Assembly (NCBI GenBank): GCA_021204025.1
Contig: JAJQAC010000042.1
Location: 1-64,000 of the forward strand
Direction of reading: 5' to 3'
DNA: 64,000 nt
Source of the DNA: Clostridiales bacterium
GTDB taxonomy: Bacteria; Bacillota; Clostridia; Lachnospirales; Lachnospiraceae
The notes beneath the pieces are model-generated. The model searched no databases. It saw only the letters and a list, made by a program, of their open reading frames with translations, and had not been told where the DNA came from. Below are positions 1 to 64,000 of the stretch, piece after piece. The translations under genes were made by a program, and so were the position numbers. The stretch's first letter is position 1; each line of letters starts with the position of its first letter.

Positions 1-261
1 CCGTGTACTTATCTGCTTTATTTCACCGACGCTGCCGGAAACAAAGTCAGCGACACGCAGAAGGTTATAGCGGATAAGAAAAACCAGGATGGGCGTGAGC
101 GGACATTCCGCTGTAGCTTCAACCTGCGGTCGCGGAAATATAACAGTCGTGACAGCTACTATCTCGTCATAGCGGACGAGAGCGGTCTGCAGGCACCACA
201 GAGAGAAGAATTCCAGATAGACATAGCATTTGCTGTAGATGACTTCGATTTCTTCAGCTGA
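1..261 (+). CDS. pglZ: BREX phosphatase PglZ, C-terminal end (partial)
   Basis: The reading frame is open from the first base and gives 86 residues ending in a stop at 259-261, so this is the 3' end of a gene that starts outside the window. The tail has YYLVIADESG, then FQIDIAF, then an acidic DDFDFF ending. From memory this resembles the C terminus of type 1 BREX PglZ, an alkaline-phosphatase-superfamily protein needed for BREX phage defence. Context supports it: the next gene, 21 bp downstream behind a strong ribosome-binding site, is a wrecked brxL, and pglZ-brxL is the usual order at the end of type 1 BREX operons. The catalytic domain is not in the window, so it is unknown whether the gene is intact. 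The assignment is by motif recall and context. Confidence 0.6.
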   Translation, partial: PCTYLLYFTDAAGNKVSDTQKVIADKKNQDGRERTFRCSFNLRSRKYNSRDSYYLVIADESGLQAPQREEFQIDIAFAVDDFDFFS

Positions 262-282
262 TTATATAGATTTTGGAGGAAC

Positions 283-450
283 GTGTATGGACTCAACTTT
301 GTGCGACCAGACGAGGCACAGAAAATATTATCGAAATTGCGCAGCCGGGGCAACCATACGGTTGGGAAAACGATGTTGAGTTCTCTTGCAATACTTGGTG
401 AAATTAACATCAGTGAAGATATGGATTGGGTGGAAGAAGTATGCGTATAG
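283..450 (+). pseudogene. brxL: brxL remnant with internal deletions
   Basis: A TTGGAGGA ribosome-binding site (273-280) is followed by ATGGAC at 287, the same first two codons as the intact brxL at 4085, but that frame soon stops. A second frame (283-450) contains FVRPDEAQKILSKLRSRG, matching FVRPDEAQKVLSVLRERG near residue 80 of the intact BrxL. It then runs directly into GKTMLSSLAILGEINIS, matching GKPTLSSLAVLGEISIS from the C-terminal Lon-like part. About 500 residues between these blocks are gone, and the first 70 or so residues are also missing, with a frame change. It is a dead, deletion-scarred copy of the BREX brxL that once followed pglZ. Confidence 0.8.
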
Positions 451-514
451 AATTATATCTATAATAATTACAGAATGTTCAGGTACTGAGTTTATTGTCA
501 AGATGAATAATTGA

Positions 515-826
515 TTTGGATATTCCGTTGCGGCGGAGCCGCTAGTTTGGAGTGGTGCAAGAATAAACAAAAGAGGCTGCCATGAAAAAAATGCATGTTC
601 GAAAGAAGGATGCCCGGCTCCTGAATTTATCGTAAACCCTGGAGATATTATGGTTAAGTTACTGCTTCAAAAGATCAGATTGTTTGCAGACCTGGAGGGG
701 CGACTGAGAGGGTGACTGAGCAGGAACGAAGGGTGATCGAATTACTACAGGAAGATCCAGGATATACCTATGCGAAGCTGGCTGAAAATTTATCGGTTAG
801 CAGGAAAACCGTTTCCGAGAGAAAGA
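515..826 (+). pseudogene. AlbA_2/ATP-binding regulator C-terminal remnant, frameshifted
   Basis: One frame (515 onward) reads GYSVAAEP and later APEFIVNPGDIMVK. After a one-base loss near 659 the sense continues in another frame as TASKDQIVCRPGG, TERVTEQERRVIELLQ and KLAENLSVSRKTVSER. The last part is a winged-helix DNA-binding tail typical of AlbA_2 plus HATPase_c_4 regulators (often annotated as RecG-like putative DNA-binding proteins). The gene lacks its N-terminal two thirds and is frameshifted, so it is not functional. Bases 513-536 repeat, with one base changed in length, the sequence at about 1799-1823, so two related regulator copies or a local duplication contributed to the debris. 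Confidence 0.6.
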
Positions 827-833
827 CTTTTCT

Positions 834-962
834 TTCGATCAGGAGTACCGGCATTTCTATTATCATTATGACCGACTGGACGATACGGCGGACTTTGGAA
901 GCATGGAGGCATCCGGTTATTATGGACTTGGCGTTCGGAGACGATTTTGGATTTGGATTTTG
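834..962 (+). pseudogene. Possible second PglZ-like fragment
   Basis: The frame from 834 reads FDQEYRHFYYHYDRLDDTADF before degenerating. This aromatic and acidic stretch resembles, from memory, an internal segment of BREX PglZ proteins (a VDxxYRxFY-type motif). It is fused directly to the regulator tail that ends just upstream, so it is at most a fragment of about 35 residues. No start, stop context or catalytic motif is present. It could equally be a fragment of another defence protein. Confidence 0.3.
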
Positions 963-1118
963 ATATGTATTGAGAAAACATTTGAGCAATTCATCTTAGA
1001 AAAACCCAAACAATGTTTGGGCAATTGGAGAAAGAACCGCTATTCATGGTTTTACAAAAGCCGTGTAATGTGGCAATATATAAAGTATATGAAACAGGGC
1101 GTAGAGGAGGACTGGAAT

Positions 1119-1554
1119 ATGCCGATTAAGTCTATCAAGGTGTTGAATGTCATGGCATTTCAAAGACAATGGCGTAAAAATAACGGGGATCCGAAAGAGG
1201 GCAAACTTAAGTCTGGAGATAAGATTCATGACGCATTTGAGTTGAACTTTGCCGATGGGATTAATGTGTTGACAGATTTTTGTGGCTACGCACAGTTATA
1301 ATTTTGCTAAATATCTGGAAATCCTGAGGAATGAAAAAGAACAGGTGAAATTTCATACTCTCTACAAAGGATCATCAGAAATGCCAGAGATGCCGGAGAT
1401 ACTAAAAAAGGCCATTAGTGACGATAATAACCGTACCGATGAAGTCTATGGAAACTCCGCTTTTACCATGGAGGAACTGCAGCCGAATCATATTATGCTT
1501 GCGGATGAAGAACTGTTAGATATGGTTTATGATGACTTGGTGAGGGGAAAATGA
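1119..1554 (+). pseudogene. AAA ATPase reduced to its two ends by an internal deletion
   Basis: An AGAGGAGG site (1103-1110) precedes ATG 1119. The first 50 residues (MPIKSIKVLNV, FELNFADGINVL) are the N-terminal strand region of a RecF/OLD-like AAA ATPase, ending just where the Walker A loop should begin. The sequence then shifts frame near 1268 and continues as QIFVATHSYNFAKYLE, the histidine switch region from the C-terminal part of the same fold, and ends with a typical acidic tail. Walker A, Walker B and everything between are missing. The 3' end overlaps the next remnant by ATGA, showing an old two-gene operon. Confidence 0.7.
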
Positions 1555-1631
1555 CACAGATTTATAAAGAAGAAAACGGAGTTTATCAGTTCGATTTTTC
1601 AAAAGCGGAATGGTCTTCGGATCAGATCTGA
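1551..1631 (+). pseudogene. Truncated start of the ATPase partner gene
   Basis: ATG 1551 overlaps the TGA of the broken ATPase gene (ATGA), a sign of translational coupling. The frame gives MTQIYKEENGVYQFDFSKAE and stops after 26 codons, because the sequence runs into debris from another gene near 1605. It looks like the genuine N terminus of a small partner protein, but too little is left to name it. Confidence 0.45.
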
Positions 1632-1846
1632 CGATTGAGCAGATGGAAACGGGGCTGTCCCGGATTCGCAATCGAGGGATTGCGGAAGTCTTCGCACATA
1701 TGCATATGATTGAGGGCTGGGGAAGCGGTATTCCGGATATGTTTATGGATGCACAGCAGTATGGCCTTCCGGAGCCGATTTTAGAGGACAGAGGAAGTGA
1801 TTTTGGATATTCCGTTGCGGCGGGGTTAATCAGGATATATTGGTAA
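1610..1846 (+). pseudogene. HATPase_c_4-type regulator fragment
   Basis: The frame contains RIRNRGIAEVFAHMHMIEGWG, i.e. a RIRNRxIAxxF motif followed by an IEGWGSGIPDMF motif. This is characteristic of the ATP-binding HATPase_c_4 domain at the C terminus of AlbA_2 regulators. It lacks an N-terminal domain and a proper start. Its end (GSDFGYSVAA) repeats the sequence seen near 513-536. It is a fragment joined to the truncated ATPase partner gene upstream. Confidence 0.55.
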
Positions 1847-1936
1847 AAACCGATTCGTATAAAAGCACCAGATATTGGATTAAAAGCGAATCAGGATGAG
1901 AGACATCTGTATGACGATCTGGAAATTCAGAACGGG

Positions 1937-1942
1937 TATAAT
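1937..1942 (+). promoter_or_regulatory. Possible -10 box upstream of ptuA
   Basis: A perfect TATAAT lies 36 bp before the ptuA start. No good -35 stands 17 bp upstream; ATGACG at 1911 would need a 20 bp spacer. It is the only promoter-like element in the gap and is weakly supported. Confidence 0.3.
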
Positions 1943-1977
1943 TGATAACGTGAAAAACAAAGTCGAGGTGACAGGAA

Positions 1978-3294
1978 GTGAAACTTAAAAAAATCAAGAT
2001 TACGAATTATCGGTGCTTTCAAGAGGCAAGCATAGATTTTAATGATCATGTAACACTGATTGTTGGAAGAAATGGAGCAGGAAAGACGGCTGTCCTGGAT
2101 GCTGTGGCTGTTTCTATCAGTACATTTTTGGTGGGAATTGATGGTGGGATAAGCAGGAATATTTTAAAGGATGATGCCAGGTATGAGTTTCACGATTTAG
2201 GAGGAACGATTGATCCCCAGCATCAGTTTCCCGTGAGTATCGCGAGTGTTGGAGATTGTTGTGGTGCGCAGGATGTAAGATGGTTTCGTTCTTTGAATTC
2301 TGCCGGCAGCAGGACAACTATTAAGGATGCAGCAGAATTAACAGATATATCTGAAAAGGCACAGAAACAGATTATGGCGGGAGATAAGACCTTAGTGCTT
2401 CCCCTTATATCTTATTATGGGACCGGGCGGTTATATGCACAAAAGAAAGAAAAGCGGAATCTCAAGGCTTTGACAGAATTCAACCGTCAGGTTGGGTATG
2501 TAGACTGTATGGCGGCGGAGTCAAATGAAAAGCTGATGCTGAACTGGTTTCAGAAGCAGACGATGAAGAGTTTGCAGGATCAACAGAAAACAGGAAAATT
2601 GGAACATCCATTGCTTCTAAAGATGGTGGAGAATGCTATTTGTAAAAGCTATGAGAGAATCAGCGGGGCGAGTAAAGCTGCCCTTATATTTGATCTTGAT
2701 ACGCACAGACTGGTCCTGGAGTTTAAGGCATCTGATGGCAGTGTGAAAAAGTTTGCGCTGGATGAAATGAGTGACGGATATAAGAATACGCTAAGTATGA
2801 TTGGTGACATCGCTTACCGAATGGCGGTTTTGAATCCTATGCTGGGAGAACGTGTCTTGGAAGAAACACCGGGAATTGTTCTGATTGATGAAGTGGATCT
2901 GCATCTGCATCCACAGTGGCAGCAGACAATTCTTAGTGATCTTCATGCTGTTTTTCCGAAAGTGCAGTTTATTGTTACATCTCATGCACCGGCGGTGATT
3001 CATTCGGTTTCAAGAGAGCAGATACGGGTTTTGGACAGTGGTGAAATTTATGTGCCGGCAGCTGAGACATATGGGAGAGATGCGAATTCCATTTTAAGAG
3101 AGGTTATGAAAGTATCAGAGAGACCTGTCGAAGTAAAGCAACGCATCGATTGGTTTTATGCCTGCATGGATGAAAACAATTATGAAATGGCGGATGAAGT
3201 GCTGACGGAAATAGAAAATATCGTTGGAACGAATGATCCGGATATTGCAGCGGCAAGAACATCGTTGGAACTGGAAAGATTGTTGGGAGAATAG
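1978..3294 (+). CDS. ptuA: Septu-type defence ATPase PtuA
   Basis: A 438-residue AAA ATPase of the OLD/RecF/ABC-like fold. Walker A is GRNGAGKT near residues 29-36. An ABC-type signature region LDEMSDGYKNT lies near 260. Walker B is GIVLIDEVDLHLHP near 300, and the histidine switch is IVTSHAPAV near 325. In Septu systems PtuA assembles with the HNH nuclease PtuB, and ATP sensing gates nucleic-acid cleavage during phage infection. The start chosen is GTG 1978, behind a GAGGTGACAGGAA site. The next gene begins 3 bp after the stop and encodes an HNH protein, which is what defines the pair. All ATPase motifs are intact, unlike the dead ATPase upstream. Another ATPase-HNH system, such as a retron-type effector pair, is the alternative, but no reverse transcriptase is present. 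Confidence 0.8.
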   Translation: MKLKKIKITNYRCFQEASIDFNDHVTLIVGRNGAGKTAVLDAVAVSISTFLVGIDGGISRNILKDDARYEFHDLGGTIDPQHQFPVSIASVGDCCGAQDVRWFRSLNSAGSRTTIKDAAELTDISEKAQKQIMAGDKTLVLPLISYYGTGRLYAQKKEKRNLKALTEFNRQVGYVDCMAAESNEKLMLNWFQKQTMKSLQDQQKTGKLEHPLLLKMVENAICKSYERISGASKAALIFDLDTHRLVLEFKASDGSVKKFALDEMSDGYKNTLSMIGDIAYRMAVLNPMLGERVLEETPGIVLIDEVDLHLHPQWQQTILSDLHAVFPKVQFIVTSHAPAVIHSVSREQIRVLDSGEIYVPAAETYGRDANSILREVMKVSERPVEVKQRIDWFYACMDENNYEMADEVLTEIENIVGTNDPDIAAARTSLELERLLGE

Positions 3295-3297
3295 CTT

Positions 3298-3972
3298 ATG
3301 ATAGTGATCAACAGAGGGAAAGAACCTGACAGTTTGTTGGAATTTCGCTTGCAGAATCCAGAGGCAGATTATGAGGATACACTATCCAATGTGAGAGACG
3401 ACATCAGGAAACAGATGTGGCAGGAACAGAAATGTTTGTGTGGATATTGCATGAGAAAAATCGATCATGCGAAAGATATGAGGATTGAGCATTGCATACC
3501 AAGACATCCTCAAGGGGAAGTGGATCATGATAAACGTGTGACGCTGAATTTCAAATGGATGCTTGGGGTCTGCTATGGAAATAGTTTGGTGAGGGGCGTA
3601 AAACGGGAAGATACAACATGTGACGCTCACAAAGAAAATGAAGAGCTGACAATTAATCCTTATAATGAACTATCAATAAGAAAGATAAAATACAGGTCAG
3701 ATGGACGCATTTATTCCGATGATCCTGAGATTAATCGAGATGTAACAGAGACCTTAAATCTTAATTGTGAAGCGATTTCCCTGCCGCTGACACGGAAAAA
3801 TGTGTTGATGGCAGAGAAGAATCGAATCATGAAGAAGTGTAAGGGTAAATCGAGGGATGTTTTTATGAGGGAAGTGCAGCGTACATATGTAAGTCTGATG
3901 CAGGAAAGAAATTTAATGCCTTATTGTGGGATCATCATTTCGTGGCTGGAAGATAAACTGAAAATATCATAG
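3298..3972 (+). CDS. ptuB: Septu-type HNH endonuclease PtuB
   Basis: A 224-residue protein resembling the TIGR02646/PtuB HNH family. The N terminus MIVINRGKEPDSLLEFR has the usual opening of this family. The HNH core is CGYCMRKI (about residues 48-55), then RIEHCIPR, whose His is the expected metal or catalytic residue. A later TCDAHKENEELTINPYN segment supplies more zinc or active-site candidates. It would be the nuclease subunit of the PtuAB complex. It starts 3 bp after ptuA, so the two are translated from one message. Length fits the family, and no frameshift or lost motif is visible. The next gene lies 112 bp away with its own ribosome-binding site. Confidence 0.78.
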   Translation: MIVINRGKEPDSLLEFRLQNPEADYEDTLSNVRDDIRKQMWQEQKCLCGYCMRKIDHAKDMRIEHCIPRHPQGEVDHDKRVTLNFKWMLGVCYGNSLVRGVKREDTTCDAHKENEELTINPYNELSIRKIKYRSDGRIYSDDPEINRDVTETLNLNCEAISLPLTRKNVLMAEKNRIMKKCKGKSRDVFMREVQRTYVSLMQERNLMPYCGIIISWLEDKLKIS

Positions 3973-4084
3973 AATAGCCAAAACACTGTTTGAGCATAGC
4001 AGTTAGGATGAGCGGAACTACAAAGAATATTTGCAGATTAATATAAAGATTGGTTAATGAGTGAATACCGTGGAGGAATCATAG

Positions 4085-6148
4085 ATGGACGAATTTACAG
4101 AGAAAGACGATACCAGACTGGTCGTAAAAAACAAGCTCCGTCAGTATTTTGACGGCCGCATCGTCCGCAAGGACCTGACAAAGCGGATTAAGGAGGGAGC
4201 GAACGTTCCGGTCTATGTGCTGGAGTTCCTGCTGGGGCAGTATTGCAGTTCAGATGATGAGGAAATCATCGAGGCAGGCGTGAATAACGTGAAACGGATT
4301 CTCGCAGATAATTTTGTGCGTCCGGATGAAGCGCAGAAAGTTCTCTCCGTTCTCCGGGAGCGCGGTAGCTATACGGTGATCGACAAGATCACGGTGCACC
4401 TGAATATCAAGGAGGATCGCTACGAAGCGGAGTTTTCCAACCTGGGGATTAAGAGTATTCCGATCCACCCGGATTACCCGTCCAAATATGACCGCCTCCT
4501 GTGCGGCGGTATCTGGTGTATCCTGCAGCTGGACTATGAATTTATTGAAGAAGATAAAAAGAATACGACGCCCATCCGCATCCGCAAGCTGACGCCGATC
4601 CAGATGCCGCATATCGACATGGATGAGATTAAAAACGGCAGGAAAGCCTTTACGAAGGAAGAATGGATCGATGTGCTCCTGCGTTCCACGGGCATGGAGC
4701 CGGAGAAGTTCAGTGACCGTGTGAAGTGGCTGCTTCTGGCGCGTATGATCCCGCTGGTGGAGAATAACTTTAATCTCTGTGAACTGGGACCGCGCAGTAC
4801 AGGTAAGTCGCATATTTATAAAGAAATCTCACCGAACAGTATCCTCGTTTCCGGCGGTCAGACGACCGTCGCGAACCTGTTTTACAATATGTCCACAAAG
4901 ACGGTCGGCCTGGTGGGAATGTGGGACTGCGTGGCATTCGATGAAGTGGCGGGAATTACCTTCAAGGACAAAGACGGTGTCCAGATCATGAAGGACTATA
5001 TGGCGTCTGGTTCTTTTGCCAGAGGACGGGAAGAAAAGGCGGCGTCAGCTTCAATGGCCTTTGTCGGGAATATCAATCAGAGCGTGGACGTTCTGCAGAA
5101 AACTTCCCACCTGTTTGAGCCGTTTCCAGCAGTTATGGCTTATGATACGGCATTCCTTGACCGGATGCACTGCTATATCCCCGGGTGGGAGATCCCGAAG
5201 TACCGGCCGGATTTCTTTACCGATGATTACGGCTTTATTACAGATTACCTCTCTGAGTTTATGCGCCAGATGCGTAAGGAAAATTACGGGGACGCTGCGG
5301 ATCAATATTTCCGGTTTGGGAGTAACTTAAACCAGCGTGATACCATCGCAGTCCGCAAGATGGTATCCGGTTTTGTCAAGCTGGTCTATCCGGATGGGGA
5401 GGTAAGCAAAGAGGAGATTCGGGAGATCCTAGATGTCTCGCTGGAACTGCGCCGCAGGGTCAAGGAACAGCTGAAAAAGATCGGCGGCATGGAATTTTAT
5501 GATGTCAATTTCTCCTACATAGATAATGAGAGCTTTGAGGAAAGCTATGTCTCGGTGCCGGAGCACGGCGGTGGTAAACTGATTCCGGAGGGGATGAATA
5601 AGCCGGGGCATATCTATACCGTCTCCCAGAGCAAGGCCGGCATGGTTGGTGTATATCGTCTGGAGACGCAGGTATTGCCCGGAAATGGGAAATTTGAACG
5701 CACTGGTATCGGCACAGACCGGGACGCAAAGGAAGCGACCAACACGGCATTCAATTATCTGAAGGCGAACAGCAATTCGATCTCCGGGTCGATCAGTACG
5801 ACGACGAAGGATTACATCATCAATTATCAGGATTTGCAGGGTATCGGTATAACAAAGAACCTGGCGCTGCCGACACTGATCGCGATCTGTTCCGCTTCCC
5901 TGGGGAAACCGACCTTAAGCAGCCTGGCTGTGTTGGGAGAGATCAGTATCAGCGGCACCCTGATTAAAGTAAGCGAGTTGGCTAATGTGTTGCAGGTATG
6001 TCTGGACAGCGGCGCAAAGAAGGTGTTGCTGCCGATTACGTCCGCGGCCGATCTGGGCACGGTTCCGTCGGAACTGGTAGGTGCATTCAGTCTGATCTTT
6101 TACTCCACTCCGCAGGAGGCGGTGTTTAAGGCGCTGGGCGTGGAATAA
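4085..6148 (+). CDS. brxL: BrxL, AAA+/Lon-like BREX protein (intact, outside a BREX operon)
   Basis: A 687-residue BrxL. The N-terminal domain contains FVRPDEAQKVLSVLRERG near residue 80. The AAA+ core has a Walker A-like GPRSTGKSH near 238 and Walker B-like VAFDEVAG near 280, with sensor FVGNIN near 325. The C-terminal Lon-protease-like domain includes LSSLAVLGEISISG and a Ser/Lys region (SGAKKVLLP) near 655. BrxL is a DNA-binding AAA+ assembly required for type 1 BREX phage restriction. Here no brxA, brxB, brxC or pglX lies nearby. It instead heads an operon with LRR, kinase, vWA and PP2C genes. ATG 4085 follows GTGGAGGAAT. It is clearly related to, but longer lived than, the dead copy at 283-450. 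Confidence 0.9.
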   Translation: MDEFTEKDDTRLVVKNKLRQYFDGRIVRKDLTKRIKEGANVPVYVLEFLLGQYCSSDDEEIIEAGVNNVKRILADNFVRPDEAQKVLSVLRERGSYTVIDKITVHLNIKEDRYEAEFSNLGIKSIPIHPDYPSKYDRLLCGGIWCILQLDYEFIEEDKKNTTPIRIRKLTPIQMPHIDMDEIKNGRKAFTKEEWIDVLLRSTGMEPEKFSDRVKWLLLARMIPLVENNFNLCELGPRSTGKSHIYKEISPNSILVSGGQTTVANLFYNMSTKTVGLVGMWDCVAFDEVAGITFKDKDGVQIMKDYMASGSFARGREEKAASASMAFVGNINQSVDVLQKTSHLFEPFPAVMAYDTAFLDRMHCYIPGWEIPKYRPDFFTDDYGFITDYLSEFMRQMRKENYGDAADQYFRFGSNLNQRDTIAVRKMVSGFVKLVYPDGEVSKEEIREILDVSLELRRRVKEQLKKIGGMEFYDVNFSYIDNESFEESYVSVPEHGGGKLIPEGMNKPGHIYTVSQSKAGMVGVYRLETQVLPGNGKFERTGIGTDRDAKEATNTAFNYLKANSNSISGSISTTTKDYIINYQDLQGIGITKNLALPTLIAICSASLGKPTLSSLAVLGEISISGTLIKVSELANVLQVCLDSGAKKVLLPITSAADLGTVPSELVGAFSLIFYSTPQEAVFKALGVE

Positions 6149-6181
6149 CGGGATTAAGCTGCCTGGAAGGAGGACAGGCTT

Positions 6182-7276
6182 ATGTTTGAAACGGATTTTG
6201 AAAATCTGCTGTCGACTTATGCGGACGCTGTCTCTGACTGGGGCTGGTTTTCTGCGCTGGTGAAAGATTATTTCCCCGGTCAGCCGATGCAGATTCATCT
6301 GATCTTATCTGCCTACGATCTGGGGATTGTGGGGGATATTCAAACGGCAGTACGGATCAACAACACGTTCGCTTATCGTTTCGTAAAGCGGCTTGTGGAT
6401 GAGTATGGGATCAGCCGGGCGAACGCGGACTGGGCAGTTTCCCTCTGGTGTGTCTGCTATGGACAGCATATGCTGGGAAAGCCTTGCGAGATTAAGATGT
6501 CAGCCAAAGGTGGTTCCCACGCACCGTCGATTCAGGAAGAAAAGCCGGGAGTGCTGACATATGGGGATTTGTTCCGCTATGTGAGATGCCCTGACGGGAA
6601 CGGGCTTGCTGTCTCCGGGTTTACCGGTGACAGCAAAAAAACAATCATTTTCCAGAACAGCTCCGGTGGGAAACCGGTTCTTGAAGTTCTGGATGGCGCG
6701 TTTTCGGAAAGTGAGATCGAGGAAGCGATTTTTACGGAAGGGTTTACCCGGATCGGCAGCCGTGCTTTTTACGGCTGTGGTAGATTGTCCCAGGTCATTT
6801 TCCCGGCATCCATGAAGGAACTGGGCGATTATGCGTTTGCGGGCTGTGGAAACCTGTCTCTGGCTGCGCTGCCGCCGCTTTTGGAAAAGATTGGCGATTA
6901 CAGCCTGTCAGGGACGAGACTGAAAAGCATTGTTATTCCGAAAACATTGTATTGGATTGGGGTGGGAGCTTTTTCCGGCTGTACGGACATAAAGAAAATT
7001 GAAGTGCTGGAAAACATTACAGAACTGCCGGATCAGGTATTTTCCGGCTGTACAGGTCTGACAAAAGTGACTTTGCACGGGAAGCTGACAAAAATTGGTG
7101 CTCATGCCTTTGACGGGTGCAGTGACCTGGAGGAAATCGATATCCCGGACAGCGTGATACAGATTGGGGAAGACGCTTTTATCCGGACACATGACAAATT
7201 TATCCTGATGTGCAGCTTTGGCTCCTATGCGGAGAGCTACGCGAGGAAATATCAATTAAAGTATCAATTAATATAA
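6182..7276 (+). CDS. Leucine-rich-repeat (LRR_5/BspA-like) protein with an unrecognised N-terminal domain
   Basis: A 364-residue protein. Residues 1-100 form a domain I cannot name, with conserved-looking features such as DWGWFSALVKDYFPG, FAYRFVKRLVDEYGI and ADWAVSLWCVCYG, predicted helical. A linker of about 40 residues follows. Residues 165-350 carry six or so LRR_5 repeats with the pattern IGxxAFxGCxxLxxVxxP, for example RIGSRAFYGCGRL and KIGAHAFDGCSDL. There is no signal peptide, so unlike most BspA-like proteins it is probably cytoplasmic and could be a recognition or scaffold subunit. It starts 33 bp after brxL behind AAGGAGG and belongs to the same operon. A sensing role is inference from LRR architecture and context. 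Confidence 0.7.
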   Translation: MFETDFENLLSTYADAVSDWGWFSALVKDYFPGQPMQIHLILSAYDLGIVGDIQTAVRINNTFAYRFVKRLVDEYGISRANADWAVSLWCVCYGQHMLGKPCEIKMSAKGGSHAPSIQEEKPGVLTYGDLFRYVRCPDGNGLAVSGFTGDSKKTIIFQNSSGGKPVLEVLDGAFSESEIEEAIFTEGFTRIGSRAFYGCGRLSQVIFPASMKELGDYAFAGCGNLSLAALPPLLEKIGDYSLSGTRLKSIVIPKTLYWIGVGAFSGCTDIKKIEVLENITELPDQVFSGCTGLTKVTLHGKLTKIGAHAFDGCSDLEEIDIPDSVIQIGEDAFIRTHDKFILMCSFGSYAESYARKYQLKYQLI

Positions 7277-7292
7277 CAGGAGAGGTATTTTT

Positions 7293-7499
7293 ATGAATCT
7301 GGAAGAAAAAGTTGTGACTGAAGATACAGATGAAGATACATCCGTCTATATGTTGATGGATCATTATGTGGATTTACAGTGTATTTTAATGGCTGCTGAC
7401 CGTGATAAAGAATTGAATTATCAGTTGAAAATTTTAAAAATAAAACTGGCAGGTTACGGAATCAATGCGGAATCCTTAAATTTAACTGAGACCCTCTGA
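7293..7499 (+). CDS. Small acidic protein in the brxL operon
   Basis: A 68-residue acidic protein with no recognised domain. An AGGAGAGG site precedes ATG 7293, only 16 bp after the LRR gene, so it is probably translated. The N-terminal 20 residues are rich in Asp, Glu and Thr. The rest (YMLMDHYVDLQCILMAADRD, then LNYQLKILKIKLAGYG) looks like two amphipathic helices, which would suit a small adaptor. No function can be assigned. Confidence 0.6.
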   Translation: MNLEEKVVTEDTDEDTSVYMLMDHYVDLQCILMAADRDKELNYQLKILKIKLAGYGINAESLNLTETL

Positions 7500-7537
7500 G
7501 AATTACAGGAGTTTGTTTGATGGGAGGTGAAGATCCG

Positions 7538-8041
7538 ATGGGTTTACTGGATGCGCTCTTCGGTGGGAATAAGATTCCGCCTGTGACTACCATCCTGCCG
7601 GATGCCGCCAGGCAGGAAATCCTGGCGGGACGGCTGCCGCGGCTGAATACGGATACGGTGTTCTTAAAACGCGGAGAATATTGCTGTTATGTCGATAAGG
7701 CGATCCTTCTGATCGATAAGACAAAAAAGGTGTACCGGCACGTCGGCAACAGTTCTCCGGGGCTGTTTAAAAATGACAGGGTAAATATCGGCGTCGGCGA
7801 TTCCAAAGAATATACGGAGACGCAGCAGTTCAAAGCAATCCTGTATATTACGAATCAGAGGATTATTTTAAACTGCAAGGATCATGGCTTTGACAAATCA
7901 TACAGGCAGTTGTCAGCCGTAAAACCTTTTACGAATGGGATTGAACTGCAGTACGGTGATAAAACCTATACCCTGGTAGTTCCGGATGGGAATATCCCGT
8001 ATCAGGTGATAAAGCTGATTCAGCAGAGGAGGTCATATTGA
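7538..8041 (+). CDS. PH-like (bacterial pleckstrin-homology-type) domain protein
   Basis: A 167-residue protein. ATG 7538 is chosen because GGGAGGTGA (7522-7530) lies 7 bp upstream; a longer frame from 7517 would include that site. The N terminus MGLLDALFGGN is a short amphipathic start. Residues 40-160 alternate short beta strands (YCCYVDKAILLIDK, AILYITNQRIILNC, GIELQYGDKTYTLV) and end in a helix (YQVIKLIQQR), the pattern of bacterial PH-like domains. Such domains often bind lipids or partner proteins. It overlaps the kinase start by one base (TGATG), which points to coupled translation and suggests a shared complex. The PH assignment rests on secondary-structure pattern and is moderately sure. 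Confidence 0.55.
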   Translation: MGLLDALFGGNKIPPVTTILPDAARQEILAGRLPRLNTDTVFLKRGEYCCYVDKAILLIDKTKKVYRHVGNSSPGLFKNDRVNIGVGDSKEYTETQQFKAILYITNQRIILNCKDHGFDKSYRQLSAVKPFTNGIELQYGDKTYTLVVPDGNIPYQVIKLIQQRRSY

Positions 8042-9342
8042 TGGATGGCTTGTTGAAGACAGGGACGATACTGGCATCTGAAAGCGGAAATAAGTATGTG
8101 GTACAAAAACTCCTCGGCGCCGGCGGGCAGGGAGAGGTGTATGATGTGGAAAACGGCGGACGGCATTATGCGCTGAAATGGTATTTTAAAAATTCCGCCA
8201 CCAGTGAACAGAAGCATATCCTGGATAACCTGATTGCAAAGGGGAGCCCGGACGCCTCTTTCCTGTGGCCGGAAGATCTGATTTATCCCAGCCAGGGCAC
8301 ATCCTTTGGCTATATTATGGCGCTGCGTCCGAAAAACTATAAGAGCATCGTGGATCTGATGAAGCGGAGGGTTGATCCGTCCTTTTATACGATTTGCCGC
8401 GCGGCGTTTAACCTTACAAAAGGATATCAGAAACTTCATGCCATGGGATACAGTTATCGGGATATTTCGTTTGGAAATATGTTCTTTGACCCGGACAATG
8501 GGGATGTCCTGATCTGTGATAACGATAATGTATCTGTGAATGGCAGGGATGACAGTGGGGTGCTGGGAACGCCGGGATTTATGGCTCCGGAAATTGTGCT
8601 GGGGAAGGCGAAGCCTTCCCGTAATACCGACCTGCATTCGCTCGCCGTGCTGCTCTTTTATATGTTCATGGTCAATCATCCGCTTAACGGAAGGCTGGAA
8701 GCAAATATCAAATGTATGGACATTCTGGCAATGGAGCGGTTATATGGGACAGATCCGGTATTCATCTTCGATCCGGATGACAAGCGCAACCGTCCGGTCG
8801 CGGGCATCCATGATAACGCAAAGATTTATTGGGATTTGTATCCGGAGGATTTCAAGGAACTGTTTACTCAGGTATTTACGGTTGGTTTAAAATCGCCAAA
8901 CCGGCGTGTGACAGAAAATAAATGGCTGGAGGCGATAGCAAATCTGATGAGTGGAATCATCATCTGCCCGAATTGCGGAGCAGAGGTTTTTTATGATGAG
9001 AGAAAGGAACAGCTTGGAGCTGCTCATATCTGTTGGGGATGTTCTCATACGATAACGGTTCCGGCGAAACTGGTGATCGGGAAACAGAAGATATTGCTGT
9101 CGGCAGGGACAAAGCTGAAGTCGCATCATATTTATGGGGATTTTGATATGGATACAGCGGTAGGCACCGTCGTCCAGAATCCGAAAAATCCCTCCCTGTG
9201 GGGCATTCGCAATGAGGACAAGGTGAACTGGACTTACGAAAAAGCAGATGGGAAGCAGATTCCCGTGGCCGTCGGGCGATCTGCGGGGATTGCGCCGGGA
9301 GTCAAAATACATTTTGGGGAATGTGTGGGCGCATTCATGTAA
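8041..9342 (+). CDS. Ser/Thr protein kinase with C-terminal zinc ribbon (TerY-P triad kinase)
   Basis: A 433-residue protein. The N-terminal kinase domain has the glycine loop LGAGGQGEVYDV, the ATP-binding lysine in YALKWYF, the catalytic loop YRDISFGN (YRD rather than HRD), metal-binding DNDN in place of DFG, and GTPGFMAPEIV for the activation segment and APE motif. An HEPN-like or helical linker follows. The C-terminal zinc ribbon has CPNC and CWGC pairs near 307 and 327. A kinase-plus-zinc-ribbon next to a vWA protein and a PP2C phosphatase is the composition of the TerY-P triads described by comparative genomics. Catalytic residues are present, so activity is expected. The start overlaps the upstream stop. 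Confidence 0.82.
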   Translation: MDGLLKTGTILASESGNKYVVQKLLGAGGQGEVYDVENGGRHYALKWYFKNSATSEQKHILDNLIAKGSPDASFLWPEDLIYPSQGTSFGYIMALRPKNYKSIVDLMKRRVDPSFYTICRAAFNLTKGYQKLHAMGYSYRDISFGNMFFDPDNGDVLICDNDNVSVNGRDDSGVLGTPGFMAPEIVLGKAKPSRNTDLHSLAVLLFYMFMVNHPLNGRLEANIKCMDILAMERLYGTDPVFIFDPDDKRNRPVAGIHDNAKIYWDLYPEDFKELFTQVFTVGLKSPNRRVTENKWLEAIANLMSGIIICPNCGAEVFYDERKEQLGAAHICWGCSHTITVPAKLVIGKQKILLSAGTKLKSHHIYGDFDMDTAVGTVVQNPKNPSLWGIRNEDKVNWTYEKADGKQIPVAVGRSAGIAPGVKIHFGECVGAFM

Positions 9343-9384
9343 AGAGGGAAGCTGACCCTGCGCATACAGAAGGAGGATATGATA

Positions 9385-10146
9385 ATGGCAGAGAAATTAA
9401 AAAGACCAGGAGGGGAGCTTGCCAGCAGGCCGCTCCATTTCTTCTGGATCGTCGATTGCTCGGGATCGATGTACGGAGAAAAAATCGGCACTGTGAACCA
9501 TGCGATCCAGTCTACGATCCCGGATATGGTGGATGCTGCGGAGAACAATCCGAATGCACAGCTTCTGATTCGCACCCTGAAATTTTCTACGGGAGCATCG
9601 TGGGTGACGACAACCCCGGTGCCGGTAGAAGACTTCGCCTGGGATGACCTGGAGGCAGGTGGGGTTACAGACCTGAGAAAAGCATTTGATCTGCTGGCAG
9701 CGCAGCTGACGATACCGCCGATGTCTGACCGGGCTTTGCCGCCGGTACTGGTGCTGCTCTCGGACGGGCAGCCTACGGATGATTATAAGAAATCGTTGGA
9801 TCAGCTGCTGCATCTTCCGTGGGGAAAGAAAGCGGTCCGTATCGCGATTTCCATCGGCCAGGATGCCGATGATTCTGTCCTGACGGAGTTTACCGGCAAC
9901 CGGGAACTGGTCTTACAGGCAAATAATGCGGCCATGCTGACAAAAATGATCAAATGGGCGTCAACAGCCGCTTCTATGGTATCTGCGCCGGCAAGCAGAA
10001 TCAAACAGGATGATAAAGGCGCGGATCGACCGGGTTCGGCTCCGGCTGATGGCCTGCTTCCTCAGGGCGGAGGGAAAGCGCCGCTGGTTCTTGATATGAA
10101 CAATATCCCAAATCCGGATGATATCGGGGAAGATGATGTCTGGTAA
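9385..10146 (+). CDS. TerY-like von Willebrand factor A domain protein
   Basis: A 253-residue protein. The vWA domain has a complete MIDAS: DCSGSM near residue 24, a Thr in GGVTDLRKAF near 93, and an Asp in LLSDGQPTDD near 130. It therefore should bind Mg2+ and a partner. The C-terminal 60 residues are low-complexity and acidic, ending in NPDDIGEDDVW. ATG 9385 lies 8 bp after AAGGAGG; the ATG at 9379 would be too close. In TerY-P triads the vWA protein is thought to be an adaptor controlled by the adjacent kinase and phosphatase. The PP2C gene starts 14 bp downstream. Confidence 0.8.
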   Translation: MAEKLKRPGGELASRPLHFFWIVDCSGSMYGEKIGTVNHAIQSTIPDMVDAAENNPNAQLLIRTLKFSTGASWVTTTPVPVEDFAWDDLEAGGVTDLRKAFDLLAAQLTIPPMSDRALPPVLVLLSDGQPTDDYKKSLDQLLHLPWGKKAVRIAISIGQDADDSVLTEFTGNRELVLQANNAAMLTKMIKWASTAASMVSAPASRIKQDDKGADRPGSAPADGLLPQGGGKAPLVLDMNNIPNPDDIGEDDVW

Positions 10147-10160
10147 GAGAGGTGATTGAT

Positions 10161-10976
10161 ATGGTTCGTATGATCTGCGGGCAAAGCGTCCGGGGAGCGT
10201 CTCATATCCGCAATGATAAGCCTTGTCAGGATAGTTTTAAAGTCCGGGAAATTTCCGATACCGTATCACTGGTGGCAGTTGCTGATGGTCATGGCAGTGA
10301 ATCCTGCCCGTTCAGTAAGACAGGTGCCAAAATTGCGGTCAATACTTTTTGCACCGTCGTCGGACAGCTCTGGGAAAACCTTTCGGACAATCAGGAATTC
10401 TTTATGAGCTATCTGAACCGCGAGGGTGAAGTCAGGGTCGCGCAGGCGATTGATGAGGAATGGAAGCGACGGGTTTGGAAAGCTCACCTGGATAATAAAC
10501 GGGAAAAACCGCTGGATGCGGAGGGAAAGCCGGATAAAGCGGCAGTTTACCGGATGTACGGGACAACTCTGCTGGGCTTACTCCTTACGCCGGATTTCCT
10601 GTTCGCGTTCCAGATCGGTGATGGAGATATTCTGTATCTTAACGCGGATCAGGTACAGCCTGTGATTGAGGCCGATAAAATCCTTGGCACAGAGACACAT
10701 TCTCTTTCCAGTGAGAATGCGTGGAAGAAGGCAATTACGGTTGTGCGCAGGCGGGAGGAGGGAGACTTTCCTCAGCTCTATCTGATGGCAACGGATGGCT
10801 TTTCCAATAGTTATCCTTCGACGGAGGGTTTTGAAGGGACATGCCGTGATTATTTTCATATGATACAGGAACATGGTTTTGAGACAGTGGCGGGAAATCT
10901 GAAAGACTGGTTATCAGAAACGAGCGAGCTGGGATGTGGGGATGATATCACGGTAGTAATGAGCTATTTCTGTTGA
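10161..10976 (+). CDS. PP2C-family Ser/Thr phosphatase (TerY-P triad)
   Basis: A 271-residue PP2C phosphatase. Metal-binding motifs are in place: CQDSF near the N terminus, VADGHGS near residue 40, IGDGDILYL near 155, ATDGFSNSY near 212 and GCGDDITVVMS at the C terminus. It should dephosphorylate substrates of the kinase two genes upstream. ATG 10161 is chosen since the GAGAGGTG site (10147-10154) would lie inside the longer frame from GTG 10152. It sits between the vWA gene and the small Cys-rich gene with gaps of 14 and 16 bp. Confidence 0.82.
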   Translation: MVRMICGQSVRGASHIRNDKPCQDSFKVREISDTVSLVAVADGHGSESCPFSKTGAKIAVNTFCTVVGQLWENLSDNQEFFMSYLNREGEVRVAQAIDEEWKRRVWKAHLDNKREKPLDAEGKPDKAAVYRMYGTTLLGLLLTPDFLFAFQIGDGDILYLNADQVQPVIEADKILGTETHSLSSENAWKKAITVVRRREEGDFPQLYLMATDGFSNSYPSTEGFEGTCRDYFHMIQEHGFETVAGNLKDWLSETSELGCGDDITVVMSYFC

Positions 10977-10992
10977 TGGGAGGTGAGTGCCT

Positions 10993-11247
10993 GTGGCGAT
11001 GCCGGAAGCAACTGTGGCAATCTGCAAATGTAAAGAGACACATAAAACATATGGGGTTCGCTTTGAGAAAACAGCACCCGGGCATTGGAAGTATACCTGG
11101 GCGTTTCCGATGAAGGAAGCGGCGGCACGCCGCGAAGGATACGAGGGCACAACGATTGACGGTGCTATCGAGACGGATGCGGGATATCCTGGATGTCCTT
11201 ACTGTGGGACAAGCATGGGATGCAGGGAAGGATCAGCAGCACTATGA
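10993..11247 (+). CDS. Small Cys-rich, probable zinc-binding protein
   Basis: An 84-residue protein if started at GTG 10993, which lies 7 bp after GGGAGGTG; GTG 10987 and ATG 10999 are alternatives. It has CKC near the N terminus and CPYCGTSMGC near the C terminus, likely one zinc site. Between them lies a YGVRFEKTAPGHWKYTWAF segment of strands. Small zinc-binding proteins accompany some TerY-P triads, and this could be a substrate or adaptor. It is the last gene of the operon, followed by a terminator hairpin. Confidence 0.55.
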   Translation: MAMPEATVAICKCKETHKTYGVRFEKTAPGHWKYTWAFPMKEAAARREGYEGTTIDGAIETDAGYPGCPYCGTSMGCREGSAAL

Positions 11248-11298
11248 AACAATCACAGGGTACCGGAAGAATTATGATAACACTGACAGATACATAAT

Positions 11299-11329
11299 CC
11301 CCCGGCAACCAAGGTAAGCCTGCCGGGGG
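11299..11329 (+). terminator. Hairpin ending the brxL/TerY-P operon
   Basis: CCCCCGGCA and TGCCGGGGG form a 9 bp GC-rich stem with a 13-base loop. The T-tract is poor (GATTCGTCCGTTTT), so termination efficiency is uncertain. Confidence 0.6.
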
Positions 11330-11408
11330 GATTCGTCCGTTTTATAGATATTCTTCTGTGGCAGAGCCGCTAGTCCGGTGTAGCAGGCTCGTAAGATTCA
11401 GTTTTTAC

Positions 11409-13253
11409 CTACTGCCCCAGCTGCTGCGCCTGCAGCCACGAGGTAAAATACGGCTGGATCACATCAAAGGGAGCGCTTCCGATATCCAGGAGAAATGTAT
11501 GGAAGGATTTGAGGTCAAAACGATTTCCCAGCTGCTTTCTGGCGGTATTTTCCATATTCAGAAATTCCATATATCCCACATAATAAGAAAGATAGTTGGA
11601 CGGAGTTTCAATCATGGTCTGATAAATCGAATCTGCGATTTCTTCGGGATTACTGTTAAAATTTTTGAGATAATCGCGCACCTGGTCGCGGTTCCAGCCG
11701 TAATAATTGATATAGACGTCGAGACAGGCGCTTAGTCCCAGAGTCGCGATGTAATTGGCTGACAGGAGGGCGCCCATCTGCGGCTGCAGTCCGTTGTCCA
11801 GCTGATAGGCAGCCTGCTCGACATAGGTGGCCCACCCTTCGCTGTATCCGGGGAAGGAGAGGATCATGCGGAGCAGGGAGTCGCAGTGCGTGTGAAAATA
11901 TACGTTCTGATACAGATGTCCCGGATATCCTTCATGGGCGATGACGGTGTAGAGATCGTTGGAAGAGTAATCGGGATTGTGGTTCAGATAGATCACGTTA
12001 TTCTGATAGTCATCGATTGGGGAGACCAGATAAAAGGCCGGGCTTAAGGAGAGCTGGAGCGCTTCCGGAACGTCCTTGAAGGTATAGCTGCACTCCGGTA
12101 ATTCCGGATAGTCCTCTTTTGTCAGAACCTTCAGTTCCTCCATGATGTCTGCCGCTTCGGTCTGACGGAACGCATAGCTGTCGATCTCATCGGCCAGCTC
12201 CGGCTGCTCACTGAGGATGCGTGAGATGTCGCTCAGAGCGTTGTCCATGCAGTTCTCCATCGCTTCGAGGAGATCCTCGATCGAGGTATAGGAGGTCCCA
12301 GTTGCGGAGTAGACAAGATATTCATAATATTCCCGGCCCTGAGGATAGCCGGACTGTCCGCCCGGATTGGTACCGGTGCCTTTCAGTTCCCGGAGTCCGT
12401 CGATCAGGAGCTGATAGGCGGGAATGAAATCGCTCTCAATGAGAGCCTTATTTTTTTCGCGGTAATCATCCTTTTCTTCCTCTGTCAGCCCAGTGAGAGT
12501 ATCGAGGCGTGAGTCAAAGGTGTCAATGAGAAAATTATCGCCCGGTACGAGCAGATAGCTTTCGCAGGACTCGATAATGTGGTCGATGGTCGTGTCGCTC
12601 ATCATGAGTCCGGCAGCGGATTTTTCCTTTTCAAATGCCAGGATCTGGGTGTAATAGTCGTCGATGCCTCCGAGGAGCGCAAGATAATCCTCGACATCAT
12701 CCGGATCATAAAATGCGTATTCGGCAAGGAGGATCGGGAGCTGCGCCTGTGTGCCGATGGTCACGGCGAGCGGCTGTGCGTAGAGCTCCAGTCCGTCCGC
12801 GAGTTTTTCCGTATCCAGGTAGCTTTTTAGCACGCGAAGCGTACACCGCTGGTTGTCGTTAAGCAGGTTGAGGTCAAAGGAGTCCAGATCCTCCTCTAAC
12901 TGTTGGCGGTCTTTGATATTCTGATTCCGGGTTTCTTCGGAAAGAGAAGGATAGAGAGCATCTGCTTTTTCGATGCCAAGCGCAGCAGGATCTTTGAAGA
13001 GAAAATGCAGGTCCAGCTGGCTGGCACTGATTTCCTCCAGAAAAAGCTCCTGTTCCCATTCTGAAAAACGTCTTTGTTCGAGCATCTGCTGCTCTTCATA
13101 GTGCTCATATCCATCGGAGGATCCCTGGGAATATGCTGCGGCGGTTGTTGTAGTCGGTTCCGGCCGTCTGGGCGCGCATCCGCCTGCCAGCAGAGATACC
13201 AGAAGTATCAGTACGAGGATCCGGCTGGTGAGACGTATCTGTAATTCTCGCAT
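11409..13253 (-). CDS. DUF885-family lipoprotein, putative zinc metallopeptidase
   Basis: A 614-residue exported lipoprotein. The signal sequence ends in the lipobox LAGGC near residue 26, after a hydrophobic core LVLILLVSLL. The family hallmark HEGYPGHLYQ near 414 gives an HExxxH-like zinc site, and a downstream Glu in YSEGWATYVEQ (about 446) is the expected third ligand. DUF885 proteins resemble M2/M32-type peptidases, and substrates are generally unknown. ATG is at 13253 with GGGAGG upstream on the minus strand. It is a lone gene facing the defence island and diverging from metG. It appears to be the first core gene after the island. Confidence 0.85.
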   Translation of the reverse strand: MRELQIRLTSRILVLILLVSLLAGGCAPRRPEPTTTTAAAYSQGSSDGYEHYEEQQMLEQRRFSEWEQELFLEEISASQLDLHFLFKDPAALGIEKADALYPSLSEETRNQNIKDRQQLEEDLDSFDLNLLNDNQRCTLRVLKSYLDTEKLADGLELYAQPLAVTIGTQAQLPILLAEYAFYDPDDVEDYLALLGGIDDYYTQILAFEKEKSAAGLMMSDTTIDHIIESCESYLLVPGDNFLIDTFDSRLDTLTGLTEEEKDDYREKNKALIESDFIPAYQLLIDGLRELKGTGTNPGGQSGYPQGREYYEYLVYSATGTSYTSIEDLLEAMENCMDNALSDISRILSEQPELADEIDSYAFRQTEAADIMEELKVLTKEDYPELPECSYTFKDVPEALQLSLSPAFYLVSPIDDYQNNVIYLNHNPDYSSNDLYTVIAHEGYPGHLYQNVYFHTHCDSLLRMILSFPGYSEGWATYVEQAAYQLDNGLQPQMGALLSANYIATLGLSACLDVYINYYGWNRDQVRDYLKNFNSNPEEIADSIYQTMIETPSNYLSYYVGYMEFLNMENTARKQLGNRFDLKSFHTFLLDIGSAPFDVIQPYFTSWLQAQQLGQ

Positions 13254-13410
13254 GAAAAAACCTCCCGAACGATTCTGAAATTTCTGTCATAACGCTTTGA
13301 GAATGAACCGGCAGATAAAACAGGTTATCTGAAAGCGTTCTGTCAGTATCAATATACATTATATTTCCCGAAATTACAACTTATGAGACTGAGAGAGCGG
13401 CCGGGTTTTC

Positions 13411-13439
13411 TTGTCTTTTTTCACTCTTTATGGTATAGT
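13411..13439 (+). promoter_or_regulatory. metG promoter
   Basis: TTGTCT (13411-13416), a 17 bp spacer and TATAGT (13434-13439) form a good sigma-A promoter 34 bp before the metG start, which has AGGAGG at 13459-13464. Confidence 0.7.
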
Positions 13440-13473
13440 CAGGACAGTAATCTTATTCAGGAGGAATTGACTC

Positions 13474-15549
13474 ATGTGTCAGGATCAGAATTGTCAGTGT
13501 AAAAAACCATATTACATCACCACCGCGATCGCGTATACATCCGGAAAACCTCATATAGGGAATACCTACGAGATCGTGCTGGCTGACAGTATTGCGCGTT
13601 ATAAGAGAGAACAGGGCTATGACGTCCGGTTCCAGACCGGTACCGACGAGCATGGACAGAAAATTCAGCTCAAGGCCGAAGCTGCCGGCGTCACTCCGCA
13701 GCAGTTTGTGGATGATGTGGCAGGGGAGATCAAACGGATCTGGGATCTGATGAATACTTCCTATGATAAATTTATCCGTACGACGGACAAGGATCATGAA
13801 GCGCAGGTACAGAAGATATTCAAAAAGCTGTACGATCAGGGCGATATTTATAAAGGATATTATGAAGGAATGTACTGCACACCGTGCGAATCGTTCTTTA
13901 CCGAGTCTCAGCTGGTGGACGGCAAGTGTCCGGACTGCGGCCGTGAGGTGCAGCCGGTGCGTGAGGAGGCTTATTTCTTTAAGATGAGTAAATATGCCGA
14001 CCGCCTGATTGAGCATATCAATACTCATCCGGAGTTTATCCAGCCGGTGGCCCGCAAGAATGAGATGATGAATAACTTCCTTCTGCCGGGTCTACAGGAT
14101 CTGTGCGTGTCCCGGACCTCGTTTACCTGGGGGATCCCGGTGAGCTTTGATCCGAAGCATGTAACCTATGTATGGCTGGATGCTCTGACTAACTATATCA
14201 CCGGACTCGGCTATGACTGTGACGGCAATCACGGCGAATTATATAAAAAATACTGGCCGGCTGACCTTCATCTGATCGGAAAGGACATCATCCGTTTCCA
14301 TACGATCTACTGGCCGATTTTCCTGATGGCTCTGGATGTGCCGCTGCCAAAGCAGGTGTTTGGACATCCGTGGCTGCTGCAGGGCGACGGTAAGATGAGC
14401 AAATCGAGAGGAAATGTACTCTATGCGGATACCCTGGTGGATTTCTTTGGCGTGGACGCTGTCCGGTATTTTGTGCTGCATGAGATGCCGTTTGACAATG
14501 ACGGCGTGATTTCCTGGGAGCTGATGGTTGAGAGGATGAATTCTGACCTGGCTAATATCATGGGAAATCTGGTAAACCGCACGATCTCGATGAGCAATAA
14601 ATATTTCGGCGGCGTGGTGACGGATGCCGGGGCGGCAGAGGAGATCGATGAGGATCTGAAAACGGTCGTTCTGAACGCAGTGAAGAAAGTGGACGCGAAG
14701 ATGAATGAACTGCGGGTGGCGGATGCGCTTACAGAGATCTTTAATATTTTCCGTCGCTGCAATAAATATATCGACGAGACGACTCCCTGGACGCTGGCAA
14801 AGGATGGGGCAAAGAAAGACCGTCTGGCGACGGTTCTCTATAATCTGACGGAGGCGATCACGATCGGAGGCTCCCTGCTGGAGTCCTTTATGCCGGAGAC
14901 CTCCGCAAAGATCCTGAAACAGTTAAATGCCAAGAAGAGAACGCTGCCGGAGATGGATCGCTTCGGGTTATATCCGTCCGGAAATAAAGTGACGGAGAAA
15001 CCGGAGATCCTTTTTGCAAGGATTGATCTGAAGGAACTGATCGCGAAAGTAGACGCAATGCATGAGGCGGAGGCCGCAAAAGCGGCAGAGATCGCCGGGG
15101 CGTCGGCTCAGGGGACGGCGGAAGCGACAGAAAAGAAGGAAAAGTCAACCGGAGAAATGGCCGAAAAGGCAATTGACGGGACGTCCGCCCAGGAGGCTTC
15201 TGTGATCGATATCGAAGCGAAGCCGGAGATCACTTACGATGATTTCGCAAAGCTCCAGTTCCAGGTGGGAGAGATTATCAAATGTGAAGCAGTTCCGAAG
15301 TCCCGCAAACTTCTGTGCAGCCAGGTAAAGATCGGCAGCCAGGTGAAACAGATCCTCAGCGGGATCAAGGCTTATTACAGTCCCGAAGAGATGGTTGGCA
15401 AGAAAGTTATGGTGGTTGTGAACCTGAAGCCGGCGAAGTTAGCCGGTATGATATCTGAAGGTATGCTGCTCTGCGCGGAGGATGTAGAAGGTAATCTCTC
15501 GCTGATGATACCGGAAAAAGAAATGCCGTCAGGCGCGGAGATCTGCTGA
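13474..15549 (+). CDS. metG: Methionine-tRNA ligase
   Basis: A 691-residue class I aminoacyl-tRNA synthetase that charges tRNA-Met for translation. The HIGH-type motif is HIGN in SGKPHIGNTYE near residue 20. A zinc knuckle follows with CTPC and CPDC pairs (about 131-151). The KMSKS loop is GDGKMSKSRGN near 306. After the anticodon-binding helical domain, an Ala/Glu-rich linker (about 530-585) leads to a C-terminal EMAP/Trbp111-like tRNA-binding OB domain (FQVGEIIKCEAVPKSRKLL). Length fits the dimeric long form. It heads a likely operon with the TraX-like gene 4 bp downstream, then tatD and rsmA. Confidence 0.97.
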   Translation: MCQDQNCQCKKPYYITTAIAYTSGKPHIGNTYEIVLADSIARYKREQGYDVRFQTGTDEHGQKIQLKAEAAGVTPQQFVDDVAGEIKRIWDLMNTSYDKFIRTTDKDHEAQVQKIFKKLYDQGDIYKGYYEGMYCTPCESFFTESQLVDGKCPDCGREVQPVREEAYFFKMSKYADRLIEHINTHPEFIQPVARKNEMMNNFLLPGLQDLCVSRTSFTWGIPVSFDPKHVTYVWLDALTNYITGLGYDCDGNHGELYKKYWPADLHLIGKDIIRFHTIYWPIFLMALDVPLPKQVFGHPWLLQGDGKMSKSRGNVLYADTLVDFFGVDAVRYFVLHEMPFDNDGVISWELMVERMNSDLANIMGNLVNRTISMSNKYFGGVVTDAGAAEEIDEDLKTVVLNAVKKVDAKMNELRVADALTEIFNIFRRCNKYIDETTPWTLAKDGAKKDRLATVLYNLTEAITIGGSLLESFMPETSAKILKQLNAKKRTLPEMDRFGLYPSGNKVTEKPEILFARIDLKELIAKVDAMHEAEAAKAAEIAGASAQGTAEATEKKEKSTGEMAEKAIDGTSAQEASVIDIEAKPEITYDDFAKLQFQVGEIIKCEAVPKSRKLLCSQVKIGSQVKQILSGIKAYYSPEEMVGKKVMVVVNLKPAKLAGMISEGMLLCAEDVEGNLSLMIPEKEMPSGAEIC

Positions 15550-15553
15550 TCTG

Positions 15554-16333
15554 ATGTTAAGGTTGATTGCGGTTATCAGCATGATCGCGGATCACGCTGC
15601 CCTGCTTTTGATCGGATATGGGATCATGAGCGGACTGCCTGTCGGCAGTGACGCTTACGAGAGATGGAATGCCATTGCTACCGGACTTCGTGTCCTGGGG
15701 AGAATGGCATTCCCCATTTTTGCCTGGCTGATCGCAGAAGGGTATGTGAGGACGCGGGACTGGAGGAAATATGCAGTAAGGCTTGCCCTGCTGGCGCTGA
15801 TTTCGGAAGTGCCGTTTGACTGGGTTGTGTTTGGCAGATGGGGTGTGACGTGGGGATATCAGAATACAGTATTTACCCTGCTCCTGGGGCTGCTGGCGCT
15901 GCGTGGGGGCGATTTCCTGCAGGAGAGGATGGGGCGCATCGGATATGGCGCCGGAAGCTGGTATGCGGCGGTAACGGTAGCGACAGCAGCAGCCTGTGTG
16001 GCTGCGCTGATGATTCGCTCGGATTACAGCTGGGAGGGAGTTGTCCTGATTGTGCTCCTCTATCACACCCGCGCGGATCGGAGGCGGCAGTGTGTGACAG
16101 GATTTCTCTGGTCGGCAATGGTATGGGGACTCCTGCTGCCGACGGTGTTTATGGCCGGATATGCGGCGGCATTTCTTCTTCTGTATTATCTGTATGATAG
16201 CGGAGGAGAGAATGTGGTTCGTGCGGGAGCGCCCGTTCGCCATGATAAGGTGCTGCGATGGGCAGTCTATCTTGTTTATCCGGTGCATCTGTTGATTTTG
16301 TGGGGGATTTATGATCGGATATTTGCTGTCTGA
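15554..16333 (+). CDS. TraX-family integral membrane protein
   Basis: A 259-residue membrane protein with about seven hydrophobic segments. The start MLRLIAVISMIADHAALLL, the AFPIFAWLIAEGYVRTRDW segment and the end YLVYPVHLLILWGIYD match the TraX/acyltransferase-like family. F-plasmid TraX acetylates pilin. Chromosomal clostridial members are of unknown substrate. The conserved DH and the PxH near the end are candidate active residues. It begins 4 bp after metG, so it is probably co-transcribed. Function beyond membrane acyltransferase-like is not assigned. Confidence 0.75.
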   Translation: MLRLIAVISMIADHAALLLIGYGIMSGLPVGSDAYERWNAIATGLRVLGRMAFPIFAWLIAEGYVRTRDWRKYAVRLALLALISEVPFDWVVFGRWGVTWGYQNTVFTLLLGLLALRGGDFLQERMGRIGYGAGSWYAAVTVATAAACVAALMIRSDYSWEGVVLIVLLYHTRADRRRQCVTGFLWSAMVWGLLLPTVFMAGYAAAFLLLYYLYDSGGENVVRAGAPVRHDKVLRWAVYLVYPVHLLILWGIYDRIFAV

Positions 16334-16444
16334 TTTTCATGTACGGGAGTGTAGATGCGCCTTGGCGTATTCTTTGTTCTTTCCGGTAAGATTCCGGAAG
16401 GTGTCTGGAAAATTGGAGTGCAGGTTTTAGGAGGAAGAAGTAAA

Positions 16445-17209
16445 ATGATATTTGACACGCACGCTCATTATGACGACGAGGCATTTGACAGTGACCGGGA
16501 TGAACTGGTGGCAGGTCTCGTTGAACGCGGGATCGGTCATGTGGTGAATGTCGGTTCCAGTCTGGCATCCACGCGGACGACGCTGGAGCTGGTTGAAAAA
16601 TATCCCTTTTTCTATGGGGCGGTCGGGGTGCATCCGAGTGAGACAGAGGAACTTGATGAGGACGGGATCAATTGGCTGCGGGAGGTATCCGGCAGGGAGC
16701 GGATCGTGGCGATCGGAGAGATTGGCCTGGATTATCATTGGCCGGAGCCGGATCGTGGGCTTCAGAAACAGTGGTTTATCCGTCAGCTGGAACTTGCACG
16801 GGAGGAGGGCCTTCCGGTGATTATCCACAGCCGTGACGCCGCACAGGATACCCTGGAGATCATGAAAGAGTACGGCCGGGATCTGGGCGGTGTGATTCAC
16901 TGCTTTTCCTATGGGGTGGAACTTGCGAGAGAATACCTTCGCATGGGGTACTTTATCGGGGTCGGAGGTGTGCTGACGTTTAAGAACGCGAGAAAATTAA
17001 AAGAAGTGGTTCAGTTTATGCCGATAGAACAGATGGTACTGGAGACAGATTGTCCATATCTGGCTCCGGTACCTTATCGTGGAAAACGAAATTGTTCGCT
17101 GTACCTCCCGTATGTGGTACAGGCTGTGAGTGAGATCAAAGGGATCACGCCGGAAAAGGTTGTCGAGATTACGGAAGCCAACGCGAGACGATTGTATCAG
17201 CTTGCGTGA
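16445..17209 (+). CDS. tatD: TatD-family metal-dependent DNase
   Basis: A 254-residue TIM-barrel hydrolase of the TatD family, Mg2+-dependent nucleases involved in DNA repair or turnover. Metal ligands are visible: THAHYDD at the N terminus, GEIGLDYHW near residue 92, IIHSRDA near 127, GVIHCFS near 152 and ETDCPYL near 201. ATG 16445 is chosen because TAGGAGGAAG sits just before it; the longer frame from 16355 adds 30 residues not found in the family. It lies between the TraX-like gene and rsmA, the common tatD-rsmA order of Firmicutes. Confidence 0.94.
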   Translation: MIFDTHAHYDDEAFDSDRDELVAGLVERGIGHVVNVGSSLASTRTTLELVEKYPFFYGAVGVHPSETEELDEDGINWLREVSGRERIVAIGEIGLDYHWPEPDRGLQKQWFIRQLELAREEGLPVIIHSRDAAQDTLEIMKEYGRDLGGVIHCFSYGVELAREYLRMGYFIGVGGVLTFKNARKLKEVVQFMPIEQMVLETDCPYLAPVPYRGKRNCSLYLPYVVQAVSEIKGITPEKVVEITEANARRLYQLA

Positions 17210-17232
17210 CCGATCGCTCTTTGTGTCAGGTT

Positions 17233-17262
17233 CTGACAGAAAAGGAAAAGGCATTATATAAT
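17233..17262 (+). promoter_or_regulatory. rsmA promoter
   Basis: CTGACA (17233-17238), an 18 bp spacer and a perfect TATAAT (17257-17262) lie 36 bp before the chosen rsmA start. Confidence 0.6.
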
Positions 17263-17298
17263 TTTTTGTATGAGAAAACAGGAAAAGGAGACGGCAGC

Positions 17299-18192
17299 AT
17301 GGAGCCAACATTCGGCAATCCGAAAAATACCATAGAAATCATCCAGAAATACGAATTTAATTTTTTAAAACGCTTCGGTCAGAATTTTCTGATCGACACG
17401 CATGTGCTGGATAAAATTATCCGTGCGGCTAATGTCACAAAGGACGATGTGGTGCTGGAGATCGGACCGGGGATCGGCACGATGACGCAGTATCTGGCAG
17501 AGGCGGCCGGGCTGGTGATCGCTGTTGAGATTGACGACCGGCTGATCCCGATCCTGCGTGAGACGTTGAAGGGTTATGATAATGTTGTCATCATTCACGA
17601 CGATATTCTCAAAGTTAATATCCGGGAACTGGCAGAGCGTTATCATGGCGGCCGCCCGCTCAAGGTAGCGGCGAACCTGCCGTACTATATCACGACGCCG
17701 GTTATCATGGGACTGCTGGAAAAAGAGATGCCGGTGGATAATATTACTGTAATGATACAGAAAGAAGTGGCGGAGCGGATGCAGGCCGAGCCGGGAGGCA
17801 AGGATTATGGGGCACTGTCGCTGGCAGTGCAGTATTATGCGGAACCGTATATTGTCGCGAATGTCCCACCCAACTGCTTTATTCCAAGACCGAAGGTAGG
17901 ATCTGCGGTGATCCGGCTGACCAGATATCAGGAACCACCGGTGAGTGTACGTAATCCGGAACTGATGTTTCGCCTGATCCGCGCGTCTTTTCAGCAGCGG
18001 CGCAAAACTCTGCAAAATGGTCTGAATAACTGTGCTGATATTCCGTTTTCACGGGAAGAGATCGCCGCGGCGATTGAAAGGATTGGTTTGCCGCCAACGG
18101 TTCGTGGTGAGACATTGACGCTGGCGCAGTTCGCGTGTCTTGCGGATATCCTGACTGGTACAGAAGACATCGAGGATTCTCTTAAAAAGTGA
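17299..18192 (+). CDS. rsmA: 16S rRNA dimethyladenosine transferase RsmA (KsgA)
   Basis: A 297-residue methyltransferase that dimethylates the two adjacent adenines in helix 45 of 16S rRNA during 30S assembly. The SAM site is LEIGPGIGTMTQYL, and the N6-adenine methyltransferase motif is NLPYYITTP. The N-terminal KRFGQNFLID is the family signature. ATG 17299 follows AAAAGGAG. The frame extends upstream to 17206 but that part overlaps tatD and the promoter, so the shorter start is preferred. Confidence 0.95.
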   Translation: MEPTFGNPKNTIEIIQKYEFNFLKRFGQNFLIDTHVLDKIIRAANVTKDDVVLEIGPGIGTMTQYLAEAAGLVIAVEIDDRLIPILRETLKGYDNVVIIHDDILKVNIRELAERYHGGRPLKVAANLPYYITTPVIMGLLEKEMPVDNITVMIQKEVAERMQAEPGGKDYGALSLAVQYYAEPYIVANVPPNCFIPRPKVGSAVIRLTRYQEPPVSVRNPELMFRLIRASFQQRRKTLQNGLNNCADIPFSREEIAAAIERIGLPPTVRGETLTLAQFACLADILTGTEDIEDSLKK

Positions 18193-18258
18193 GAGCCGTT
18201 TCACAGAGAGCCGGATCTGGTTTTGCGATTGACAGCACAAATCTATGGATGATTCGTG

Positions 18259-18288
18259 TCATATAAGAGATCGTATCGTGCATAGAAT
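18259..18288 (+). promoter_or_regulatory. Candidate sigma-E/sigma-K-like sporulation promoter
   Basis: TCATATA (18259-18265), a 15 bp spacer and CATAGAAT (18281-18288) fit the Bacillus sigma-E consensus at all -35 and seven of eight -10 positions. The predicted start would leave only about 14 bases before ATG 18309, with the ribosome-binding site at the very 5' end, so support is moderate. Confidence 0.35.
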
Positions 18289-18308
18289 ACATACCAGAGG
18301 TGATAGGT

Positions 18309-19571
18309 ATGTCGGATTATCGGAGGCTGATTTCTTATCTTTATGTTTACGAAGGTGGTGTCAAAGGAGCCAATACCGGTTATGCCAAAATTGAGGTACG
18401 AAACGGTCAGTGCCGGATCTATGTGAATGTGCGCCGGGTCTATCTAGGCGGAAATGATATCGGCGTGTATCTGCTGACGGGAGACGGGGAGGTGCGGATC
18501 GGAAAGATTTTTATCCGCGGCGGTAATGGAGAGTTTCGGACGACGCTAAATGCGCAGGATATCGACGGCACCGGCCGGCGCATGGAGATGTGCCACGGAC
18601 TTACGATTCATGATATTGAAAATTCGTGGAAAAGCTATACTACCATCTGGGAGGACGCGGTGACACACGCGGCGGAAATTGATCTGGCAGAGGTAACATC
18701 CGCGAATGCGCGCAGAAAGGAAGCGGTTCAGGGAAATGCTGTCAGAGAAAAAGCAGCGGGAGAAAGAGCGGTTCAGAAGGGAATACCTGAAGAAAAGACA
18801 ATAGAAGAAAGAACCATAGAAGAAAGACCAATCAGGGGACAAATCCGACAGGAGAAAGCAATCACAGAGAAAAGTGGAGTACCCGGGAACATAGAAAAGG
18901 GATCAGACGTACCGGATCAGGCAGAGAAAAGAGTTTCTGAGACTGACAGGAAAAGAGCTACCGAAACTGACAAAACAGAGAAGCAGGAGAAAACGGTTTC
19001 TCCGGAGCGATTCCCGATTTCGGCGCAGATCGAGAGCGATCTGCGGAGAGAGGAAGAAGCATTAAAGGATATTGCACCATGGGACGAGGATCCGGCAGCG
19101 GTAAGGTCGTCTGTCCCGAAACCAGATGCGGAAAATCCAGTCAAGGAGGAAACCGCGTTCGCTGCCGGTCAGCCGACTGCGCGGGAAGCACCGGCCATTC
19201 GCTCACAGGAGAGCCGTTTATGGAACCGGATGCAGCGGGAGTACGCGAAAGTTCTCGCTTTTGATTACGATAAAGGCTGTGAGATTCTGTCAATTAAGCC
19301 CCAGGATATCGGTCTTCTGCCGAGAGATATCTGGATCTATGGTAATAACAGTTTCCTGTTGCACGGATATTATCATTATCGTCATCTGATACTGGCCCGT
19401 CTGGAGGATCTGCCCGGAGAGCCACGCTATCTGCTGGGAGTACCGGGGCGCTGTTACAGCAATGAAAGAAATATGGCAGCAATGTTTGGTTTTCCTTATT
19501 TTGTGTCGGCGAGAAAACAGCCGGATGCGGACGGAAAATTTGGATATTGGTATACGATAATACACTTATAA
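18309..19571 (+). CDS. DUF6128-type protein with charged central linker
   Basis: A 420-residue protein that I associate with the Lachnospiraceae DUF6128 family. The N-terminal 115 residues form a beta-rich domain (ISYLYVYEGGVKGANTGYAK, RRVYLGGNDIGVYLLTGDG). Residues 135-285 are a low-complexity linker of Glu, Lys and Arg repeats (EERTIEERPI and similar). The C-terminal 120 residues (GLLPRDIWIYGNNSFLLHGY, YLLGVPGRCYSNERNMAAMF) form a second conserved domain. No signal peptide or membrane segment is seen, and its role is unknown. ATG 18309 follows AGAGGTGAT. It is flanked by rsmA and tadA, and a sporulation-type promoter may drive it. Confidence 0.6.
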   Translation: MSDYRRLISYLYVYEGGVKGANTGYAKIEVRNGQCRIYVNVRRVYLGGNDIGVYLLTGDGEVRIGKIFIRGGNGEFRTTLNAQDIDGTGRRMEMCHGLTIHDIENSWKSYTTIWEDAVTHAAEIDLAEVTSANARRKEAVQGNAVREKAAGERAVQKGIPEEKTIEERTIEERPIRGQIRQEKAITEKSGVPGNIEKGSDVPDQAEKRVSETDRKRATETDKTEKQEKTVSPERFPISAQIESDLRREEEALKDIAPWDEDPAAVRSSVPKPDAENPVKEETAFAAGQPTAREAPAIRSQESRLWNRMQREYAKVLAFDYDKGCEILSIKPQDIGLLPRDIWIYGNNSFLLHGYYHYRHLILARLEDLPGEPRYLLGVPGRCYSNERNMAAMFGFPYFVSARKQPDADGKFGYWYTIIHL

Positions 19572-19660
19572 TCATGATAAATTGCGCTGCCTCGCAGCCA
19601 GTCTGTTATTTTGATGAGATGTCGGGCGGCATGGAGCGAAACTACAGAGGAGAGATAATT

Positions 19661-20182
19661 ATGCCGATGACAACCGGGGAAAAATACATGAAAGAGGCAA
19701 TCCGTCAGGCAAAAAAAGCCGCGATACTTGGTGATGTGCCGATTGGCTGCGTGATCGTACATCAGGATAAAATCATTGGCCGTGGTTACAACCGCCGCAT
19801 GAAGGATCATACGGTACTGGCACACGCAGAGATCATCGCGATACGAAAAGCCTGCCGTGCGCTGGGTGACTGGCGGCTGGAGGACTGTACGATGTATGTG
19901 ACGCTTGAGCCGTGTCCGATGTGTGCCGGAGCGATCGTTCAGGCGAGAATTCCCAGAGTGGTGATTGGTTGTATGAATCCTAAGGCAGGCTGTGCCGGCT
20001 CTGTTCTGGACCTGCTTCACGAAGATGGGTTCAATCATCAGGCAGAGACGGAGATCGGGGTATTGGAGGAAGAATGCTCAGCCATGCTCAGTGAATTTTT
20101 CCGGGAACTGAGGAGGCGTCAGAAAGCAAAAATATTTTCTGAAAGTACAGACCATTCAGATGGCACACAGGCTCCGGGATAA
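19661..20182 (+). CDS. tadA: tRNA adenosine(34) deaminase TadA
   Basis: A 173-residue zinc-dependent deaminase that converts A34 to inosine in tRNA-Arg(ACG). Zinc ligands are His in LAHAEIIAI, with the catalytic Glu, and the cysteines of PCPMCAGAI. ATG 19661 is chosen because GAGGAG lies at 19646-19651; the frame extends 38 codons further without family-like sequence. The location just upstream of the SRP RNA gene is the usual Firmicute arrangement. Confidence 0.95.
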   Translation: MPMTTGEKYMKEAIRQAKKAAILGDVPIGCVIVHQDKIIGRGYNRRMKDHTVLAHAEIIAIRKACRALGDWRLEDCTMYVTLEPCPMCAGAIVQARIPRVVIGCMNPKAGCAGSVLDLLHEDGFNHQAETEIGVLEEECSAMLSEFFRELRRRQKAKIFSESTDHSDGTQAPG

Positions 20183-20216
20183 CGGAATGGGCTGAATGAT
20201 CAGTAAAATCGGCGGC

Positions 20217-20245
20217 TTGACAAAACACAGCGCCTAAGGTATACT
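20217..20245 (+). promoter_or_regulatory. ffs promoter
   Basis: TTGACA (20217-20222), a 17 bp spacer and TATACT (20240-20245) make a near-consensus promoter about 65 bp before the SRP RNA fold. Confidence 0.75.
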
Positions 20246-20311
20246 GTAAAAGCGTTTCAAAGAGATTATTTTTACAGACGATCTCCATGAGACGCCATTA
20301 GTCATACGTCA

Positions 20312-20585
20312 TAAAGTTTCCGTGCAGCCGGGGAGATAGCGGTGCCCTGTACCTGCAATCCGCTCCAGCAGGGGTGATATCCCGCCCCGGATTCGGTCTT
20401 GTGGGGCTGCCCCTGGTAAGCAGTGATGACGTTTGGGTCTTACGCAACAGAGCCTCATGAACCGTGTCAGGGCAGGAATGCAGCAGCACTAAGTGAGATC
20501 CTTTGTGTGACGTGAGGGTGCCTGAACCGAGCCGGCTGCCAGGGTAACGCCTGTGAGCCGTTTTCAAAGCGGGATGCACGGATTT
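20312..20585 (+). ncRNA. ffs: Signal recognition particle RNA, large Bacillus type
   Basis: The SRP RNA scaffold binds Ffh for co-translational targeting of membrane proteins. The 5' TCCGTGCA (20319-20326) pairs perfectly with 3' TGCACGGA (20575-20582), closing a structure of about 270 bases, the size of the long Firmicute form with an Alu domain. The SRP signature of helix 8 (GTCAGGGCAGGAATGCAGCA with its GGAA-type loop) lies near 20465-20485. A strong promoter precedes it and an intrinsic terminator follows. The processed ends are estimated. Confidence 0.93.
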
Positions 20586-20587
20586 AA

Positions 20588-20613
20588 AAAAAGTGCCTTA
20601 TGGGCGCTTTTTT
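20588..20613 (+). terminator. ffs terminator
   Basis: AAAGTGCC-TTAT-GGGCGCTTT stem with flanking A and T tracts immediately after the SRP RNA. Confidence 0.75.
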
Positions 20614-20727
20614 ACTTTTATGCACACGGGCGGATAGGGAAATTTTGCAGCTGACGCTGCATCCGCTCGGCGCGGCGAGCAGGGGATTCCCTGCTCGATT
20701 TGGAATTTCTGTTAATCAGGAAAGTTA

Positions 20728-20757
20728 TGGACAAAAGCAAAGCGGGTGTATTATAAT
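20728..20757 (+). promoter_or_regulatory. pfkA promoter
   Basis: TGGACA (20728-20733), an 18 bp spacer and TATAAT (20752-20757). The leader to ATG 20840 is about 75 bases. Upstream, GAGCAGGGGATTCCCTGCTC near 20677-20696 is a perfect palindrome of unknown role. Confidence 0.65.
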
Positions 20758-20839
20758 ATGACCGGAATGTGAAGAATCGGATACCGGAAAACGGTTTCGA
20801 TTCAGATAAACGGGCAATATCTGATAAAGAAAGGACGAA

Positions 20840-21922
20840 ATGTCAATGAGAGTAGGATTTTTGACCAGCGGCGGCGACTGCCAGGCATTAAACGCAACCA
20901 TGCGCGGAGTAGCGAAGTCTCTCTATAAGATGTATGATGATATGGAGATCATTGGTTTCGAGGATGGTTACAGAGGGTTAATTTACGCGGATTACAGAAT
21001 TCTGAAACCGTCAGACTTTTCCGGGATTCTGACAAAGGGCGGAACGATTCTCGGCACATCCAGACAGCCATATAAGTTAATGCGTGTTCCGGATGAAAAC
21101 GGACTTGACAAAGTAGAGGCGATGAAAAATACGTATCGGAAGCTGAAACTGGAGTGCCTGGTCATCCTGGGCGGCAATGGCAGTCAGAAGACAGCCAATC
21201 TCCTGAGCAAGGAAGGGCTGAATATCATATCCCTTCCCAAGACGATAGACAATGATCTGTACGGAACGGATCTTACGTTTGGCTTCCACAGCGCGCTTGA
21301 GATCGCCACGAACGCGATTGACTGCATTCATACGACTGCGGCTTCTCATGGACGCGTCTTTATCATTGAGATTATGGGACATAAAGTCGGCTGGCTGCCG
21401 TTATATGCAGGCATGGCCGGTGGCGCGGATATCATCCTGATTCCGGAGATCCCTTATGATATTGATGTCGTGATCCGGGCATTAAAAGAGCGGACGAGGG
21501 AAGGTAAGAGCTTTTCGATCATAGCGGTTGCAGAGGGGGCGATTTCCCAGGAGGATGCGAGCCTCAGCAAGAATGAATTGAAAAAGAAGAAAGAGACCGG
21601 TATGCAGTATCCGTCGGTAGCCTATGAGATCGGAGCGAAGATTACCGAGCGCACGGGACAGGAGGTTCGCGTGACAGTTCCGGGGCATATGCAGCGCGGC
21701 GGCGAGCCGTGCGCGTATGATCGGGTTTTCTCGACACGTCTGGGCGCGGCGGCGGCAGAACTGATCCGTGAAAAGAAATATGGTTATATGGTATGCTGGA
21801 AGAATTATGAGACACAGTATGTTCCGCTGGCAGAGATCGCGAATAAATTAAAGACGGTTGATCCGAACAGTCTGATCGTGAAGCAGGCGAAGATGGTGGG
21901 GATCAGCTTTGGCGACGAGTAA
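20840..21922 (+). CDS. pfkA: 6-phosphofructokinase (group III type)
   Basis: A 360-residue phosphofructokinase phosphorylating fructose 6-phosphate in glycolysis. Conserved parts are TSGGDCQALNATMR at the N terminus, LGGNGSQK near residue 112, PKTIDNDLYGTD near 133 and VPGHMQRGGEPCAYDR near 278. The residue after the nucleotide GG pair decides the donor: GGxG with Gly usually means ATP, while PPi enzymes have Asp. Lys in PKTIDND is shared by PPi and group III ATP enzymes. So ATP is more likely. The usual Mg2+-binding Asp of GGDGS is Asn here. RBS AAAGGA precedes ATG 20840; ATG 20846 is an alternative. Confidence 0.85.
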   Translation: MSMRVGFLTSGGDCQALNATMRGVAKSLYKMYDDMEIIGFEDGYRGLIYADYRILKPSDFSGILTKGGTILGTSRQPYKLMRVPDENGLDKVEAMKNTYRKLKLECLVILGGNGSQKTANLLSKEGLNIISLPKTIDNDLYGTDLTFGFHSALEIATNAIDCIHTTAASHGRVFIIEIMGHKVGWLPLYAGMAGGADIILIPEIPYDIDVVIRALKERTREGKSFSIIAVAEGAISQEDASLSKNELKKKKETGMQYPSVAYEIGAKITERTGQEVRVTVPGHMQRGGEPCAYDRVFSTRLGAAAAELIREKKYGYMVCWKNYETQYVPLAEIANKLKTVDPNSLIVKQAKMVGISFGDE

Positions 21923-21974
21923 TCTGTCTCGCGTGGGCTCCTTCGGGAGAAATCAGGAAAGAAGTAGATAATCT

Positions 21975-23582
21975 ATGTCATATATGGCATTATACCGCAA
22001 GTGGCGTCCTGTCGTTTTTGAGGATGTAAAAGGACAGGACCCCATTGTGCAGACGCTGAAAAATCAAATAACCTCCGGTCGCATCGGGCATGCGTATCTT
22101 TTCTGTGGGACAAGGGGTACCGGCAAAACCAGTGTCGCCAAGATTTACGCGCGTGCGGTAAACTGTGAGAACCCGAGGGACGGCAGCCCGTGCAATGAGT
22201 GTGCGGCATGCCGGGCGATTCTGGTGGGACGGTCGATGAATGTGATCGAGATTGACGCAGCGTCAAATAATGGCGTGGAGAATATCCGCGAGATCCGGGA
22301 GCAGGTTCAGTATCCGCCTGCGGAGGGAAAATACCGCGTGTATATTATCGACGAGGTGCATATGCTTTCTCCCGGCGCTTTTAACGCGCTGTTAAAAACG
22401 CTGGAGGAACCGCCGTCTTACGTGATTTTTATTCTGGCTACGACCGAAGTGCATAAGATCCCGATTACGGTGTTGTCCCGCTGTCAGAGATATGATTTTA
22501 AGAGGATTTCCCTGGAGACATTGAGTTCGCGGCTGAAGGAACTGACCGATGCGGAAGAGATCCCGGTGGAGGAACGTGCGCTTCGGTATATCGCAAAAAC
22601 AGCAGATGGTTCCATGCGTGACGCGCTGAGTCTGCTGGAACAGTGCGTGGCATTTCATTACGGAACTACATTGACGTATGAAAATGCGCTGGAGGTATTG
22701 GGCGCGGTAGATTCCACGGTGTTCAGTAACCTGCTGCGGGCAGTACTGGAAAAAAGGACGACAGACTGCATCCGCATATTGGAAGAAATGGTGATCCAGG
22801 GGCGGGAACTGGGGCAGTTTGTTTCGGATTTTATCTGGTATCTGCGCAATCTTCTGGTTTTAAAGTCTGCGGATGACGCGGAGGCTCTGCTTGAGATGTC
22901 GGAAGACAATCTGAAACTTCTGCGGGAGGAAGCAAAGCTGGCAGATACTGACACGCTGATGAGATTTATCCGGATCTTTTCTGATCTTTCCAATCAGCTC
23001 CGGTACGCGTCACAGAAACGGGTTCTGATAGAGATCGCATTGATCAGGCTGACAAGACCCCAGATGGAGGAAAATCTGGACTCAATCCTGCAGCGCCTGA
23101 CCGATCTTGAGAAACGGATGGATGAGAGTCCGGCATTGACCCCGGAACTCCTGGAACAGATGACCGTCAGGACGGTATCGGAGACCGGGAAACAGACGTC
23201 TGAGCAGACCGCTCAGACGGAGAAGGTGATGCTTCCAAAAGCACAATATGAGGATCTGATGCAGATCCGTAAAGACTGGACGGGGATTATCCGCGATCTG
23301 GGCAAATCGATCGGATCGATCCCTCCGGCGTTCCGCGAATCGGAGCTGGAACCGGGAGGCGAGCAGTGTCTGTGTATTGTGTTCCAGAATCCTGGCAATT
23401 TTCAGATCGGGAGCCGCCCGACGGTGCTGGGACAGCTGGAACAGTATGTAAGGGAAAAATATCATAAGGATATGAATTTTAAAGTCCGGATGCGGGGACC
23501 GGGAGAGGTTACCCGCAAGATGTATCTGTGTGAGGGAGAAGCGGAGCAGGTGATCCATACCGAGATCACGATTGAAGATTAA
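21975..23582 (+). CDS. dnaX: DNA polymerase III subunits gamma and tau
   Basis: A 535-residue clamp-loader ATPase. Walker A is GTRGTGKTS near residue 46, a zinc module has CENPRDGSPCNECAACRAI spaced cysteines, Walker B is VYIIDEVHML, and sensor 1 and arginine finger are in ATTEVHKIP and LSRCQRYDFKRI. Domain III and a tau-like C-terminal region after residue 370 bind polymerase and helicase. It is on the short side for a tau protein. It starts the dnaX-ybaB-recR cluster. Confidence 0.96.
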   Translation: MSYMALYRKWRPVVFEDVKGQDPIVQTLKNQITSGRIGHAYLFCGTRGTGKTSVAKIYARAVNCENPRDGSPCNECAACRAILVGRSMNVIEIDAASNNGVENIREIREQVQYPPAEGKYRVYIIDEVHMLSPGAFNALLKTLEEPPSYVIFILATTEVHKIPITVLSRCQRYDFKRISLETLSSRLKELTDAEEIPVEERALRYIAKTADGSMRDALSLLEQCVAFHYGTTLTYENALEVLGAVDSTVFSNLLRAVLEKRTTDCIRILEEMVIQGRELGQFVSDFIWYLRNLLVLKSADDAEALLEMSEDNLKLLREEAKLADTDTLMRFIRIFSDLSNQLRYASQKRVLIEIALIRLTRPQMEENLDSILQRLTDLEKRMDESPALTPELLEQMTVRTVSETGKQTSEQTAQTEKVMLPKAQYEDLMQIRKDWTGIIRDLGKSIGSIPPAFRESELEPGGEQCLCIVFQNPGNFQIGSRPTVLGQLEQYVREKYHKDMNFKVRMRGPGEVTRKMYLCEGEAEQVIHTEITIED

Positions 23583-23662
23583 AACATGTTCCGGAAGGCA
23601 AAGCCGGACGGGAAGATGAGACAATAAAGATGAAATAATCATAAAATGGGAGGGAGTTCACC

Positions 23663-23995
23663 ATGGCCAAGCGAGGCGGATTTGCCGGTGGTATGCCGGG
23701 CAATATGAATAACCTGATGAAGCAGGCACAACGCATGCAGCGTCAGATGGAGGAAACAACAAAAGCACTGGAGGAAAAAGAATATTCGGCAGCTGCCGGT
23801 GGCGGCGCGGTTACGGTAACGGTTTCCGGTAAGAAGGAGCTGGTATCGGTGAAATTATCAGAGGAAGTGGTGGATCCGGATGATATTGAGATGCTGGAAG
23901 ACCTGATTGTGGCGGCGGCGAACGAGGCACTGCGCAAGATGGAAGAGGACTCTGCGCAGGCAATGGCGAAGTTTACCAGAGGCCTTTCATTCTGA
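23663..23995 (+). CDS. YbaB/EbfC nucleoid-associated protein
   Basis: A 110-residue DNA-binding protein of the YbaB/EbfC family. [20 protein letters not shown] forms the N-terminal helix, followed by [20 protein letters not shown] strands and a C-terminal helix. These dimers bind DNA broadly and are conserved between dnaX and recR, as here. GGGAGG precedes ATG 23663, and recR starts 1 bp after the stop. Confidence 0.94.
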
Positions 23996-23996
23996 T

Positions 23997-24593
23997 ATGG
24001 ATTATTACAGCAGTCAGATTACAAAATTAATCGAAGAACTGGGCAAATTGCCCGGCATTGGAACGAAATCGGCGCAGCGTCTGGCATTTCATATTATTAA
24101 TATGCCGCAGGAGCAGGTGAAGAGCCTGGCCGCGGCGATTACAGACGCTAAGGCAAATATCCGCTATTGCAAAGAGTGCTGGACGCTGACGGATCAGGAA
24201 TACTGTCCGATCTGCAGCAGTAAACTGCGGGATCACCAGACGATTATGGTGGTGGAGAATACCCGGGATCTTGCTGCTTATGAAAAGACAGGAAAATACG
24301 AAGGGGTTTACCATGTGCTGCACGGAGCGATCTCTCCCATGTTGGGAATTGGCCCGAATGATATCAGGCTGAAGGAATTGATGCAGCGGCTGCAGGGGGA
24401 TGTAAAAGAAGTTATCATTGCGACAAATTCCAGCCTGGAGGGAGAGACGACAGCTATGTATATCAGCAAGCTGATTAAGCCTACAGGGATTCGGGTAAGC
24501 AGGATTGCGAGCGGAGTTCCGGTAGGAGGAGACCTGGAATACATCGATGAGGTAACACTGCTTCGGGCACTGGAGGGAAGGATTACCCTGTAA
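23997..24593 (+). CDS. recR: Recombination protein RecR
   Basis: A 198-residue DNA-binding ring protein that works with RecF/RecO to load RecA at gaps. The helix-hairpin-helix is [19 protein letters not shown], the zinc finger has [16 protein letters not shown], and a Toprim domain follows ([16 protein letters not shown], then [14 protein letters not shown]). ATG 23997 is right after ybaB; the longer frame from 23907 overlaps ybaB and is not family-like. Confidence 0.96.
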
Positions 24594-24710
24594 AATACAC
24601 ACGATCGCATGTGGAAGGGCTGTTTATACAGCTTACAATCGGCGCTGTCGTGAGCGATGTTAATTCGTTTATGAAATGAATGTGCGGGACCGGATTGAGG
24701 AGAGCGGGAT

Positions 24711-26711
24711 ATGGACAAGTATGAGTTTAATGTGAAAGTAGAACAGATACGGAAACTTGTAAACAAAAGCGATTTTGAGACGGCGATGAAAATCGCGGAC
24801 ACAATCGACTGGAAAAAGGTACGCAATGCGAATCTTTTGTCTATGGTTTCTCAGGTTTATGAAAAAAATGAAGAGTATCAGGACGCGAAAGACATCCTGC
24901 AGCTGGCCTTCGAACGTGCGCCGATCGGAAAACGGTTTCTTTATAAATTAACAGAGCTTGCGTTAAAAGAGGGCAATACCGATGAGGCAGAGGCTTATTA
25001 CCGGGAGTTTTGCGATATGGCCGGAGATGATTCCCGGCAGTATCTGCTGCGGTATATGATTCTGAAAGCCAAAAACGCCCCGATTGAGCAGATGATCCAT
25101 GCCCTTGAGAGTTATACGTCGGAAGAACTGGATGAAAAATGGCTTTATGAGTTGGCGGAGTTGTATCATGAGGCGGGAGATACCGGCCACTGTGTCAGCG
25201 TCTGCGATAAAATCATGCTGATGTTTGGCCTTGGAAAATATGTAGATAAGGCAATGGAATTAAAGCTGCAGTATGCTCCGTTGACCGGATATCAGATGGA
25301 TCTGTTTGAAAACCGGGAAAAATACGAAGAAAAACTGCGCGCGGTGGCGCAGTCATTTCAGGATGTCGCGGAGACAGAGGGTGAGTATGCCGGAGGAGCG
25401 GGCAGTTCGAGTACGATCGTGACGGAAGAGGAGACGGAGCCGGTGGTGCCGGAGAAGACCTGGACAGAGGCTCCTGTACCGGAGACTGTTGCTTCGGAGC
25501 TGGTCAGCGGCAATGCGTCGCAATCGGTCAGGAGCGAAATGATTGAGCTGGAGCCGGTCAGAGCTGAGGTGGTTCCGTCAGAGCCGGTCCGTACCGGGAC
25601 GATGCAGCCGGAACCGGTTGAGGCGGAGCCGATTTTGTCGCAGCCGGTCAGCACCGGGGCATTTCAGCCGGAGTCGATTGTGCGGGAATCAGGTGTAACG
25701 GAGAGAACACGTCCGGAGCCGGCCGCGCAGACACGGGTCTCCAGTCAGATCCAGGAAGCAGTGGTGCAGGCAGAGACCGAGGAAGAACTGAAAAAAGAAG
25801 TTTCCAGGATGAAAGAAGCCGGCGCGAAGACCGCGCGCGTAACACAGGTGGAGACCGAGGAAGAACTGGGCAAGACAAAGATATTGTCCGATCTTCGCAG
25901 AAAAAATCCGCCGGAAGTGATTACGGTTAAAACTGCGCCGGCAAGAAAGAAACCGCACCAGATGATCGAGGCGCGTACGCCCGAGAAAGGGCTGGCATTT
26001 GCGTTAGAGCTTTTAAAACAGAATCAAAGAGAAACCGGCGTCAAATCGCCGGTGGCAAAGATCAGCGGTTCACGGTTAAATAATAAAGGAATTTTATCAA
26101 GTGCCGACAAATTGTCCGGTAAGATTCTGTTGATCGAGGAAGCCGGGGATCTCTCACCGGCCATGGTGGATGAGTTGGAGAGACTTCTGGAGGAAAAGGC
26201 GGGGGATATCCGGGTCATTCTGATTGACAATGCGCGTCAGCTGGATATGCTTCTTGAACAGAGTCCGGTACTGGTGGACAGTTTTGAACGTATGGTAGCC
26301 ATTGATGTGGAAGAGATACCGGTTGCGGAGAAGAAGAAAGCTGTTCCGGCGGCAGAGACTGCGCTGAAGAGTCCGAAAGCAAAACCGGAGCCGGTACAGG
26401 CACCGCAGCCAGAGCCGGCGGATGACAGGGAAGAGCTTGGTATTGATGAGTTTGCTCAGTATGCGTGCCAGTACGCGGCAAAAATTGACTGCAGCATTAC
26501 CGGGAAAAGTATGCTGGCGTTGTATGAACGCATTGAGATCATGGAGGAGGATGGTATCCCGCTGACCCGCGCAAACGCGGAGGCGTTGATCGAAGAGGCG
26601 GCTGACAAGGCGGAAAAGCCGGGACTGGGAGGAGCAATCAGAGGATTGTTTTCCGCAAAGTATAACAAAGATGGACTGCTGATTTTAAAGGAAGCGCATT
26701 TTATATCATGA
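24711..26711 (+). CDS. TPR protein with a degenerate SpoVK/CbxX-like AAA domain
   Basis: A 666-residue protein. Residues 1-190 are TPR-like helical repeats (ETAMKIADTIDWKKV, DAKDILQLAFERAPIGKR, EAEAYYREFCDMAG). Residues 225-375 are a low-complexity linker rich in Glu, Pro and Val. From about 430 on it resembles the AAA+ domain of SpoVK/CbxX proteins: GKILLIEEAGDL looks like Walker B, and VILIDNARQLDMLLEQSP mirrors the segment after it. No Walker A (GxxxxGK) is visible, so it probably does not hydrolyse ATP. The stop overlaps the start of the HAD phosphatase gene (ATGA). Function is unknown; a scaffold role is inference. Confidence 0.55.
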   Translation: MDKYEFNVKVEQIRKLVNKSDFETAMKIADTIDWKKVRNANLLSMVSQVYEKNEEYQDAKDILQLAFERAPIGKRFLYKLTELALKEGNTDEAEAYYREFCDMAGDDSRQYLLRYMILKAKNAPIEQMIHALESYTSEELDEKWLYELAELYHEAGDTGHCVSVCDKIMLMFGLGKYVDKAMELKLQYAPLTGYQMDLFENREKYEEKLRAVAQSFQDVAETEGEYAGGAGSSSTIVTEEETEPVVPEKTWTEAPVPETVASELVSGNASQSVRSEMIELEPVRAEVVPSEPVRTGTMQPEPVEAEPILSQPVSTGAFQPESIVRESGVTERTRPEPAAQTRVSSQIQEAVVQAETEEELKKEVSRMKEAGAKTARVTQVETEEELGKTKILSDLRRKNPPEVITVKTAPARKKPHQMIEARTPEKGLAFALELLKQNQRETGVKSPVAKISGSRLNNKGILSSADKLSGKILLIEEAGDLSPAMVDELERLLEEKAGDIRVILIDNARQLDMLLEQSPVLVDSFERMVAIDVEEIPVAEKKKAVPAAETALKSPKAKPEPVQAPQPEPADDREELGIDEFAQYACQYAAKIDCSITGKSMLALYERIEIMEEDGIPLTRANAEALIEEAADKAEKPGLGGAIRGLFSAKYNKDGLLILKEAHFIS

Positions 26712-27541
26712 ATACAGATATTCGATTAATTGCATTGGATCTGGATGGAACGCTTCTGGACAGTGATAAAAAGCTGTCTGAAGCAAACAGAGAGGCTCTG
26801 CGTATGTGTGCAGAGCGGGGAATTGAGATCGTTCCCTGTACCGGGCGCATCTGGCAGGGGATTCCGGAGTTTATCCGGGAGCTGCCGGGAGTTCGTTACG
26901 CAATTACCGTAAATGGAGCGGTGATCCGGGACATCCGGAAGGATCAGACGCTTGCAGAGCATAAGATGTCATATGAGACGGCGGTAGCTCTGATGGAACT
27001 GGCACAAAAGTTTCATGTGATGTATGACTGCTATATAGACGGACAGGGATACGGAGAAAGCCGTTTTATGGATCATTTGGATGATTACGGAGCTCCGGTC
27101 ACGCTACAGGGGATGATCCGGAGAACCAGACGGCCGATGACCAATCTGATCAGGATGGTGCGTGAGAAAGCCGAACCCGTGGAAAAGGTCAATTATTTCT
27201 TTGATAACCAGGAGGAACGCAGCAGAGCAAAGATTGAGCTGGCGGAACGCAATGACATTGTGGTGAGTTCTTCGTTCTCGAATAATCTGGAAATCAATGG
27301 GCCGGGTGCCACCAAAGGCAACGGGATTCTCTGTGTGGCAAAGCATATGGGGATCGATTCCTCTCAGACGATGGGATTTGGGGATGGAGAAAATGATCTG
27401 TCTATGATGGAACTGGCGGGAATCGGTGTTGCGATGGCAAACGCGGTTGACAGCGTAAAAAAGGCTGCCGATTATGTGACACTCGCAAATGATGAGGACG
27501 GGGTCACGGCAGCGCTGCATAAATTTATTTTAGACGCCTGA
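26708..27541 (+). CDS. Cof-type HAD-superfamily phosphatase
   Basis: A 277-residue HAD IIB hydrolase. Motif I is LDLDGTLLDSD, motif II is VPCTGR, motif III Lys lies in GPGATKGNG, and motif IV is GFGDGENDLSMM. Cof-type enzymes dephosphorylate sugar phosphates or pyridoxal phosphate; the substrate cannot be read from sequence. It overlaps the upstream TPR gene by 4 bases. Confidence 0.9.
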   Translation: MNTDIRLIALDLDGTLLDSDKKLSEANREALRMCAERGIEIVPCTGRIWQGIPEFIRELPGVRYAITVNGAVIRDIRKDQTLAEHKMSYETAVALMELAQKFHVMYDCYIDGQGYGESRFMDHLDDYGAPVTLQGMIRRTRRPMTNLIRMVREKAEPVEKVNYFFDNQEERSRAKIELAERNDIVVSSSFSNNLEINGPGATKGNGILCVAKHMGIDSSQTMGFGDGENDLSMMELAGIGVAMANAVDSVKKAADYVTLANDEDGVTAALHKFILDA

Positions 27542-27550
27542 GGAGGCAGA

Positions 27551-28288
27551 ATGGTTGATTTTGTGATGGAGCACTGGCTGTCAATTGCCGCCGGTGCTTT
27601 TCTGGTGGGAATGACGCTTTATGGTCATTACCGGGGATTGATACGGATCGCGGTGACAATGTCGGCTCTGGTGATCAGTATTGTTGTGGTGCGTCTGGCG
27701 ACACCCTGCGTCAGCTCATTTTTAAGAGAGAATACTCAGGTCCAGCATATGATGCAGGAGGTCATGCTCCATGCGGTCGGCGCGGATTCGCTGCTGGAAG
27801 AGGAATCTTCATCAGCGATGGAGCTGCCCGCATTTCAGCGCACGATCATTGAGCAGCTGAATCTGCCGGATTCCATCAAGGATGCGCTGCTGGAGAATAA
27901 CAACAGTGAGATCTACCGACTGCTGGGGGTAGATACTTTTCTGGAATACATCGGTGTATATCTGGCAAATATGGTATTAAATCTGATTGCTTCGATTTTG
28001 ATCTTTCTGCTGGTCTACGTTGGGCTGAAGCTGCTGACCAATACGCTGGATCTGGTAGCTCGCCTGCCGATCCTGTGCGGGATCAATCAGATTGCGGGAG
28101 CGTTGATCGGCCTGCTGAGCGGACTTCTCTGGCTGTGGGCAATTTTTGTTGTTCTGGATATTGGCAGCGGTATGGGATGGGCAAAGGTGGTGCTGGAGGA
28201 GATTGCAGGCACTACGTGGCTGGCTGTTCTGTATCAGTACAATCCGCTCGGATGGATTTTTATCGGAATTTTGAAATGCCTGATCTGA
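27551..28288 (+). CDS. CvpA-family membrane protein
   Basis: A 245-residue protein with about four membrane segments: one near the N terminus (IAAGAFLVGMTLYGHYRGLI), one at 30-50, one at 140-160 (IASILIFLLVYVGLKLL) and one near 180-205. An extracytoplasmic segment of about 75 residues lies between the second and third. The arrangement fits CvpA-type proteins, linked to colicin V production or envelope stability. It follows the phosphatase gene by 9 bp behind GAGGAGG. Confidence 0.7.
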   Translation: MVDFVMEHWLSIAAGAFLVGMTLYGHYRGLIRIAVTMSALVISIVVVRLATPCVSSFLRENTQVQHMMQEVMLHAVGADSLLEEESSSAMELPAFQRTIIEQLNLPDSIKDALLENNNSEIYRLLGVDTFLEYIGVYLANMVLNLIASILIFLLVYVGLKLLTNTLDLVARLPILCGINQIAGALIGLLSGLLWLWAIFVVLDIGSGMGWAKVVLEEIAGTTWLAVLYQYNPLGWIFIGILKCLI

Positions 28289-28315
28289 TTTTCATCTTTA
28301 AATGTGGGCGCCGCC

Positions 28316-28357
28316 GTTACAGGTTACACGTCAGTTGGCTGACGTGTGACCTGTAAC
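28316..28357. repeat. Inverted repeat, family C copy 1
   Basis: GTTACAGGTTACACGTCAG and CTGACGTGTGACCTGTAAC form a 19 bp stem with one G:T-type mismatch and a TTGG loop. A related hairpin lies at 33423-33463. It follows the CvpA-like gene and could also act as a terminator, but no T-tract follows. Confidence 0.7.
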
Positions 28358-28396
28358 GAAGGGCTGCATAGATGAAAATGGTACAAAAAAATAAAC

Positions 28397-28425
28397 TTGA
28401 CAGGAAAATAAAGTCATGTTATAGT
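28397..28425 (+). promoter_or_regulatory. amt promoter
   Basis: TTGACA (28397-28402), a 17 bp spacer and TATAGT (28420-28425). The untranslated leader to amt is then about 390 bases and contains the hairpins listed next. Confidence 0.75.
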
Positions 28426-28440
28426 AACGCGAAGAAAGCA

Positions 28441-28502
28441 AAGGCGCTGTGGAGAGATCCATAGCGCTTTCGCTTTTCAGGGCAGAGAAGATCTTCCTGC
28501 CC
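28441..28502 (+). promoter_or_regulatory. Tandem leader hairpins, possible ANTAR-protein target
   Basis: The first hairpin (28441-28470) has a 12 bp stem and a hexaloop AGAGAT with A at position 1 and G at position 4, the signature of ANTAR-recognised RNA hairpins. A second hairpin (28480-28502, stem GGGCAG/CTGCCC) has A first but not G fourth. ANTAR regulators prevent termination at a downstream terminator, and one follows at 28548. Nitrogen genes of clostridia are known ANTAR targets. The second hairpin's weak fit leaves doubt. Confidence 0.45.
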
Positions 28503-28547
28503 GATACTTCCGCGGATGGCAGTAAGTTAGTAGTATTTTATATCCTT

Positions 28548-28597
28548 GGATGCGACGGAGCTTGAAAGAGGAGAGAGCTCTGTCGCATTCTTTATTT
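28548..28597 (+). terminator. Intrinsic terminator in the amt leader
   Basis: A long stem between 28548-28562 and 28576-28590 (core TGCGACGGAGCT/AGCTCTGTCGCA) is followed by TTTATTT. It lies between the promoter and the gene, as expected of an attenuator. Confidence 0.65.
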
Positions 28598-28725
28598 CAT
28601 AGGGAAAATACGTCCTATGAAATAAAAAGCCCTCCGGGCGAGATGCGCACTCGCGCGTAGGGAATTATGTCGCTAATGCGACCGCGCTCAGCGCAAGAAT
28701 GCGCTAAAGCGCATTCTTTTTTCAT
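28591..28725. repeat. Interspersed hairpin repeat, family A copy 1
   Basis: The element begins with TTTATTTCATAGG and its complement CCTATGAAATAAA (28614-28626), then AAAAG, a GC-rich part, and GGAATTATGTCGCTAA (28661-28676). A second copy is at 53982-54100. The spacer (GAAAATACGT against GAAAGTGCGT) and the GGAATTATGTCGCTAA block are nearly identical, while the stem has changed in a paired way. Confidence 0.7.
28697..28724 (+). terminator. Second terminator-like hairpin before amt
   Basis: AGAATGCGCT-AA-AGCGCATTCT is a perfect 10 bp stem followed by TTTTT. It forms the end of the family A repeat and stands between the promoter and amt. Confidence 0.6.
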
Positions 28726-28824
28726 GGCAGCAATGACTGCTGTGGGGCAGAAGCAGTGGTAAGCGGCTTTTGCGCGGGCAGGAGAAAATGGGTTCCTGAC
28801 CGGTTTTTTAAGAGGAGGGCAATT

Positions 28825-30594
28825 ATGACAAGTGAGATAATCAGTTATATCAGTGAACAGATTTTCGGGGTATGGTTTCTGATCGGCGCGGCTCTTGTTT
28901 TCTGGATGCAGGCCGGTTTTGCGATGGTGGAGGCCGGATTTACGAGAGCCAAGAACTCCGGCAACATTATTATGAAAAACCTGATGGATTTTTGTATCGG
29001 TACCGTGATGTGGTTTATTATCGGTGCGTCCCTGATGCTTCCTGCCGCCGAAGGCAGCAGCGATATCCTGGGATTGATCGGAACACCGGGTTTTGGTGTA
29101 TTTACGGATTATGCGAATTTCAGTTATTCCGGTTTTGTCTTTAACCTGGTATTTTGCGCGACGACAGCGACGATTGTTTCCGGATCCATGGCAGAGAGAA
29201 CAAAGTTCGCAACTTACTGTATTTATTCGGCAGTAATTTCCGGCATCATTTATCCGATTGAAGCGCATTGGACCTGGGGCAATGGCTTTCTGGTAAATAT
29301 AGGGTTTCATGATTATGCCGGTTCCAACTGTATCCACATGGTCGGTGGGATCTGCGCGTTGATCGGCGCGGCGATGCTTGGTCCGCGCATCGGCAAATTT
29401 ACCAGAGATAAAAATGGAAAAATTACAAAAGTAAACGCGTTTCCGGGATGTAACCTGGTAATCGGAGCGCTGGGTGTATTTATCCTGTGGCTTGGCTGGT
29501 ATGGTTTTAATGGCGCGGCGGCAACGGATATCCCGACGCTGGGTTCCGTTTTCCTGACGACAACGGTTGCTCCGGCAGTCGCTACGGTTGTGTGCATGCT
29601 CTTTACGTGGATCAAATATGGCAAACCGGATGTTTCCATGTGTCTGAACGCGTCGCTGGCCGGGCTGGTGGCAATCACGGCGCCCTGCGATGTGACGGAC
29701 TGTGCAGGTGCGGCGATCATCGGTGCAGTGTCTGGTGTTCTGGTAGTGTTTGGCGTCTGGTTTGTGGATAATATTCTTCATGTTGATGATCCGGTTGGTG
29801 CGGTCGCAGTACATATGTGCAATGGCATCTGGGGTACGATTGCGGTTGGCTTGTTTGCGACGAGTTCTGCGCCGGGATTTGAACTGGCAGGCATCCATGA
29901 GGGATTGTTTTACGGCGGCGGTTTTACGCAGCTCGGATTGCAATTGACGGGTATGTTTATTACAGCAGCCTGGACGGTTGTGACGATTACCCTTGCTTTT
30001 ACGATCCTGAAGCACACGATCGGGCTGCGGGTATCGGAAGAGGAGGAACTTCTTGGTCTGGACGCGACCGAGCATGGCCTGCCGAGTGCTTACGCGGGCT
30101 TTTCGATTATGGACGTCTCCGGCGGCGTGATGGAAGTGAATGAAAATACTGACCTGGGCGTCAGCGATTATGACGCAGCCTCTGAGGTTAAGAAATCAGC
30201 TGCTGTTCCGGTGGTGAAGATGCCGGAGGATCCTGATACCGGTGTGCATAAGGTTGTTATTATCGCAAAGATGAGCCGTTATGATATGCTGAGGAAAGCT
30301 CTCAATGACCTTGGAGTAACAGGTATGACCGTTACCAATGTCATGGGTTGCGGGATTCAGAAGGGCGCGGGTGAGAGATACCGCGGTGTCGAGATGGACG
30401 CGACCTTATTGCCGAAAGTAAAAGTAGAGGTGGTTGTCAGCAAGATCGGGGTTGAAGATGTGATCGAGAGCGCGAAAAAGGCATTGTATACCGGTCACAT
30501 CGGCGATGGCAAGATCTTTGTCTATAACGTGGCAAAGGTTGTCAAGGTTCGCACCGGCGAGGAAGATTACGCGGCATTGCAGGATGTGGAGTAG
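28825..30594 (+). CDS. amt: Ammonium transporter Amt fused to a PII (GlnK-like) domain
   Basis: A 589-residue protein. Residues 1-410 are an Amt channel with about eleven membrane segments, pore histidines in EAHWTWGNG and VAVHMCNGIWG, and the family block NLVFCATTATIVSGSMAER. After a linker of about 60 residues, the last 115 residues are a PII domain (VVIIAKMSRYDMLRKALNDL, LPKVKVEVVVSK, DGKIFVYNVAKVVKVRTGE). PII normally blocks Amt as a separate GlnK trimer; here gating would be built in. In the T-loop, RYRGVEMDATLLPK has Met where GlnK has the uridylylated Tyr51. ATG 28825 follows AGAGGAGGG. Expression is probably attenuated by the leader. Confidence 0.92.
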   Translation: MTSEIISYISEQIFGVWFLIGAALVFWMQAGFAMVEAGFTRAKNSGNIIMKNLMDFCIGTVMWFIIGASLMLPAAEGSSDILGLIGTPGFGVFTDYANFSYSGFVFNLVFCATTATIVSGSMAERTKFATYCIYSAVISGIIYPIEAHWTWGNGFLVNIGFHDYAGSNCIHMVGGICALIGAAMLGPRIGKFTRDKNGKITKVNAFPGCNLVIGALGVFILWLGWYGFNGAAATDIPTLGSVFLTTTVAPAVATVVCMLFTWIKYGKPDVSMCLNASLAGLVAITAPCDVTDCAGAAIIGAVSGVLVVFGVWFVDNILHVDDPVGAVAVHMCNGIWGTIAVGLFATSSAPGFELAGIHEGLFYGGGFTQLGLQLTGMFITAAWTVVTITLAFTILKHTIGLRVSEEEELLGLDATEHGLPSAYAGFSIMDVSGGVMEVNENTDLGVSDYDAASEVKKSAAVPVVKMPEDPDTGVHKVVIIAKMSRYDMLRKALNDLGVTGMTVTNVMGCGIQKGAGERYRGVEMDATLLPKVKVEVVVSKIGVEDVIESAKKALYTGHIGDGKIFVYNVAKVVKVRTGEEDYAALQDVE

Positions 30595-30720
30595 AGGATG
30601 GCGGGTGCGGCATCAGCCGGAATGCCCTGCAATCGAGTAGGAGGCGGCTTTTTCGCCTCCTGCCCGTCCGCGCGGGCCGGGTGCGGCGAATGCCGCAAAA
30701 TTCCTTACCCGGCCCTGTGC

Positions 30721-30760
30721 AAAAAAAATCCGCCGGATCGTATGATCCGGCGGATTTTTT
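30721..30760. terminator. Bidirectional terminator between amt and the cell-wall protein gene
   Basis: AATCCGCCGGATC and GATCCGGCGGATT form a 13 bp perfect stem with a GTAT loop, flanked by A8 and T6, so it works in both directions for these convergent genes. A smaller hairpin (GGAGGCG/CGCCTCC) is at 30641-30661. Confidence 0.85.
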
Positions 30761-30795
30761 CCATCCTTTTCCTTATGTTGGTCTGGTACATTCGC

Positions 30796-31119
30796 TTATC
30801 TCTTTTTCTCCAGCTCGCCATCTTCATTGACATAATAATTGTCAACCCATTGGCTGGTTGCCATAACGCCGTCGCTGTCGAGATAGTACCAGTTACCGTC
30901 GTCTTTGAGCCAGTAGTCTTCTTTGCGGTTGCCGTTTTCGTCAAGGTAGTAGGTTTCGTCATCGATTTCAAGCCATCCGGTCGCTTCCGTGCCGTCATCC
31001 TGAATGTACTGCCATTGATCGTCTTCATCCTGTATCCATTCGCCCGCAAAAACGGGTACCGCCTGCATAAAGAGGCTACTTAATATAATCATCAGTGCAA
31101 TGCCTGTTTTTCGTCTCAT
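30796..31119 (-). CDS. Small secreted protein with cell-wall-binding repeats
   Basis: A 107-residue secreted protein. The signal peptide (MRRKTGIALMIILSSLFMQA) ends near VFAG. The mature part is about three and a half choline-binding-type repeats, for example GWLEIDDETYYLDENGN and WLKDDGNWYYLDSDG. Such repeats anchor proteins to wall polymers. There is no other domain, so it may be only a wall-bound module. It has its own promoter on the minus strand and is related in sequence to the larger protein at 31928. Confidence 0.8.
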   Translation of the reverse strand: MRRKTGIALMIILSSLFMQAVPVFAGEWIQDEDDQWQYIQDDGTEATGWLEIDDETYYLDENGNRKEDYWLKDDGNWYYLDSDGVMATSQWVDNYYVNEDGELEKKR

Positions 31120-31265
31120 CGTGTTACCTCCGCGTCCGCCTGAGTGGACCTTGTAAAAATTTCCTGCGCCGATTTTGCTGCATGTAAACGCAGATTCTGT
31201 CTCTCAAAATCGTGCGCATCCCCGGATGTGTTCCAGGAAATGGCAAATTATTTGTCGTTGACTAT

Positions 31266-31294
31266 AATATAGCAAGCGCGGGACAAGGTTGCAA
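31266..31294 (-). promoter_or_regulatory. Promoter of the small cell-wall protein gene
   Basis: On the minus strand TTGCAA (31294-31289), 17 bp and TATATT (31271-31266). The leader of about 140 bases to ATG 31119 has no structure I recognise. Confidence 0.5.
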
Positions 31295-31338
31295 GTACCT
31301 GGAGGTGATTGTAAGGAAACGTAAGAAATTTGTTAAAG

Positions 31339-31680
31339 TTATTTTGTGGATATTGCAGAGGCGTGTCCGGACTCTTTATTTTTTGTGATCAGATCCCAGA
31401 TCAGCTGATGCATCCAGCTGACGGTTTCATTCAGCTGACGGTTTTCCTTTTCCAGTTCGAGAATCCGCGAGCGCAGAAGATCCGGGGAGGTGCAGGTTTG
31501 AAGGGATTCTTCCCGGATCAGGTTATCCCGGTCTTTGCTGTCGAGACGGACAAAATTCAGATAGTCAACGGAGAGAAGCGACATGGCTGTACTGCATTTC
31601 ATACAGAAAGCGGCGTTTTCCGACTGATAGTAACTGTAACGTCTGCATTTGGGACAATAATATACCGCTAACTTACGCAT
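31339..31680 (-). CDS. Zinc-ribbon and coiled-coil protein of unknown function
   Basis: A 113-residue protein. The N-terminal CPKC and CMKC pairs (about residues 9-12 and 26-29) form a zinc ribbon. The second half (LRSRILELEKENRQLNETV) is a leucine-zipper-like coiled coil. No signal peptide is seen, so it is cytoplasmic and probably dimeric. It lies alone between two wall-protein genes on the same strand. A regulatory or chaperone-like role is possible but not shown. Confidence 0.6.
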   Translation of the reverse strand: MRKLAVYYCPKCRRYSYYQSENAAFCMKCSTAMSLLSVDYLNFVRLDSKDRDNLIREESLQTCTSPDLLRSRILELEKENRQLNETVSWMHQLIWDLITKNKESGHASAISTK

Positions 31681-31850
31681 GACAATTCTCCTTCCTGCTA
31701 TCTGACAATTTTAGACGGCAGTATTCTGGCAATGATGAATGAATTACTACAGTATAGTCGGGAAAACGTCAAAATATGCCGGAATCATAAAAAATTTTTG
31801 GATTTTCTGATAAAAGAGGGATTTTTGCTCCACAGGATGTACTTTCTTAC

Positions 31851-31895
31851 GGAATAAAAACAGTATGGAATAAAAACAGTATGGAATAAAAACAG
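31851..31895. repeat. 16-bp tandem repeat
   Basis: GGAATAAAAACAGTAT occurs twice exactly and a third time for 13 bases. It abuts the terminator of the cell-wall protein gene. Confidence 0.85.
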
Positions 31896-31914
31896 GACCG
31901 CCCTGCGGCGGTCC
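31895..31914 (-). terminator. Terminator of the large cell-wall-binding protein gene
   Basis: GGACCGCC-CTGC-GGCGGTCC forms an 8 bp stem; on the minus strand it is followed by TGTTTTTATT. Confidence 0.75.
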
Positions 31915-31927
31915 CTATAAACCGTAT

Positions 31928-33298
31928 TTACTGCTGGATCATTCCGTTTACATCAACGGTCCATATTTTATCATTGGAATCTTTAATATCTTTAAATCCG
32001 TTGCCAAGATCCGGCTTTACTGTGGACTTTGAGGAGGAAGACGCTTTCTGGATGGTGCCGGAGGCGTTGACCAGGTATTGTGCGCCGTTAAACGTAACCG
32101 GAGCGTATTTCAGATCACGGTCGGCATCCTGGCGAAGACCGCCGATAAAGATGCTGTTGTCACGAATTCCGTTAAAGCCTACGCCCTTATTAGCGCCGTC
32201 AGTCTGGAAATACCAGGTCTGAGTCTCGCCAAGATCTTCGTCATAGATGCTCTGTTTGCCGGTTTTTACGACTCCGTCTGTGCCGAAGTAGGCGTTTCCG
32301 GTAGTTCCGTCCTCCAGAGTTACTACCTGCAGATCCGTCTGGCGTTCGCCCAGCGTATTGAAGCCGTAGCGTTTGGAATCGATCGTGAAGAACTGGATAC
32401 CGGTCTGCGCGTAGTAAGGCTTTCCTTCTTTAAAATAAAAGGTGGCGTCTTCATTGTCGTCATGGATACCCTCGACGCCCTCGATGGTGTACCAACCGGC
32501 TGCGCGGGTGCCGTCGGCGTTATAATACTGATAGGAGGCGATTGCCGGAAGTGCTGCTGTGGCAGAGGCATCGGAGACAGAGGCTGTCTCATCTGTCGCA
32601 GTGTCAGATACCGGGAGCCGGTACCAGCCGGTTTGCATCACGCCATTTTCAAAGGTATAATAGGAACCGCTGATTTTGCGGTCGATTTCATTGACTACCA
32701 TCCTCCCTTTGGAGTCAAAGAAATGCCAGACAAAATCATCATCGGCATATTCGTCTTCATTTTCCAGGAGCACCCAGCCGGTTTTTTTGGCTCCATCGTC
32801 TTCGTCGCCAAGGTAATAGGTATAGCCGTCCAGTTCGATCTTGCCGGTCTGCATGTGACCGTCTTCATTGAAATAATAATCCTTGCCGTTGATGGTGATC
32901 CAGCGGGAGACCACGCTTTTTCCGTCTTTGCCGAAATAATACCAGTAGGTATCTGGTTCATCATCTCCCCAGTTATCGTCATTGTCTTCCGCAATCCACT
33001 GGTTTGATACGCGTATGCCGTCTTCGTTGACATAATATTCGTCTACTCTCTCAGAGCGGGTAATATAGCCGTCTTCATCGAGATAGTACCAGTTGTTGTC
33101 GCGTTTTTTCCAGGAATCTGTCAGATAATGGCCGTCACTGTCTCTATAGCGGAGATCGCCGTCTTCATCAACCCAGCCGCTGCCGGCGGCGAAAGCAATC
33201 TGAGTGAGATTGGGAAGGGCAAATGGGAGTGCAGGAGCTGCTGCTGAGATTGCTGCGGCGGTGGAAAGCACAGCCAGATACTTCATGTTTTTCTTCAT
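31928..33298 (-). CDS. Secreted protein with cell-wall-binding (choline-binding-type) repeats
   Basis: A 456-residue protein if started at ATG 33298, which follows AAAAAGGAGAG on the minus strand; the longer frame adds 59 residues without function. A signal peptide (MKKNMKYLAVLSTAAAIS onward) ends near FAAG. About ten repeats of the type WYYLDEDGYI, DYYFNEDGHMQTG and TYYLGDEDDGAKKTGW make up the chain, broken by a Ser/Ala/Thr insert near 255. A Ser-rich linker precedes a short C-terminal segment (IWTVDVNGMIQQ). No enzymatic domain is visible. It is likely a surface protein held to wall polymers. The 107-residue protein downstream shares the repeat type. Confidence 0.82.
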   Translation of the reverse strand: MKKNMKYLAVLSTAAAISAAAPALPFALPNLTQIAFAAGSGWVDEDGDLRYRDSDGHYLTDSWKKRDNNWYYLDEDGYITRSERVDEYYVNEDGIRVSNQWIAEDNDDNWGDDEPDTYWYYFGKDGKSVVSRWITINGKDYYFNEDGHMQTGKIELDGYTYYLGDEDDGAKKTGWVLLENEDEYADDDFVWHFFDSKGRMVVNEIDRKISGSYYTFENGVMQTGWYRLPVSDTATDETASVSDASATAALPAIASYQYYNADGTRAAGWYTIEGVEGIHDDNEDATFYFKEGKPYYAQTGIQFFTIDSKRYGFNTLGERQTDLQVVTLEDGTTGNAYFGTDGVVKTGKQSIYDEDLGETQTWYFQTDGANKGVGFNGIRDNSIFIGGLRQDADRDLKYAPVTFNGAQYLVNASGTIQKASSSSKSTVKPDLGNGFKDIKDSNDKIWTVDVNGMIQQ

Positions 33299-33422
33299 GG
33301 ATTTAACTCTCCTTTTTGTGATGGATTGGTGTTTGTCGGAATGTTTTTTGTCCGACAGGTCACAGTATAGCGGTTCAGGGGCTCCCTGTATAGTGAAGGT
33401 TGCTGGCAGGGGTGGAAGGTTG

Positions 33423-33463
33423 TTACAGGTCACATGCGGTTCTGCTGACGTGTGATCTGTACA
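33423..33463. repeat. Inverted repeat, family C copy 2
   Basis: TTACAGGTCACATG pairs imperfectly with GACGTGTGATCTGTA around CGGTTCTGCT. It resembles the hairpin at 28316-28357 in both arms. Confidence 0.5.
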
Positions 33464-33482
33464 GGGGAGGCTCATACTGTGC

Positions 33483-33511
33483 TAGTCTTTTTTAACAAAC
33501 TGTGCTACAAT
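33483..33511 (+). promoter_or_regulatory. Promoter of the polysaccharide locus
   Basis: TAGTCT (33483-33488), a 17 bp spacer and an extended -10 TGC-TACAAT (33506-33511). The ATG at 33510 overlaps the -10 box, so it cannot be the start codon of the next gene. Confidence 0.55.
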
Positions 33512-33557
33512 GAGCAAAAGAGATCCAAATATGTGCCAGAAAGGGGTTTCACCTGAT

Positions 33558-35594
33558 ATGAAAATAAAAGTTTCCAATTATATCTCACAGAAGATCGTGG
33601 ATGAGGGCATCTGTCAGGCGTTTACGGTTGTCGGCGGTGGCGCGATGCATTTAAATGACGCGCTGGGACATCAGCCGGGTCTGTCCTGCTTATATCAGCA
33701 TCATGAGCAGGCGTGCGCGATGGCGGCGGAGGCTTATGCGCGGATTCATAATAAGATTGGCCTTTTGTGCGTGACGACAGGACCCGGTGGTACGAATGCG
33801 ATTACCGGGGTAGTCGGAGGCTGGCTGGATTCCATTCCGATGCTGGTATTGTCCGGACAGGTCCGTTATGATACGACAGCGCGATGGTCCGGGACCGGGA
33901 TCCGTTCGATGGGAGATCAGGAATTTGACATTGTCCGTGCGATTTCTTGCATGACAAAATATAGCGAAATGGTGATAGACCCCCTGCGGATTCGTTTCTG
34001 TCTGGAGAAAGCGCTTTACCTTGCTCAGCATGGCAGACCGGGTCCCTGCTGGCTGGACATCCCGCTGGATGTGCAGGGTGCTTATGTAGACAGTGATGAT
34101 CTGATCGGCTTTGACGCGGATGATTATGAAAAAGGGGGTACTGGCTGGGCAGGCGGCGCTGCCGGTCATCTGATTGCGGAGGATGAAGCCGGGAAGGGCG
34201 AGATACGGAGAGTATCCGCACCGAAAGTGACAAAAGAAACTGCCTGTGCGGTGATTAAAAAGATCCGCGGGTCGAAACGCCCGGTGTTTATGGCAGGCAA
34301 CGGTATCCGGATCGCGGGAGCACATGAGGTATTCAAAGAAGTTGTCAAGCGCCTAGGCATCCCGGTTGTGACTGGCTGGAACAGCCAGGACTGCATTTAT
34401 GACGAGCATCCGCTGTATGTGGGAAGAAGCGGAAACATGGGTGACCGTCCGGGTAATTTCGCTGTGCAGAACAGCGATCTGGTATTTGCGGTCGGAAATC
34501 GTCTGAGTATTCGGATTGTAGGGTTCAACTACCAGACCTGGGCGAGGGCTGCGTATGTGATTGCGGCAGATATTGATGAAGAAGAACTGAAAAAACCGAG
34601 CGTGCATATCGATATGCCGCTGCATTGTGACGCAAAAGATCTGCTGGAGGTTATGGCGCAGGTACTGAGGGAAGAATCTGCGGGAGATCCTCTGTCTCAT
34701 CTGGAAGCAGACACCTGGTGCAGGGAAAACTGGCATACCGGCTGTGAAAACCTCTGGTCAGATCTTTCCTGCAGGCCGGTCTTTGATTGTGGAGAAGGTC
34801 TGCCGGGAATGACCTGGATTGAGACCTGTCAGTTCTGGAAGAAAAAATATCCGGTGATACAGTCAAAGCATCTGGAGGATGACGGGGTCAGAGAGGCTAA
34901 TGTCTACGCGCTGTGCAAAGAATTAAGTGATCAGGTCAAAGAAGGAGAATGGATCGTCGTGGGCAATGGCTCCGCCTGCGTAGCAGGCGGTCACTCCTAC
35001 CGGATTAAGAGAGATCAGCGCTTTATCAGCAATGACGCAATTGCGAGCATGGGGTACGACCTGCCCGCAGCGATCGGTGTATATATGGCGTCGCGCGATC
35101 CGGAATATACCTCCGGGAGGAAACACGATGTAATCCTGCTCACCGGGGACGGCAGTATTCAGATGAATATCCAGGAATTACAGACGATCATCCATCATCG
35201 GATGCCGGTTAAGACATTTTTAATCAATAACGGCGGCTATCATTCGATCCGCCAGACACAGAAGAATTATTTTGGCGAGCCGTTGGTGGGGATCGGAGTG
35301 GACAGTCATGACCTGAGCTTCCCGGATATGGAGAAACTGGCGGCGGCTTATGGATTCCCTTATGTGCGCGCCTGCCATAACGGCGAGCTGGCAGGAGCGA
35401 TCCGGGAAGCGCTTGCGATCGAGGGGCCGGTGATCTGTGAGATCTTTGTCACAATGGATCAGAATTTTGAACCGAAATCATCAGGAAAGCGTCTGCCGGA
35501 CGGTACCATGGTGTCGCCGCCGCTTGAGGATCTGTCGCCGTTTTTGCCGGATGAGGAGATGGATGAGATGATGATTATCCCGCGGGTGAAATAG
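33558..35594 (+). CDS. TPP-dependent acetolactate-synthase-like enzyme of the sugar locus
   Basis: A 678-residue thiamine-diphosphate enzyme. The N-terminal domain has the catalytic Glu in YQHHEQACAMAAEAYAR and the block TTGPGGTNAITGV. The C-terminal domain has the TPP-Mg motif GDGSIQMNIQELQT followed by NNGGYHSIRQTQ. It is longer than acetolactate synthase (about 560) because of inserts near residues 190-225 and 375-440. No regulatory subunit gene is adjacent. The genes downstream are sugar SDRs and a C-methyltransferase, so it more likely adds a two-carbon branch to a nucleotide sugar (YerE-like) or makes a decarboxylated sugar precursor than serves amino-acid synthesis. ATG 33558 is chosen because the promoter overlaps the earlier ATG. 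Confidence 0.72.
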   Translation: MKIKVSNYISQKIVDEGICQAFTVVGGGAMHLNDALGHQPGLSCLYQHHEQACAMAAEAYARIHNKIGLLCVTTGPGGTNAITGVVGGWLDSIPMLVLSGQVRYDTTARWSGTGIRSMGDQEFDIVRAISCMTKYSEMVIDPLRIRFCLEKALYLAQHGRPGPCWLDIPLDVQGAYVDSDDLIGFDADDYEKGGTGWAGGAAGHLIAEDEAGKGEIRRVSAPKVTKETACAVIKKIRGSKRPVFMAGNGIRIAGAHEVFKEVVKRLGIPVVTGWNSQDCIYDEHPLYVGRSGNMGDRPGNFAVQNSDLVFAVGNRLSIRIVGFNYQTWARAAYVIAADIDEEELKKPSVHIDMPLHCDAKDLLEVMAQVLREESAGDPLSHLEADTWCRENWHTGCENLWSDLSCRPVFDCGEGLPGMTWIETCQFWKKKYPVIQSKHLEDDGVREANVYALCKELSDQVKEGEWIVVGNGSACVAGGHSYRIKRDQRFISNDAIASMGYDLPAAIGVYMASRDPEYTSGRKHDVILLTGDGSIQMNIQELQTIIHHRMPVKTFLINNGGYHSIRQTQKNYFGEPLVGIGVDSHDLSFPDMEKLAAAYGFPYVRACHNGELAGAIREALAIEGPVICEIFVTMDQNFEPKSSGKRLPDGTMVSPPLEDLSPFLPDEEMDEMMIIPRVK

Positions 35595-35595
35595 G

Positions 35596-36525
35596 ATGAG
35601 AGTGATTGTTACGGGAGCAGCCAGTTTTATCGGTTCCGCGGTGGTTTGCCGGCTGTTAAATCAGGGCGATTTTGTCTGCGCCATCGTGCGGCCGGCTTCG
35701 AGGAATCTGCCGGGACTCCTGCAGAAGATATCAAAGCCGGATCAAAGCCGGGTCGAGGTCATTGAGATGGATCTGCATCAGATCGATCATCTGCCGGAAC
35801 AGATATCAGCCGGATCCTGGGACGGGTGGATCCATGTCGGCTGGGATGGAGCCGGCAGTGATAACCGGACCAGGAAGGATGTGCAACAGCTCAATGTTTC
35901 GCAGACGCTTCTGGCGGTACGCACGGCGGAAAAGATTGGCTGTCGACGGTTTGTTTTTACCGGCTCACAGGCAGAATACGGGATCTGGCATGAGACGGTC
36001 ACAGAGGAAACCCCCTGCCGGCCGGTTTCTGAGTATGGTAAGGCGAAAGCAGCGGTCGCCGCTGCGGCAGGTAAGTTGTGCCGGTCGCTGAAAATCGAGT
36101 ATATCCATACAAGAATTTACAGTGTTTACGGGCCGGGGGATCATCCCTGGACGTTGGTCAATTCTTGTCTGCGCACCTGGCGGGCTGGGGAAACAATGCG
36201 GCTGGGAGCGTGTACGCAGCAATGGAATTTTCTTTATATTGATGACGCTGCGGCGGCTTTGTGCTGTCTGCTGACGGAAGGGAAGCCCGGCTTTTATAAT
36301 GTGGCAGGAGCGGATACGCGTTGTCTTCGTTCGTTTATCGAAGAGATGTATCGACTCTGCGGAAAGCGGGGAGATTATGAATATGGAGAACGCCCGCAGA
36401 ACGCGGAAGGAGCCGCGGATCTGATCCCGGATATCAGCCGGCTTCTTGCAGATACGGGCTGGCGGCCACAGGTGTCCTTTGAAGAGGGAATCCGCAAAAT
36501 GCTGGCGTTGGGAGGAGAAGAATGA
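35596..36525 (+). CDS. NAD-dependent epimerase/dehydratase (sugar SDR)
   Basis: A 309-residue extended short-chain dehydrogenase. The dinucleotide site is VTGAASFIGSAVV at the N terminus. The catalytic Ser/Thr lie in FTGSQAEYG and the YxxxK in YGKAKAAV. A substrate-side block SVYGPGDHPWTLV is shared with the paralogue at 39061. It probably reduces or epimerises an NDP-linked deoxysugar. It begins 1 bp after the TPP enzyme gene and overlaps the methyltransferase gene by 4 bases, so the three are coupled. Confidence 0.82.
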   Translation: MRVIVTGAASFIGSAVVCRLLNQGDFVCAIVRPASRNLPGLLQKISKPDQSRVEVIEMDLHQIDHLPEQISAGSWDGWIHVGWDGAGSDNRTRKDVQQLNVSQTLLAVRTAEKIGCRRFVFTGSQAEYGIWHETVTEETPCRPVSEYGKAKAAVAAAAGKLCRSLKIEYIHTRIYSVYGPGDHPWTLVNSCLRTWRAGETMRLGACTQQWNFLYIDDAAAALCCLLTEGKPGFYNVAGADTRCLRSFIEEMYRLCGKRGDYEYGERPQNAEGAADLIPDISRLLADTGWRPQVSFEEGIRKMLALGGEE

Positions 36526-37718
36526 AGAATCATTGTATTTGCTGTGGAAAGAAACTACCGGTAAAACCGCTGTTTGTGCTGGAGGACGCACCCGCATCGG
36601 CGCAGGATATCTCGGACGCCAAAGCAGTAAAAGGGGATCGCGGCGTGACGCTGGGACTCTATCAGTGCGAAATGTGCGGGCTGGTGCAGTTTGACTGCGA
36701 ACCGGTTTCTTATTATCGCGATGTGATTCGGGCAGGTGGTTTTACGACGACGATGACAGGACTGCGCCGGGAACAGTATCGGCGTATGATTAAAACTTAT
36801 GACCTGAAAGGGAAAAAATTTATTGAGGTCGGATGCGGCCGTGGAGAATTTATCAAGGTGCTGACAGAATTTCCGGTTTCGGTTGCCGGCATGGAACATA
36901 AAGCGGATCTGGTGGACATCGCGAGGGCAGATGGGCTTTGCGTCTGGAGAGAATTTCCGGAGAGAGGGGATCAGAACTTTGACGGCGGTCCTTACGATGT
37001 TTTTTTATCCTTTAATTTCCTTGAACATCAGCCGGATCCATCGGTGATGCTGCAGGCAATTTATCATAATCTTTCTGAAGACGGAATGGGACTGGTGACG
37101 GTGCCGGCACTCGAATATATCGCAGAACAGGGAAGCTATTATGAGCTGATTCGCGACCATATAGCATATTATTCGATGGATACTCTGCAGGAATTGCTGG
37201 AAAGAAATGGCTTTCAGGTGCTGGAAGAGGAGTTGATTAACCGCGATACGATTACGATGACGGTAAAGAAAATGCCGCTCACGGATCAGACGCTTCAGAA
37301 TGTCGGAGAAAAGGTGCGGGATGACGCGCTGGCTCGTTCTCTGCAGGCCGGTTATTATAAAGTACAGGAAGAGATCGACGCATTGACAGCAAATCTTACT
37401 GCCGCAGGCAGAACGCTCGCTCTGTGGGGCGCGGGTCATCAGGGCTTTACTCTGGCGGCGACGACAAAACTTGGGGATTGCGCCCGCTATATCATCGACT
37501 CAGCGCCATTTAAGCAGGGGCGTTTTGCTCCGGCCTCCCATCTGCCGATTGTGCCGCCGGAACATTTTTATGAAGAGCCGGTGGACGCGGTTTTAATCGT
37601 CGCGCCAGGGTATACCGATGAGATTGCAGGATCCGCGAAGGAAAAGTTTGGCGATGAGGTATCGATTCTGGCGATGCGGACGGATCATATTGAGGTGATG
37701 GCAGGCGGCTGGGAGTAA
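36522..37718 (+). CDS. Sugar C-methyltransferase (TylC3/NovU-like)
   Basis: A 398-residue protein. The N-terminal zinc-binding part has CICCGK and CEMCGL pairs. The central SAM-dependent fold has FIEVGCGRGEFIKVL and a FNFLEHQPDP motif. The C-terminal domain (TLALWGAGHQGFTLAATTKL, then VDAVLIVAPGYTDEI) is the Methyltransf_14-type domain of nucleotide-sugar C-methyltransferases. It would transfer a methyl group to a keto-deoxysugar carbon. The start overlaps the SDR stop (ATGA). Confidence 0.82.
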   Translation: MKNHCICCGKKLPVKPLFVLEDAPASAQDISDAKAVKGDRGVTLGLYQCEMCGLVQFDCEPVSYYRDVIRAGGFTTTMTGLRREQYRRMIKTYDLKGKKFIEVGCGRGEFIKVLTEFPVSVAGMEHKADLVDIARADGLCVWREFPERGDQNFDGGPYDVFLSFNFLEHQPDPSVMLQAIYHNLSEDGMGLVTVPALEYIAEQGSYYELIRDHIAYYSMDTLQELLERNGFQVLEEELINRDTITMTVKKMPLTDQTLQNVGEKVRDDALARSLQAGYYKVQEEIDALTANLTAAGRTLALWGAGHQGFTLAATTKLGDCARYIIDSAPFKQGRFAPASHLPIVPPEHFYEEPVDAVLIVAPGYTDEIAGSAKEKFGDEVSILAMRTDHIEVMAGGWE

Positions 37719-37724
37719 TGAGGA

Positions 37725-38789
37725 TCAGAATAACCGCCGGATCAGAGGAATTTTGCGGCAAACGAGTGTAACAGCGACAGATACCGTCGTAATCAGCAGA
37801 CTTTCGCACAGATTGAGCGGCCAGCCGTTATAAGCGGTGAGACGTTCGAAGAGGTACGGTGTCAGCAGAGAGATCAAGGGCAGGTGCAGGTAAAATACAC
37901 CCAGACTGGATCTGCCCACCGTGGATGCAAACCAGCGCAGCGGTGCACAGCGCGCAAATTCCAGATGCTGAACCAGGAGAAAAGCGCCGCAGGAAAAAAG
38001 TATGGTCGAGCACCAGTAATACCCGCTTGTCAGATGGACGCCTTCCCAGCGGATTGATCCGGTCTGGATATATTTGGTGAGATCCAGTCCGATCAGACCG
38101 AGGAGGCAGAACAAGCCGGAGAGACGGACGGATATTCTGTCACGTCGGTCATAGAGCTCGCCGCCGAGCAGATAATAAAACATATAGTTGGAATGACGCA
38201 GACTGAAAGGATTAATCTCACCAAAACCGGAGATATCCCAGGCCGAGCGCCCGATTATTTTCGAAAGGAAGGCAATCAGCAGATTGCCGTCCGCCAGCAG
38301 CTGGTTAAAGACAAAGAGTACGGCAAGCGCATACAGGGTCAGCCGCCGGTCATGCTCACGGCACAGATGGAAAAGCGGGGCGGCGAGCAGCACCGTAAGC
38401 ATCGCATCGATAAACCACAGATGACCGGTAGAAACGGCATTCAGGGAATCAAATAAAAAAAGATAGGATAAAAAATCCCTCAGAGTACCGGCCGTGGCAC
38501 CGTTCAGATGATGATAAAAGACAAAATAAATCATGCGCCAGCATATAAGAACCGCATACATATTCCCAATACGGAAAATATGTTTTTTGAGGTCAAAAGG
38601 GCGGGAAAAGAAAAGCGCGCCGGACACCAGAAAAAAACAGGGGACAGCAGTATTGCCCACCATCATAAACAGATTATCGGCAATGCTGGACGGATTCAAC
38701 TGGACATTGTGAAAAAAAACAACCATAATAATCGCGACGCCCTTGAGAAAATCCAGCGCCGGATCCCGCATTGTGCCAGACTGGGACAT
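37725..38789 (-). CDS. Acyltransferase 3 family membrane protein
   Basis: A 354-residue membrane protein with about ten hydrophobic segments. The N-terminal motif DFLKGVAIIMVVFFHN has the conserved His, and the family Arg lies at the end of an FFLVSGALFFSRPF segment. These enzymes acetylate or otherwise acylate surface glycans. It is the only minus-strand gene within the locus, with its stop 6 bp from the methyltransferase stop, so it is convergent and separately expressed. It probably decorates the polymer made here. Confidence 0.82.
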   Translation of the reverse strand: MSQSGTMRDPALDFLKGVAIIMVVFFHNVQLNPSSIADNLFMMVGNTAVPCFFLVSGALFFSRPFDLKKHIFRIGNMYAVLICWRMIYFVFYHHLNGATAGTLRDFLSYLFLFDSLNAVSTGHLWFIDAMLTVLLAAPLFHLCREHDRRLTLYALAVLFVFNQLLADGNLLIAFLSKIIGRSAWDISGFGEINPFSLRHSNYMFYYLLGGELYDRRDRISVRLSGLFCLLGLIGLDLTKYIQTGSIRWEGVHLTSGYYWCSTILFSCGAFLLVQHLEFARCAPLRWFASTVGRSSLGVFYLHLPLISLLTPYLFERLTAYNGWPLNLCESLLITTVSVAVTLVCRKIPLIRRLF

Positions 38790-38920
38790 AAGTGGTCTAC
38801 CTCCTGTTATCTTTTTCTGATTGTATGATGCAAGGATGACAATGTATTGATCATTATAGATTATAATAGAAGAAAGATAAAATGTAAACCTTACGTGGTT
38901 TTATAAGCAAGTATTGATAT

Positions 38921-38970
38921 ATGCCATATAGTAGTTCCTGAGAGGATATTCTTTCCTCTCAGGAACGGAT
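38921..38970. repeat. Palindromic repeat, family B, short copy
   Basis: GTTCCTGAGAGG (38934-38945) and CCTCTCAGGAAC (38955-38966) form a 12 bp perfect stem. The preceding GATATATGCC and AGTAGT and the following ACGGA match the borders of the copies at 44362 and 51929, so this looks like an internally deleted member. Confidence 0.6.
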
Positions 38971-39031
38971 GGGATATCAGTAACATAGCTCGGGATAAAC
39001 AGACAAACTTCATTGTATGTCGCGGATCGGC

Positions 39032-39037
39032 TATAAA
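39032..39037 (+). promoter_or_regulatory. Possible -10 box before the second SDR gene
   Basis: TATAAA lies 17 bp after TTCATT (39009-39014) and 24 bp before ATG 39061. The -35 is weak. Confidence 0.3.
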
Positions 39038-39060
39038 GGGTTGACAGAAAGAGGATAATT

Positions 39061-40050
39061 ATGGTAGAACTGGCAGGAAAAAAGATAATCATAACCGGAG
39101 CAACCGGTTTTATCGGGCGAAATACGGCAAAGCAGCTGCTGGAAGCAGGCGCTCAGGTTTACGCACTGGTACGACCGGGATCAAAACAGCGCAGTCTCCT
39201 GCCGGCAGATGCCGGATTCCATGAGATTCCGGGAGATCTGGCGCATGTCAGAGAAGCGCTGGAATCGGCAAAGGATCGATACCCCTCGCTGGTAGGCAGT
39301 TCACCGGATGCATTTCTGCATTTTGCCTGGGGCGGCGTTAATCGAGAGGAAATTGATTCTCCACAAGTGCAGGAGCAGAATGTGGCCCAGTCGTTGGTCT
39401 GCCTGAAAGCCGCGCATGATCTGGGGTGCCGTGTATTTATGGATGCGGGCTCGCGCGTGGAGTACGGCATTACGAAGGACGGAGTGATGTCCGAGGAGAT
39501 GACATGCCATCCGGTCAATGCTTACGGCAGGGCGAAGCTGGCGTTTTATGAAAAGGCTGCGCCGCTTTGCAGAGAGTGGGGGATGACCTACGATCATCTC
39601 CGTTTTTTCAGTGTTTACGGACCGGGGGATCATCCCTGGTCGATCATCTCCACACTGACCAGAGAATTACCTCAGGGAAAAACCGTCTCTTTAAGCGCAT
39701 GCAGACATCGATGGAATTTTATGGATATTGAGGATGCGTCGCGCGCAGTCAGAGAACTCCTCTGCCACAGCGATGCCTTTGAGGGACAGACTCATATCGT
39801 TAATGTCGCCAGTACCGATACCCGTGTGCTGCGAAAATTTGTGGAGGAGATTCACAGGCTTTGCGGAGGACTGGGGACACTTGATTACGGGACCTTCGTC
39901 CAGGCAAAGGAAGGCGCATTGTCGATCTGTCCTCAGACGGATGCGTTAATTTACCTGACAGAAGGAGCCTGGAAAGAAAAAATCTCATTTAAGGAGGGAA
40001 TTCTGCGCATCCTGGCGTCAACGCCGCAGAAGGCAGGAGAGAGCCAATGA
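39061..40050 (+). CDS. NAD-dependent epimerase/dehydratase (second sugar SDR)
   Basis: A 329-residue extended SDR. The NAD site is ITGATGFIGRNTAKQLLEAG, the active site includes MDAGSRVEYG and YGRAKLAFYEK, and SVYGPGDHPWSII is shared with the SDR at 35596. It therefore likely acts on a related NDP-sugar, perhaps a successive step. It starts a run of overlapping plus-strand genes: its stop overlaps the next start by ATGA. RBS is AGAGGAT. Confidence 0.82.
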   Translation: MVELAGKKIIITGATGFIGRNTAKQLLEAGAQVYALVRPGSKQRSLLPADAGFHEIPGDLAHVREALESAKDRYPSLVGSSPDAFLHFAWGGVNREEIDSPQVQEQNVAQSLVCLKAAHDLGCRVFMDAGSRVEYGITKDGVMSEEMTCHPVNAYGRAKLAFYEKAAPLCREWGMTYDHLRFFSVYGPGDHPWSIISTLTRELPQGKTVSLSACRHRWNFMDIEDASRAVRELLCHSDAFEGQTHIVNVASTDTRVLRKFVEEIHRLCGGLGTLDYGTFVQAKEGALSICPQTDALIYLTEGAWKEKISFKEGILRILASTPQKAGESQ

Positions 40051-41012
40051 AGAAAATAAGCGTTTTGATTCCGTGTTATAATGAAGAAGAAAATGTAGCT
40101 CCGATCAGTGAGGCTGTGGTCGGAATCCTGACGAAGGAACTGCCGCAGTATGATTATGAACTGGTTTTTATTGATAACAATTCGACCGATCAGACCCGGC
40201 CGATTCTGCGAAGGCTGTGCGCGGAGAATCCAAAAATCAAGGCGATTTTCAACGCGAAAAATTTTGGCCAGTTTAATTCGCCGTATTACGGAATGCTGCA
40301 GGTGACCGGGGACTGCGTGATTGAGATGGTGGCAGATTTTCAGGATCCGGTAGATATGATCCCGAAATATGTCCGGGCATGGGAAGAAGGTTACCGTATC
40401 GTGATCGGAATCAAAACCAGCAGTCAGGAAAACCGCCTGATGTATGCTCTGCGAAGCTGCTATTATAAACTGATCAAAAAGTTTTCCGATGTAGAGCAGA
40501 TTGAGCATTTTACCGGTTCCGGTCTTTATGACCGGTCATTTATTGAGGTGTTGAGGGATCTGGACGATCCGACGCCTTTTTTGAGAGGGATTGTCGCGGA
40601 GCTGGGATTCCGGCGTAAGGAAATCCCATATGAGCAGCCGAAACGCCGTGCCGGAAAGACTCATAACAATTTTTACCGCCTTTATGACGCCGCGATGCTG
40701 AGTGTGACGTCATATACAAAGGCAGGACTGCGCCTGGCGACGTTTGCGGGGGCACTCAGCTGTATCGGCAGCTTTGTAGTAGCGATTATCTACCTGGTGA
40801 TGAAGCTGATCTGGTGGGATCGTTTCCCCGCAGGTATGGCGCCGATGCTGATCGGTATGTTGTTCCTGGGGTCGGTGCAGATATTTTTTATCGGCATGGT
40901 TGGGGAGTACGTGCTTTCGATCAATCAGCGCGTGATGAAACGACCGCTGGTAATCGAAGAAGAACGGCTGAATTTTGAGCAGGAAGACGATCATGAAGAA
41001 AAGGAAACTTAA
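40047..41012 (+). CDS. GT2 glycosyltransferase, GtrB/DPMS-like with two membrane helices
   Basis: A 321-residue polyprenyl-phosphate glycosyltransferase type. The N terminus ISVLIPCYNEEENVAPISEA is the GT2 opening. VFIDNNSTDQT and VEMVADFQDPVDM give the DxD-type metal site. The C-terminal third has two membrane helices (LATFAGALSCIGSFVVAIIY, then MLFLGSVQIFFIGMVGEYVL). GtrB-like enzymes load a sugar on undecaprenyl phosphate for transfer outside the cell. It is coupled to both neighbours. Confidence 0.85.
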   Translation: MKKISVLIPCYNEEENVAPISEAVVGILTKELPQYDYELVFIDNNSTDQTRPILRRLCAENPKIKAIFNAKNFGQFNSPYYGMLQVTGDCVIEMVADFQDPVDMIPKYVRAWEEGYRIVIGIKTSSQENRLMYALRSCYYKLIKKFSDVEQIEHFTGSGLYDRSFIEVLRDLDDPTPFLRGIVAELGFRRKEIPYEQPKRRAGKTHNNFYRLYDAAMLSVTSYTKAGLRLATFAGALSCIGSFVVAIIYLVMKLIWWDRFPAGMAPMLIGMLFLGSVQIFFIGMVGEYVLSINQRVMKRPLVIEEERLNFEQEDDHEEKET

Positions 41013-41018
41013 AGGTTT

Positions 41019-43280
41019 ATGAAGTATAAGATTGATGTTGTGCGGATCCGGGAAAACTCCATCCAGCTAAACGGCTGGGCAATCGGCAAAAAGCCGGAGT
41101 CCGCCGCCACATTTGCCGTGCTGGATGAAAACCGTCAGCCGTTGTCGATTCGCTGCGTATCCACCCGCCGCGACGATGTGAGCCAGATTTATTATAAGAA
41201 GATATATGACCGGGATTATGGTTTTGATATTCAGTTTCCCTATGAGAGAGGGAAGGACTATTATCTTGTGATTACCTGTGACGGACGGACGGCCAGAATC
41301 AAATACAATGAGGAACTGATTGCGAAGCGTTCCAGTGTGGCGCATAAACGGCTGGAAAAGATCCATGATCTGATGAACATGGAGACGGTACGGGTTGCCT
41401 GGGAATTCTTTCAGAAGCATGGCATCAGGGCTCTTTTTCTGAAGTCCGTGCATAAAATTCAGGGACTGGATAACGACTATGAGTATTCGGAGTGGTATCA
41501 TCTGACGAAACCATCGGAGGAGGAGCTGCAGAAACAGCGGGAGACAAAGCTGACTTACGAGCCGCTTCTGTCGGTGGTCATCCCGGCATTTAAAACTCCG
41601 GAAAAGTATCTCAGGGAGATGCTGGATTCGATTCTTGCCCAGACTTATTCAAACTGGGAAGTCTGCGTGGCAGACGGTAGCCCGAAGGGAGAAGGGGCGA
41701 TCGTGCAGAAGGTCATGAAGGATTATCAGGCCAGGGATTCCCGGTTTCATTGCAGGAATCTTGGCGATAATCTCGGTATATCCGGCAATACCAACGCGGC
41801 AATGGAGCTTGCCGCGGGAGAGTATATTGTACTTGCAGACCATGATGACACGCTTCCGGAGCACGCGCTTTTTGAAGTGGCGTCGGCAATCAACGCCCAT
41901 CCGGACTGTGAACTGATCTATTCCGATGAGGATAAGCTGGATATGGATGGCGGAGCGCTTTTTGATCCACATTTTAAGCCGGATTTTAATCCGGATCTGC
42001 TGACAAGTGTGAATTATATCTGCCATCTGCTGGTGGTGAAGCGCGATTTATTAGATCGTGTGGGCGGTTTGCGCCATGAATATGATGGCGCCCAGGACTA
42101 TGACTTTATCTTCCGTTGTACGGAAAACGCGCGCGGGATCTTTCATATCCCGAAGGTGTTGTATCACTGGCGCTGCCATCAGAATTCAACGGCGAGCAAT
42201 CCGGAGAGCAAATTATATGCGTTTGAAGCGGGGGCACGCGCGATTATGGCGCATTATAAACGGATGGGGATCGAAGTTGCGCGGGTGGAGAAGGGCATTG
42301 ATTACGGGATTTACCATACTGTTTTCCGGATAGCAGGAGCGACGGCTCAGGCGGGAGTGGAACCGGAGACACTTCGTACGAAGGGCGGCCCGCTGATCTC
42401 GGTGATCATCCCGAATAAAGATCATTCGCGGGATCTGGATCTCTGTCTGCGGTCACTTCTGGAGCGGGCGACTTATCAGAATCTGGAGTTTATCGTCATC
42501 GAAAATAACAGCACACAGCAGGAAACTTTTGATTATTACCGGAACATAGAGGAAGAGTTTCCGCAGGTGCATGTGGTGATCTGGGAGCGGGAATTTAACT
42601 ATTCTGCGATTAATAATTTCGGTGTTCGCTTCGCAAAAGGGGAGTACCTGCTTTTCCTGAATAACGATACGGAGCTGATCGAGCCGACCGCGATCGAAGA
42701 AATGCTGGGTTTTTTACAGAGACCGGAGGTTGGAGCGGTTGGAGCAAAACTTTTATATGAAGATGGCACCATTCAGCATGCGGGCGTAGTGATCGGTTTC
42801 GGCGGCATCGCGGGGCATACGTTTATCGGGCTGCATGAGGCGGAAACCAGTTATTTTCACCGGGCAGCCTGCGCACAGGATTACAGTGCGGTGACAGCAG
42901 CGTGTATGATGACAAAGGCGTCGGTCTTTGCCGAGGTAGGCGGATTTACAGAGGAGCTTGCGATCGCGTTTAATGACATTGATTATTGCATGAAGGTCAG
43001 GGATAAAAACTATCTGATCGTGTACGCGCCGTACGCAAAGCTGTATCACTACGAGTCCAAATCTCGCGGCCTGGAGGATACTCCGGAAAAAGTAAAGCGC
43101 TTTAACGGGGAGGTCGCGATCTTTGCGAAACGCTGGCCGGATATTCTGAAAAACGGCGATCCTTATTATAATCCTAATCTGACACTTCGTAAGTCAAACT
43201 TTGCGCTACGGGATCTCCTGAAGGAAAAGATCGGAGAACCTTATCAGCTGGAGGGAATTGAACTTATGAAAAATCAATGA
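41019..43280 (+). CDS. Large GT2 glycosyltransferase with two catalytic domains
   Basis: A 753-residue protein. Residues 1-100 form a non-catalytic domain (IQLNGWAIGKK). The first GT2 domain begins at LSVVIPAFKTPEKYLREML near 185, with VLADHDDTLPEHA and IYSDEDKLD as metal-site motifs. The second begins at LISVIIPNKDHSRDLDLCL near 460, with LFLNNDTELIEP and a C-terminal FNDIDYCMKVRDKNY block. It likely adds two sugars or polymerises a repeat. It starts 6 bp after the GtrB-like gene and overlaps the next by 4 bases. Confidence 0.85.
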   Translation: MKYKIDVVRIRENSIQLNGWAIGKKPESAATFAVLDENRQPLSIRCVSTRRDDVSQIYYKKIYDRDYGFDIQFPYERGKDYYLVITCDGRTARIKYNEELIAKRSSVAHKRLEKIHDLMNMETVRVAWEFFQKHGIRALFLKSVHKIQGLDNDYEYSEWYHLTKPSEEELQKQRETKLTYEPLLSVVIPAFKTPEKYLREMLDSILAQTYSNWEVCVADGSPKGEGAIVQKVMKDYQARDSRFHCRNLGDNLGISGNTNAAMELAAGEYIVLADHDDTLPEHALFEVASAINAHPDCELIYSDEDKLDMDGGALFDPHFKPDFNPDLLTSVNYICHLLVVKRDLLDRVGGLRHEYDGAQDYDFIFRCTENARGIFHIPKVLYHWRCHQNSTASNPESKLYAFEAGARAIMAHYKRMGIEVARVEKGIDYGIYHTVFRIAGATAQAGVEPETLRTKGGPLISVIIPNKDHSRDLDLCLRSLLERATYQNLEFIVIENNSTQQETFDYYRNIEEEFPQVHVVIWEREFNYSAINNFGVRFAKGEYLLFLNNDTELIEPTAIEEMLGFLQRPEVGAVGAKLLYEDGTIQHAGVVIGFGGIAGHTFIGLHEAETSYFHRAACAQDYSAVTAACMMTKASVFAEVGGFTEELAIAFNDIDYCMKVRDKNYLIVYAPYAKLYHYESKSRGLEDTPEKVKRFNGEVAIFAKRWPDILKNGDPYYNPNLTLRKSNFALRDLLKEKIGEPYQLEGIELMKNQ

Positions 43281-44296
43281 GAAAGCAGAAAAAAACGATG
43301 AATCATGATACGGGAAAGAAAATTACCATTATTATCCCAAATTATAACGGACTACATTTTATGGAGCCGTGTCTGCGGGCATTAGAGAAGCAGACCTGTC
43401 AGGACTTTGACCTGCTGGTTGTGGACAACGGCTCTTCGGACGGCAGTGCGGAATGGCTGAAGGAACGGGAGATTCCGACTGTTTTTTTGGAGACGAATAC
43501 TGGCTTTTCGGGCGCGGTAAACCAGGGGATTCGTGCATCTGAGACTCCGTATGTAATCCTGTTAAATAATGATACAGAGCCGGAGCCGGATTATGTAGCG
43601 GAGCTGTTGAAAGCGATGGAAGCATCGCCCCGCATCTTTTCCGTCAGCCCCAAAATGGTTCAGCTCTATCACAGGGAGCTGGTTGACGATGCGGGCGATA
43701 TGTACAGCCTGCTGGGCTGGGCCTATCAGCGGGGAGTGGGTCAGGAAACGGAACGTTATAACCGTCCTTGTATGATATTTTCTGCCTGTGCCGGGGCGGC
43801 GATTTATCGCAGAGCGGTTTTTGATGAGATCGGTCTGTTTGATGAGATGCATTTTGCTTACTTGGAAGATATGGATGTGGGATACCGGGCAAAAATCGCA
43901 GGATACTATAACCGGTATTGTCCGGAGTCGGTTGTATATCATGTAGGGAGCGGAACCAGCGGTTCCAGGTATAATTCGTTCAAGGTGCGGCTGGCAGCGC
44001 GCAATAATATTTATCTGAATGTGAAAAACATGCCGTTTCTCCAGCTTGTGATAAACTTACCCTGGATCATCCTGGGTATGCTGGTCAAATATGTATTTTT
44101 CAGGAAACGGGGCTTCGGGAAAGATTATCTTGCCGGGCTGTGGGAGGGCCTTGTGACCTGCCACAAGACCAGGAAAGTGCCATACGAGAAAAAGCACCTG
44201 GTGAATTATCTGGCGATCGAATGGGAACTGATCTGGGGAACCGTTGTGTATGTGGCAGAATTTTCGAGACGTCAGCTCCGAAAATCCAAATATTAA
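43277..44296 (+). CDS. GT2 glycosyltransferase (rhamnosyltransferase-like)
   Basis: A 339-residue GT2 enzyme. KITIIIPNYNGLHFMEPCLR opens the domain, LLVVDNGSSDGSAEWL and ILLNNDTEPEPDYV contain the nucleotide-sugar and metal motifs, and FAYLEDMDVGYRAKIAGYYN is the usual acceptor-side ED-rich block. A C-terminal hydrophobic segment (LVINLPWIILGMLVKYVFF) may anchor it. The ATG at 43277 overlaps the preceding stop; ATG 43298 is an alternative start. Confidence 0.85.
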   Translation: MRKQKKTMNHDTGKKITIIIPNYNGLHFMEPCLRALEKQTCQDFDLLVVDNGSSDGSAEWLKEREIPTVFLETNTGFSGAVNQGIRASETPYVILLNNDTEPEPDYVAELLKAMEASPRIFSVSPKMVQLYHRELVDDAGDMYSLLGWAYQRGVGQETERYNRPCMIFSACAGAAIYRRAVFDEIGLFDEMHFAYLEDMDVGYRAKIAGYYNRYCPESVVYHVGSGTSGSRYNSFKVRLAARNNIYLNVKNMPFLQLVINLPWIILGMLVKYVFFRKRGFGKDYLAGLWEGLVTCHKTRKVPYEKKHLVNYLAIEWELIWGTVVYVAEFSRRQLRKSKY

Positions 44297-44361
44297 GAAT
44301 TTTTTTATAGTACAAAATCCCGGTTTCGTGTATAATCACTGAGATGTAGATATTATGAGAA

Positions 44362-44640
44362 CCTGCTGACGTAACTTGTGACAAGTTGTATGATATATGC
44401 CGACAAAGTAGTCTCTGCAGGGAAGAATATCCGCAGAGGACATTTTTCACGTCGGCACTTAACGAACCGGATGTTTTTCCGGTGAGTTTATGCCTTAGTA
44501 TCCCTATGACGTGTCAGTGACACGTCATAGGGAGTACCGCTACGTGAAAACCTAAGTGCGAACGGTCCTCGGAGGATATTCTTCCCTGCAGAGACGGACT
44601 CCTTGCATATAACGCAACTTATGGCAATTCGTCGGCAGGA
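44362..44640. repeat. Long nested palindromic element, family B, long copy
   Basis: The 44297-44657 gap holds one near-palindrome. Outer ends CCTGCTGACG and CGTCGGCAGG are complementary. Inside, GTCTCTGCAGGGAAGAATATCC (44411-44432) pairs with the region at 44573-44594. At the centre, CCCTATGACGTGTCA and TGACACGTCATAGGG (44502-44532) form a 15 bp stem. A 95-base core is shared with the element in the lspA leader. TATAAT at 44331 might serve the next gene but has no good -35. Confidence 0.65.
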
Positions 44641-44657
44641 TTCAGGGTGGCACATTT

Positions 44658-46073
44658 ATGATAAAGGACAATCAGAAAAAGTTTAATCGCCTCCATGTCG
44701 TGATTGACGCGCTGGTGATTGCGTCAGCGTATGTTCTGAGCTGGTTTTTGATTATCGGAAGCGGCTGGTTCCATTCGGAAAACCAGGTGCTCCCTCCGCA
44801 GTTTTATCTGGGCGCACTTGCAGCGATCGTTCCGGTGTATCTGCTGTTGTATACGTGCTTTCATCTTTTTACGCCAAAGCGTGTGCAGAGCCGGCGGCCG
44901 GAATTTGCCAATATCTGCAAGGCAAATATTACAGGACTGCTGTTATTTTCACTGGTTTTGTTCCTGGGAGGGAAAAATCCGTATCTTTATAACTATTCCA
45001 GAAAACTGGTAATCGTTTTCTGCCTGGTCAATATTGCGGCGGAGACGCTGGAACGGAATCTGATTCGCAGCGCGCTGCATTCCATACGCGCCAAAGGATA
45101 TAATCAGAAACATATGGTTTTAGTCGGTTACAGTCGAACCGCCGAGCGGTATATCGACCGTGTTCTGGCGAATCCGGAGTGGGGATACCAGATTAAAGGG
45201 ATCCTGGATGATCACAGAGAATGGGGGTCTCAATATCGGGGCATCAGTGTCCTTGGGAAAATCAGCGACCTGGAGGGGATCCTCGATCTGAATGAACTGG
45301 ATGAGATCGCGATCACACTGAGTATTCAGGAATACGCGAATCTGAAGGAGATTGTGGCTTCCTGTGAGAAATCCGGCGTACACACCAAATTTGTTCCGGA
45401 TTATAATGACTTTATCCCGACAAGGCCGTATATGGAGGATGTTCAGGGACTTCCGGTGATCAATATCCGCCATGTCCCGCTGAATGATCCGTTAAATGCG
45501 TTTATGAAACGGGCGGTAGATCTTTTTGGCGCAGTGGTGGCGCTGATCCTGTTTTCACCGATTATGCTGATAACAGTCGTCCTGATCAAATGTACGTCGC
45601 GTGGCCCGGTTTTATACCGGCAGGAAAGAGTCGGTCTGCATAATCGTCCGTTTACGATGTATAAATTCCGTTCCATGGAAGTGCAGGATCCGAAAAAGGA
45701 AAAAAGTAAATGGACAACCATTCATGATCCGCGGGTGACGCCGATCGGAAAGATCATCCGCAAAACAAGTATCGATGAGATGCCGCAGTTGTTTAACGTG
45801 CTGGCGGGACAGATGAGTCTGGTAGGTCCGCGGCCGGAGAGACCGTTCTTTGTAGAACGTTTCAAGGAAGAGATTCCTCGCTATATGATCAAGCATCAGG
45901 TCCGTCCCGGTATGACCGGATGGGCGCAGGTGAACGGACTCAGAGGCGACACTTCGATCGAGAAGAGGATTGAACACGACCTCTATTATATTGAAAACTG
46001 GACGTTGGGATTTGATTTCAAAATTTTATTTCTGACATTTTTCAAAGGATTTATTAATAAAAATGCCTATTAG
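44658..46073 (+). CDS. Polyprenyl-phosphate sugar-phosphotransferase (initiating transferase)
   Basis: A 471-residue membrane enzyme of the WbaP/CpsE type. Four N-terminal membrane segments are followed by a cytoplasmic NAD-binding-like domain ([20 protein letters not shown]) and a fifth membrane segment ([20 protein letters not shown]). The catalytic domain has [40 protein letters not shown] and [15 protein letters not shown]. It transfers a sugar 1-phosphate to undecaprenyl phosphate, the first step of polymer assembly. The LCP gene starts 17 bp downstream. Confidence 0.93.
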
Positions 46074-46090
46074 CTAAAAGAGGAACAGTG

Positions 46091-48142
46091 ATGAGCAAAG
46101 ATTATGACGACCCTGGGAAAAAGCCGGTTTCCAGAGACTTAAGTTTCCTGGATGATACCGGGGAGCGTCTGGCTGCGGACAATGCCGGGAAAAAGGAGCC
46201 ATCGTCCCGCAGAGCAGCGCGGGTACAGAAAAGTCAAAAGAGAAAACGGCGTGAGAAAAAACCGGCAAAGGCGCCGCTTACGCTCCATCAGGAGAGGGAG
46301 CAGCGTAAACGGAGAAAGCGTCGGCGCATTCTGGTGATGATCGTCGCGGAGTGTATCGCGCTTGCGCTGATATTTGGATATGGGTATTTCCTTCGTCGAT
46401 GGAATCAGATCCAGCGGCCTGATTTTAATGAAGAAGAGATCAAAAATAATGATCTGGATATGGATACCATCGAAACGATGAAAGGATACTGGACGATTGC
46501 GATCTTTGGCGTGGACGCCCGTGACAAGGCGCTGACCAAGAGTACGAATGCGGATGTCAATATTATCTGTAATATTAATCTGGATACGGGTGAGATCAAG
46601 CTGGTTTCCGTATATCGGGATACTTATCTGAATATTTCGAAAAACGGAACTTATAATAAGATCAATCAGGCGTATTTTATCGGCGGTCCGGAACAGGCTG
46701 TGTCAGCGTTGAACCGCAATCTGGATCTCAATATTACGGATTATATGACGTTTAACTGGAAAGCGGTCGCGGATGCGATTAATGTGCTGGGCGGTGTGGA
46801 TATCGAGATTTCAAAAGCAGAATTCTACTATATCAATTCGTTTATTACAGAGACAGTCAATGTGACCGGCATCGGTTCCACGCAGCTGACAAGCGCGGGG
46901 CTGAATCATCTGGACGGAGTGCAGGCGGTTGCTTACGGCCGGCTGAGACTGATGGACACGGACTATGCCAGGACGGAGCGCCAGAGAAAGGTGATCCAGC
47001 TGGCGTTTGAGAAAGCAAAAAAGGCGGATCTGGATACGTTAAACCGGGTACTGGCAACGGTATTTCCGCAGGTGGCGACCAGTATCAATGTCAATGACAT
47101 TTTTAACAGCTTAAAGATTATTAACCGTTACCATCTGGGGGAGACGACCGGTTTTCCGCAGGCGCGCGGTGACGCCAATATGGGTAAGAAGGGTGCCTGC
47201 GTGATTCCGCAGACGCTGGTCAGCAATGTCATCAAGCTGCATGAATTCCTTTTTGGCGAAGAGGATTATACGCCATCTTCCACGGTGCAGACAATCAGTG
47301 AGAAGATTGCGGCAGACTCCGGTATGTATAAAGAAGGTTCTTATGTGGAGTCTGTGGGTACGGACGGCGGCGTGATCCAGTCTGCCAAGGCGTCGAAGGC
47401 CGCGGAGGCATCATCATCTGCGGAAGAAGATGATAAGAAGTATGCGGTAATTTATGTACTGGATGAAGATGGAAATAAGGTGAAAAAGACCGTTGTGATG
47501 GAGACAGACGCAGACGGTGACGCGATTGAGCCTGAGACAGACGCGGATGGAATTTCTACAGAATGGGTACTGAATTCCGATGGAAAACTGGTGAGAAAGT
47601 CTTCGTCGTCATCATCCGGTACAGGAGAGACAGACACCGAGGCTGAGACGGATGAAGACGGCAACACGATTTTGACCAATAAGGCTCCGGGAGATTCTGA
47701 TGATCCGGAAGATGAGACGGATGAGGATGGAAATAAGGTAAGTTCGAGCACAAGCTCGGGGACGGGCCTGCGGCCGGGATTTTTAAGTGAGACAGATGAA
47801 GATGAGAGCGATGATGAGGATGATAGTGATAGTACCTCGATAAGCCCGACGAGTTCCGGAAGCAGTACCTCGACAAGTCCGACGAGCTCCGGCACATCGG
47901 TTTCTGCAAATCCGACGTCGGCGTCCGGTTCTGCGAGTGAGAGCAGCAGTACCTCGCCGACTGCGGCGACAACGATCGTTCAGCAGGCTCCGGGAACGAC
48001 ATCAGCGGATGGTACGACAAACAGTCCGTCGCCGACTGCGGCTACGAGTGCGGAGACAATCAGCAGCGGTCCGGGAAGCTCGTCTGCGTCCTCGACGACG
48101 ATCACACCGACCAGCGGCACGGTATCCGGACCGGGACAATAG
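46091..48142 (+). CDS. LytR-CpsA-Psr (LCP) family protein with a long low-complexity tail
   Basis: A 683-residue protein. The cytoplasmic N terminus is very basic, followed by one membrane helix near residue 80 (ILVMIVAECIALALIFGYGY). The LCP domain (about 130-400) has VDARDKALTKSTNADVNII, SVYRDT and HLDGVQAVAYGRLR with the Arg cluster that binds lipid pyrophosphate. Residues 440-683 are acidic and Ser/Thr-rich with TDEDGN-type repeats. LCP proteins attach polymers from lipid carriers to peptidoglycan. ATG 46091 follows AGAGGA by 7 bp. A strong terminator ends the locus. Confidence 0.9.
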   Translation: MSKDYDDPGKKPVSRDLSFLDDTGERLAADNAGKKEPSSRRAARVQKSQKRKRREKKPAKAPLTLHQEREQRKRRKRRRILVMIVAECIALALIFGYGYFLRRWNQIQRPDFNEEEIKNNDLDMDTIETMKGYWTIAIFGVDARDKALTKSTNADVNIICNINLDTGEIKLVSVYRDTYLNISKNGTYNKINQAYFIGGPEQAVSALNRNLDLNITDYMTFNWKAVADAINVLGGVDIEISKAEFYYINSFITETVNVTGIGSTQLTSAGLNHLDGVQAVAYGRLRLMDTDYARTERQRKVIQLAFEKAKKADLDTLNRVLATVFPQVATSINVNDIFNSLKIINRYHLGETTGFPQARGDANMGKKGACVIPQTLVSNVIKLHEFLFGEEDYTPSSTVQTISEKIAADSGMYKEGSYVESVGTDGGVIQSAKASKAAEASSSAEEDDKKYAVIYVLDEDGNKVKKTVVMETDADGDAIEPETDADGISTEWVLNSDGKLVRKSSSSSSGTGETDTEAETDEDGNTILTNKAPGDSDDPEDETDEDGNKVSSSTSSGTGLRPGFLSETDEDESDDEDDSDSTSISPTSSGSSTSTSPTSSGTSVSANPTSASGSASESSSTSPTAATTIVQQAPGTTSADGTTNSPSPTAATSAETISSGPGSSSASSTTITPTSGTVSGPGQ

Positions 48143-48153
48143 AAAAAAGAAAG

Positions 48154-48193
48154 TATAAAAAATGTGCGTGTTTTTACACGCACATTTTTTATA
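48154..48193. terminator. Terminator after the LCP gene
   Basis: A perfect 17 bp stem (TATAAAAAATGTGCGTG with its complement) around a six-base loop, with T-rich 3' arm. Confidence 0.88.
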
Positions 48194-48273
48194 AACATAT
48201 CACAATTCCAACACAAAAAGCGGCTATATTCTCTTATAACAAAGTTCAGAACACATGAAAGGAGATTAAGATC

Positions 48274-49809
48274 ATGTTTGAAGAAGATAAATATACAAAT
48301 GATAATCATAACAGTCAGTCAGAGGACGGGATGCAGGTGCCGCAGGCTTATGAGATGAGGGGTGAGCAGCAGGAAACCGGTACGGGTCAGCCGACAACAT
48401 ATACCGGGCAGTCGGCAGGTTACACCGGACAGCAGGCAGAGAACAGCAGACAGCAGACCGTGGGCGCCGGGCAGACGGCGGCATATACCTCACAGGAAAC
48501 CATGGGAAGCGGACAGCGGACAGCTGAGAGCGGATACCGGGAAACAAACCGTATGGATATGTCTTATATGCCGGAGGAACCGGTGCGCAGCAGAGGCAGG
48601 CAATCCGGAGGCAAAAAGGTTGCAGGACTGGTAGCCGGAGCGTTATTGTTTGGCGTAGTAGCCGGCGGTACCATGTTTGGCGTGAATACGGCGGCGGAAT
48701 ACATGAAGAACCGTCTGGCTCCGGTAAACGCAGCGGAAGAAACAGAGCCGGAGGTTACCGTTTCTAAGGCGGAAACGCAGGCGGCAGAGGCGTCGCCGGC
48801 GATCCAGATCGACGTCGCCAAGATTGTAGAGGATGCGATGCCGTCAGTGGTGGCGATCAATAATACGATGGTGACCAGACAGCAGACGTGGTTTGGATTC
48901 AGCCAGGATGTGGAGACGGCCAGCAGCGGTTCCGGCATTATCGTGGGACAGAATGATGAAGAACTGTTGATTGTAACGAATAATCATGTGGTGGAATCAG
49001 TAAAGGATACAACCGTTACCTTTATTGACGACAGTCAGGTGGCAGCAGTGGTGAAAGGTACGGATTCGGAGAGTGATCTTGCGGTGATTGCGGTGCCGCT
49101 GGAGGATATCGGTGAAGAGACGATGGCACAGATCAAGATCGCGACAATCGGAGATTCGGATGAATTGAAAGTCGGCGAGGGTGTGATCGCTATCGGTAAC
49201 GCGCTTGGTTATGGGCAGTCGGTAACCGTAGGTGTTGTCAGTGCGCTGAACCGTGAGGTGAAGACGGATGAGTCCACGAGCCAGAACCTTCTGCAGACGG
49301 ATGCGGCCATCAACCCCGGCAACAGCGGCGGCGCGCTTTTGAATATGCGTGGTGAGCTGATCGGTATTAACGCGGCAAAATATTCTTCGACCTCGGTGGA
49401 AGGCATGGGATACGCGATTCCGATCTCTCAGGCAGAAGACATCATCAACGAACTGATGAATAAGCGCACACATATTGTTGTCGAGGAATCCAAACAGGGT
49501 TACCTTGGTATCCAGGGCAACAATATTGATGAGAGCGCCGCAGAGATGTATGGGATGCCGCGTGGTGTGTATGTCTATAAGATTATGGAAGGAAGCGCGG
49601 CAGCGGCTTCTGATCTGAGAGAAAAGGATATCATCACCAAGTTTGACGGTCAGACAGTAAAAACAATGGCAGAGTTAAAGACGATGCTGACCTATTATGA
49701 GGCAGGGTCGACGGTCGATCTCACAGTACAGACGCTCCAGGATGGAGAATATGTTGAGAGAACTGTGACGATTACGCTTGGCGAGAGGGAAGAGGCTGAG
49801 ACCAACTGA
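48274..49809 (+). CDS. htrA: HtrA/DegP-type membrane-anchored serine protease
   Basis: A 511-residue protease. Residues 1-105 are cytoplasmic, Gln/Thr/Gly-rich and repetitive. One membrane helix follows (VAGLVAGALLFGVVAGGTMF). The trypsin-like domain has His in VTNNHVVE, Asp in SESDLAVIAV and Ser in NPGNSGGALL. A C-terminal PDZ domain starts near 405 (GYLGIQGNNIDE). It would degrade or refold damaged exported proteins at the membrane surface. ATG 48274 follows AAAGGAGA. It lies between the polysaccharide locus and a convergent subtilase gene. Confidence 0.95.
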   Translation: MFEEDKYTNDNHNSQSEDGMQVPQAYEMRGEQQETGTGQPTTYTGQSAGYTGQQAENSRQQTVGAGQTAAYTSQETMGSGQRTAESGYRETNRMDMSYMPEEPVRSRGRQSGGKKVAGLVAGALLFGVVAGGTMFGVNTAAEYMKNRLAPVNAAEETEPEVTVSKAETQAAEASPAIQIDVAKIVEDAMPSVVAINNTMVTRQQTWFGFSQDVETASSGSGIIVGQNDEELLIVTNNHVVESVKDTTVTFIDDSQVAAVVKGTDSESDLAVIAVPLEDIGEETMAQIKIATIGDSDELKVGEGVIAIGNALGYGQSVTVGVVSALNREVKTDESTSQNLLQTDAAINPGNSGGALLNMRGELIGINAAKYSSTSVEGMGYAIPISQAEDIINELMNKRTHIVVEESKQGYLGIQGNNIDESAAEMYGMPRGVYVYKIMEGSAAAASDLREKDIITKFDGQTVKTMAELKTMLTYYEAGSTVDLTVQTLQDGEYVERTVTITLGEREEAETN

Positions 49810-49855
49810 CAACGTGCATGCTGAAAACAAGCTGTCCGTGTAACCTGTCGATAGC

Positions 49856-49898
49856 AAACGCCAGATAAATCCGGCGTTTACAATAACCCCTTCGGGGG
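49856..49898. terminator. Double hairpin between htrA and the convergent subtilase gene
   Basis: AAACGCC/GGCGTTT (49856-49879) and CCCC-TTCG-GGGG (49887-49898) are two stems in the 96 bp convergent gap, likely serving both genes. Confidence 0.65.
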
Positions 49899-49905
49899 CT
49901 GCAAA

Positions 49906-51705
49906 TTAAAGAAGAGCAAGAGTCTGATAGAGATCCAGTTTTCCAAACCCCCATTCACGGTTGGGGTAGGTGAAGGCTGGATTTCTTGTTGCCCCGCGGA
50001 TGAGCATGGATTTAGCGGCAGCGGGGCTGAGAGCCGGGTCATTGCCGTCTGTGATCGCCCAGGTAAAAAGATCAGCGACAGCGCCTGCAGTGACAGCCGC
50101 GGCAGCGGAGGTTCCGGTCATCCGGGTAAAACGAATTTCATCGGCCTGGCCGGACAAAGAGCGAGATAGCGGCTTCGCGGCTCCCTGGACATCGACGCCG
50201 GGTGCGGCAAAGTCCGGTTTGACGCGGCCACTGCGGGTAAAACCGCGGCTGCTGTGGATATCGATGCCGCCGGACAGATGACTGAAAGCGGCTGCTGTGA
50301 TGGGCATGGCGGCATTGCCGGGATCCGTGATGATCGTGTCCGGATCCGGTTTTAAAAAGAACGTATCTTCAGAAAGAAACTGCCGCATGGGAAGCCAGAT
50401 GTGAAACTCTCCCGCAGCCGGTATGTCCGGATAGACAAGCAGATGCCAGATGCCGGGAGTCGCATTCTGAAAACGCATAAAGATGAGCTGACTGCCGGAA
50501 CCGGACTCATAGTTAACATAATTAAGAGAAATCTCGGTTTTTGACAGGCGAAAAGGGATTTTTGTATTTTTGCCCAGAGCAAGCGGAATCTGGCGGATCG
50601 TTTCGCCGGAGGGTGAGACAAAACCAACGGTAAACAGGTTCGGCTCCCGGGTCCAAAGTTCCATACAAAAGCTCTGATTCTCTGCACCTATCCGCAGTTG
50701 TACGTCGTCATATTCCGAGTCGGCCTCTGTGAGTCCGTGATAATGATGCCGGGAACCAGTCTCGTTACCGGCTCCGGTTACCGCGGCGACACCGGGATAG
50801 CCGGTAAGGAAGTTCAGCTGTTCGCAAAAGGGAGAAGAACCATCATGACTGCCCTGACTGGTGCCGATACCCAGGCAGATAACCAGCGGCAGCTGATGCT
50901 GCTGTGCGAGACGGACCAGCCAGGCAGTCGCCGTCATAAGATCGTTTTCCTGATAGGCGGGAATGCCGTCAGGAATGAGAAAATAGTCCTTCAGATACTG
51001 CTTGGCGGGTTTCAGCCTGACAGCGGCGATCAGTGCTGCCGGTGCGGCGCCTGAAAAAGCAACAGGCGGCGCGACGTCCCGGCCGGCAGCGACACTTGCC
51101 ATAAAGGTGCCATGCCCGTTTTCGTCCTGCCGTGGAACGAGAACAAACGGATCATCTCCGCTATGCAGACGTGCGAGCGCGCGGTTGATTTCTTCCTGTG
51201 AGTAGATCATTCCGTAAAAAGAGTTGGAATCAGGAGTATCATTTACAACCGGGAAATCGTCAGAAACTTCTGTGAAAGTTGTTTTTGCAGGTGTTTTATC
51301 AGAACTGGCGGTCTGATCCCAGATCGCCAGGATGCGCGTTGTCCCGTCCGTATTCTGGAAGAGAGGATTGGTGTAGTCAATGCCGGTATCGATGAAACCG
51401 ATCAGAACGCCGCGCCCATTGGCAAGAAGCGAAGGCTGATTGACAGCTTTGAGAATACCGGACGTTTCCACTGCGCCCGTGTCCAGGAGTCCGTAAATCT
51501 TGGGAATCGAAGCGTAAGTGTAATCCGAGATATTCAGATCACGGATATTTTCCGCGTTTGCGTAAATGACAGCATAATTCTGATCAATGACCTGGATACA
51601 GGATGTTCTGGCCAGTTCATCCAGCTGCTCTGAGGCGGTGTGCAGATATTGTATGATAAAATCCTCATAGGCGTCCGAAGCCGGATCATACAGGCAGGAA
51701 GTCAT
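49906..51705 (-). CDS. S8 subtilisin-family peptidase, Csp-like
   Basis: A 599-residue subtilase. The catalytic triad is complete: Asp in GVLIGFIDTGIDY, His in NGHGTFMASVAAG and Ser in TRMTGTSAAAAVTAGAVA. A jelly-roll-like insert of about 130 residues between His and Ser (residues 340-460) is typical of clostridial CspB/CspC-type proteins, which process the spore cortex hydrolase or sense germinants. No signal peptide is visible. It is a single gene with AAGGTG before ATG 51705. Unlike CspC pseudoproteases it keeps all three residues. A general protease role is possible. Confidence 0.82.
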   Translation of the reverse strand: MTSCLYDPASDAYEDFIIQYLHTASEQLDELARTSCIQVIDQNYAVIYANAENIRDLNISDYTYASIPKIYGLLDTGAVETSGILKAVNQPSLLANGRGVLIGFIDTGIDYTNPLFQNTDGTTRILAIWDQTASSDKTPAKTTFTEVSDDFPVVNDTPDSNSFYGMIYSQEEINRALARLHSGDDPFVLVPRQDENGHGTFMASVAAGRDVAPPVAFSGAAPAALIAAVRLKPAKQYLKDYFLIPDGIPAYQENDLMTATAWLVRLAQQHQLPLVICLGIGTSQGSHDGSSPFCEQLNFLTGYPGVAAVTGAGNETGSRHHYHGLTEADSEYDDVQLRIGAENQSFCMELWTREPNLFTVGFVSPSGETIRQIPLALGKNTKIPFRLSKTEISLNYVNYESGSGSQLIFMRFQNATPGIWHLLVYPDIPAAGEFHIWLPMRQFLSEDTFFLKPDPDTIITDPGNAAMPITAAAFSHLSGGIDIHSSRGFTRSGRVKPDFAAPGVDVQGAAKPLSRSLSGQADEIRFTRMTGTSAAAAVTAGAVADLFTWAITDGNDPALSPAAAKSMLIRGATRNPAFTYPNREWGFGKLDLYQTLALL

Positions 51706-51834
51706 TGCGTCACCTTGTCAAGATCGAAACGGTTGTTATATTTATATGCGATTAACTGCAAAATCGTTAATGATGTAATAAAGAAAAGAATGTTCGGGAA
51801 TCAACAGATAAGAGATATGCTGTATCATCGATAT

Positions 51835-51863
51835 TTGACGATCTTACTGGAAAATAGTACAAT
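51835..51863 (+). promoter_or_regulatory. lspA promoter
   Basis: TTGACG (51835-51840), a 17 bp spacer and TACAAT (51858-51863). The leader of about 205 bases contains the family B hairpin. Confidence 0.65.
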
Positions 51864-51928
51864 GGTAACAGGTAATAAAAGTGAAGAAACTAAAGTTGAA
51901 GGGATATTATTTGCAGGTCAATATATCA

Positions 51929-52018
51929 GTCCCCTAGAGGAAAAAATATCCGCAGAGGACCGCTACGTGAAAACCTGAGCGCGAGCGGTCCTCGGAGGAT
52001 ATTTTTCCTCTAAGGGAC
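51929..52018. repeat. Palindromic repeat, family B, in the lspA leader
   Basis: Arms 51929-51964 and 51984-52018 are complementary over about 35 bp (outer GTCCC..GGGAC, inner AGGACCGCT/AGCGGTCCT). The loop CGTGAAAACCTGAGCG is also in the 44362 element. The rest of the 51706-52076 gap has only the promoter. Confidence 0.75.
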
Positions 52019-52076
52019 GGACGATTTACCAATAATATTGCTTTAAAAATTTAAAAGAAAGGTAGAATAACCATCT

Positions 52077-52583
52077 ATGATACTGGAAGGAATCATACTC
52101 CTGATTGCCGGCGCGGACCAGGCCGCGAAGAACCGGATCGAACAAATGAAAAATGAGACATTTCCACAGCCATTGGAAAAGACCGGGGGAAAGATCGTCC
52201 TCTATCGCAACCATAACGCGGGTTTTCCGTTTGGTGTCTGCCGGGAACAGCAGCATCTGGTCCGGATGATCCCTGTGATCGTTACTTCCATGCTGGCCGG
52301 TAATTTCTTCTATCTGCAGAAACGCAGAGAACGCCCGGTATATCGCCTGGGGCTTGCCCTGGCGATCGGAGGTTCGCTCAGCAACCTTTATGATCGCATG
52401 GTTCGCCATTATGTAGTCGATTACTTCAGCTTTTCTTTGGGATTTTTAAAGAAAGTAGTTTTCAATCTGGGCGACCTTTTTGTATTTGCAGGATTTGCGG
52501 TTATGGCTGTCCTGGAGATTTTTGAGGAACTTCAGGGCGAAAAAAGGAGCAAAATAAGGGAAAAAAGAGTTAAATGTGAGTAA
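52077..52583 (+). CDS. lspA: Signal peptidase II-like protein
   Basis: A 168-residue membrane protein resembling LspA, the aspartyl protease that cleaves lipoprotein signal peptides. Diagnostic motifs are NHNAGFPFGV, the first catalytic Asp in GGSLSNLYDRMVRHYVVDYF and the second in VFNLGDLFVFAG. It is divergent: the N-terminal membrane segment is short and the usual FNxAD is FNLGD. The ribosome-binding site (AAAGGT) is weak. Lipoproteins encoded in this window (11409, 62473) would be substrates. Confidence 0.8.
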   Translation: MILEGIILLIAGADQAAKNRIEQMKNETFPQPLEKTGGKIVLYRNHNAGFPFGVCREQQHLVRMIPVIVTSMLAGNFFYLQKRRERPVYRLGLALAIGGSLSNLYDRMVRHYVVDYFSFSLGFLKKVVFNLGDLFVFAGFAVMAVLEIFEELQGEKRSKIREKRVKCE

Positions 52584-52589
52584 TAACGA

Positions 52590-52618
52590 TTGACGAATGA
52601 TAAAAAATCGTGTAGAAC
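52590..52618 (+). promoter_or_regulatory. Possible promoter of the CNNM/CorC gene
   Basis: TTGACG (52590-52595), a 17 bp spacer and TAGAAC (52613-52618) preceded by TG. The -10 is weak. Confidence 0.4.
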
Positions 52619-52654
52619 TATAAGAAATATTTTGAAAAGGAGTTTGGTTCTTCT

Positions 52655-53971
52655 ATGTTGGATTCGGGTGACAGTACGGGCATACAAATTACAATTTTGA
52701 TTGTACTGCTTATACTGTCCGCATTTTTTTCATCGGCTGAGACTGCATTGACAACGGTAAACAGGATGCGCATCCGTTCATTGGCGGATGCGGGGGATAA
52801 GAGGGCCGCACGGCTGCTGGAGATCATCGATGACTCAGGGAAAATGCTCGGAGTGATTCTTGTGGGCAATAATATCGTAAATCTGTTTGCGTCATCGCTG
52901 ACGACCGCTCTGACAATCCGCATGTTTGGCAATATGGCGATTGGCATTGCGACTGGTATTCTGACGCTTCTGATCCTGGTATTTGGAGAATTATCTCCCA
53001 AGACGATTGCGTCTCTGTATGCGGAAGAACTGGCTTTAAGATATGTAGGGATCGTCCATATGCTGATGATCGTGCTGACTCCGGTTGTATTCATTGTTAA
53101 CCAATTGTCTCTGGCCTTCCTTTTTTTGCTTCATATTGACCCGAATCGTAAAAAGGAAGCCATTACGGAGGATGAATTACGCACGATCGTGGAGGTGAGC
53201 CATGAGGAGGGCGTTATTGAGACCGAAGAAAAGAAAATGATCAACAATGTGTTTGATTTCGGAGATTCGGTCGCGAAGGATATCATGATCCCGCGGATTG
53301 ACGTGGTATTTGTCAGCGTGGATATCACCTATGAGGAACTGATTGAAGTATTCCGTGAGAATAAATTCACCCGGGTTCCGGTCTACGAGGAGACGACAGA
53401 TAATGTGATCGGCGTAATTAATATGAAGGATATCCTTCTGTTTGATCAGTCGCGGGAGTTCCGGATCCGTGACCTGATGCGTGAGCCGGTTTACACATAC
53501 GAGTATAAAAATCTGTCGGAACTTATGGTAGAGATGCGTAAAACGTCCAATAATTTCGTTATCGTGCTGGACGAGTACGGCGCAACGGCCGGACTGGTTA
53601 CGCTGGAGGATATGCTGGAAGAAATTGTCGGAGAGATCCGGGATGAGTATGATGAAGACGAAGAGGATCTGGTGACAGAGATTGCTCCAGGGGAATATCT
53701 GGTCGACGGTCACGCGAAGCTGGATGATCTGAATGAGCGTCTGGGACTGAAGCTGGAATCGGGAATCTATGATTCCCTGGGCGGACTGATGATCGGTCTG
53801 CTCGGACAGCTCCCGTCGGGCGGCGAGGAAGCGGATTACGAGAACCTCCACCTGACCGTGGAGGAGATGGATAAAAACCGGATCACAAAGATCCGGCTGC
53901 AGATCCGGGAAGCAGAGGAAAATCAGGAAGATAGTGATATTGCAAAGAAAGAGGAGCCGGCGAAGGAATAA
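52655..53971 (+). CDS. CNNM-domain/CBS/CorC_HlyC membrane protein
   Basis: A 438-residue protein of the HlyC/CorC family. The N-terminal CNNM domain has three to four membrane segments (ITILIVLLILSAFFSSAETA, LILVFGELSPKTIAS). Two CBS domains follow (DIMIPRIDVVFVSVD, TRVPVYEETTDNVIGVINMK), then a C-terminal CorC_HlyC domain (GEEADYENLHLTVEEMDKNR). CNNM proteins take part in Mg2+ or other divalent-cation export. It has an acidic end and is followed by a terminator. Confidence 0.9.
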   Translation: MLDSGDSTGIQITILIVLLILSAFFSSAETALTTVNRMRIRSLADAGDKRAARLLEIIDDSGKMLGVILVGNNIVNLFASSLTTALTIRMFGNMAIGIATGILTLLILVFGELSPKTIASLYAEELALRYVGIVHMLMIVLTPVVFIVNQLSLAFLFLLHIDPNRKKEAITEDELRTIVEVSHEEGVIETEEKKMINNVFDFGDSVAKDIMIPRIDVVFVSVDITYEELIEVFRENKFTRVPVYEETTDNVIGVINMKDILLFDQSREFRIRDLMREPVYTYEYKNLSELMVEMRKTSNNFVIVLDEYGATAGLVTLEDMLEEIVGEIRDEYDEDEEDLVTEIAPGEYLVDGHAKLDDLNERLGLKLESGIYDSLGGLMIGLLGQLPSGGEEADYENLHLTVEEMDKNRITKIRLQIREAEENQEDSDIAKKEEPAKE

Positions 53972-53988
53972 TCGCCGGCTTTTTATTT
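53955..53988 (+). terminator. Terminator after the CNNM/CorC gene
   Basis: AGCCGGCGA/TCGCCGGCT, 9 bp, then TTTTATTT. The 5' arm is inside the coding end and the T-tract runs into the family A repeat. Confidence 0.8.
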
Positions 53989-54100
53989 CATGGGAAAGTG
54001 CGTCCCATGAAATAAAAAGTCTCCGACGGATCGCACTGCGGCGGAGTGGAATTATGTCGCTAAAGCGTCTACGCTCCGCTTCGGTCGTTGCTAAGCGTGT
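53982..54100. repeat. Interspersed hairpin repeat, family A copy 2
   Basis: TTTATTTCATGGG (53982-53994) and CCCATGAAATAAA (54004-54016) form a 13 bp stem; then AAAAGTCTCCG and GGAATTATGTCGCTAA (54048-54063). Compared with the copy at 28591, the stem A:T pair has become G:C on both sides. A further hairpin (GTTGCT..GTGTGCCA/TGGCACAC..AGCAAC) lies at 54087-54119. Confidence 0.7.
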
Positions 54101-54174
54101 GCCACTGGCACACAGCAACCCGCGCGGCGAGTATGAGGCGAAAAAGCCGTCTCCTACTCGATCACGAACTATGT

Positions 54175-54534
54175 TTAGCTCATCATCCCTCCCAGTGTTC
54201 CACCGATTACGCAGGAGCCGAATACAGGAAGCATTTTTGCGGTATCGGGGGTTTCTCCATGCGACAGGAAAAAAGACACGGCAAGGAGCACGGCAAAATA
54301 CAGGAATCCCGTGAGCAGTCCCCAGAAAAAGCGGCGCGATCCGATGCGTCTTCCCGCCGTATAGCCTCCTGCGAGGCAGACTGCGCCGTAGACGATCAGA
54401 ATCACTGCATTCATCTGGGTTTCTCTGAGTTTTAGCTTGTAGAGGACAAAAGCGAGAATCAGGATCATGATTCCGGATAAAATATAAGAAATGATCAGGG
54501 AGCGAAGCAGAGTTTTGGGTATGGACAGATTCAT
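54175..54534 (-). CDS. TIGR04086-family membrane protein
   Basis: A 119-residue membrane protein with four hydrophobic helices (SYILSGIMILILAFVLYKLK, NAVILIVYGAVCLAGGYTAG, FFWGLLTGFLYFAVLLAVSF, MLPVFGSCVIGGTLGG). The small glycine-rich helices and length fit the TIGR04086 (YrzE-like) family of Firmicutes, of unknown function. It faces the CNNM gene and diverges from rpsL. Confidence 0.78.
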   Translation of the reverse strand: MNLSIPKTLLRSLIISYILSGIMILILAFVLYKLKLRETQMNAVILIVYGAVCLAGGYTAGRRIGSRRFFWGLLTGFLYFAVLLAVSFFLSHGETPDTAKMLPVFGSCVIGGTLGGMMS

Positions 54535-54591
54535 CAGGCACCTGCCGGGATGGTTTGTTTTATCTTATTCCGGGGGCAGTCGAATTATACG

Positions 54592-54646
54592 AAAGTACGA
54601 AACGGAACAAAGAATTTCGCAAAGTACGGAATCAAAGTACGGAATA
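54592..54646. repeat. AAAGTACG direct repeats upstream of the str promoter
   Basis: AAAGTACG occurs at 54592, 54620 and 54634, spaced 28 and 14 bp, the last two as CAAAGTACGGAAT. The array ends 16 bp before the -35 of rpsL. Confidence 0.6.
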
Positions 54647-54661
54647 AAATGAAAAAGAGCC

Positions 54662-54690
54662 TTGACACTTCTCAGACCGGCGGATATAAT
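54662..54690 (+). promoter_or_regulatory. str operon promoter
   Basis: Consensus TTGACA (54662-54667), a 17 bp spacer and consensus TATAAT (54685-54690). The leader to rpsL is about 90 bases. Confidence 0.85.
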
Positions 54691-54697
54691 GATATGG

Positions 54698-54732
54698 CGT
54701 GCGAAAATGTGACGGATGCACATTTTTGCGTG
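54698..54732 (+). promoter_or_regulatory. Hairpin at the 5' end of the rpsL leader
   Basis: CGTGCGAAAATGTG and CACATTTTTGCGTG form a 14 bp stem with three G:U pairs around a seven-base loop, right at the predicted transcript start. It could protect the mRNA or take part in autoregulation. Confidence 0.5.
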
Positions 54733-54785
54733 TGATAAGCTGCATTTACAGCAACCACAGACAATATCACAGGAGGTGAAAAAGA

Positions 54786-55205
54786 ATGCCAACATTTAAC
54801 CAGCTTGTAAGAAAGGGCAGACAGACATCGGTTAAGAAGTCTACGGCGCCGGCTCTGCAGAGAAGTTTCAACTCTTTACAGAAACGCATGGTAAACAGTT
54901 CTTCCCCTCAGAAGAGAGGCGTTTGTACCGCAGTTAAGACTGCTACCCCGAAAAAGCCGAACTCCGCGCTTCGTAAGATCGCAAGAGTACGTCTTTCCAA
55001 CGGTATCGAGGTTACCAGCTATATTCCGGGTGAGGGACACAACCTTCAGGAGCATAGCGTGGTTCTGATCCGTGGCGGCAGAGTAAAAGATCTGCCCGGT
55101 ACCAGATATCATATTATCAGAGGTACGCTGGATACCGCGGGTGTGGCAAAGCGTCAGCAGGCCCGTTCGAAGTACGGCGCGAAGAAGCCGAAAGCGAAGA
55201 AGTAA
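54786..55205 (+). CDS. rpsL: 30S ribosomal protein S12
   Basis: A 139-residue uS12, which guards decoding accuracy in the A site. [11 protein letters not shown] opens the protein, and [17 protein letters not shown] and [17 protein letters not shown] are the universally conserved loops. The lysines equivalent to E. coli K42 and K87 are present, so the sequence predicts streptomycin sensitivity at this target. The RBS AGGAGGTG is perfect. It is the first gene of the str operon. Confidence 0.99.
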
Positions 55206-55381
55206 TCCGCTGACTGCGAGACAGTCGCAAGAGTACCACTAACAGCAGTGAAATGAAGTTAGTGCCGGTGATATTGGCCTGTAGGTTGCAGGAGATAGAA
55301 GGACCGTGCGCGAACACATTTTCAGGAATGATTGTGAGTACCGATGAATTAATCCGATTATGATTAAGGAGGGAAGTTAAC

Positions 55382-55852
55382 GTGCCACGTAGAGGACATA
55401 TTCAGAAAAGAGATGTATTGGCAGATCCGTTATACAACAATAAGGTTGTAACCAAGCTGATCAATAACATCATGCTGGACGGCAAGAAGGGTGTCGCCCA
55501 GAAGATCGTATATGGCGCATTCGAGAAGGTCGAAGAAAAGACCGGAAAGCCGGCCATTGAGGTCTTTGAAGAAGCAATGAACAACATTATGCCGGTTCTG
55601 GAAGTTAAGGCAAAACGTATCGGCGGCGCCACCTATCAGGTGCCGATCGAGGTAAGACCGGAGAGACGGCAGACCCTGGCGCTCCGTTGGCTTACGATGT
55701 TCTCCCGCAAGAGATCAGAGAAGACCCAGGAAGCCAGACTTGCAAATGAAATTATGGATGCGGCAAACAATACCGGCGCATCTGTCAAGAGAAAAGAAGA
55801 AATGCACAGAATGGCGGAAGCAAACAAGGCATTCTCTCATTTCAGATTTTAA
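55382..55852 (+). CDS. rpsG: 30S ribosomal protein S7
   Basis: A 156-residue uS7, the primary 16S rRNA 3'-domain binder. [20 protein letters not shown] starts it, and [20 protein letters not shown] and [20 protein letters not shown] are diagnostic. The start is GTG 55382 behind AAGGAGGG. In many bacteria S7 represses its own operon. The 176 bp gap after rpsL has no clear promoter. Confidence 0.99.
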
Positions 55853-55868
55853 TTAGGAGGACGAAGCT

Positions 55869-57986
55869 TTGGCTGGAAGAGAATATCCGTTGGAGAGAAC
55901 CAGAAATATCGGTATTATGGCTCATATTGATGCTGGTAAGACCACGTTGACTGAGCGTATCCTGTATTATACTGGCGTAAACTACAAGATCGGGGATACT
56001 CATGAAGGTACGGCTACCATGGACTGGATGGCTCAGGAGCAGGAGCGTGGTATCACGATCACTTCAGCGGCTACCACCTGTCATTGGACACATGAGGATC
56101 ATCATAAACCGGCGCCCGGCGCTCTGGAGCATCGTATCAATATTATTGATACCCCAGGCCATGTGGACTTTACGGTTGAGGTCGAACGCTCTCTGCGTGT
56201 ACTGGACGGCGCTGTCGGCGTCTTCTGTGCGAAAGGCGGCGTAGAGCCTCAGTCCGAGAATGTATGGCGTCAGGCTGACACCTACAATGTACCCCGTATG
56301 GCATTTATCAACAAGATGGACATCCTGGGCGCGGATTTTTATGGTGCGGTAGAACAGATTCGTACCAGACTCGGCAAGAATGCGATTATTCTGCAGCTGC
56401 CGATCGGTAAGGAAAATGATTTTGTGGGAATTATCGATCTGTTCGAGATGGAAGCCTATTATTATAATGATGATAAGGGCGACGATATCACGATCAAAGA
56501 AATTCCGGATGATATGAAGGAAGATGCGGAACTGTATCGTACTGAGCTGATCGAGAAGATCTGCGAGCTGGATGACGACCTGATGATGCAGTATCTGGAG
56601 GATGGAGAGGAGCCTTCTGTTGAGGATATGAAGAGGGTTCTGAGAAAGGCCACCTGTGAGTGTACCGCTGTTCCGGTATGCTGCGGCAGTGCGTATAGGA
56701 ATAAGGGCGTTCAGAAACTTCTGGATGCGATTATTGACTATATGCCGGCTCCGACAGACATTCCGTCCATTAAAGGTGTTGACCTGGATGGCAATGAAGT
56801 GGAGAGACATTCTTCTGATGAAGAGCTGTTTTCCGCACTGGCATTTAAGATTATGACAGACCCGTTTGTAGGTAAACTGGCGTATTTCCGTGTTTATTCC
56901 GGTACGGTGAACTCGGGTTCCTATGTGCTGAATGCTACGAAGGGTAAGAAAGAGCGTGTAGGGCGTCTGCTCCAGATGCACGCAAATAAGAGACAGGAAC
57001 TGGAAAAGGTTTATTCCGGTGATATCGCTGCTGCCGTTGGCTTTAAGGGAACGACGACCGGCGATACCATCTGCGATGAGCAGCATCCGGTAATCCTGGA
57101 ATCCATGGAGTTCCCGGAGCCGGTTATCGATATCGCGATCGAGCCGAAGACCAAAGCAGGTCAGGGCAAGATGGGCGAGGCACTTGCAAAACTGGCGGAG
57201 GAAGATCCGACTTTCCGTGCAAGGACAGATCAGGAGACCGGACAGACCATTATCTCCGGTATGGGTGAGCTGCATCTGGAGATTATCGTCGACCGTCTGC
57301 TGCGTGAGTTTAATGTAGAGGCGAACGTCGGCGCTCCGCAGGTAGCCTATAAGGAAGCATTTACACAGGCAGTTGATGTGGACAGCAAGTATGCGAAGCA
57401 GTCTGGCGGACGTGGTCAGTATGGTCATTGTAAGGTGAAATTCGAGCCGATGGATCCGAACGCAGAGGAGACCTTCAAGTTCGAGTCTACGGTTGTCGGC
57501 GGCGCGATTCCAAAGGAATATATCCCGGCAGTCGGCGAAGGCATCGAGGAGGCTACTCATACCGGTATCCTTGCCGGATTCCCAGTGTTGGGTGTTTCCG
57601 CAAATGTCTATGATGGTTCCTATCATGAGGTTGACTCCAGTGAGATGGCTTTCCATATTGCCGGTTCTATGGCATTTAAGAAAGCAATGGAGAAAGCAAA
57701 TCCGGTTCTGCTCGAGCCGATCATGAAGGTCGAGGTTACGATGCCGGAGGAGTATATGGGTGATGTTATCGGCGATATCAACTCCCGCCGCGGCCGGATC
57801 GAAGGTATGGATGACGTAGGCGGCGGCAAGATGGTTCGCGGATATGTACCGCTGGCGGAGATGTTCGGTTATTCGACGGATCTTCGTTCGAAGACCCAGG
57901 GACGTGGCAACTACTCCATGTTCTTTGAGAGATACGAACAGGTGCCGAAGAGCCTGCAGGAGAAGATTATCAACGATCACAAGTGA
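55869..57986 (+). CDS. fusA: Elongation factor G
   Basis: A 705-residue GTPase that drives ribosomal translocation. G1 is [16 protein letters not shown]2 region [21 protein letters not shown]3 DTPGHVDF, G4 NKMD, and [10 protein letters not shown]. Domains II-V follow, with the domain IV tip region ([16 protein letters not shown]). The start is TTG 55869 behind TAGGAGGACG, 16 bp after rpsG. It is the fusidic-acid target. Confidence 0.98.
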
Positions 57987-58123
57987 TTTGAGTCATAACA
58001 GGGGCATGGCTGCATGAAAATGATGAAGTTTTGTTTTCTGGCATGCGGTCGGCGCCTGGATAAACAAAAGGAATTGTCTGCGAAAAAAATCCGACGATTC
58101 CTGCTGGTAAAAAAGAATTGGGC

Positions 58124-58152
58124 TTGAAAATATTGCATAAATAGCATATAAT
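58124..58152 (+). promoter_or_regulatory. tuf promoter
   Basis: TTGAAA (58124-58129), a 17 bp spacer and TATAAT (58147-58152) in the 228 bp fusA-tuf gap. A small GC hairpin TGGCCC-GGA-GGGCCA at 58179-58193 precedes the RBS. Confidence 0.7.
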
Positions 58153-58214
58153 TAAGAACAGCCTGAGATTAAAGAGAATGGCCCGGAGGGCCAGTTTAAG
58201 GAGGACGTCATAAA

Positions 58215-59408
58215 ATGGCAAAAGCAAAGTTTGAAAGAACTAAACCGCATTGTAACATTGGTACTATCGGCCACGTAGACCATGGTAAAACCACTCTGAC
58301 TGCAGCGATTACCAAAACTCTTAATCAGAGAAATGGCACGGGCGAGGCTGTCGCATTCGATATGATCGATAAGGCTCCGGAGGAGAGAGAGCGTGGAATC
58401 ACGATCTCTACCGCGCATGTAGAGTATGAGACTGCTAAAAGACATTACGCACATGTTGACTGCCCAGGTCATGCTGACTATGTAAAGAACATGATCACCG
58501 GCGCAGCTCAGATGGACGGCGCTATCCTTGTTGTAGCAGCTACCGATGGTGTTATGGCTCAGACTCGTGAGCATATCCTTCTGGCTCGTCAGGTAGGCGT
58601 TCCGTATATCGTAGTATTCATGAACAAGTGCGATATGGTAGATGATGAAGAACTGCTTGAGCTGGTAGACATGGAGATCCGTGAGCTGCTGAACGAGTAT
58701 GAGTTCCCGGGCGATGACACCCCGATTATCCAGGGTTCCGCTCTGAAGGCTCTTGAGGACTGCACCGGCGAGTGGGGCGACAAGATCATGGAACTGATGG
58801 ACGCTGTTGACGAGTGGGTTCCGGATCCGGTTCGTGAGACTGATAAGCCGTTCCTGATGCCTGTAGAGGATGTATTTACGATTACCGGTCGTGGTACCGT
58901 TGCTACCGGCCGTGTAGAGCGTGGTACTCTGCATCTGAACGATGAAGTTGAAATCATGGGTATCAAGGAAGAGTCCCGTAAGACCGTTGCAACCGGTATC
59001 GAGATGTTCCGTAAGCTGCTTGACGAGGCTCAGGCTGGTGATAACATCGGCGTTCTGCTTCGTGGCGTTCAGAGAACCGAGATCGAGCGTGGTCAGGTTA
59101 TCGTTAAGCCGGGCAGCGTAAAGTGCCACAACAAGTTCACTGGCCAGGTTTATGTACTGACCAAGGACGAGGGTGGTCGTCATACTCCGTTCTTCAACAA
59201 CTATCGTCCGCAGTTCTATTTCAGAACTACCGACGTTACCGGCGTTTGCGAGCTTCCGGAAGGCGTTGAGATGTGCATGCCTGGTGATAACGTAGAGATC
59301 ACCGTAGAGCTGATCCATCCGGTTGCTATGGAGCAGGGTCTTCGTTTCGCTATCCGTGAGGGTGGACGTACCGTAGGATCCGGCCGTGTTGCTACCGTTA
59401 TCGAGTAA
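58215..59408 (+). CDS. tuf: Elongation factor Tu
   Basis: A 397-residue GTPase delivering aminoacyl-tRNA to the ribosome. G1 is [14 protein letters not shown], switch [18 protein letters not shown]3 [14 protein letters not shown]4 NKCD, and GSALKAL. Domains II and III follow, ending in [10 protein letters not shown]. Codon use is strongly optimised (for example GTT, GGT, CGT), as expected of a very highly expressed gene. It has its own promoter and terminator. Confidence 0.99.
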
Positions 59409-59430
59409 TCGACTGTTATTCAGTAAAATT

Positions 59431-59464
59431 AAGCCTTCCGAGGATTTCTTCGGAGGGCTTTTTA
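59431..59464 (+). terminator. tuf terminator
   Basis: AAGCCTTCCGA/TTCGGAGGGCTT stem with a small loop, then TTTTT. Confidence 0.9.
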
Positions 59465-59539
59465 AAATACAGGAAGATGAAAATGCCGCTAAAATTATAT
59501 AGATGGGAATAAGTGTTTGAAAGGCGGATAGAATAGAAG

Positions 59540-59568
59540 TAGATATTTTTAAAATTATATGTTAGAAT
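59540..59568 (+). promoter_or_regulatory. Promoter of the toxin-partner-chaperone cassette
   Basis: TAGATA (59540-59545), a 17 bp spacer and an extended -10 TGT-TAGAAT (59563-59568), in AT-rich DNA after the tuf terminator. Confidence 0.5.
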
Positions 59569-59614
59569 GTAGCTGTATTGGAAACCCATATAAGATGCTG
59601 AATAAGGTGTATAT

Positions 59615-60211
59615 ATGCATAGTATGCTTCGTGCGCCAATTTTGGGAGAAGAGGACTGGCGAATGGAGTCAAAAGCTATTTTATATCATAGTAACAAAGA
59701 AGATGAATGCAAGAGATTTATTTCTGAAAAAGATTATTTAATTGTTAGCAAAAATAATAAAGACGATATATGGCTTGGGAAAGGCATGTATTTTTGGGAT
59801 AATAGGGGCAATGTTGATTGGTGGAATAAAAAACAGGTGAAAAGACATCCGGAAGATATATTTTCTATTATAGTTGCAAATGTAAATTTGGAAGGTCTTC
59901 TTGATTTAACAGATATTGAAATTTATGAGAAACTGGAGGAATTGTGGATAACTATATGCAAGAAGGCAAAGTTGAATGTGAATAAACCTTTAGGAAATAA
60001 GCTGAACTATTTGATGGATATAGAAAAATACAGTATAGTGTATTCTGTGATAAAAGTTTATGGAAAGTATAACAGGACGCCAAGTGATGGAATATTTAAA
60101 TTTGATTATAAAACAGATAGGGCAGAACCTACAATAGGGGTTAAATGTATATATAATGTTATGAGTGCAGATTGTATTATAGAAAAAGAATATTTGATTA
60201 AGGAGGGATAA
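59615..60211 (+). CDS. Putative ADP-ribosyltransferase-like toxin (CmdT-like)
   Basis: A 198-residue cytoplasmic protein. Near residue 22, AILYHSN could be the His strand of an ART fold. Near 55, WLGKGMYFWDNRGNVDWW resembles the GxGxYxW-type second motif of DUF3990/ART-like toxins. A candidate third Glu is not obvious. It heads an AT-rich set of three genes whose last member is a SecB-like chaperone, the composition of CmdTAC, where an mRNA ADP-ribosyltransferase toxin is held by antitoxin and chaperone. ATG 59615 has AAGGTG 7 bp upstream; ATG 59663 is the alternative. The ART assignment is tentative; the toxin role is from context. Confidence 0.5.
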   Translation: MHSMLRAPILGEEDWRMESKAILYHSNKEDECKRFISEKDYLIVSKNNKDDIWLGKGMYFWDNRGNVDWWNKKQVKRHPEDIFSIIVANVNLEGLLDLTDIEIYEKLEELWITICKKAKLNVNKPLGNKLNYLMDIEKYSIVYSVIKVYGKYNRTPSDGIFKFDYKTDRAEPTIGVKCIYNVMSADCIIEKEYLIKEG

Positions 60212-60213
60212 TG

Positions 60214-60528
60214 ATGAATAAGAAGGATAGTTTAAAGTTCTTACAAAGTTGTATTGATATGATTGAAAGTGCATCAGAAGAAGATGTTCAAATGTTTCAA
60301 AAGAAATATGAGAGGCATTGTATAGAACCGAAGACATTTCCTGAATTTGAATTGATTCCGCCTGTTGATTTAGACCCAGTGAAAGTGGAATGCGTAGAAA
60401 AGAGTACGATGATACTTCCGGAAAGCAGCATACTTCAGGAACATAGTGAAATGAAACAGATTTATTATTTTGGAAAATTACAAATTAAGAATAGTCAAGA
60501 AATTGAAAATGCGGCATTTGCGGCTTAA
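60214..60528 (+). CDS. Small protein between toxin and chaperone genes, candidate antitoxin
   Basis: A 104-residue acidic protein of no known domain. The N-terminal half is helical (KDSLKFLQSCIDMIESASEE). The second half is extended and Pro-rich (PEFELIPPVDLDP) and ends in hydrophobic residues (EIENAAFAA). A disordered tail recognised by a SecB-like chaperone is the expected form of an antitoxin in a chaperone-controlled system. ATG 60214 follows AGGAGGG by 6 bp and the upstream stop abuts it. Its role is inferred only from position. Confidence 0.5.
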   Translation: MNKKDSLKFLQSCIDMIESASEEDVQMFQKKYERHCIEPKTFPEFELIPPVDLDPVKVECVEKSTMILPESSILQEHSEMKQIYYFGKLQIKNSQEIENAAFAA

Positions 60529-60537
60529 AGGAGTAAT

Positions 60538-60939
60538 ATGAGGAAGAGTAAATTTCAGTTTACAGATCCAAAGTTAGAGAGGCTGGAGTTTGTTACGAAT
60601 ACGAAGTATGATAAGGATAAATTTGATGGAATTGTAATGGAGTCTACTACTGAAGTAAAAAGTGATGATTCAAATGAGGCATATGTTGCTTTGACTTTAC
60701 GTATAGGGAATAGTGAGGAGGGTCAACCATTTAGTATTCTTGTCAGGATGAGTGCCGATTTTTCATGGGAACAAAATCTTGAAAAAGGGTTAGTGGAGTC
60801 TCTTTTGAGATCGAATGCTCCAGCAGCATTGTTGTCGTATATACGTCCAATAGTATCTATGATAACAACGAGTTCTGGGTATCCGGCACTGAATATTCCG
60901 TTTATAGATTTTACAAAAAATGAAATAGATGAAGAGTAA
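60538..60939 (+). CDS. SecB-like chaperone
   Basis: A 133-residue SecB-family protein. The N-terminal strand (FQFTDPKLERLEFVTN), then the VALTLRIGNSEEGQPFSILV strands, and the C-terminal SLLRSNAPAALLSYIRPIVS plus SGYPALNIPFIDF match the SecB fold, whose helix and Tyr/Pro-rich end are well conserved. Firmicutes normally lack SecB for general export, so a copy in a small AT-rich cassette points to an antitoxin-specific chaperone, as in TAC systems. AAAGGAG precedes ATG 60538, 9 bp after the candidate antitoxin gene. Confidence 0.8.
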   Translation: MRKSKFQFTDPKLERLEFVTNTKYDKDKFDGIVMESTTEVKSDDSNEAYVALTLRIGNSEEGQPFSILVRMSADFSWEQNLEKGLVESLLRSNAPAALLSYIRPIVSMITTSSGYPALNIPFIDFTKNEIDEE

Positions 60940-61307
60940 TATAAGAGACTGTGAGAAAAATTCTCTACAAATATAGGTTTTCTATGATAAAGACATGAGG
61001 CTGGATGACAATTGTTGCTGTCCAGCCTTAGTTATAATATATTTGGGAAGGAAGCGATATCCTTTTATTTTATAAGCGATTGTAAGGGCATTGGGTCTTG
61101 GATTATTGATATAAATTTAGGCTAAAATAAGATTGAATCGAATTTTAGCCTGAGAAATGTAGCGTGTAACTTTCATTAAACGCAATCGAGAAAAAATGTA
61201 TCCTTATGCAGAAAGTATTTCTGTGTGCTGATATATGATTGGCTGCAGGAACGGATTTCGGATATAACTGGTAATGAGTGGATACTTCTGCGTGGCAAAG
61301 CGGAAAA
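60940..61307. other. Intergenic stretch with two hairpins, no gene seen
   Basis: AT-rich. AGGCTGGA/TCCAGCCT (60998-61028) is a stem that may end the cassette, without a good T-tract. AGGCTAAAAT/ATTTTAGCCT (61119-61151) is a second stem. No convincing coding frame was found. Confidence 0.6.
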
Positions 61308-61336
61308 TTGACGAAAAACACCAGATCTGTTATCAT
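61308..61336 (+). promoter_or_regulatory. Promoter of the YitT-family gene
   Basis: TTGACG (61308-61313), a 17 bp spacer and TATCAT (61331-61336), about 60 bp before the start. Confidence 0.6.
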
Positions 61337-61395
61337 GGATAAAATTGTTCATTTGGGAATAATTCATTAAGAAAATTTCGGTGAAGGAGGACTAT

Positions 61396-62244
61396 ATGAA
61401 CAGACAGTCTGTGATTCGTGATTACCTGCGGATTGTAATCGGTGCCAGTCTGATGGGTTTTGCAATTAAGAACATCTACGATCCGGTGGGACTTGTGACG
61501 GGAGGATTTTCCGGCCTTTCGATTATCGTGAAGGATCAGCTGGGAATCGAGCTCTGGATCACCAATACTGTGCTGAACATACCGCTTTTTCTGGCATCGT
61601 ACCGGTTCAAAGGATGGCATTTTATCAAACGCACACTGTTGGCAGCAGTGACATTGTCGGCTTCTCTGTATGTTATTCCGGAGATTGCATTCGTGACCGA
61701 TGACATCCTTCTGGCAGCATTATTTGGCGGGATTATCAGCGGACTGGGCGCCGGTCTGGTCTTTGTGAGCCAGGCGACGACGGGCGGGACAGATATGCTG
61801 GCGGCGCTGATCCAGCGGGGCTTAAAGCAGTATAGTCTGGTACAGATCATGCAGGCACTGGACGCAGCGATCGTGCTGGCGGGCGCGGGTATCTTTGGGA
61901 TCCGTTACGCGCTCTACGCGCTGATCGCGATTTTTACGGTGACAAAAGTTTCGGACAGCCTGATTGAAGGTATGAAATTTTCCAAGGCGGCATTTATTAT
62001 CTCGGAGAAGAGTGAGGAGATCGCTGAGGCGATCCTGTATGATATGGATCGCGGCGTAACCGGATTGGATGCGACAGGAATGTACACCGGGACGGCGAAA
62101 AATGTCCTGTTGTGTGTGGTATCGAAAAACGAGATTGTGCCGCTGAAGGAACTGATCGCTGGGAAAGATCCGCGGGCGTTTGTGATCGTGACGGATGTCA
62201 GAGAGGTTCTGGGAGAGGGATTCATCGAAGAAAGTGTTTCATGA
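61396..62244 (+). CDS. YitT-family (DUF161/DUF2179) membrane protein
   Basis: A 282-residue protein. Five or so membrane helices carry the family blocks MGFAIKNIYDPVGLVTGGFS and FVSQATTGGTDMLAALIQR. The C-terminal cytoplasmic DUF2179 domain (about 200-282) has RGVTGLDATGMYTGTAKNVL. Transport or signalling roles are not established. ATG 61396 is chosen because AAGGAGG lies at 61384-61390, inside the longer frame from GTG 61381. Confidence 0.88.
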   Translation: MNRQSVIRDYLRIVIGASLMGFAIKNIYDPVGLVTGGFSGLSIIVKDQLGIELWITNTVLNIPLFLASYRFKGWHFIKRTLLAAVTLSASLYVIPEIAFVTDDILLAALFGGIISGLGAGLVFVSQATTGGTDMLAALIQRGLKQYSLVQIMQALDAAIVLAGAGIFGIRYALYALIAIFTVTKVSDSLIEGMKFSKAAFIISEKSEEIAEAILYDMDRGVTGLDATGMYTGTAKNVLLCVVSKNEIVPLKELIAGKDPRAFVIVTDVREVLGEGFIEESVS

Positions 62245-62324
62245 TAAATGATATGGATGATCCGGACAGGTCAGTGGATGGAATGAAAAGAGCACGTTAC
62301 GATTTGCTCAGAAAGAATTCATAA
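62241..62324 (+). CDS. Possible 27-residue peptide overlapping the YitT-family stop
   Basis: ATG 62241 overlaps the upstream stop (ATGA) and the frame runs 27 codons (MINDMDDPDRSVDGMKRAR and a short basic end). No ribosome-binding site of its own is clear. It may be translated by coupling or be chance. Confidence 0.2.
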   Translation: MINDMDDPDRSVDGMKRARYDLLRKNS

Positions 62325-62472
62325 ATTTGTTTATTGCGGCCATTCTATGATCTTGATATACTTAGATTATATATCAGACGGAAGCAGTAATGATGTGTTT
62401 GGAAAGGGAATGCAGGAAGTACGTATCCTGCCGGAACAGCTGTATCTGGATATTCAGGGAGGAGTCATCAGG

Positions 62473-63243
62473 ATGAGAAAACGAGCGATTTTTTTACTTA
62501 CATCATTTTTGAGCTGCTTAATGCTGGGCGGCTGCAGTGCTGATCCGTCAAATGGTTCGGACGTTGTCTATGTGCAGAATGTGGAGGACAACAATCATGT
62601 CACCATCAATACCAAAGAAACCGTGAAGGTTACGCCGGATATGGCAAAGGTTGAATTTGCTATCCGGACAGAGGATGAGAGTGCGGAGGGATGCCAGCAG
62701 AAAAACACAGAGAAGCTGGACGAACTGCTTGCTTATTTAAAGAAGAGCGGAGTTGCGGATGAGTCCATCCAGACGGCTGGATTTTCGTTAAATTCGCGTT
62801 ATAACTGGATGGAAAACGAGAGAAAACTGATCGGATATGAGATGACGACAGAGATTACAGTCAGCGATATCGAGATCTCTCAGGTGGGTGGCATTCTCTC
62901 TGGCGGCATCCAGGCCGGAGCAAATGAGATTGAATCGGTTTCTTATTATGCGAGCGGATATGATGCGGCATATGAGGAAGCGCTTACAAAGGCTGTGCAG
63001 AGTGCCCGTAAGAAAGCAGAGGTGATCGCCGCGGCGGGTGGCTGTCAGATTACGGGGCTTCTGAGCGTAGAGGAGTACAGCGACAGTCAGTCGGGCAGGT
63101 ATATCAGTTCCGGACTGCGAAGCGCCAATGTGGAGGAAAGTCTCAGCCTCAGCACCTATGATGCTGCTGATATGAGTGTAATGGCAGGAGAGATGGAAGT
63201 GACCGCCAGCATTCAGGCGGTGTTTCGGCTGGCGGGTGAGTAG
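62473..63243 (+). CDS. SIMPL-domain (DUF541) lipoprotein
   Basis: A 256-residue lipoprotein. The signal peptide ends in the lipobox MLGGC near residue 19. The SIMPL domain follows, with KETVKVTPDMAKVEFAIRTE, IQTAGFSLNSRYNW and ALTKAVQSARKKAEVIAAA, its usual landmarks. Such proteins are periplasmic or surface exposed and their role is mostly unknown, sometimes linked to oxidative stress. ATG 62473 follows GGGAGGAG; the earlier frame from 62347 would bury the signal sequence. Confidence 0.88.
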   Translation: MRKRAIFLLTSFLSCLMLGGCSADPSNGSDVVYVQNVEDNNHVTINTKETVKVTPDMAKVEFAIRTEDESAEGCQQKNTEKLDELLAYLKKSGVADESIQTAGFSLNSRYNWMENERKLIGYEMTTEITVSDIEISQVGGILSGGIQAGANEIESVSYYASGYDAAYEEALTKAVQSARKKAEVIAAAGGCQITGLLSVEEYSDSQSGRYISSGLRSANVEESLSLSTYDAADMSVMAGEMEVTASIQAVFRLAGE

Positions 63244-63409
63244 GAGACGTAAGTTGTTTTATGCGCAGGCGGAGGTCCCGGACTATATTTTAGGAGACAA
63301 TCTGTATCAGAATGATGACCGGTCCATTATGAAATGGTACGATGCATTTTTATAATGGATTAATGGATTTACGGTTCAATATCATCAAAATTAAGGAGGA
63401 TTTTCAATT

Positions 63410-63991
63410 GTGAAAAAAATAAGAGAGTTGGTTGAGCTAAACCGCAGTTATCGTGGCTATGATGAATCGCGGCGGATTTCACGCGAGGAACTCGTCGAAC
63501 TGGTAGAGTGTGCGAGACTCTGTCCTTCATCCGTGAATATTCAGCCATTAAAGTACCGCCTTGTCTTTGAAAAGGAGGAGGTTGACCGGCTTCAGAAAGA
63601 AACTCACTGGGCGAAGGCGCTGCCGGAACTTACATTGCCGCACGAGGGGATGTGTCCGACCGCTTTTATCGTGATCTGCCAGGATACCAGAGTATCTTCT
63701 GTTATGAACCGGTTCCTGCGGGATATTGGCGCAGTGGCGCAGACCATGCTTCTGGCGGCAGTGGAGATGGGACTGGGAGGGTGTATGATCGGAAACTTCC
63801 GTGCGGAATCCGTTCGTGAAACGCTGAATCTCCCGGAATCGATCACGCCTATGCTGGTCGTGGCGTTTGGAAAACCGGCGGAGAAGGTTGTACTCACGGA
63901 GATCGCGGATGGAGAGAGTACGATGTATTATCGGGATGAAAATGATGTTCACTATGTTCCGAAGAGAAAACTGGAGGATATCATTCTGTAG
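63410..63991 (+). CDS. Nitroreductase-family protein
   Basis: A 193-residue FMN-dependent oxidoreductase. The FMN-phosphate site is in NRSYRGYDES near the N terminus, ARLCPSSVNIQPLKY gives the conserved Ser/Asn-Gln-Pro segment, and AVEMGLGGCMIGNF is the second FMN contact. The enzyme would reduce nitro or quinone compounds with NAD(P)H; the true substrate is unknown. The start is GTG 63410 behind AAGGAGG. Confidence 0.9.
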   Translation: MKKIRELVELNRSYRGYDESRRISREELVELVECARLCPSSVNIQPLKYRLVFEKEEVDRLQKETHWAKALPELTLPHEGMCPTAFIVICQDTRVSSVMNRFLRDIGAVAQTMLLAAVEMGLGGCMIGNFRAESVRETLNLPESITPMLVVAFGKPAEKVVLTEIADGESTMYYRDENDVHYVPKRKLEDIIL

Positions 63992-64000
63992 TCCGGGTAA

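What the first reader, a model, noticed from the sequence alone, without database searches (positions are those of the whole stretch)
4085..11247. Stand-alone BrxL fused into a kinase/vWA/PP2C (TerY-P) operon: candidate new defence system
Seen: eight co-directional genes with gaps of -1 to 42 bp and one terminator. They encode intact BrxL, an LRR protein, a 68-residue protein, a PH-like protein, a Ser/Thr kinase with zinc ribbon, a vWA protein with full MIDAS, a PP2C phosphatase and a Cys-rich protein. Known: BrxL is the AAA+/Lon-like protein of type 1 BREX; kinase, vWA and PP2C together make a TerY-P triad. Inference: a phosphorylation switch with an LRR sensor controls a BrxL effector without methylation or other BREX genes. 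I know of no described system with this composition.
Basis: partly seen in the sequence, partly recalled or inferred. Interest (0 to 1): 0.88.

Follow-up and report, generated by a model that had tools for sequence, protein, structure and literature searches.

The report
TerY-P kinase module beside BREX brxL

Summary
The genes are real and in order: brxL, BspA-type LRR, a 68-aa ORF, PH-fold protein, Ser/Thr kinase with C-terminal zinc ribbon, vWA, PP2C, Cys-rich. The arrangement is conserved: LRR-kinase-vWA-PP2C directly follows brxL in 8 of the 80 closest BrxL loci, and, interrupted by four ORFs, in one more genome.

"Stand-alone BrxL without other BREX genes" fails. The window starts at a contig edge inside pglZ; next comes a relic of a different brxL; another contig ends with brxA-brxB-brxC-pglX(5' end), pglX breaking at a multi-copy repeat. 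Of 80 BrxL loci, 75 carry a PglZ-, PglX- or BrxC-cluster gene in the fetched DNA; 6 of the 8 cassette loci have pglZ.

Best reading: a TerY-P module with added LRR and PH proteins, housed at the 3' end of type 1 BREX, probably an auxiliary defence arm. The Cys-rich gene is a truncated TerY_C protein; its usual transglutaminase-like neighbour is nearly gone. A diverged BREX locus (L169; BrxL 44%, kinase 37%) also has TerY-P after brxL. None of my literature searches found this pairing described.

The parts
1..261 (+). 3' end of pglZ (last 86 codons), cut by the contig edge
   Evidence: 95% to residues 783-868 of the L035 PglZ; only PglZ match in the genome
277..450 (+). relic of the resident BREX brxL (pieces of about residues 92-114 and 621-650 of the 703-aa L035 ORF)
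   Evidence: 22 of 23 residues identical to the L035 BrxL in the first piece, against 18 of 23 to the intact window BrxL
712..1846 (+). fragments similar to two accessory gene clusters of other BREX loci (c4, Schlafen/AlbA_2 type; c11, OLD-like AAA type)
   Evidence: the 100% c11 hit is the window's own sequence and does not count; cluster annotation from single members
1978..3294 (+). PtuA (Septu ATPase)
   Evidence: PADLOC PtuA 565.8 bits
3298..3972 (+). PtuB (Septu HNH)
   Evidence: PADLOC PtuB 223.7 bits
4085..6148 (+). intact brxL of a second BrxL lineage
   Evidence: 79.6% to the L035 BrxL, 93% to L001; tree
6182..7276 (+). protein with a helical N-terminal domain (about 1-100) and BspA-type LRR solenoid
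   Evidence: PF13306; AlphaFold pLDDT 85.7
7293..7499 (+). 68-aa ORF, not conserved
   Evidence: 0 of 8 cassette loci; GC 0.34
7538..8041 (+). PH-fold protein (ORF listed from 7517; relatives support the ATG at 7538)
   Evidence: alignment, model, fold search
8041..9342 (+). Ser/Thr protein kinase with C-terminal zinc ribbon (ORF listed from 8038)
   Evidence: PF00069; alignment; kinase profile to PDB
9385..10146 (+). TerY-like vWA protein with intact MIDAS (ORF listed from 9379)
   Evidence: PF00092; alignment
10161..10976 (+). PP2C phosphatase (ORF listed from 10152)
   Evidence: PF13672; alignment
10987..11247 (+). truncated TerY_C metal-binding protein; similarity to relatives' DNA stops at about 11207, followed by a weak trace of the end of the transglutaminase-like gene (11211-11282)
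   Evidence: PF15616 E=0.0046, below cut-off; full-length relative L103 E=4.3e-8 above cut-off; alignment (trace E=0.016)

Best explanation
The locus is the 3' end of a type 1 BREX region. A TerY-P phosphorylation module (kinase-zinc ribbon, vWA, PP2C), in a version that adds a BspA-LRR protein and a PH-fold protein and, in relatives, a TerY_C and a transglutaminase-like protein, is attached immediately downstream of brxL. In this genome the resident BREX is damaged: pglX breaks at a multi-copy repeat, only the 3' end of pglZ is assembled, the resident brxL is a relic. An intact brxL of another lineage plus the module lies behind a Septu pair. Most likely mechanism (inferred): the LRR and PH proteins sense an infection-dependent cue or anchor the module; the vWA protein assembles kinase and phosphatase; a shift of the kinase/phosphatase balance phosphorylates a target and stops phage growth. 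It works as an auxiliary arm next to BREX, sharing transcription with brxL and not strictly needing it. Shown: gene content, order, conservation, BREX context, conserved catalytic residues. Inferred: co-transcription, sensing, target, antiphage activity, and that C4 and C46 are neighbours.
For: Cassette directly after brxL in 8 of 80 loci, with brxL-LRR gaps of at most about 70 bp where starts are clear (coordinates); 6 of the 8 have a PglZ-cluster gene in the fetched DNA. Whole genomes: PglZ in 7 of 9 cassette genomes, long PglX in 7 of 9. Own BREX genes split over contigs C4 and C46. The kinase, vWA and PP2C meet the triad definition given in PMC11090510. TerY-P is reported antiphage by itself in PMC7699616 and PMC10889362 (passages seen). 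Auxiliary nucleases in BREX loci are a general theme (PMC12839542, section 35 part 1). An independent BREX + TerY-P arrangement in L169. Close module relatives without BrxL: L103, L104, L148, and no BrxL match but Lon-like 26% hits in the genomes of L103/L104.
Against: No test of transcription or activity. The link C4-C46 is an inference across a gap. The 10 cassette BrxLs cluster on the BrxL tree and kinase identity follows BrxL identity but not PglZ identity (6 loci), which would fit a functional tie to BrxL rather than a mere passenger. In the window genome and L008 brxL and module persist without a detectable complete BREX, which a purely BREX-dependent arm would not explain.
Confidence: 0.55

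Rival explanations
1. BrxL is the output of the phosphorylation switch: the kinase/PP2C pair controls BrxL (or BrxL's DNA loading) and brxL plus module move as one functional unit, with or without BREX.
For: All 10 cassette BrxLs lie in one 15-row branch of the BrxL tree (5 label changes, shuffled mean 9.6, 0 of 500 as low). Kinase-BrxL rho 0.69, Mantel p 0.03; kinase-PglZ rho 0.00, p 0.35 (6 loci). In the window a foreign brxL came with the module while the resident brxL is dead. L008 keeps brxL and module with no PglZ match and only two short PglX pieces in the genome. L169 pairs them independently.
Against: The 15-row branch has SH-aLRT 93 only (quick tree, below its 95 mark) and holds 5 BrxLs without the cassette; BrxL-PglZ rho is nearly as high (0.64, p 0.05). 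The L008 cassette is closer to L024's (kinase 87%) than their BrxLs are (77%), so modules also swap between BrxLs. L103/L104 have the module without BrxL. L178 and L179, with BrxL 67-76% like L169's, lack TerY-P.
Confidence: 0.25
2. Passenger in a decaying defence island: brxL plus module is a leftover of a second BREX copy or of recombination, no longer a working system in this genome.
For: pglZ fragment, brxL relic, fragments at 712-1846, truncated TerY_C gene and lost transglutaminase-like gene all lie within 12 kb.
Against: brxL, LRR, PH, kinase, vWA and PP2C frames are intact, key residues conserved, dN low relative to near-saturated dS.
Confidence: 0.15
3. One reading: a new stand-alone defence system of BrxL plus TerY-P that never involves BREX core genes.
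For: No complete PglX or PglZ in the own assembly nor in the L008 genome.
Against: BREX genes in the own genome and PglZ plus long PglX in 6 of 9 cassette genomes.
Confidence: 0.05

Closest known systems
TerY-P triad (vWA, PP2C, STK with zinc ribbon)
   Same: All three proteins, with a C-terminal zinc ribbon on the kinase as described in passages of PMC11090510
   Different: Extra BspA-LRR and PH-fold proteins; TerY_C is a separate gene (truncated here); attached to brxL
Stand-alone antiphage TerY-P (Gao et al. 2020, as told in PMC7699616, PMC11090510 and PMC10889362)
   Same: Kinase, phosphatase and vWA gene set
   Different: PMC11090510 says the tested modules carry an OB-fold on the kinase instead of a zinc ribbon; here a zinc ribbon followed by about 95 residues whose fold I did not test
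Type II / III-A CoCoNuT loci (PMC11090510, passages)
   Same: A TerY-P triad joined to a restriction-type system as a frequent but non-core add-on
   Different: There with McrBC-type CoCoNuT genes, here with BREX
Type 1 BREX (PMC12839542)
   Same: brxA-brxB-brxC-pglX-pglZ-brxL genes; cassette follows brxL
   Different: Module not mentioned in the passages and section part that I saw; the word TerY has 0 occurrences in that main text (listing)
Septu (PtuAB)
   Same: PtuAB upstream at 1978-3972
   Different: A separate accessory; PtuAB also lies upstream of pglZ in L013, L024, L028 and L069

Membership tests
TerY-P triad | TerY-like vWA protein with MIDAS | tested here: met
   PF00092 24.0 bits, cut-off 23.8; D26, S28, S30, T97, D129 invariant in 9
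TerY-P triad | PP2C-like phosphatase | tested here: met
   PF13672 E=2.1e-36
TerY-P triad | Ser/Thr kinase fused at its C-terminus to a zinc ribbon | tested here: met
   PF00069 E=5.1e-17; weak zinc-ribbon hits at about 303-338; Cys 310, 313, 332, 335 invariant in 9
TerY-P triad | TerY_C metal-binding domain (frequent companion; my reading) | tested here: inconclusive
   Window protein truncated, E=0.0046 below cut-off; full-length relative L103 passes the cut-off
Type 1 BREX (as a working system in this genome) | intact brxA, brxB, brxC | tested here: met
   PADLOC 230.6, 254.8, 1234.8 bits on contig C4
Type 1 BREX (as a working system in this genome) | intact pglX and pglZ | tested here: not met
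   Only pglX codons 1 to about 93 and the last 86 codons of pglZ are in the assembly; the missing part could lie in an assembly gap
Type 1 BREX (as a working system in this genome) | brxL | tested here: met
   Intact BrxL at 4085-6148, but of a lineage other than the resident relic
Antiphage TerY-P system | protects against phage | not testable with these tools
   needs a phage challenge
Antiphage TerY-P system | OB-fold C-terminal to the kinase | not tested
   only the PH and LRR proteins were modelled

The most novel reading that the evidence does not exclude
brxL plus the LRR/PH/TerY-P cassette is a self-sufficient, exchangeable unit in which a phosphorylation switch gates BrxL. It plugs into BREX loci in the brxL slot but also works after BREX has decayed, as in the window genome and L008, and arose at least twice (L169).
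Probability: 0.15. Interest if true: 0.8.

Novelty: new variant of a known kind. Interest (0 to 1): 0.45.

Why it matters
What BrxL does in BREX is unsettled: PMC12839542 says that it is required in some BREX systems and not in others (passage). A lineage of brxL that carries a kinase/phosphatase switch and LRR and PH proteins gives a concrete handle on whether BrxL, or BREX as a whole, is regulated by phosphorylation. It also adds BREX to the restriction-type systems that acquire TerY-P modules, as CoCoNuTs do. The case further shows how a contig edge can make part of a BREX locus look like a stand-alone system.

Tried and rejected
Considered and rejected: a brand-new stand-alone system (BREX genes found in the same genome); the 68-aa protein as a component (0 of 8 cassette loci); the Cys-rich protein as an intact part (truncated); chance neighbourhood (conserved order in 8 of 80 loci).

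Led nowhere or weak: promoter and terminator scan, 7 promoter-like sites against 9.1 in shuffles and 9 terminator-like against 6.2, gives no support for or against one transcript. BrxL on plasmids: 30 of 311 records listed, no neighbourhoods fetched. The kinase in phage records: 1 record at 29%, not followed. Viral-contig scan with the vWA alignment: 3 loci; L180 has vWA 52% and no other match to my 10 window proteins; L181 and L182 not examined. No structure search with the LRR model; no complex prediction was possible. PMC10855318 and PMC10542128 were seen only in search listings.

Limits: gene calls in relatives are the longest non-overlapping ORFs. L058 fell out of the BrxL tree because an antisense ORF was preferred, so the tree has 79 of the 80 loci plus the window and L102. 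Clusters c1, c2, c3 are named from single members (L024, L028, L014). L101 appears to be the same record as L001, and L147 the same as L024 (equal contig lengths); neither was counted twice. The kinase tree has long-branch warnings.
Full report
1. The genes. Pfam, PADLOC and NCBIfam identify BrxL, a BspA-type LRR protein, a protein kinase, a vWA protein and a PP2C phosphatase. The PH-like protein is weak by sequence (E=0.15), but its model (pLDDT 78.5) returns mostly PH, PTB and FERM-F3 structures among the 50 listed, best E 2.6e-3 and none at or below 1e-3. The LRR protein has a helical N-terminal domain of about 100 residues before the solenoid (pLDDT 85.7). The Cys-rich protein matches TerY_C below the cut-off. 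Relatives are longer: their CPYC motif is followed by further Cys pairs that the window protein lacks. DNA similarity to L001, L002 and L004 stops at about 11207, and the next bases (11211-11282) weakly match the last 24 residues of the transglutaminase-like protein of L001 (45.8%, E=0.016). That protein (c12; PF01841 for the L001 member) follows the cassette in 7 of 8 loci, L005 ending at its contig edge. I infer a deletion that removed the end of TerY_C and most of the next gene.

2. The surroundings. The window is bases 1-64000 of contig C46, 67,820 bases. Bases 1-261 are the 3' end of pglZ, 95% to L035. At about 277-450 lies a brxL relic; its first piece agrees with the L035 BrxL at 22 of 23 positions and with the intact window BrxL at 18 of 23. 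The intact window BrxL is 79.6% identical to that of L035 but 93% to that of L001. So two brxL lineages met here. PtuAB (Septu) lies between, in DNA of 42% GC against 51% in brxL. Contig C4 (28,203 bases) ends with brxA, brxB, brxC (PADLOC 230.6, 254.8, 1234.8 bits; BrxC 97% to L035) and pglX codons 1 to about 93 (90% to L035). The pglX frame then runs into a stretch found at five contig ends of the genome, as an insertion-sequence end would look; the element was not identified. No other part of PglX or PglZ was found in the genome. Bases 1-150 of the window are single copy. That C4 and C46 are neighbours is an inference from gene order and orientation and from L035, which holds the matching genes in one stretch.

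3. Conservation. Of the 80 best BrxL loci, 8 have LRR, kinase, vWA and PP2C directly after brxL in the same order: L001, L002, L004, L005, L007, L008, L024, L043. PH was found in 7 of the 8 (not L007), TerY_C by the window query in 3 of 8, the 68-aa ORF in 0 of 8. L102 (G322) has the set too, with four other ORFs between LRR and PH. L009 has brxL plus an LRR gene, L025 an LRR fragment after brxL. Across the 80 loci, a PglZ-cluster gene is in 74, PglX in 57, BrxC in 28, at least one in 75; the five without are L002, L018 and L045, where the contig starts within 1 kb of brxL, and L008 and L037, with 10 kb upstream. Whole-genome searches of 16 genomes, 9 of them with the cassette: PglZ matches in 7 of the 9 (one in-frame TAG in G322), not in those of L002 and L008; long PglX matches in 7 of the 9, only weak or short ones in those of L001 and L008; both in 6 of 9. 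The L008 genome also has a distant BrxL-like match (27%), and a PglZ far from my query would be missed.

4. Association. On a quick BrxL tree of 81 rows (79 of the 80 loci, window, L102) the 10 cassette BrxLs fall in one branch of 15 rows (SH-aLRT 93, below the program's 95 mark); the label needs 5 changes against 9.6 in shuffles, 0 of 500 as low. Among the six cassette loci with a usable PglZ, kinase identity follows BrxL identity (rho 0.69, Mantel p 0.03), BrxL follows PglZ about as well (0.64, p 0.05), and kinase does not follow PglZ (rho 0.00, p 0.35). Against strict co-inheritance: the L008 and L024 kinases are 87% identical, their BrxLs 77%. Kinase searches: 12 of 397 genomes of the family sample match at E<=1e-40; contexts of the 11 others were fetched and BrxL lies beside the kinase in the own genome, G130 (L001) and G322, so 3 of 12. 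The phylum sample had 3 of 398: besides the own genome, G692 shows no BrxL beside it in a fetched stretch, and G425 none in its short locus. The order sample had 41 of 392; of the 19 contexts I fetched from it only G1071, apparently the L024 record, has BrxL. So most kinases of this broad family are not beside BrxL. In the kinase tree of 46 rows, nine BrxL-linked kinases form a supported clade (97/95), sister to L103/L104, and L043 pairs with L148 (LRR-PH-kinase-vWA-PP2C with no BrxL upstream); the label needs 3 changes, shuffled mean 10.0, 0 of 500 as low; the run warns of long branches.

5. Outside BREX and outside this lineage. In L103 the module (kinase-LRR-vWA-PP2C-TerY_C) follows an Rnf operon, and L104 has the same order by similarity; their genomes have only Lon-like 26% matches to BrxL and no PglZ match. 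Two viral-collection contigs, L169 and L170, with identical proteins, carry brxC-pglX-pglZ-brxL-TerY_C-kinase, and L169 continues with vWA-PP2C (L170 ends in the kinase); BrxL 44% and kinase 37% to the window's. I count them as one case. The kinase groups with a Prevotella plasmid kinase, and the closest plasmid BrxLs are from Tenacibaculum (53.5%), so a Bacteroidota host is likely but not shown. L178 and L179, with BrxL 67 and 76% to L169's, have no TerY-P.

6. How it probably works. Shown: intact kinase, vWA and PP2C with invariant key residues, low dN where the ratio could be computed (11 of 18), the BREX setting. Inferred: the module responds to infection through the LRR and PH proteins and changes the phosphorylation state of a target, as an auxiliary arm of BREX. 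TerY-P modules are reported antiphage on their own (PMC7699616, PMC10889362, passages), and BREX loci commonly carry auxiliary effectors (PMC12839542, section 35 part 1). Whether BrxL is the target is open.

7. Literature. The held library has no paper with both BrxL and TerY. BREX plus TerY gives 10 papers; passages of three (PMC11090510, PMC10889362, PMC12458937) do not describe a BREX plus TerY-P operon; PMC10855318 and PMC10542128 were seen in listings only. PMC12839542: outline with abstract, passages, and section 35 part 1. Other searches. The founding TerY-P paper (Anantharaman et al. 2012) is not held and could mention BrxL; supplements could not be read. So 'not described' means in what I could search.

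8. Verdict. This is a new variant of a known kind: type 1 BREX with an LRR/PH-extended TerY-P module after brxL, in a genome where BREX itself appears damaged.

Noticed in passing
L086 17862-18204 (end of contig C4): pglX breaks after about codon 93 at a stretch found at five contig ends of the genome, as an insertion-sequence end would look. The element was not identified.
   Followed up: partly
window 1978-3972; L013, L024, L028, L069: PtuAB (Septu) lies upstream of pglZ in four other BREX loci; in the window it lies between the brxL relic and the intact brxL.
   Followed up: partly
L103 and L104: Kinase-LRR-vWA-PP2C-TerY_C module directly after an Rnf operon, in two genomes without BrxL or PglZ matches.
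   Followed up: partly
L169, L170 (viral collection): brxC-pglX-pglZ-brxL followed by TerY_C and kinase, and in L169 vWA and PP2C, far from the window's lineage.
   Followed up: partly
L001 2325-8762: A 2145-aa ORF between pglZ and brxL, next to an ORF similar to the window's LRR protein; not annotated.
   Followed up: no
L043 1864-2979: SEFIR/TIR protein between the BrxC- and PglX-cluster genes of a BREX locus.
   Followed up: no
L037: A BrxL locus without the cassette and without PglZ, PglX or BrxC-cluster genes in the fetched DNA, 10 kb upstream included: another candidate for BrxL apart from BREX.
   Followed up: no
L086 9272-12556: 1094-aa helicase-like protein (best PADLOC match MkoA, 182.5 bits, partial) just upstream of brxA.
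   Followed up: no
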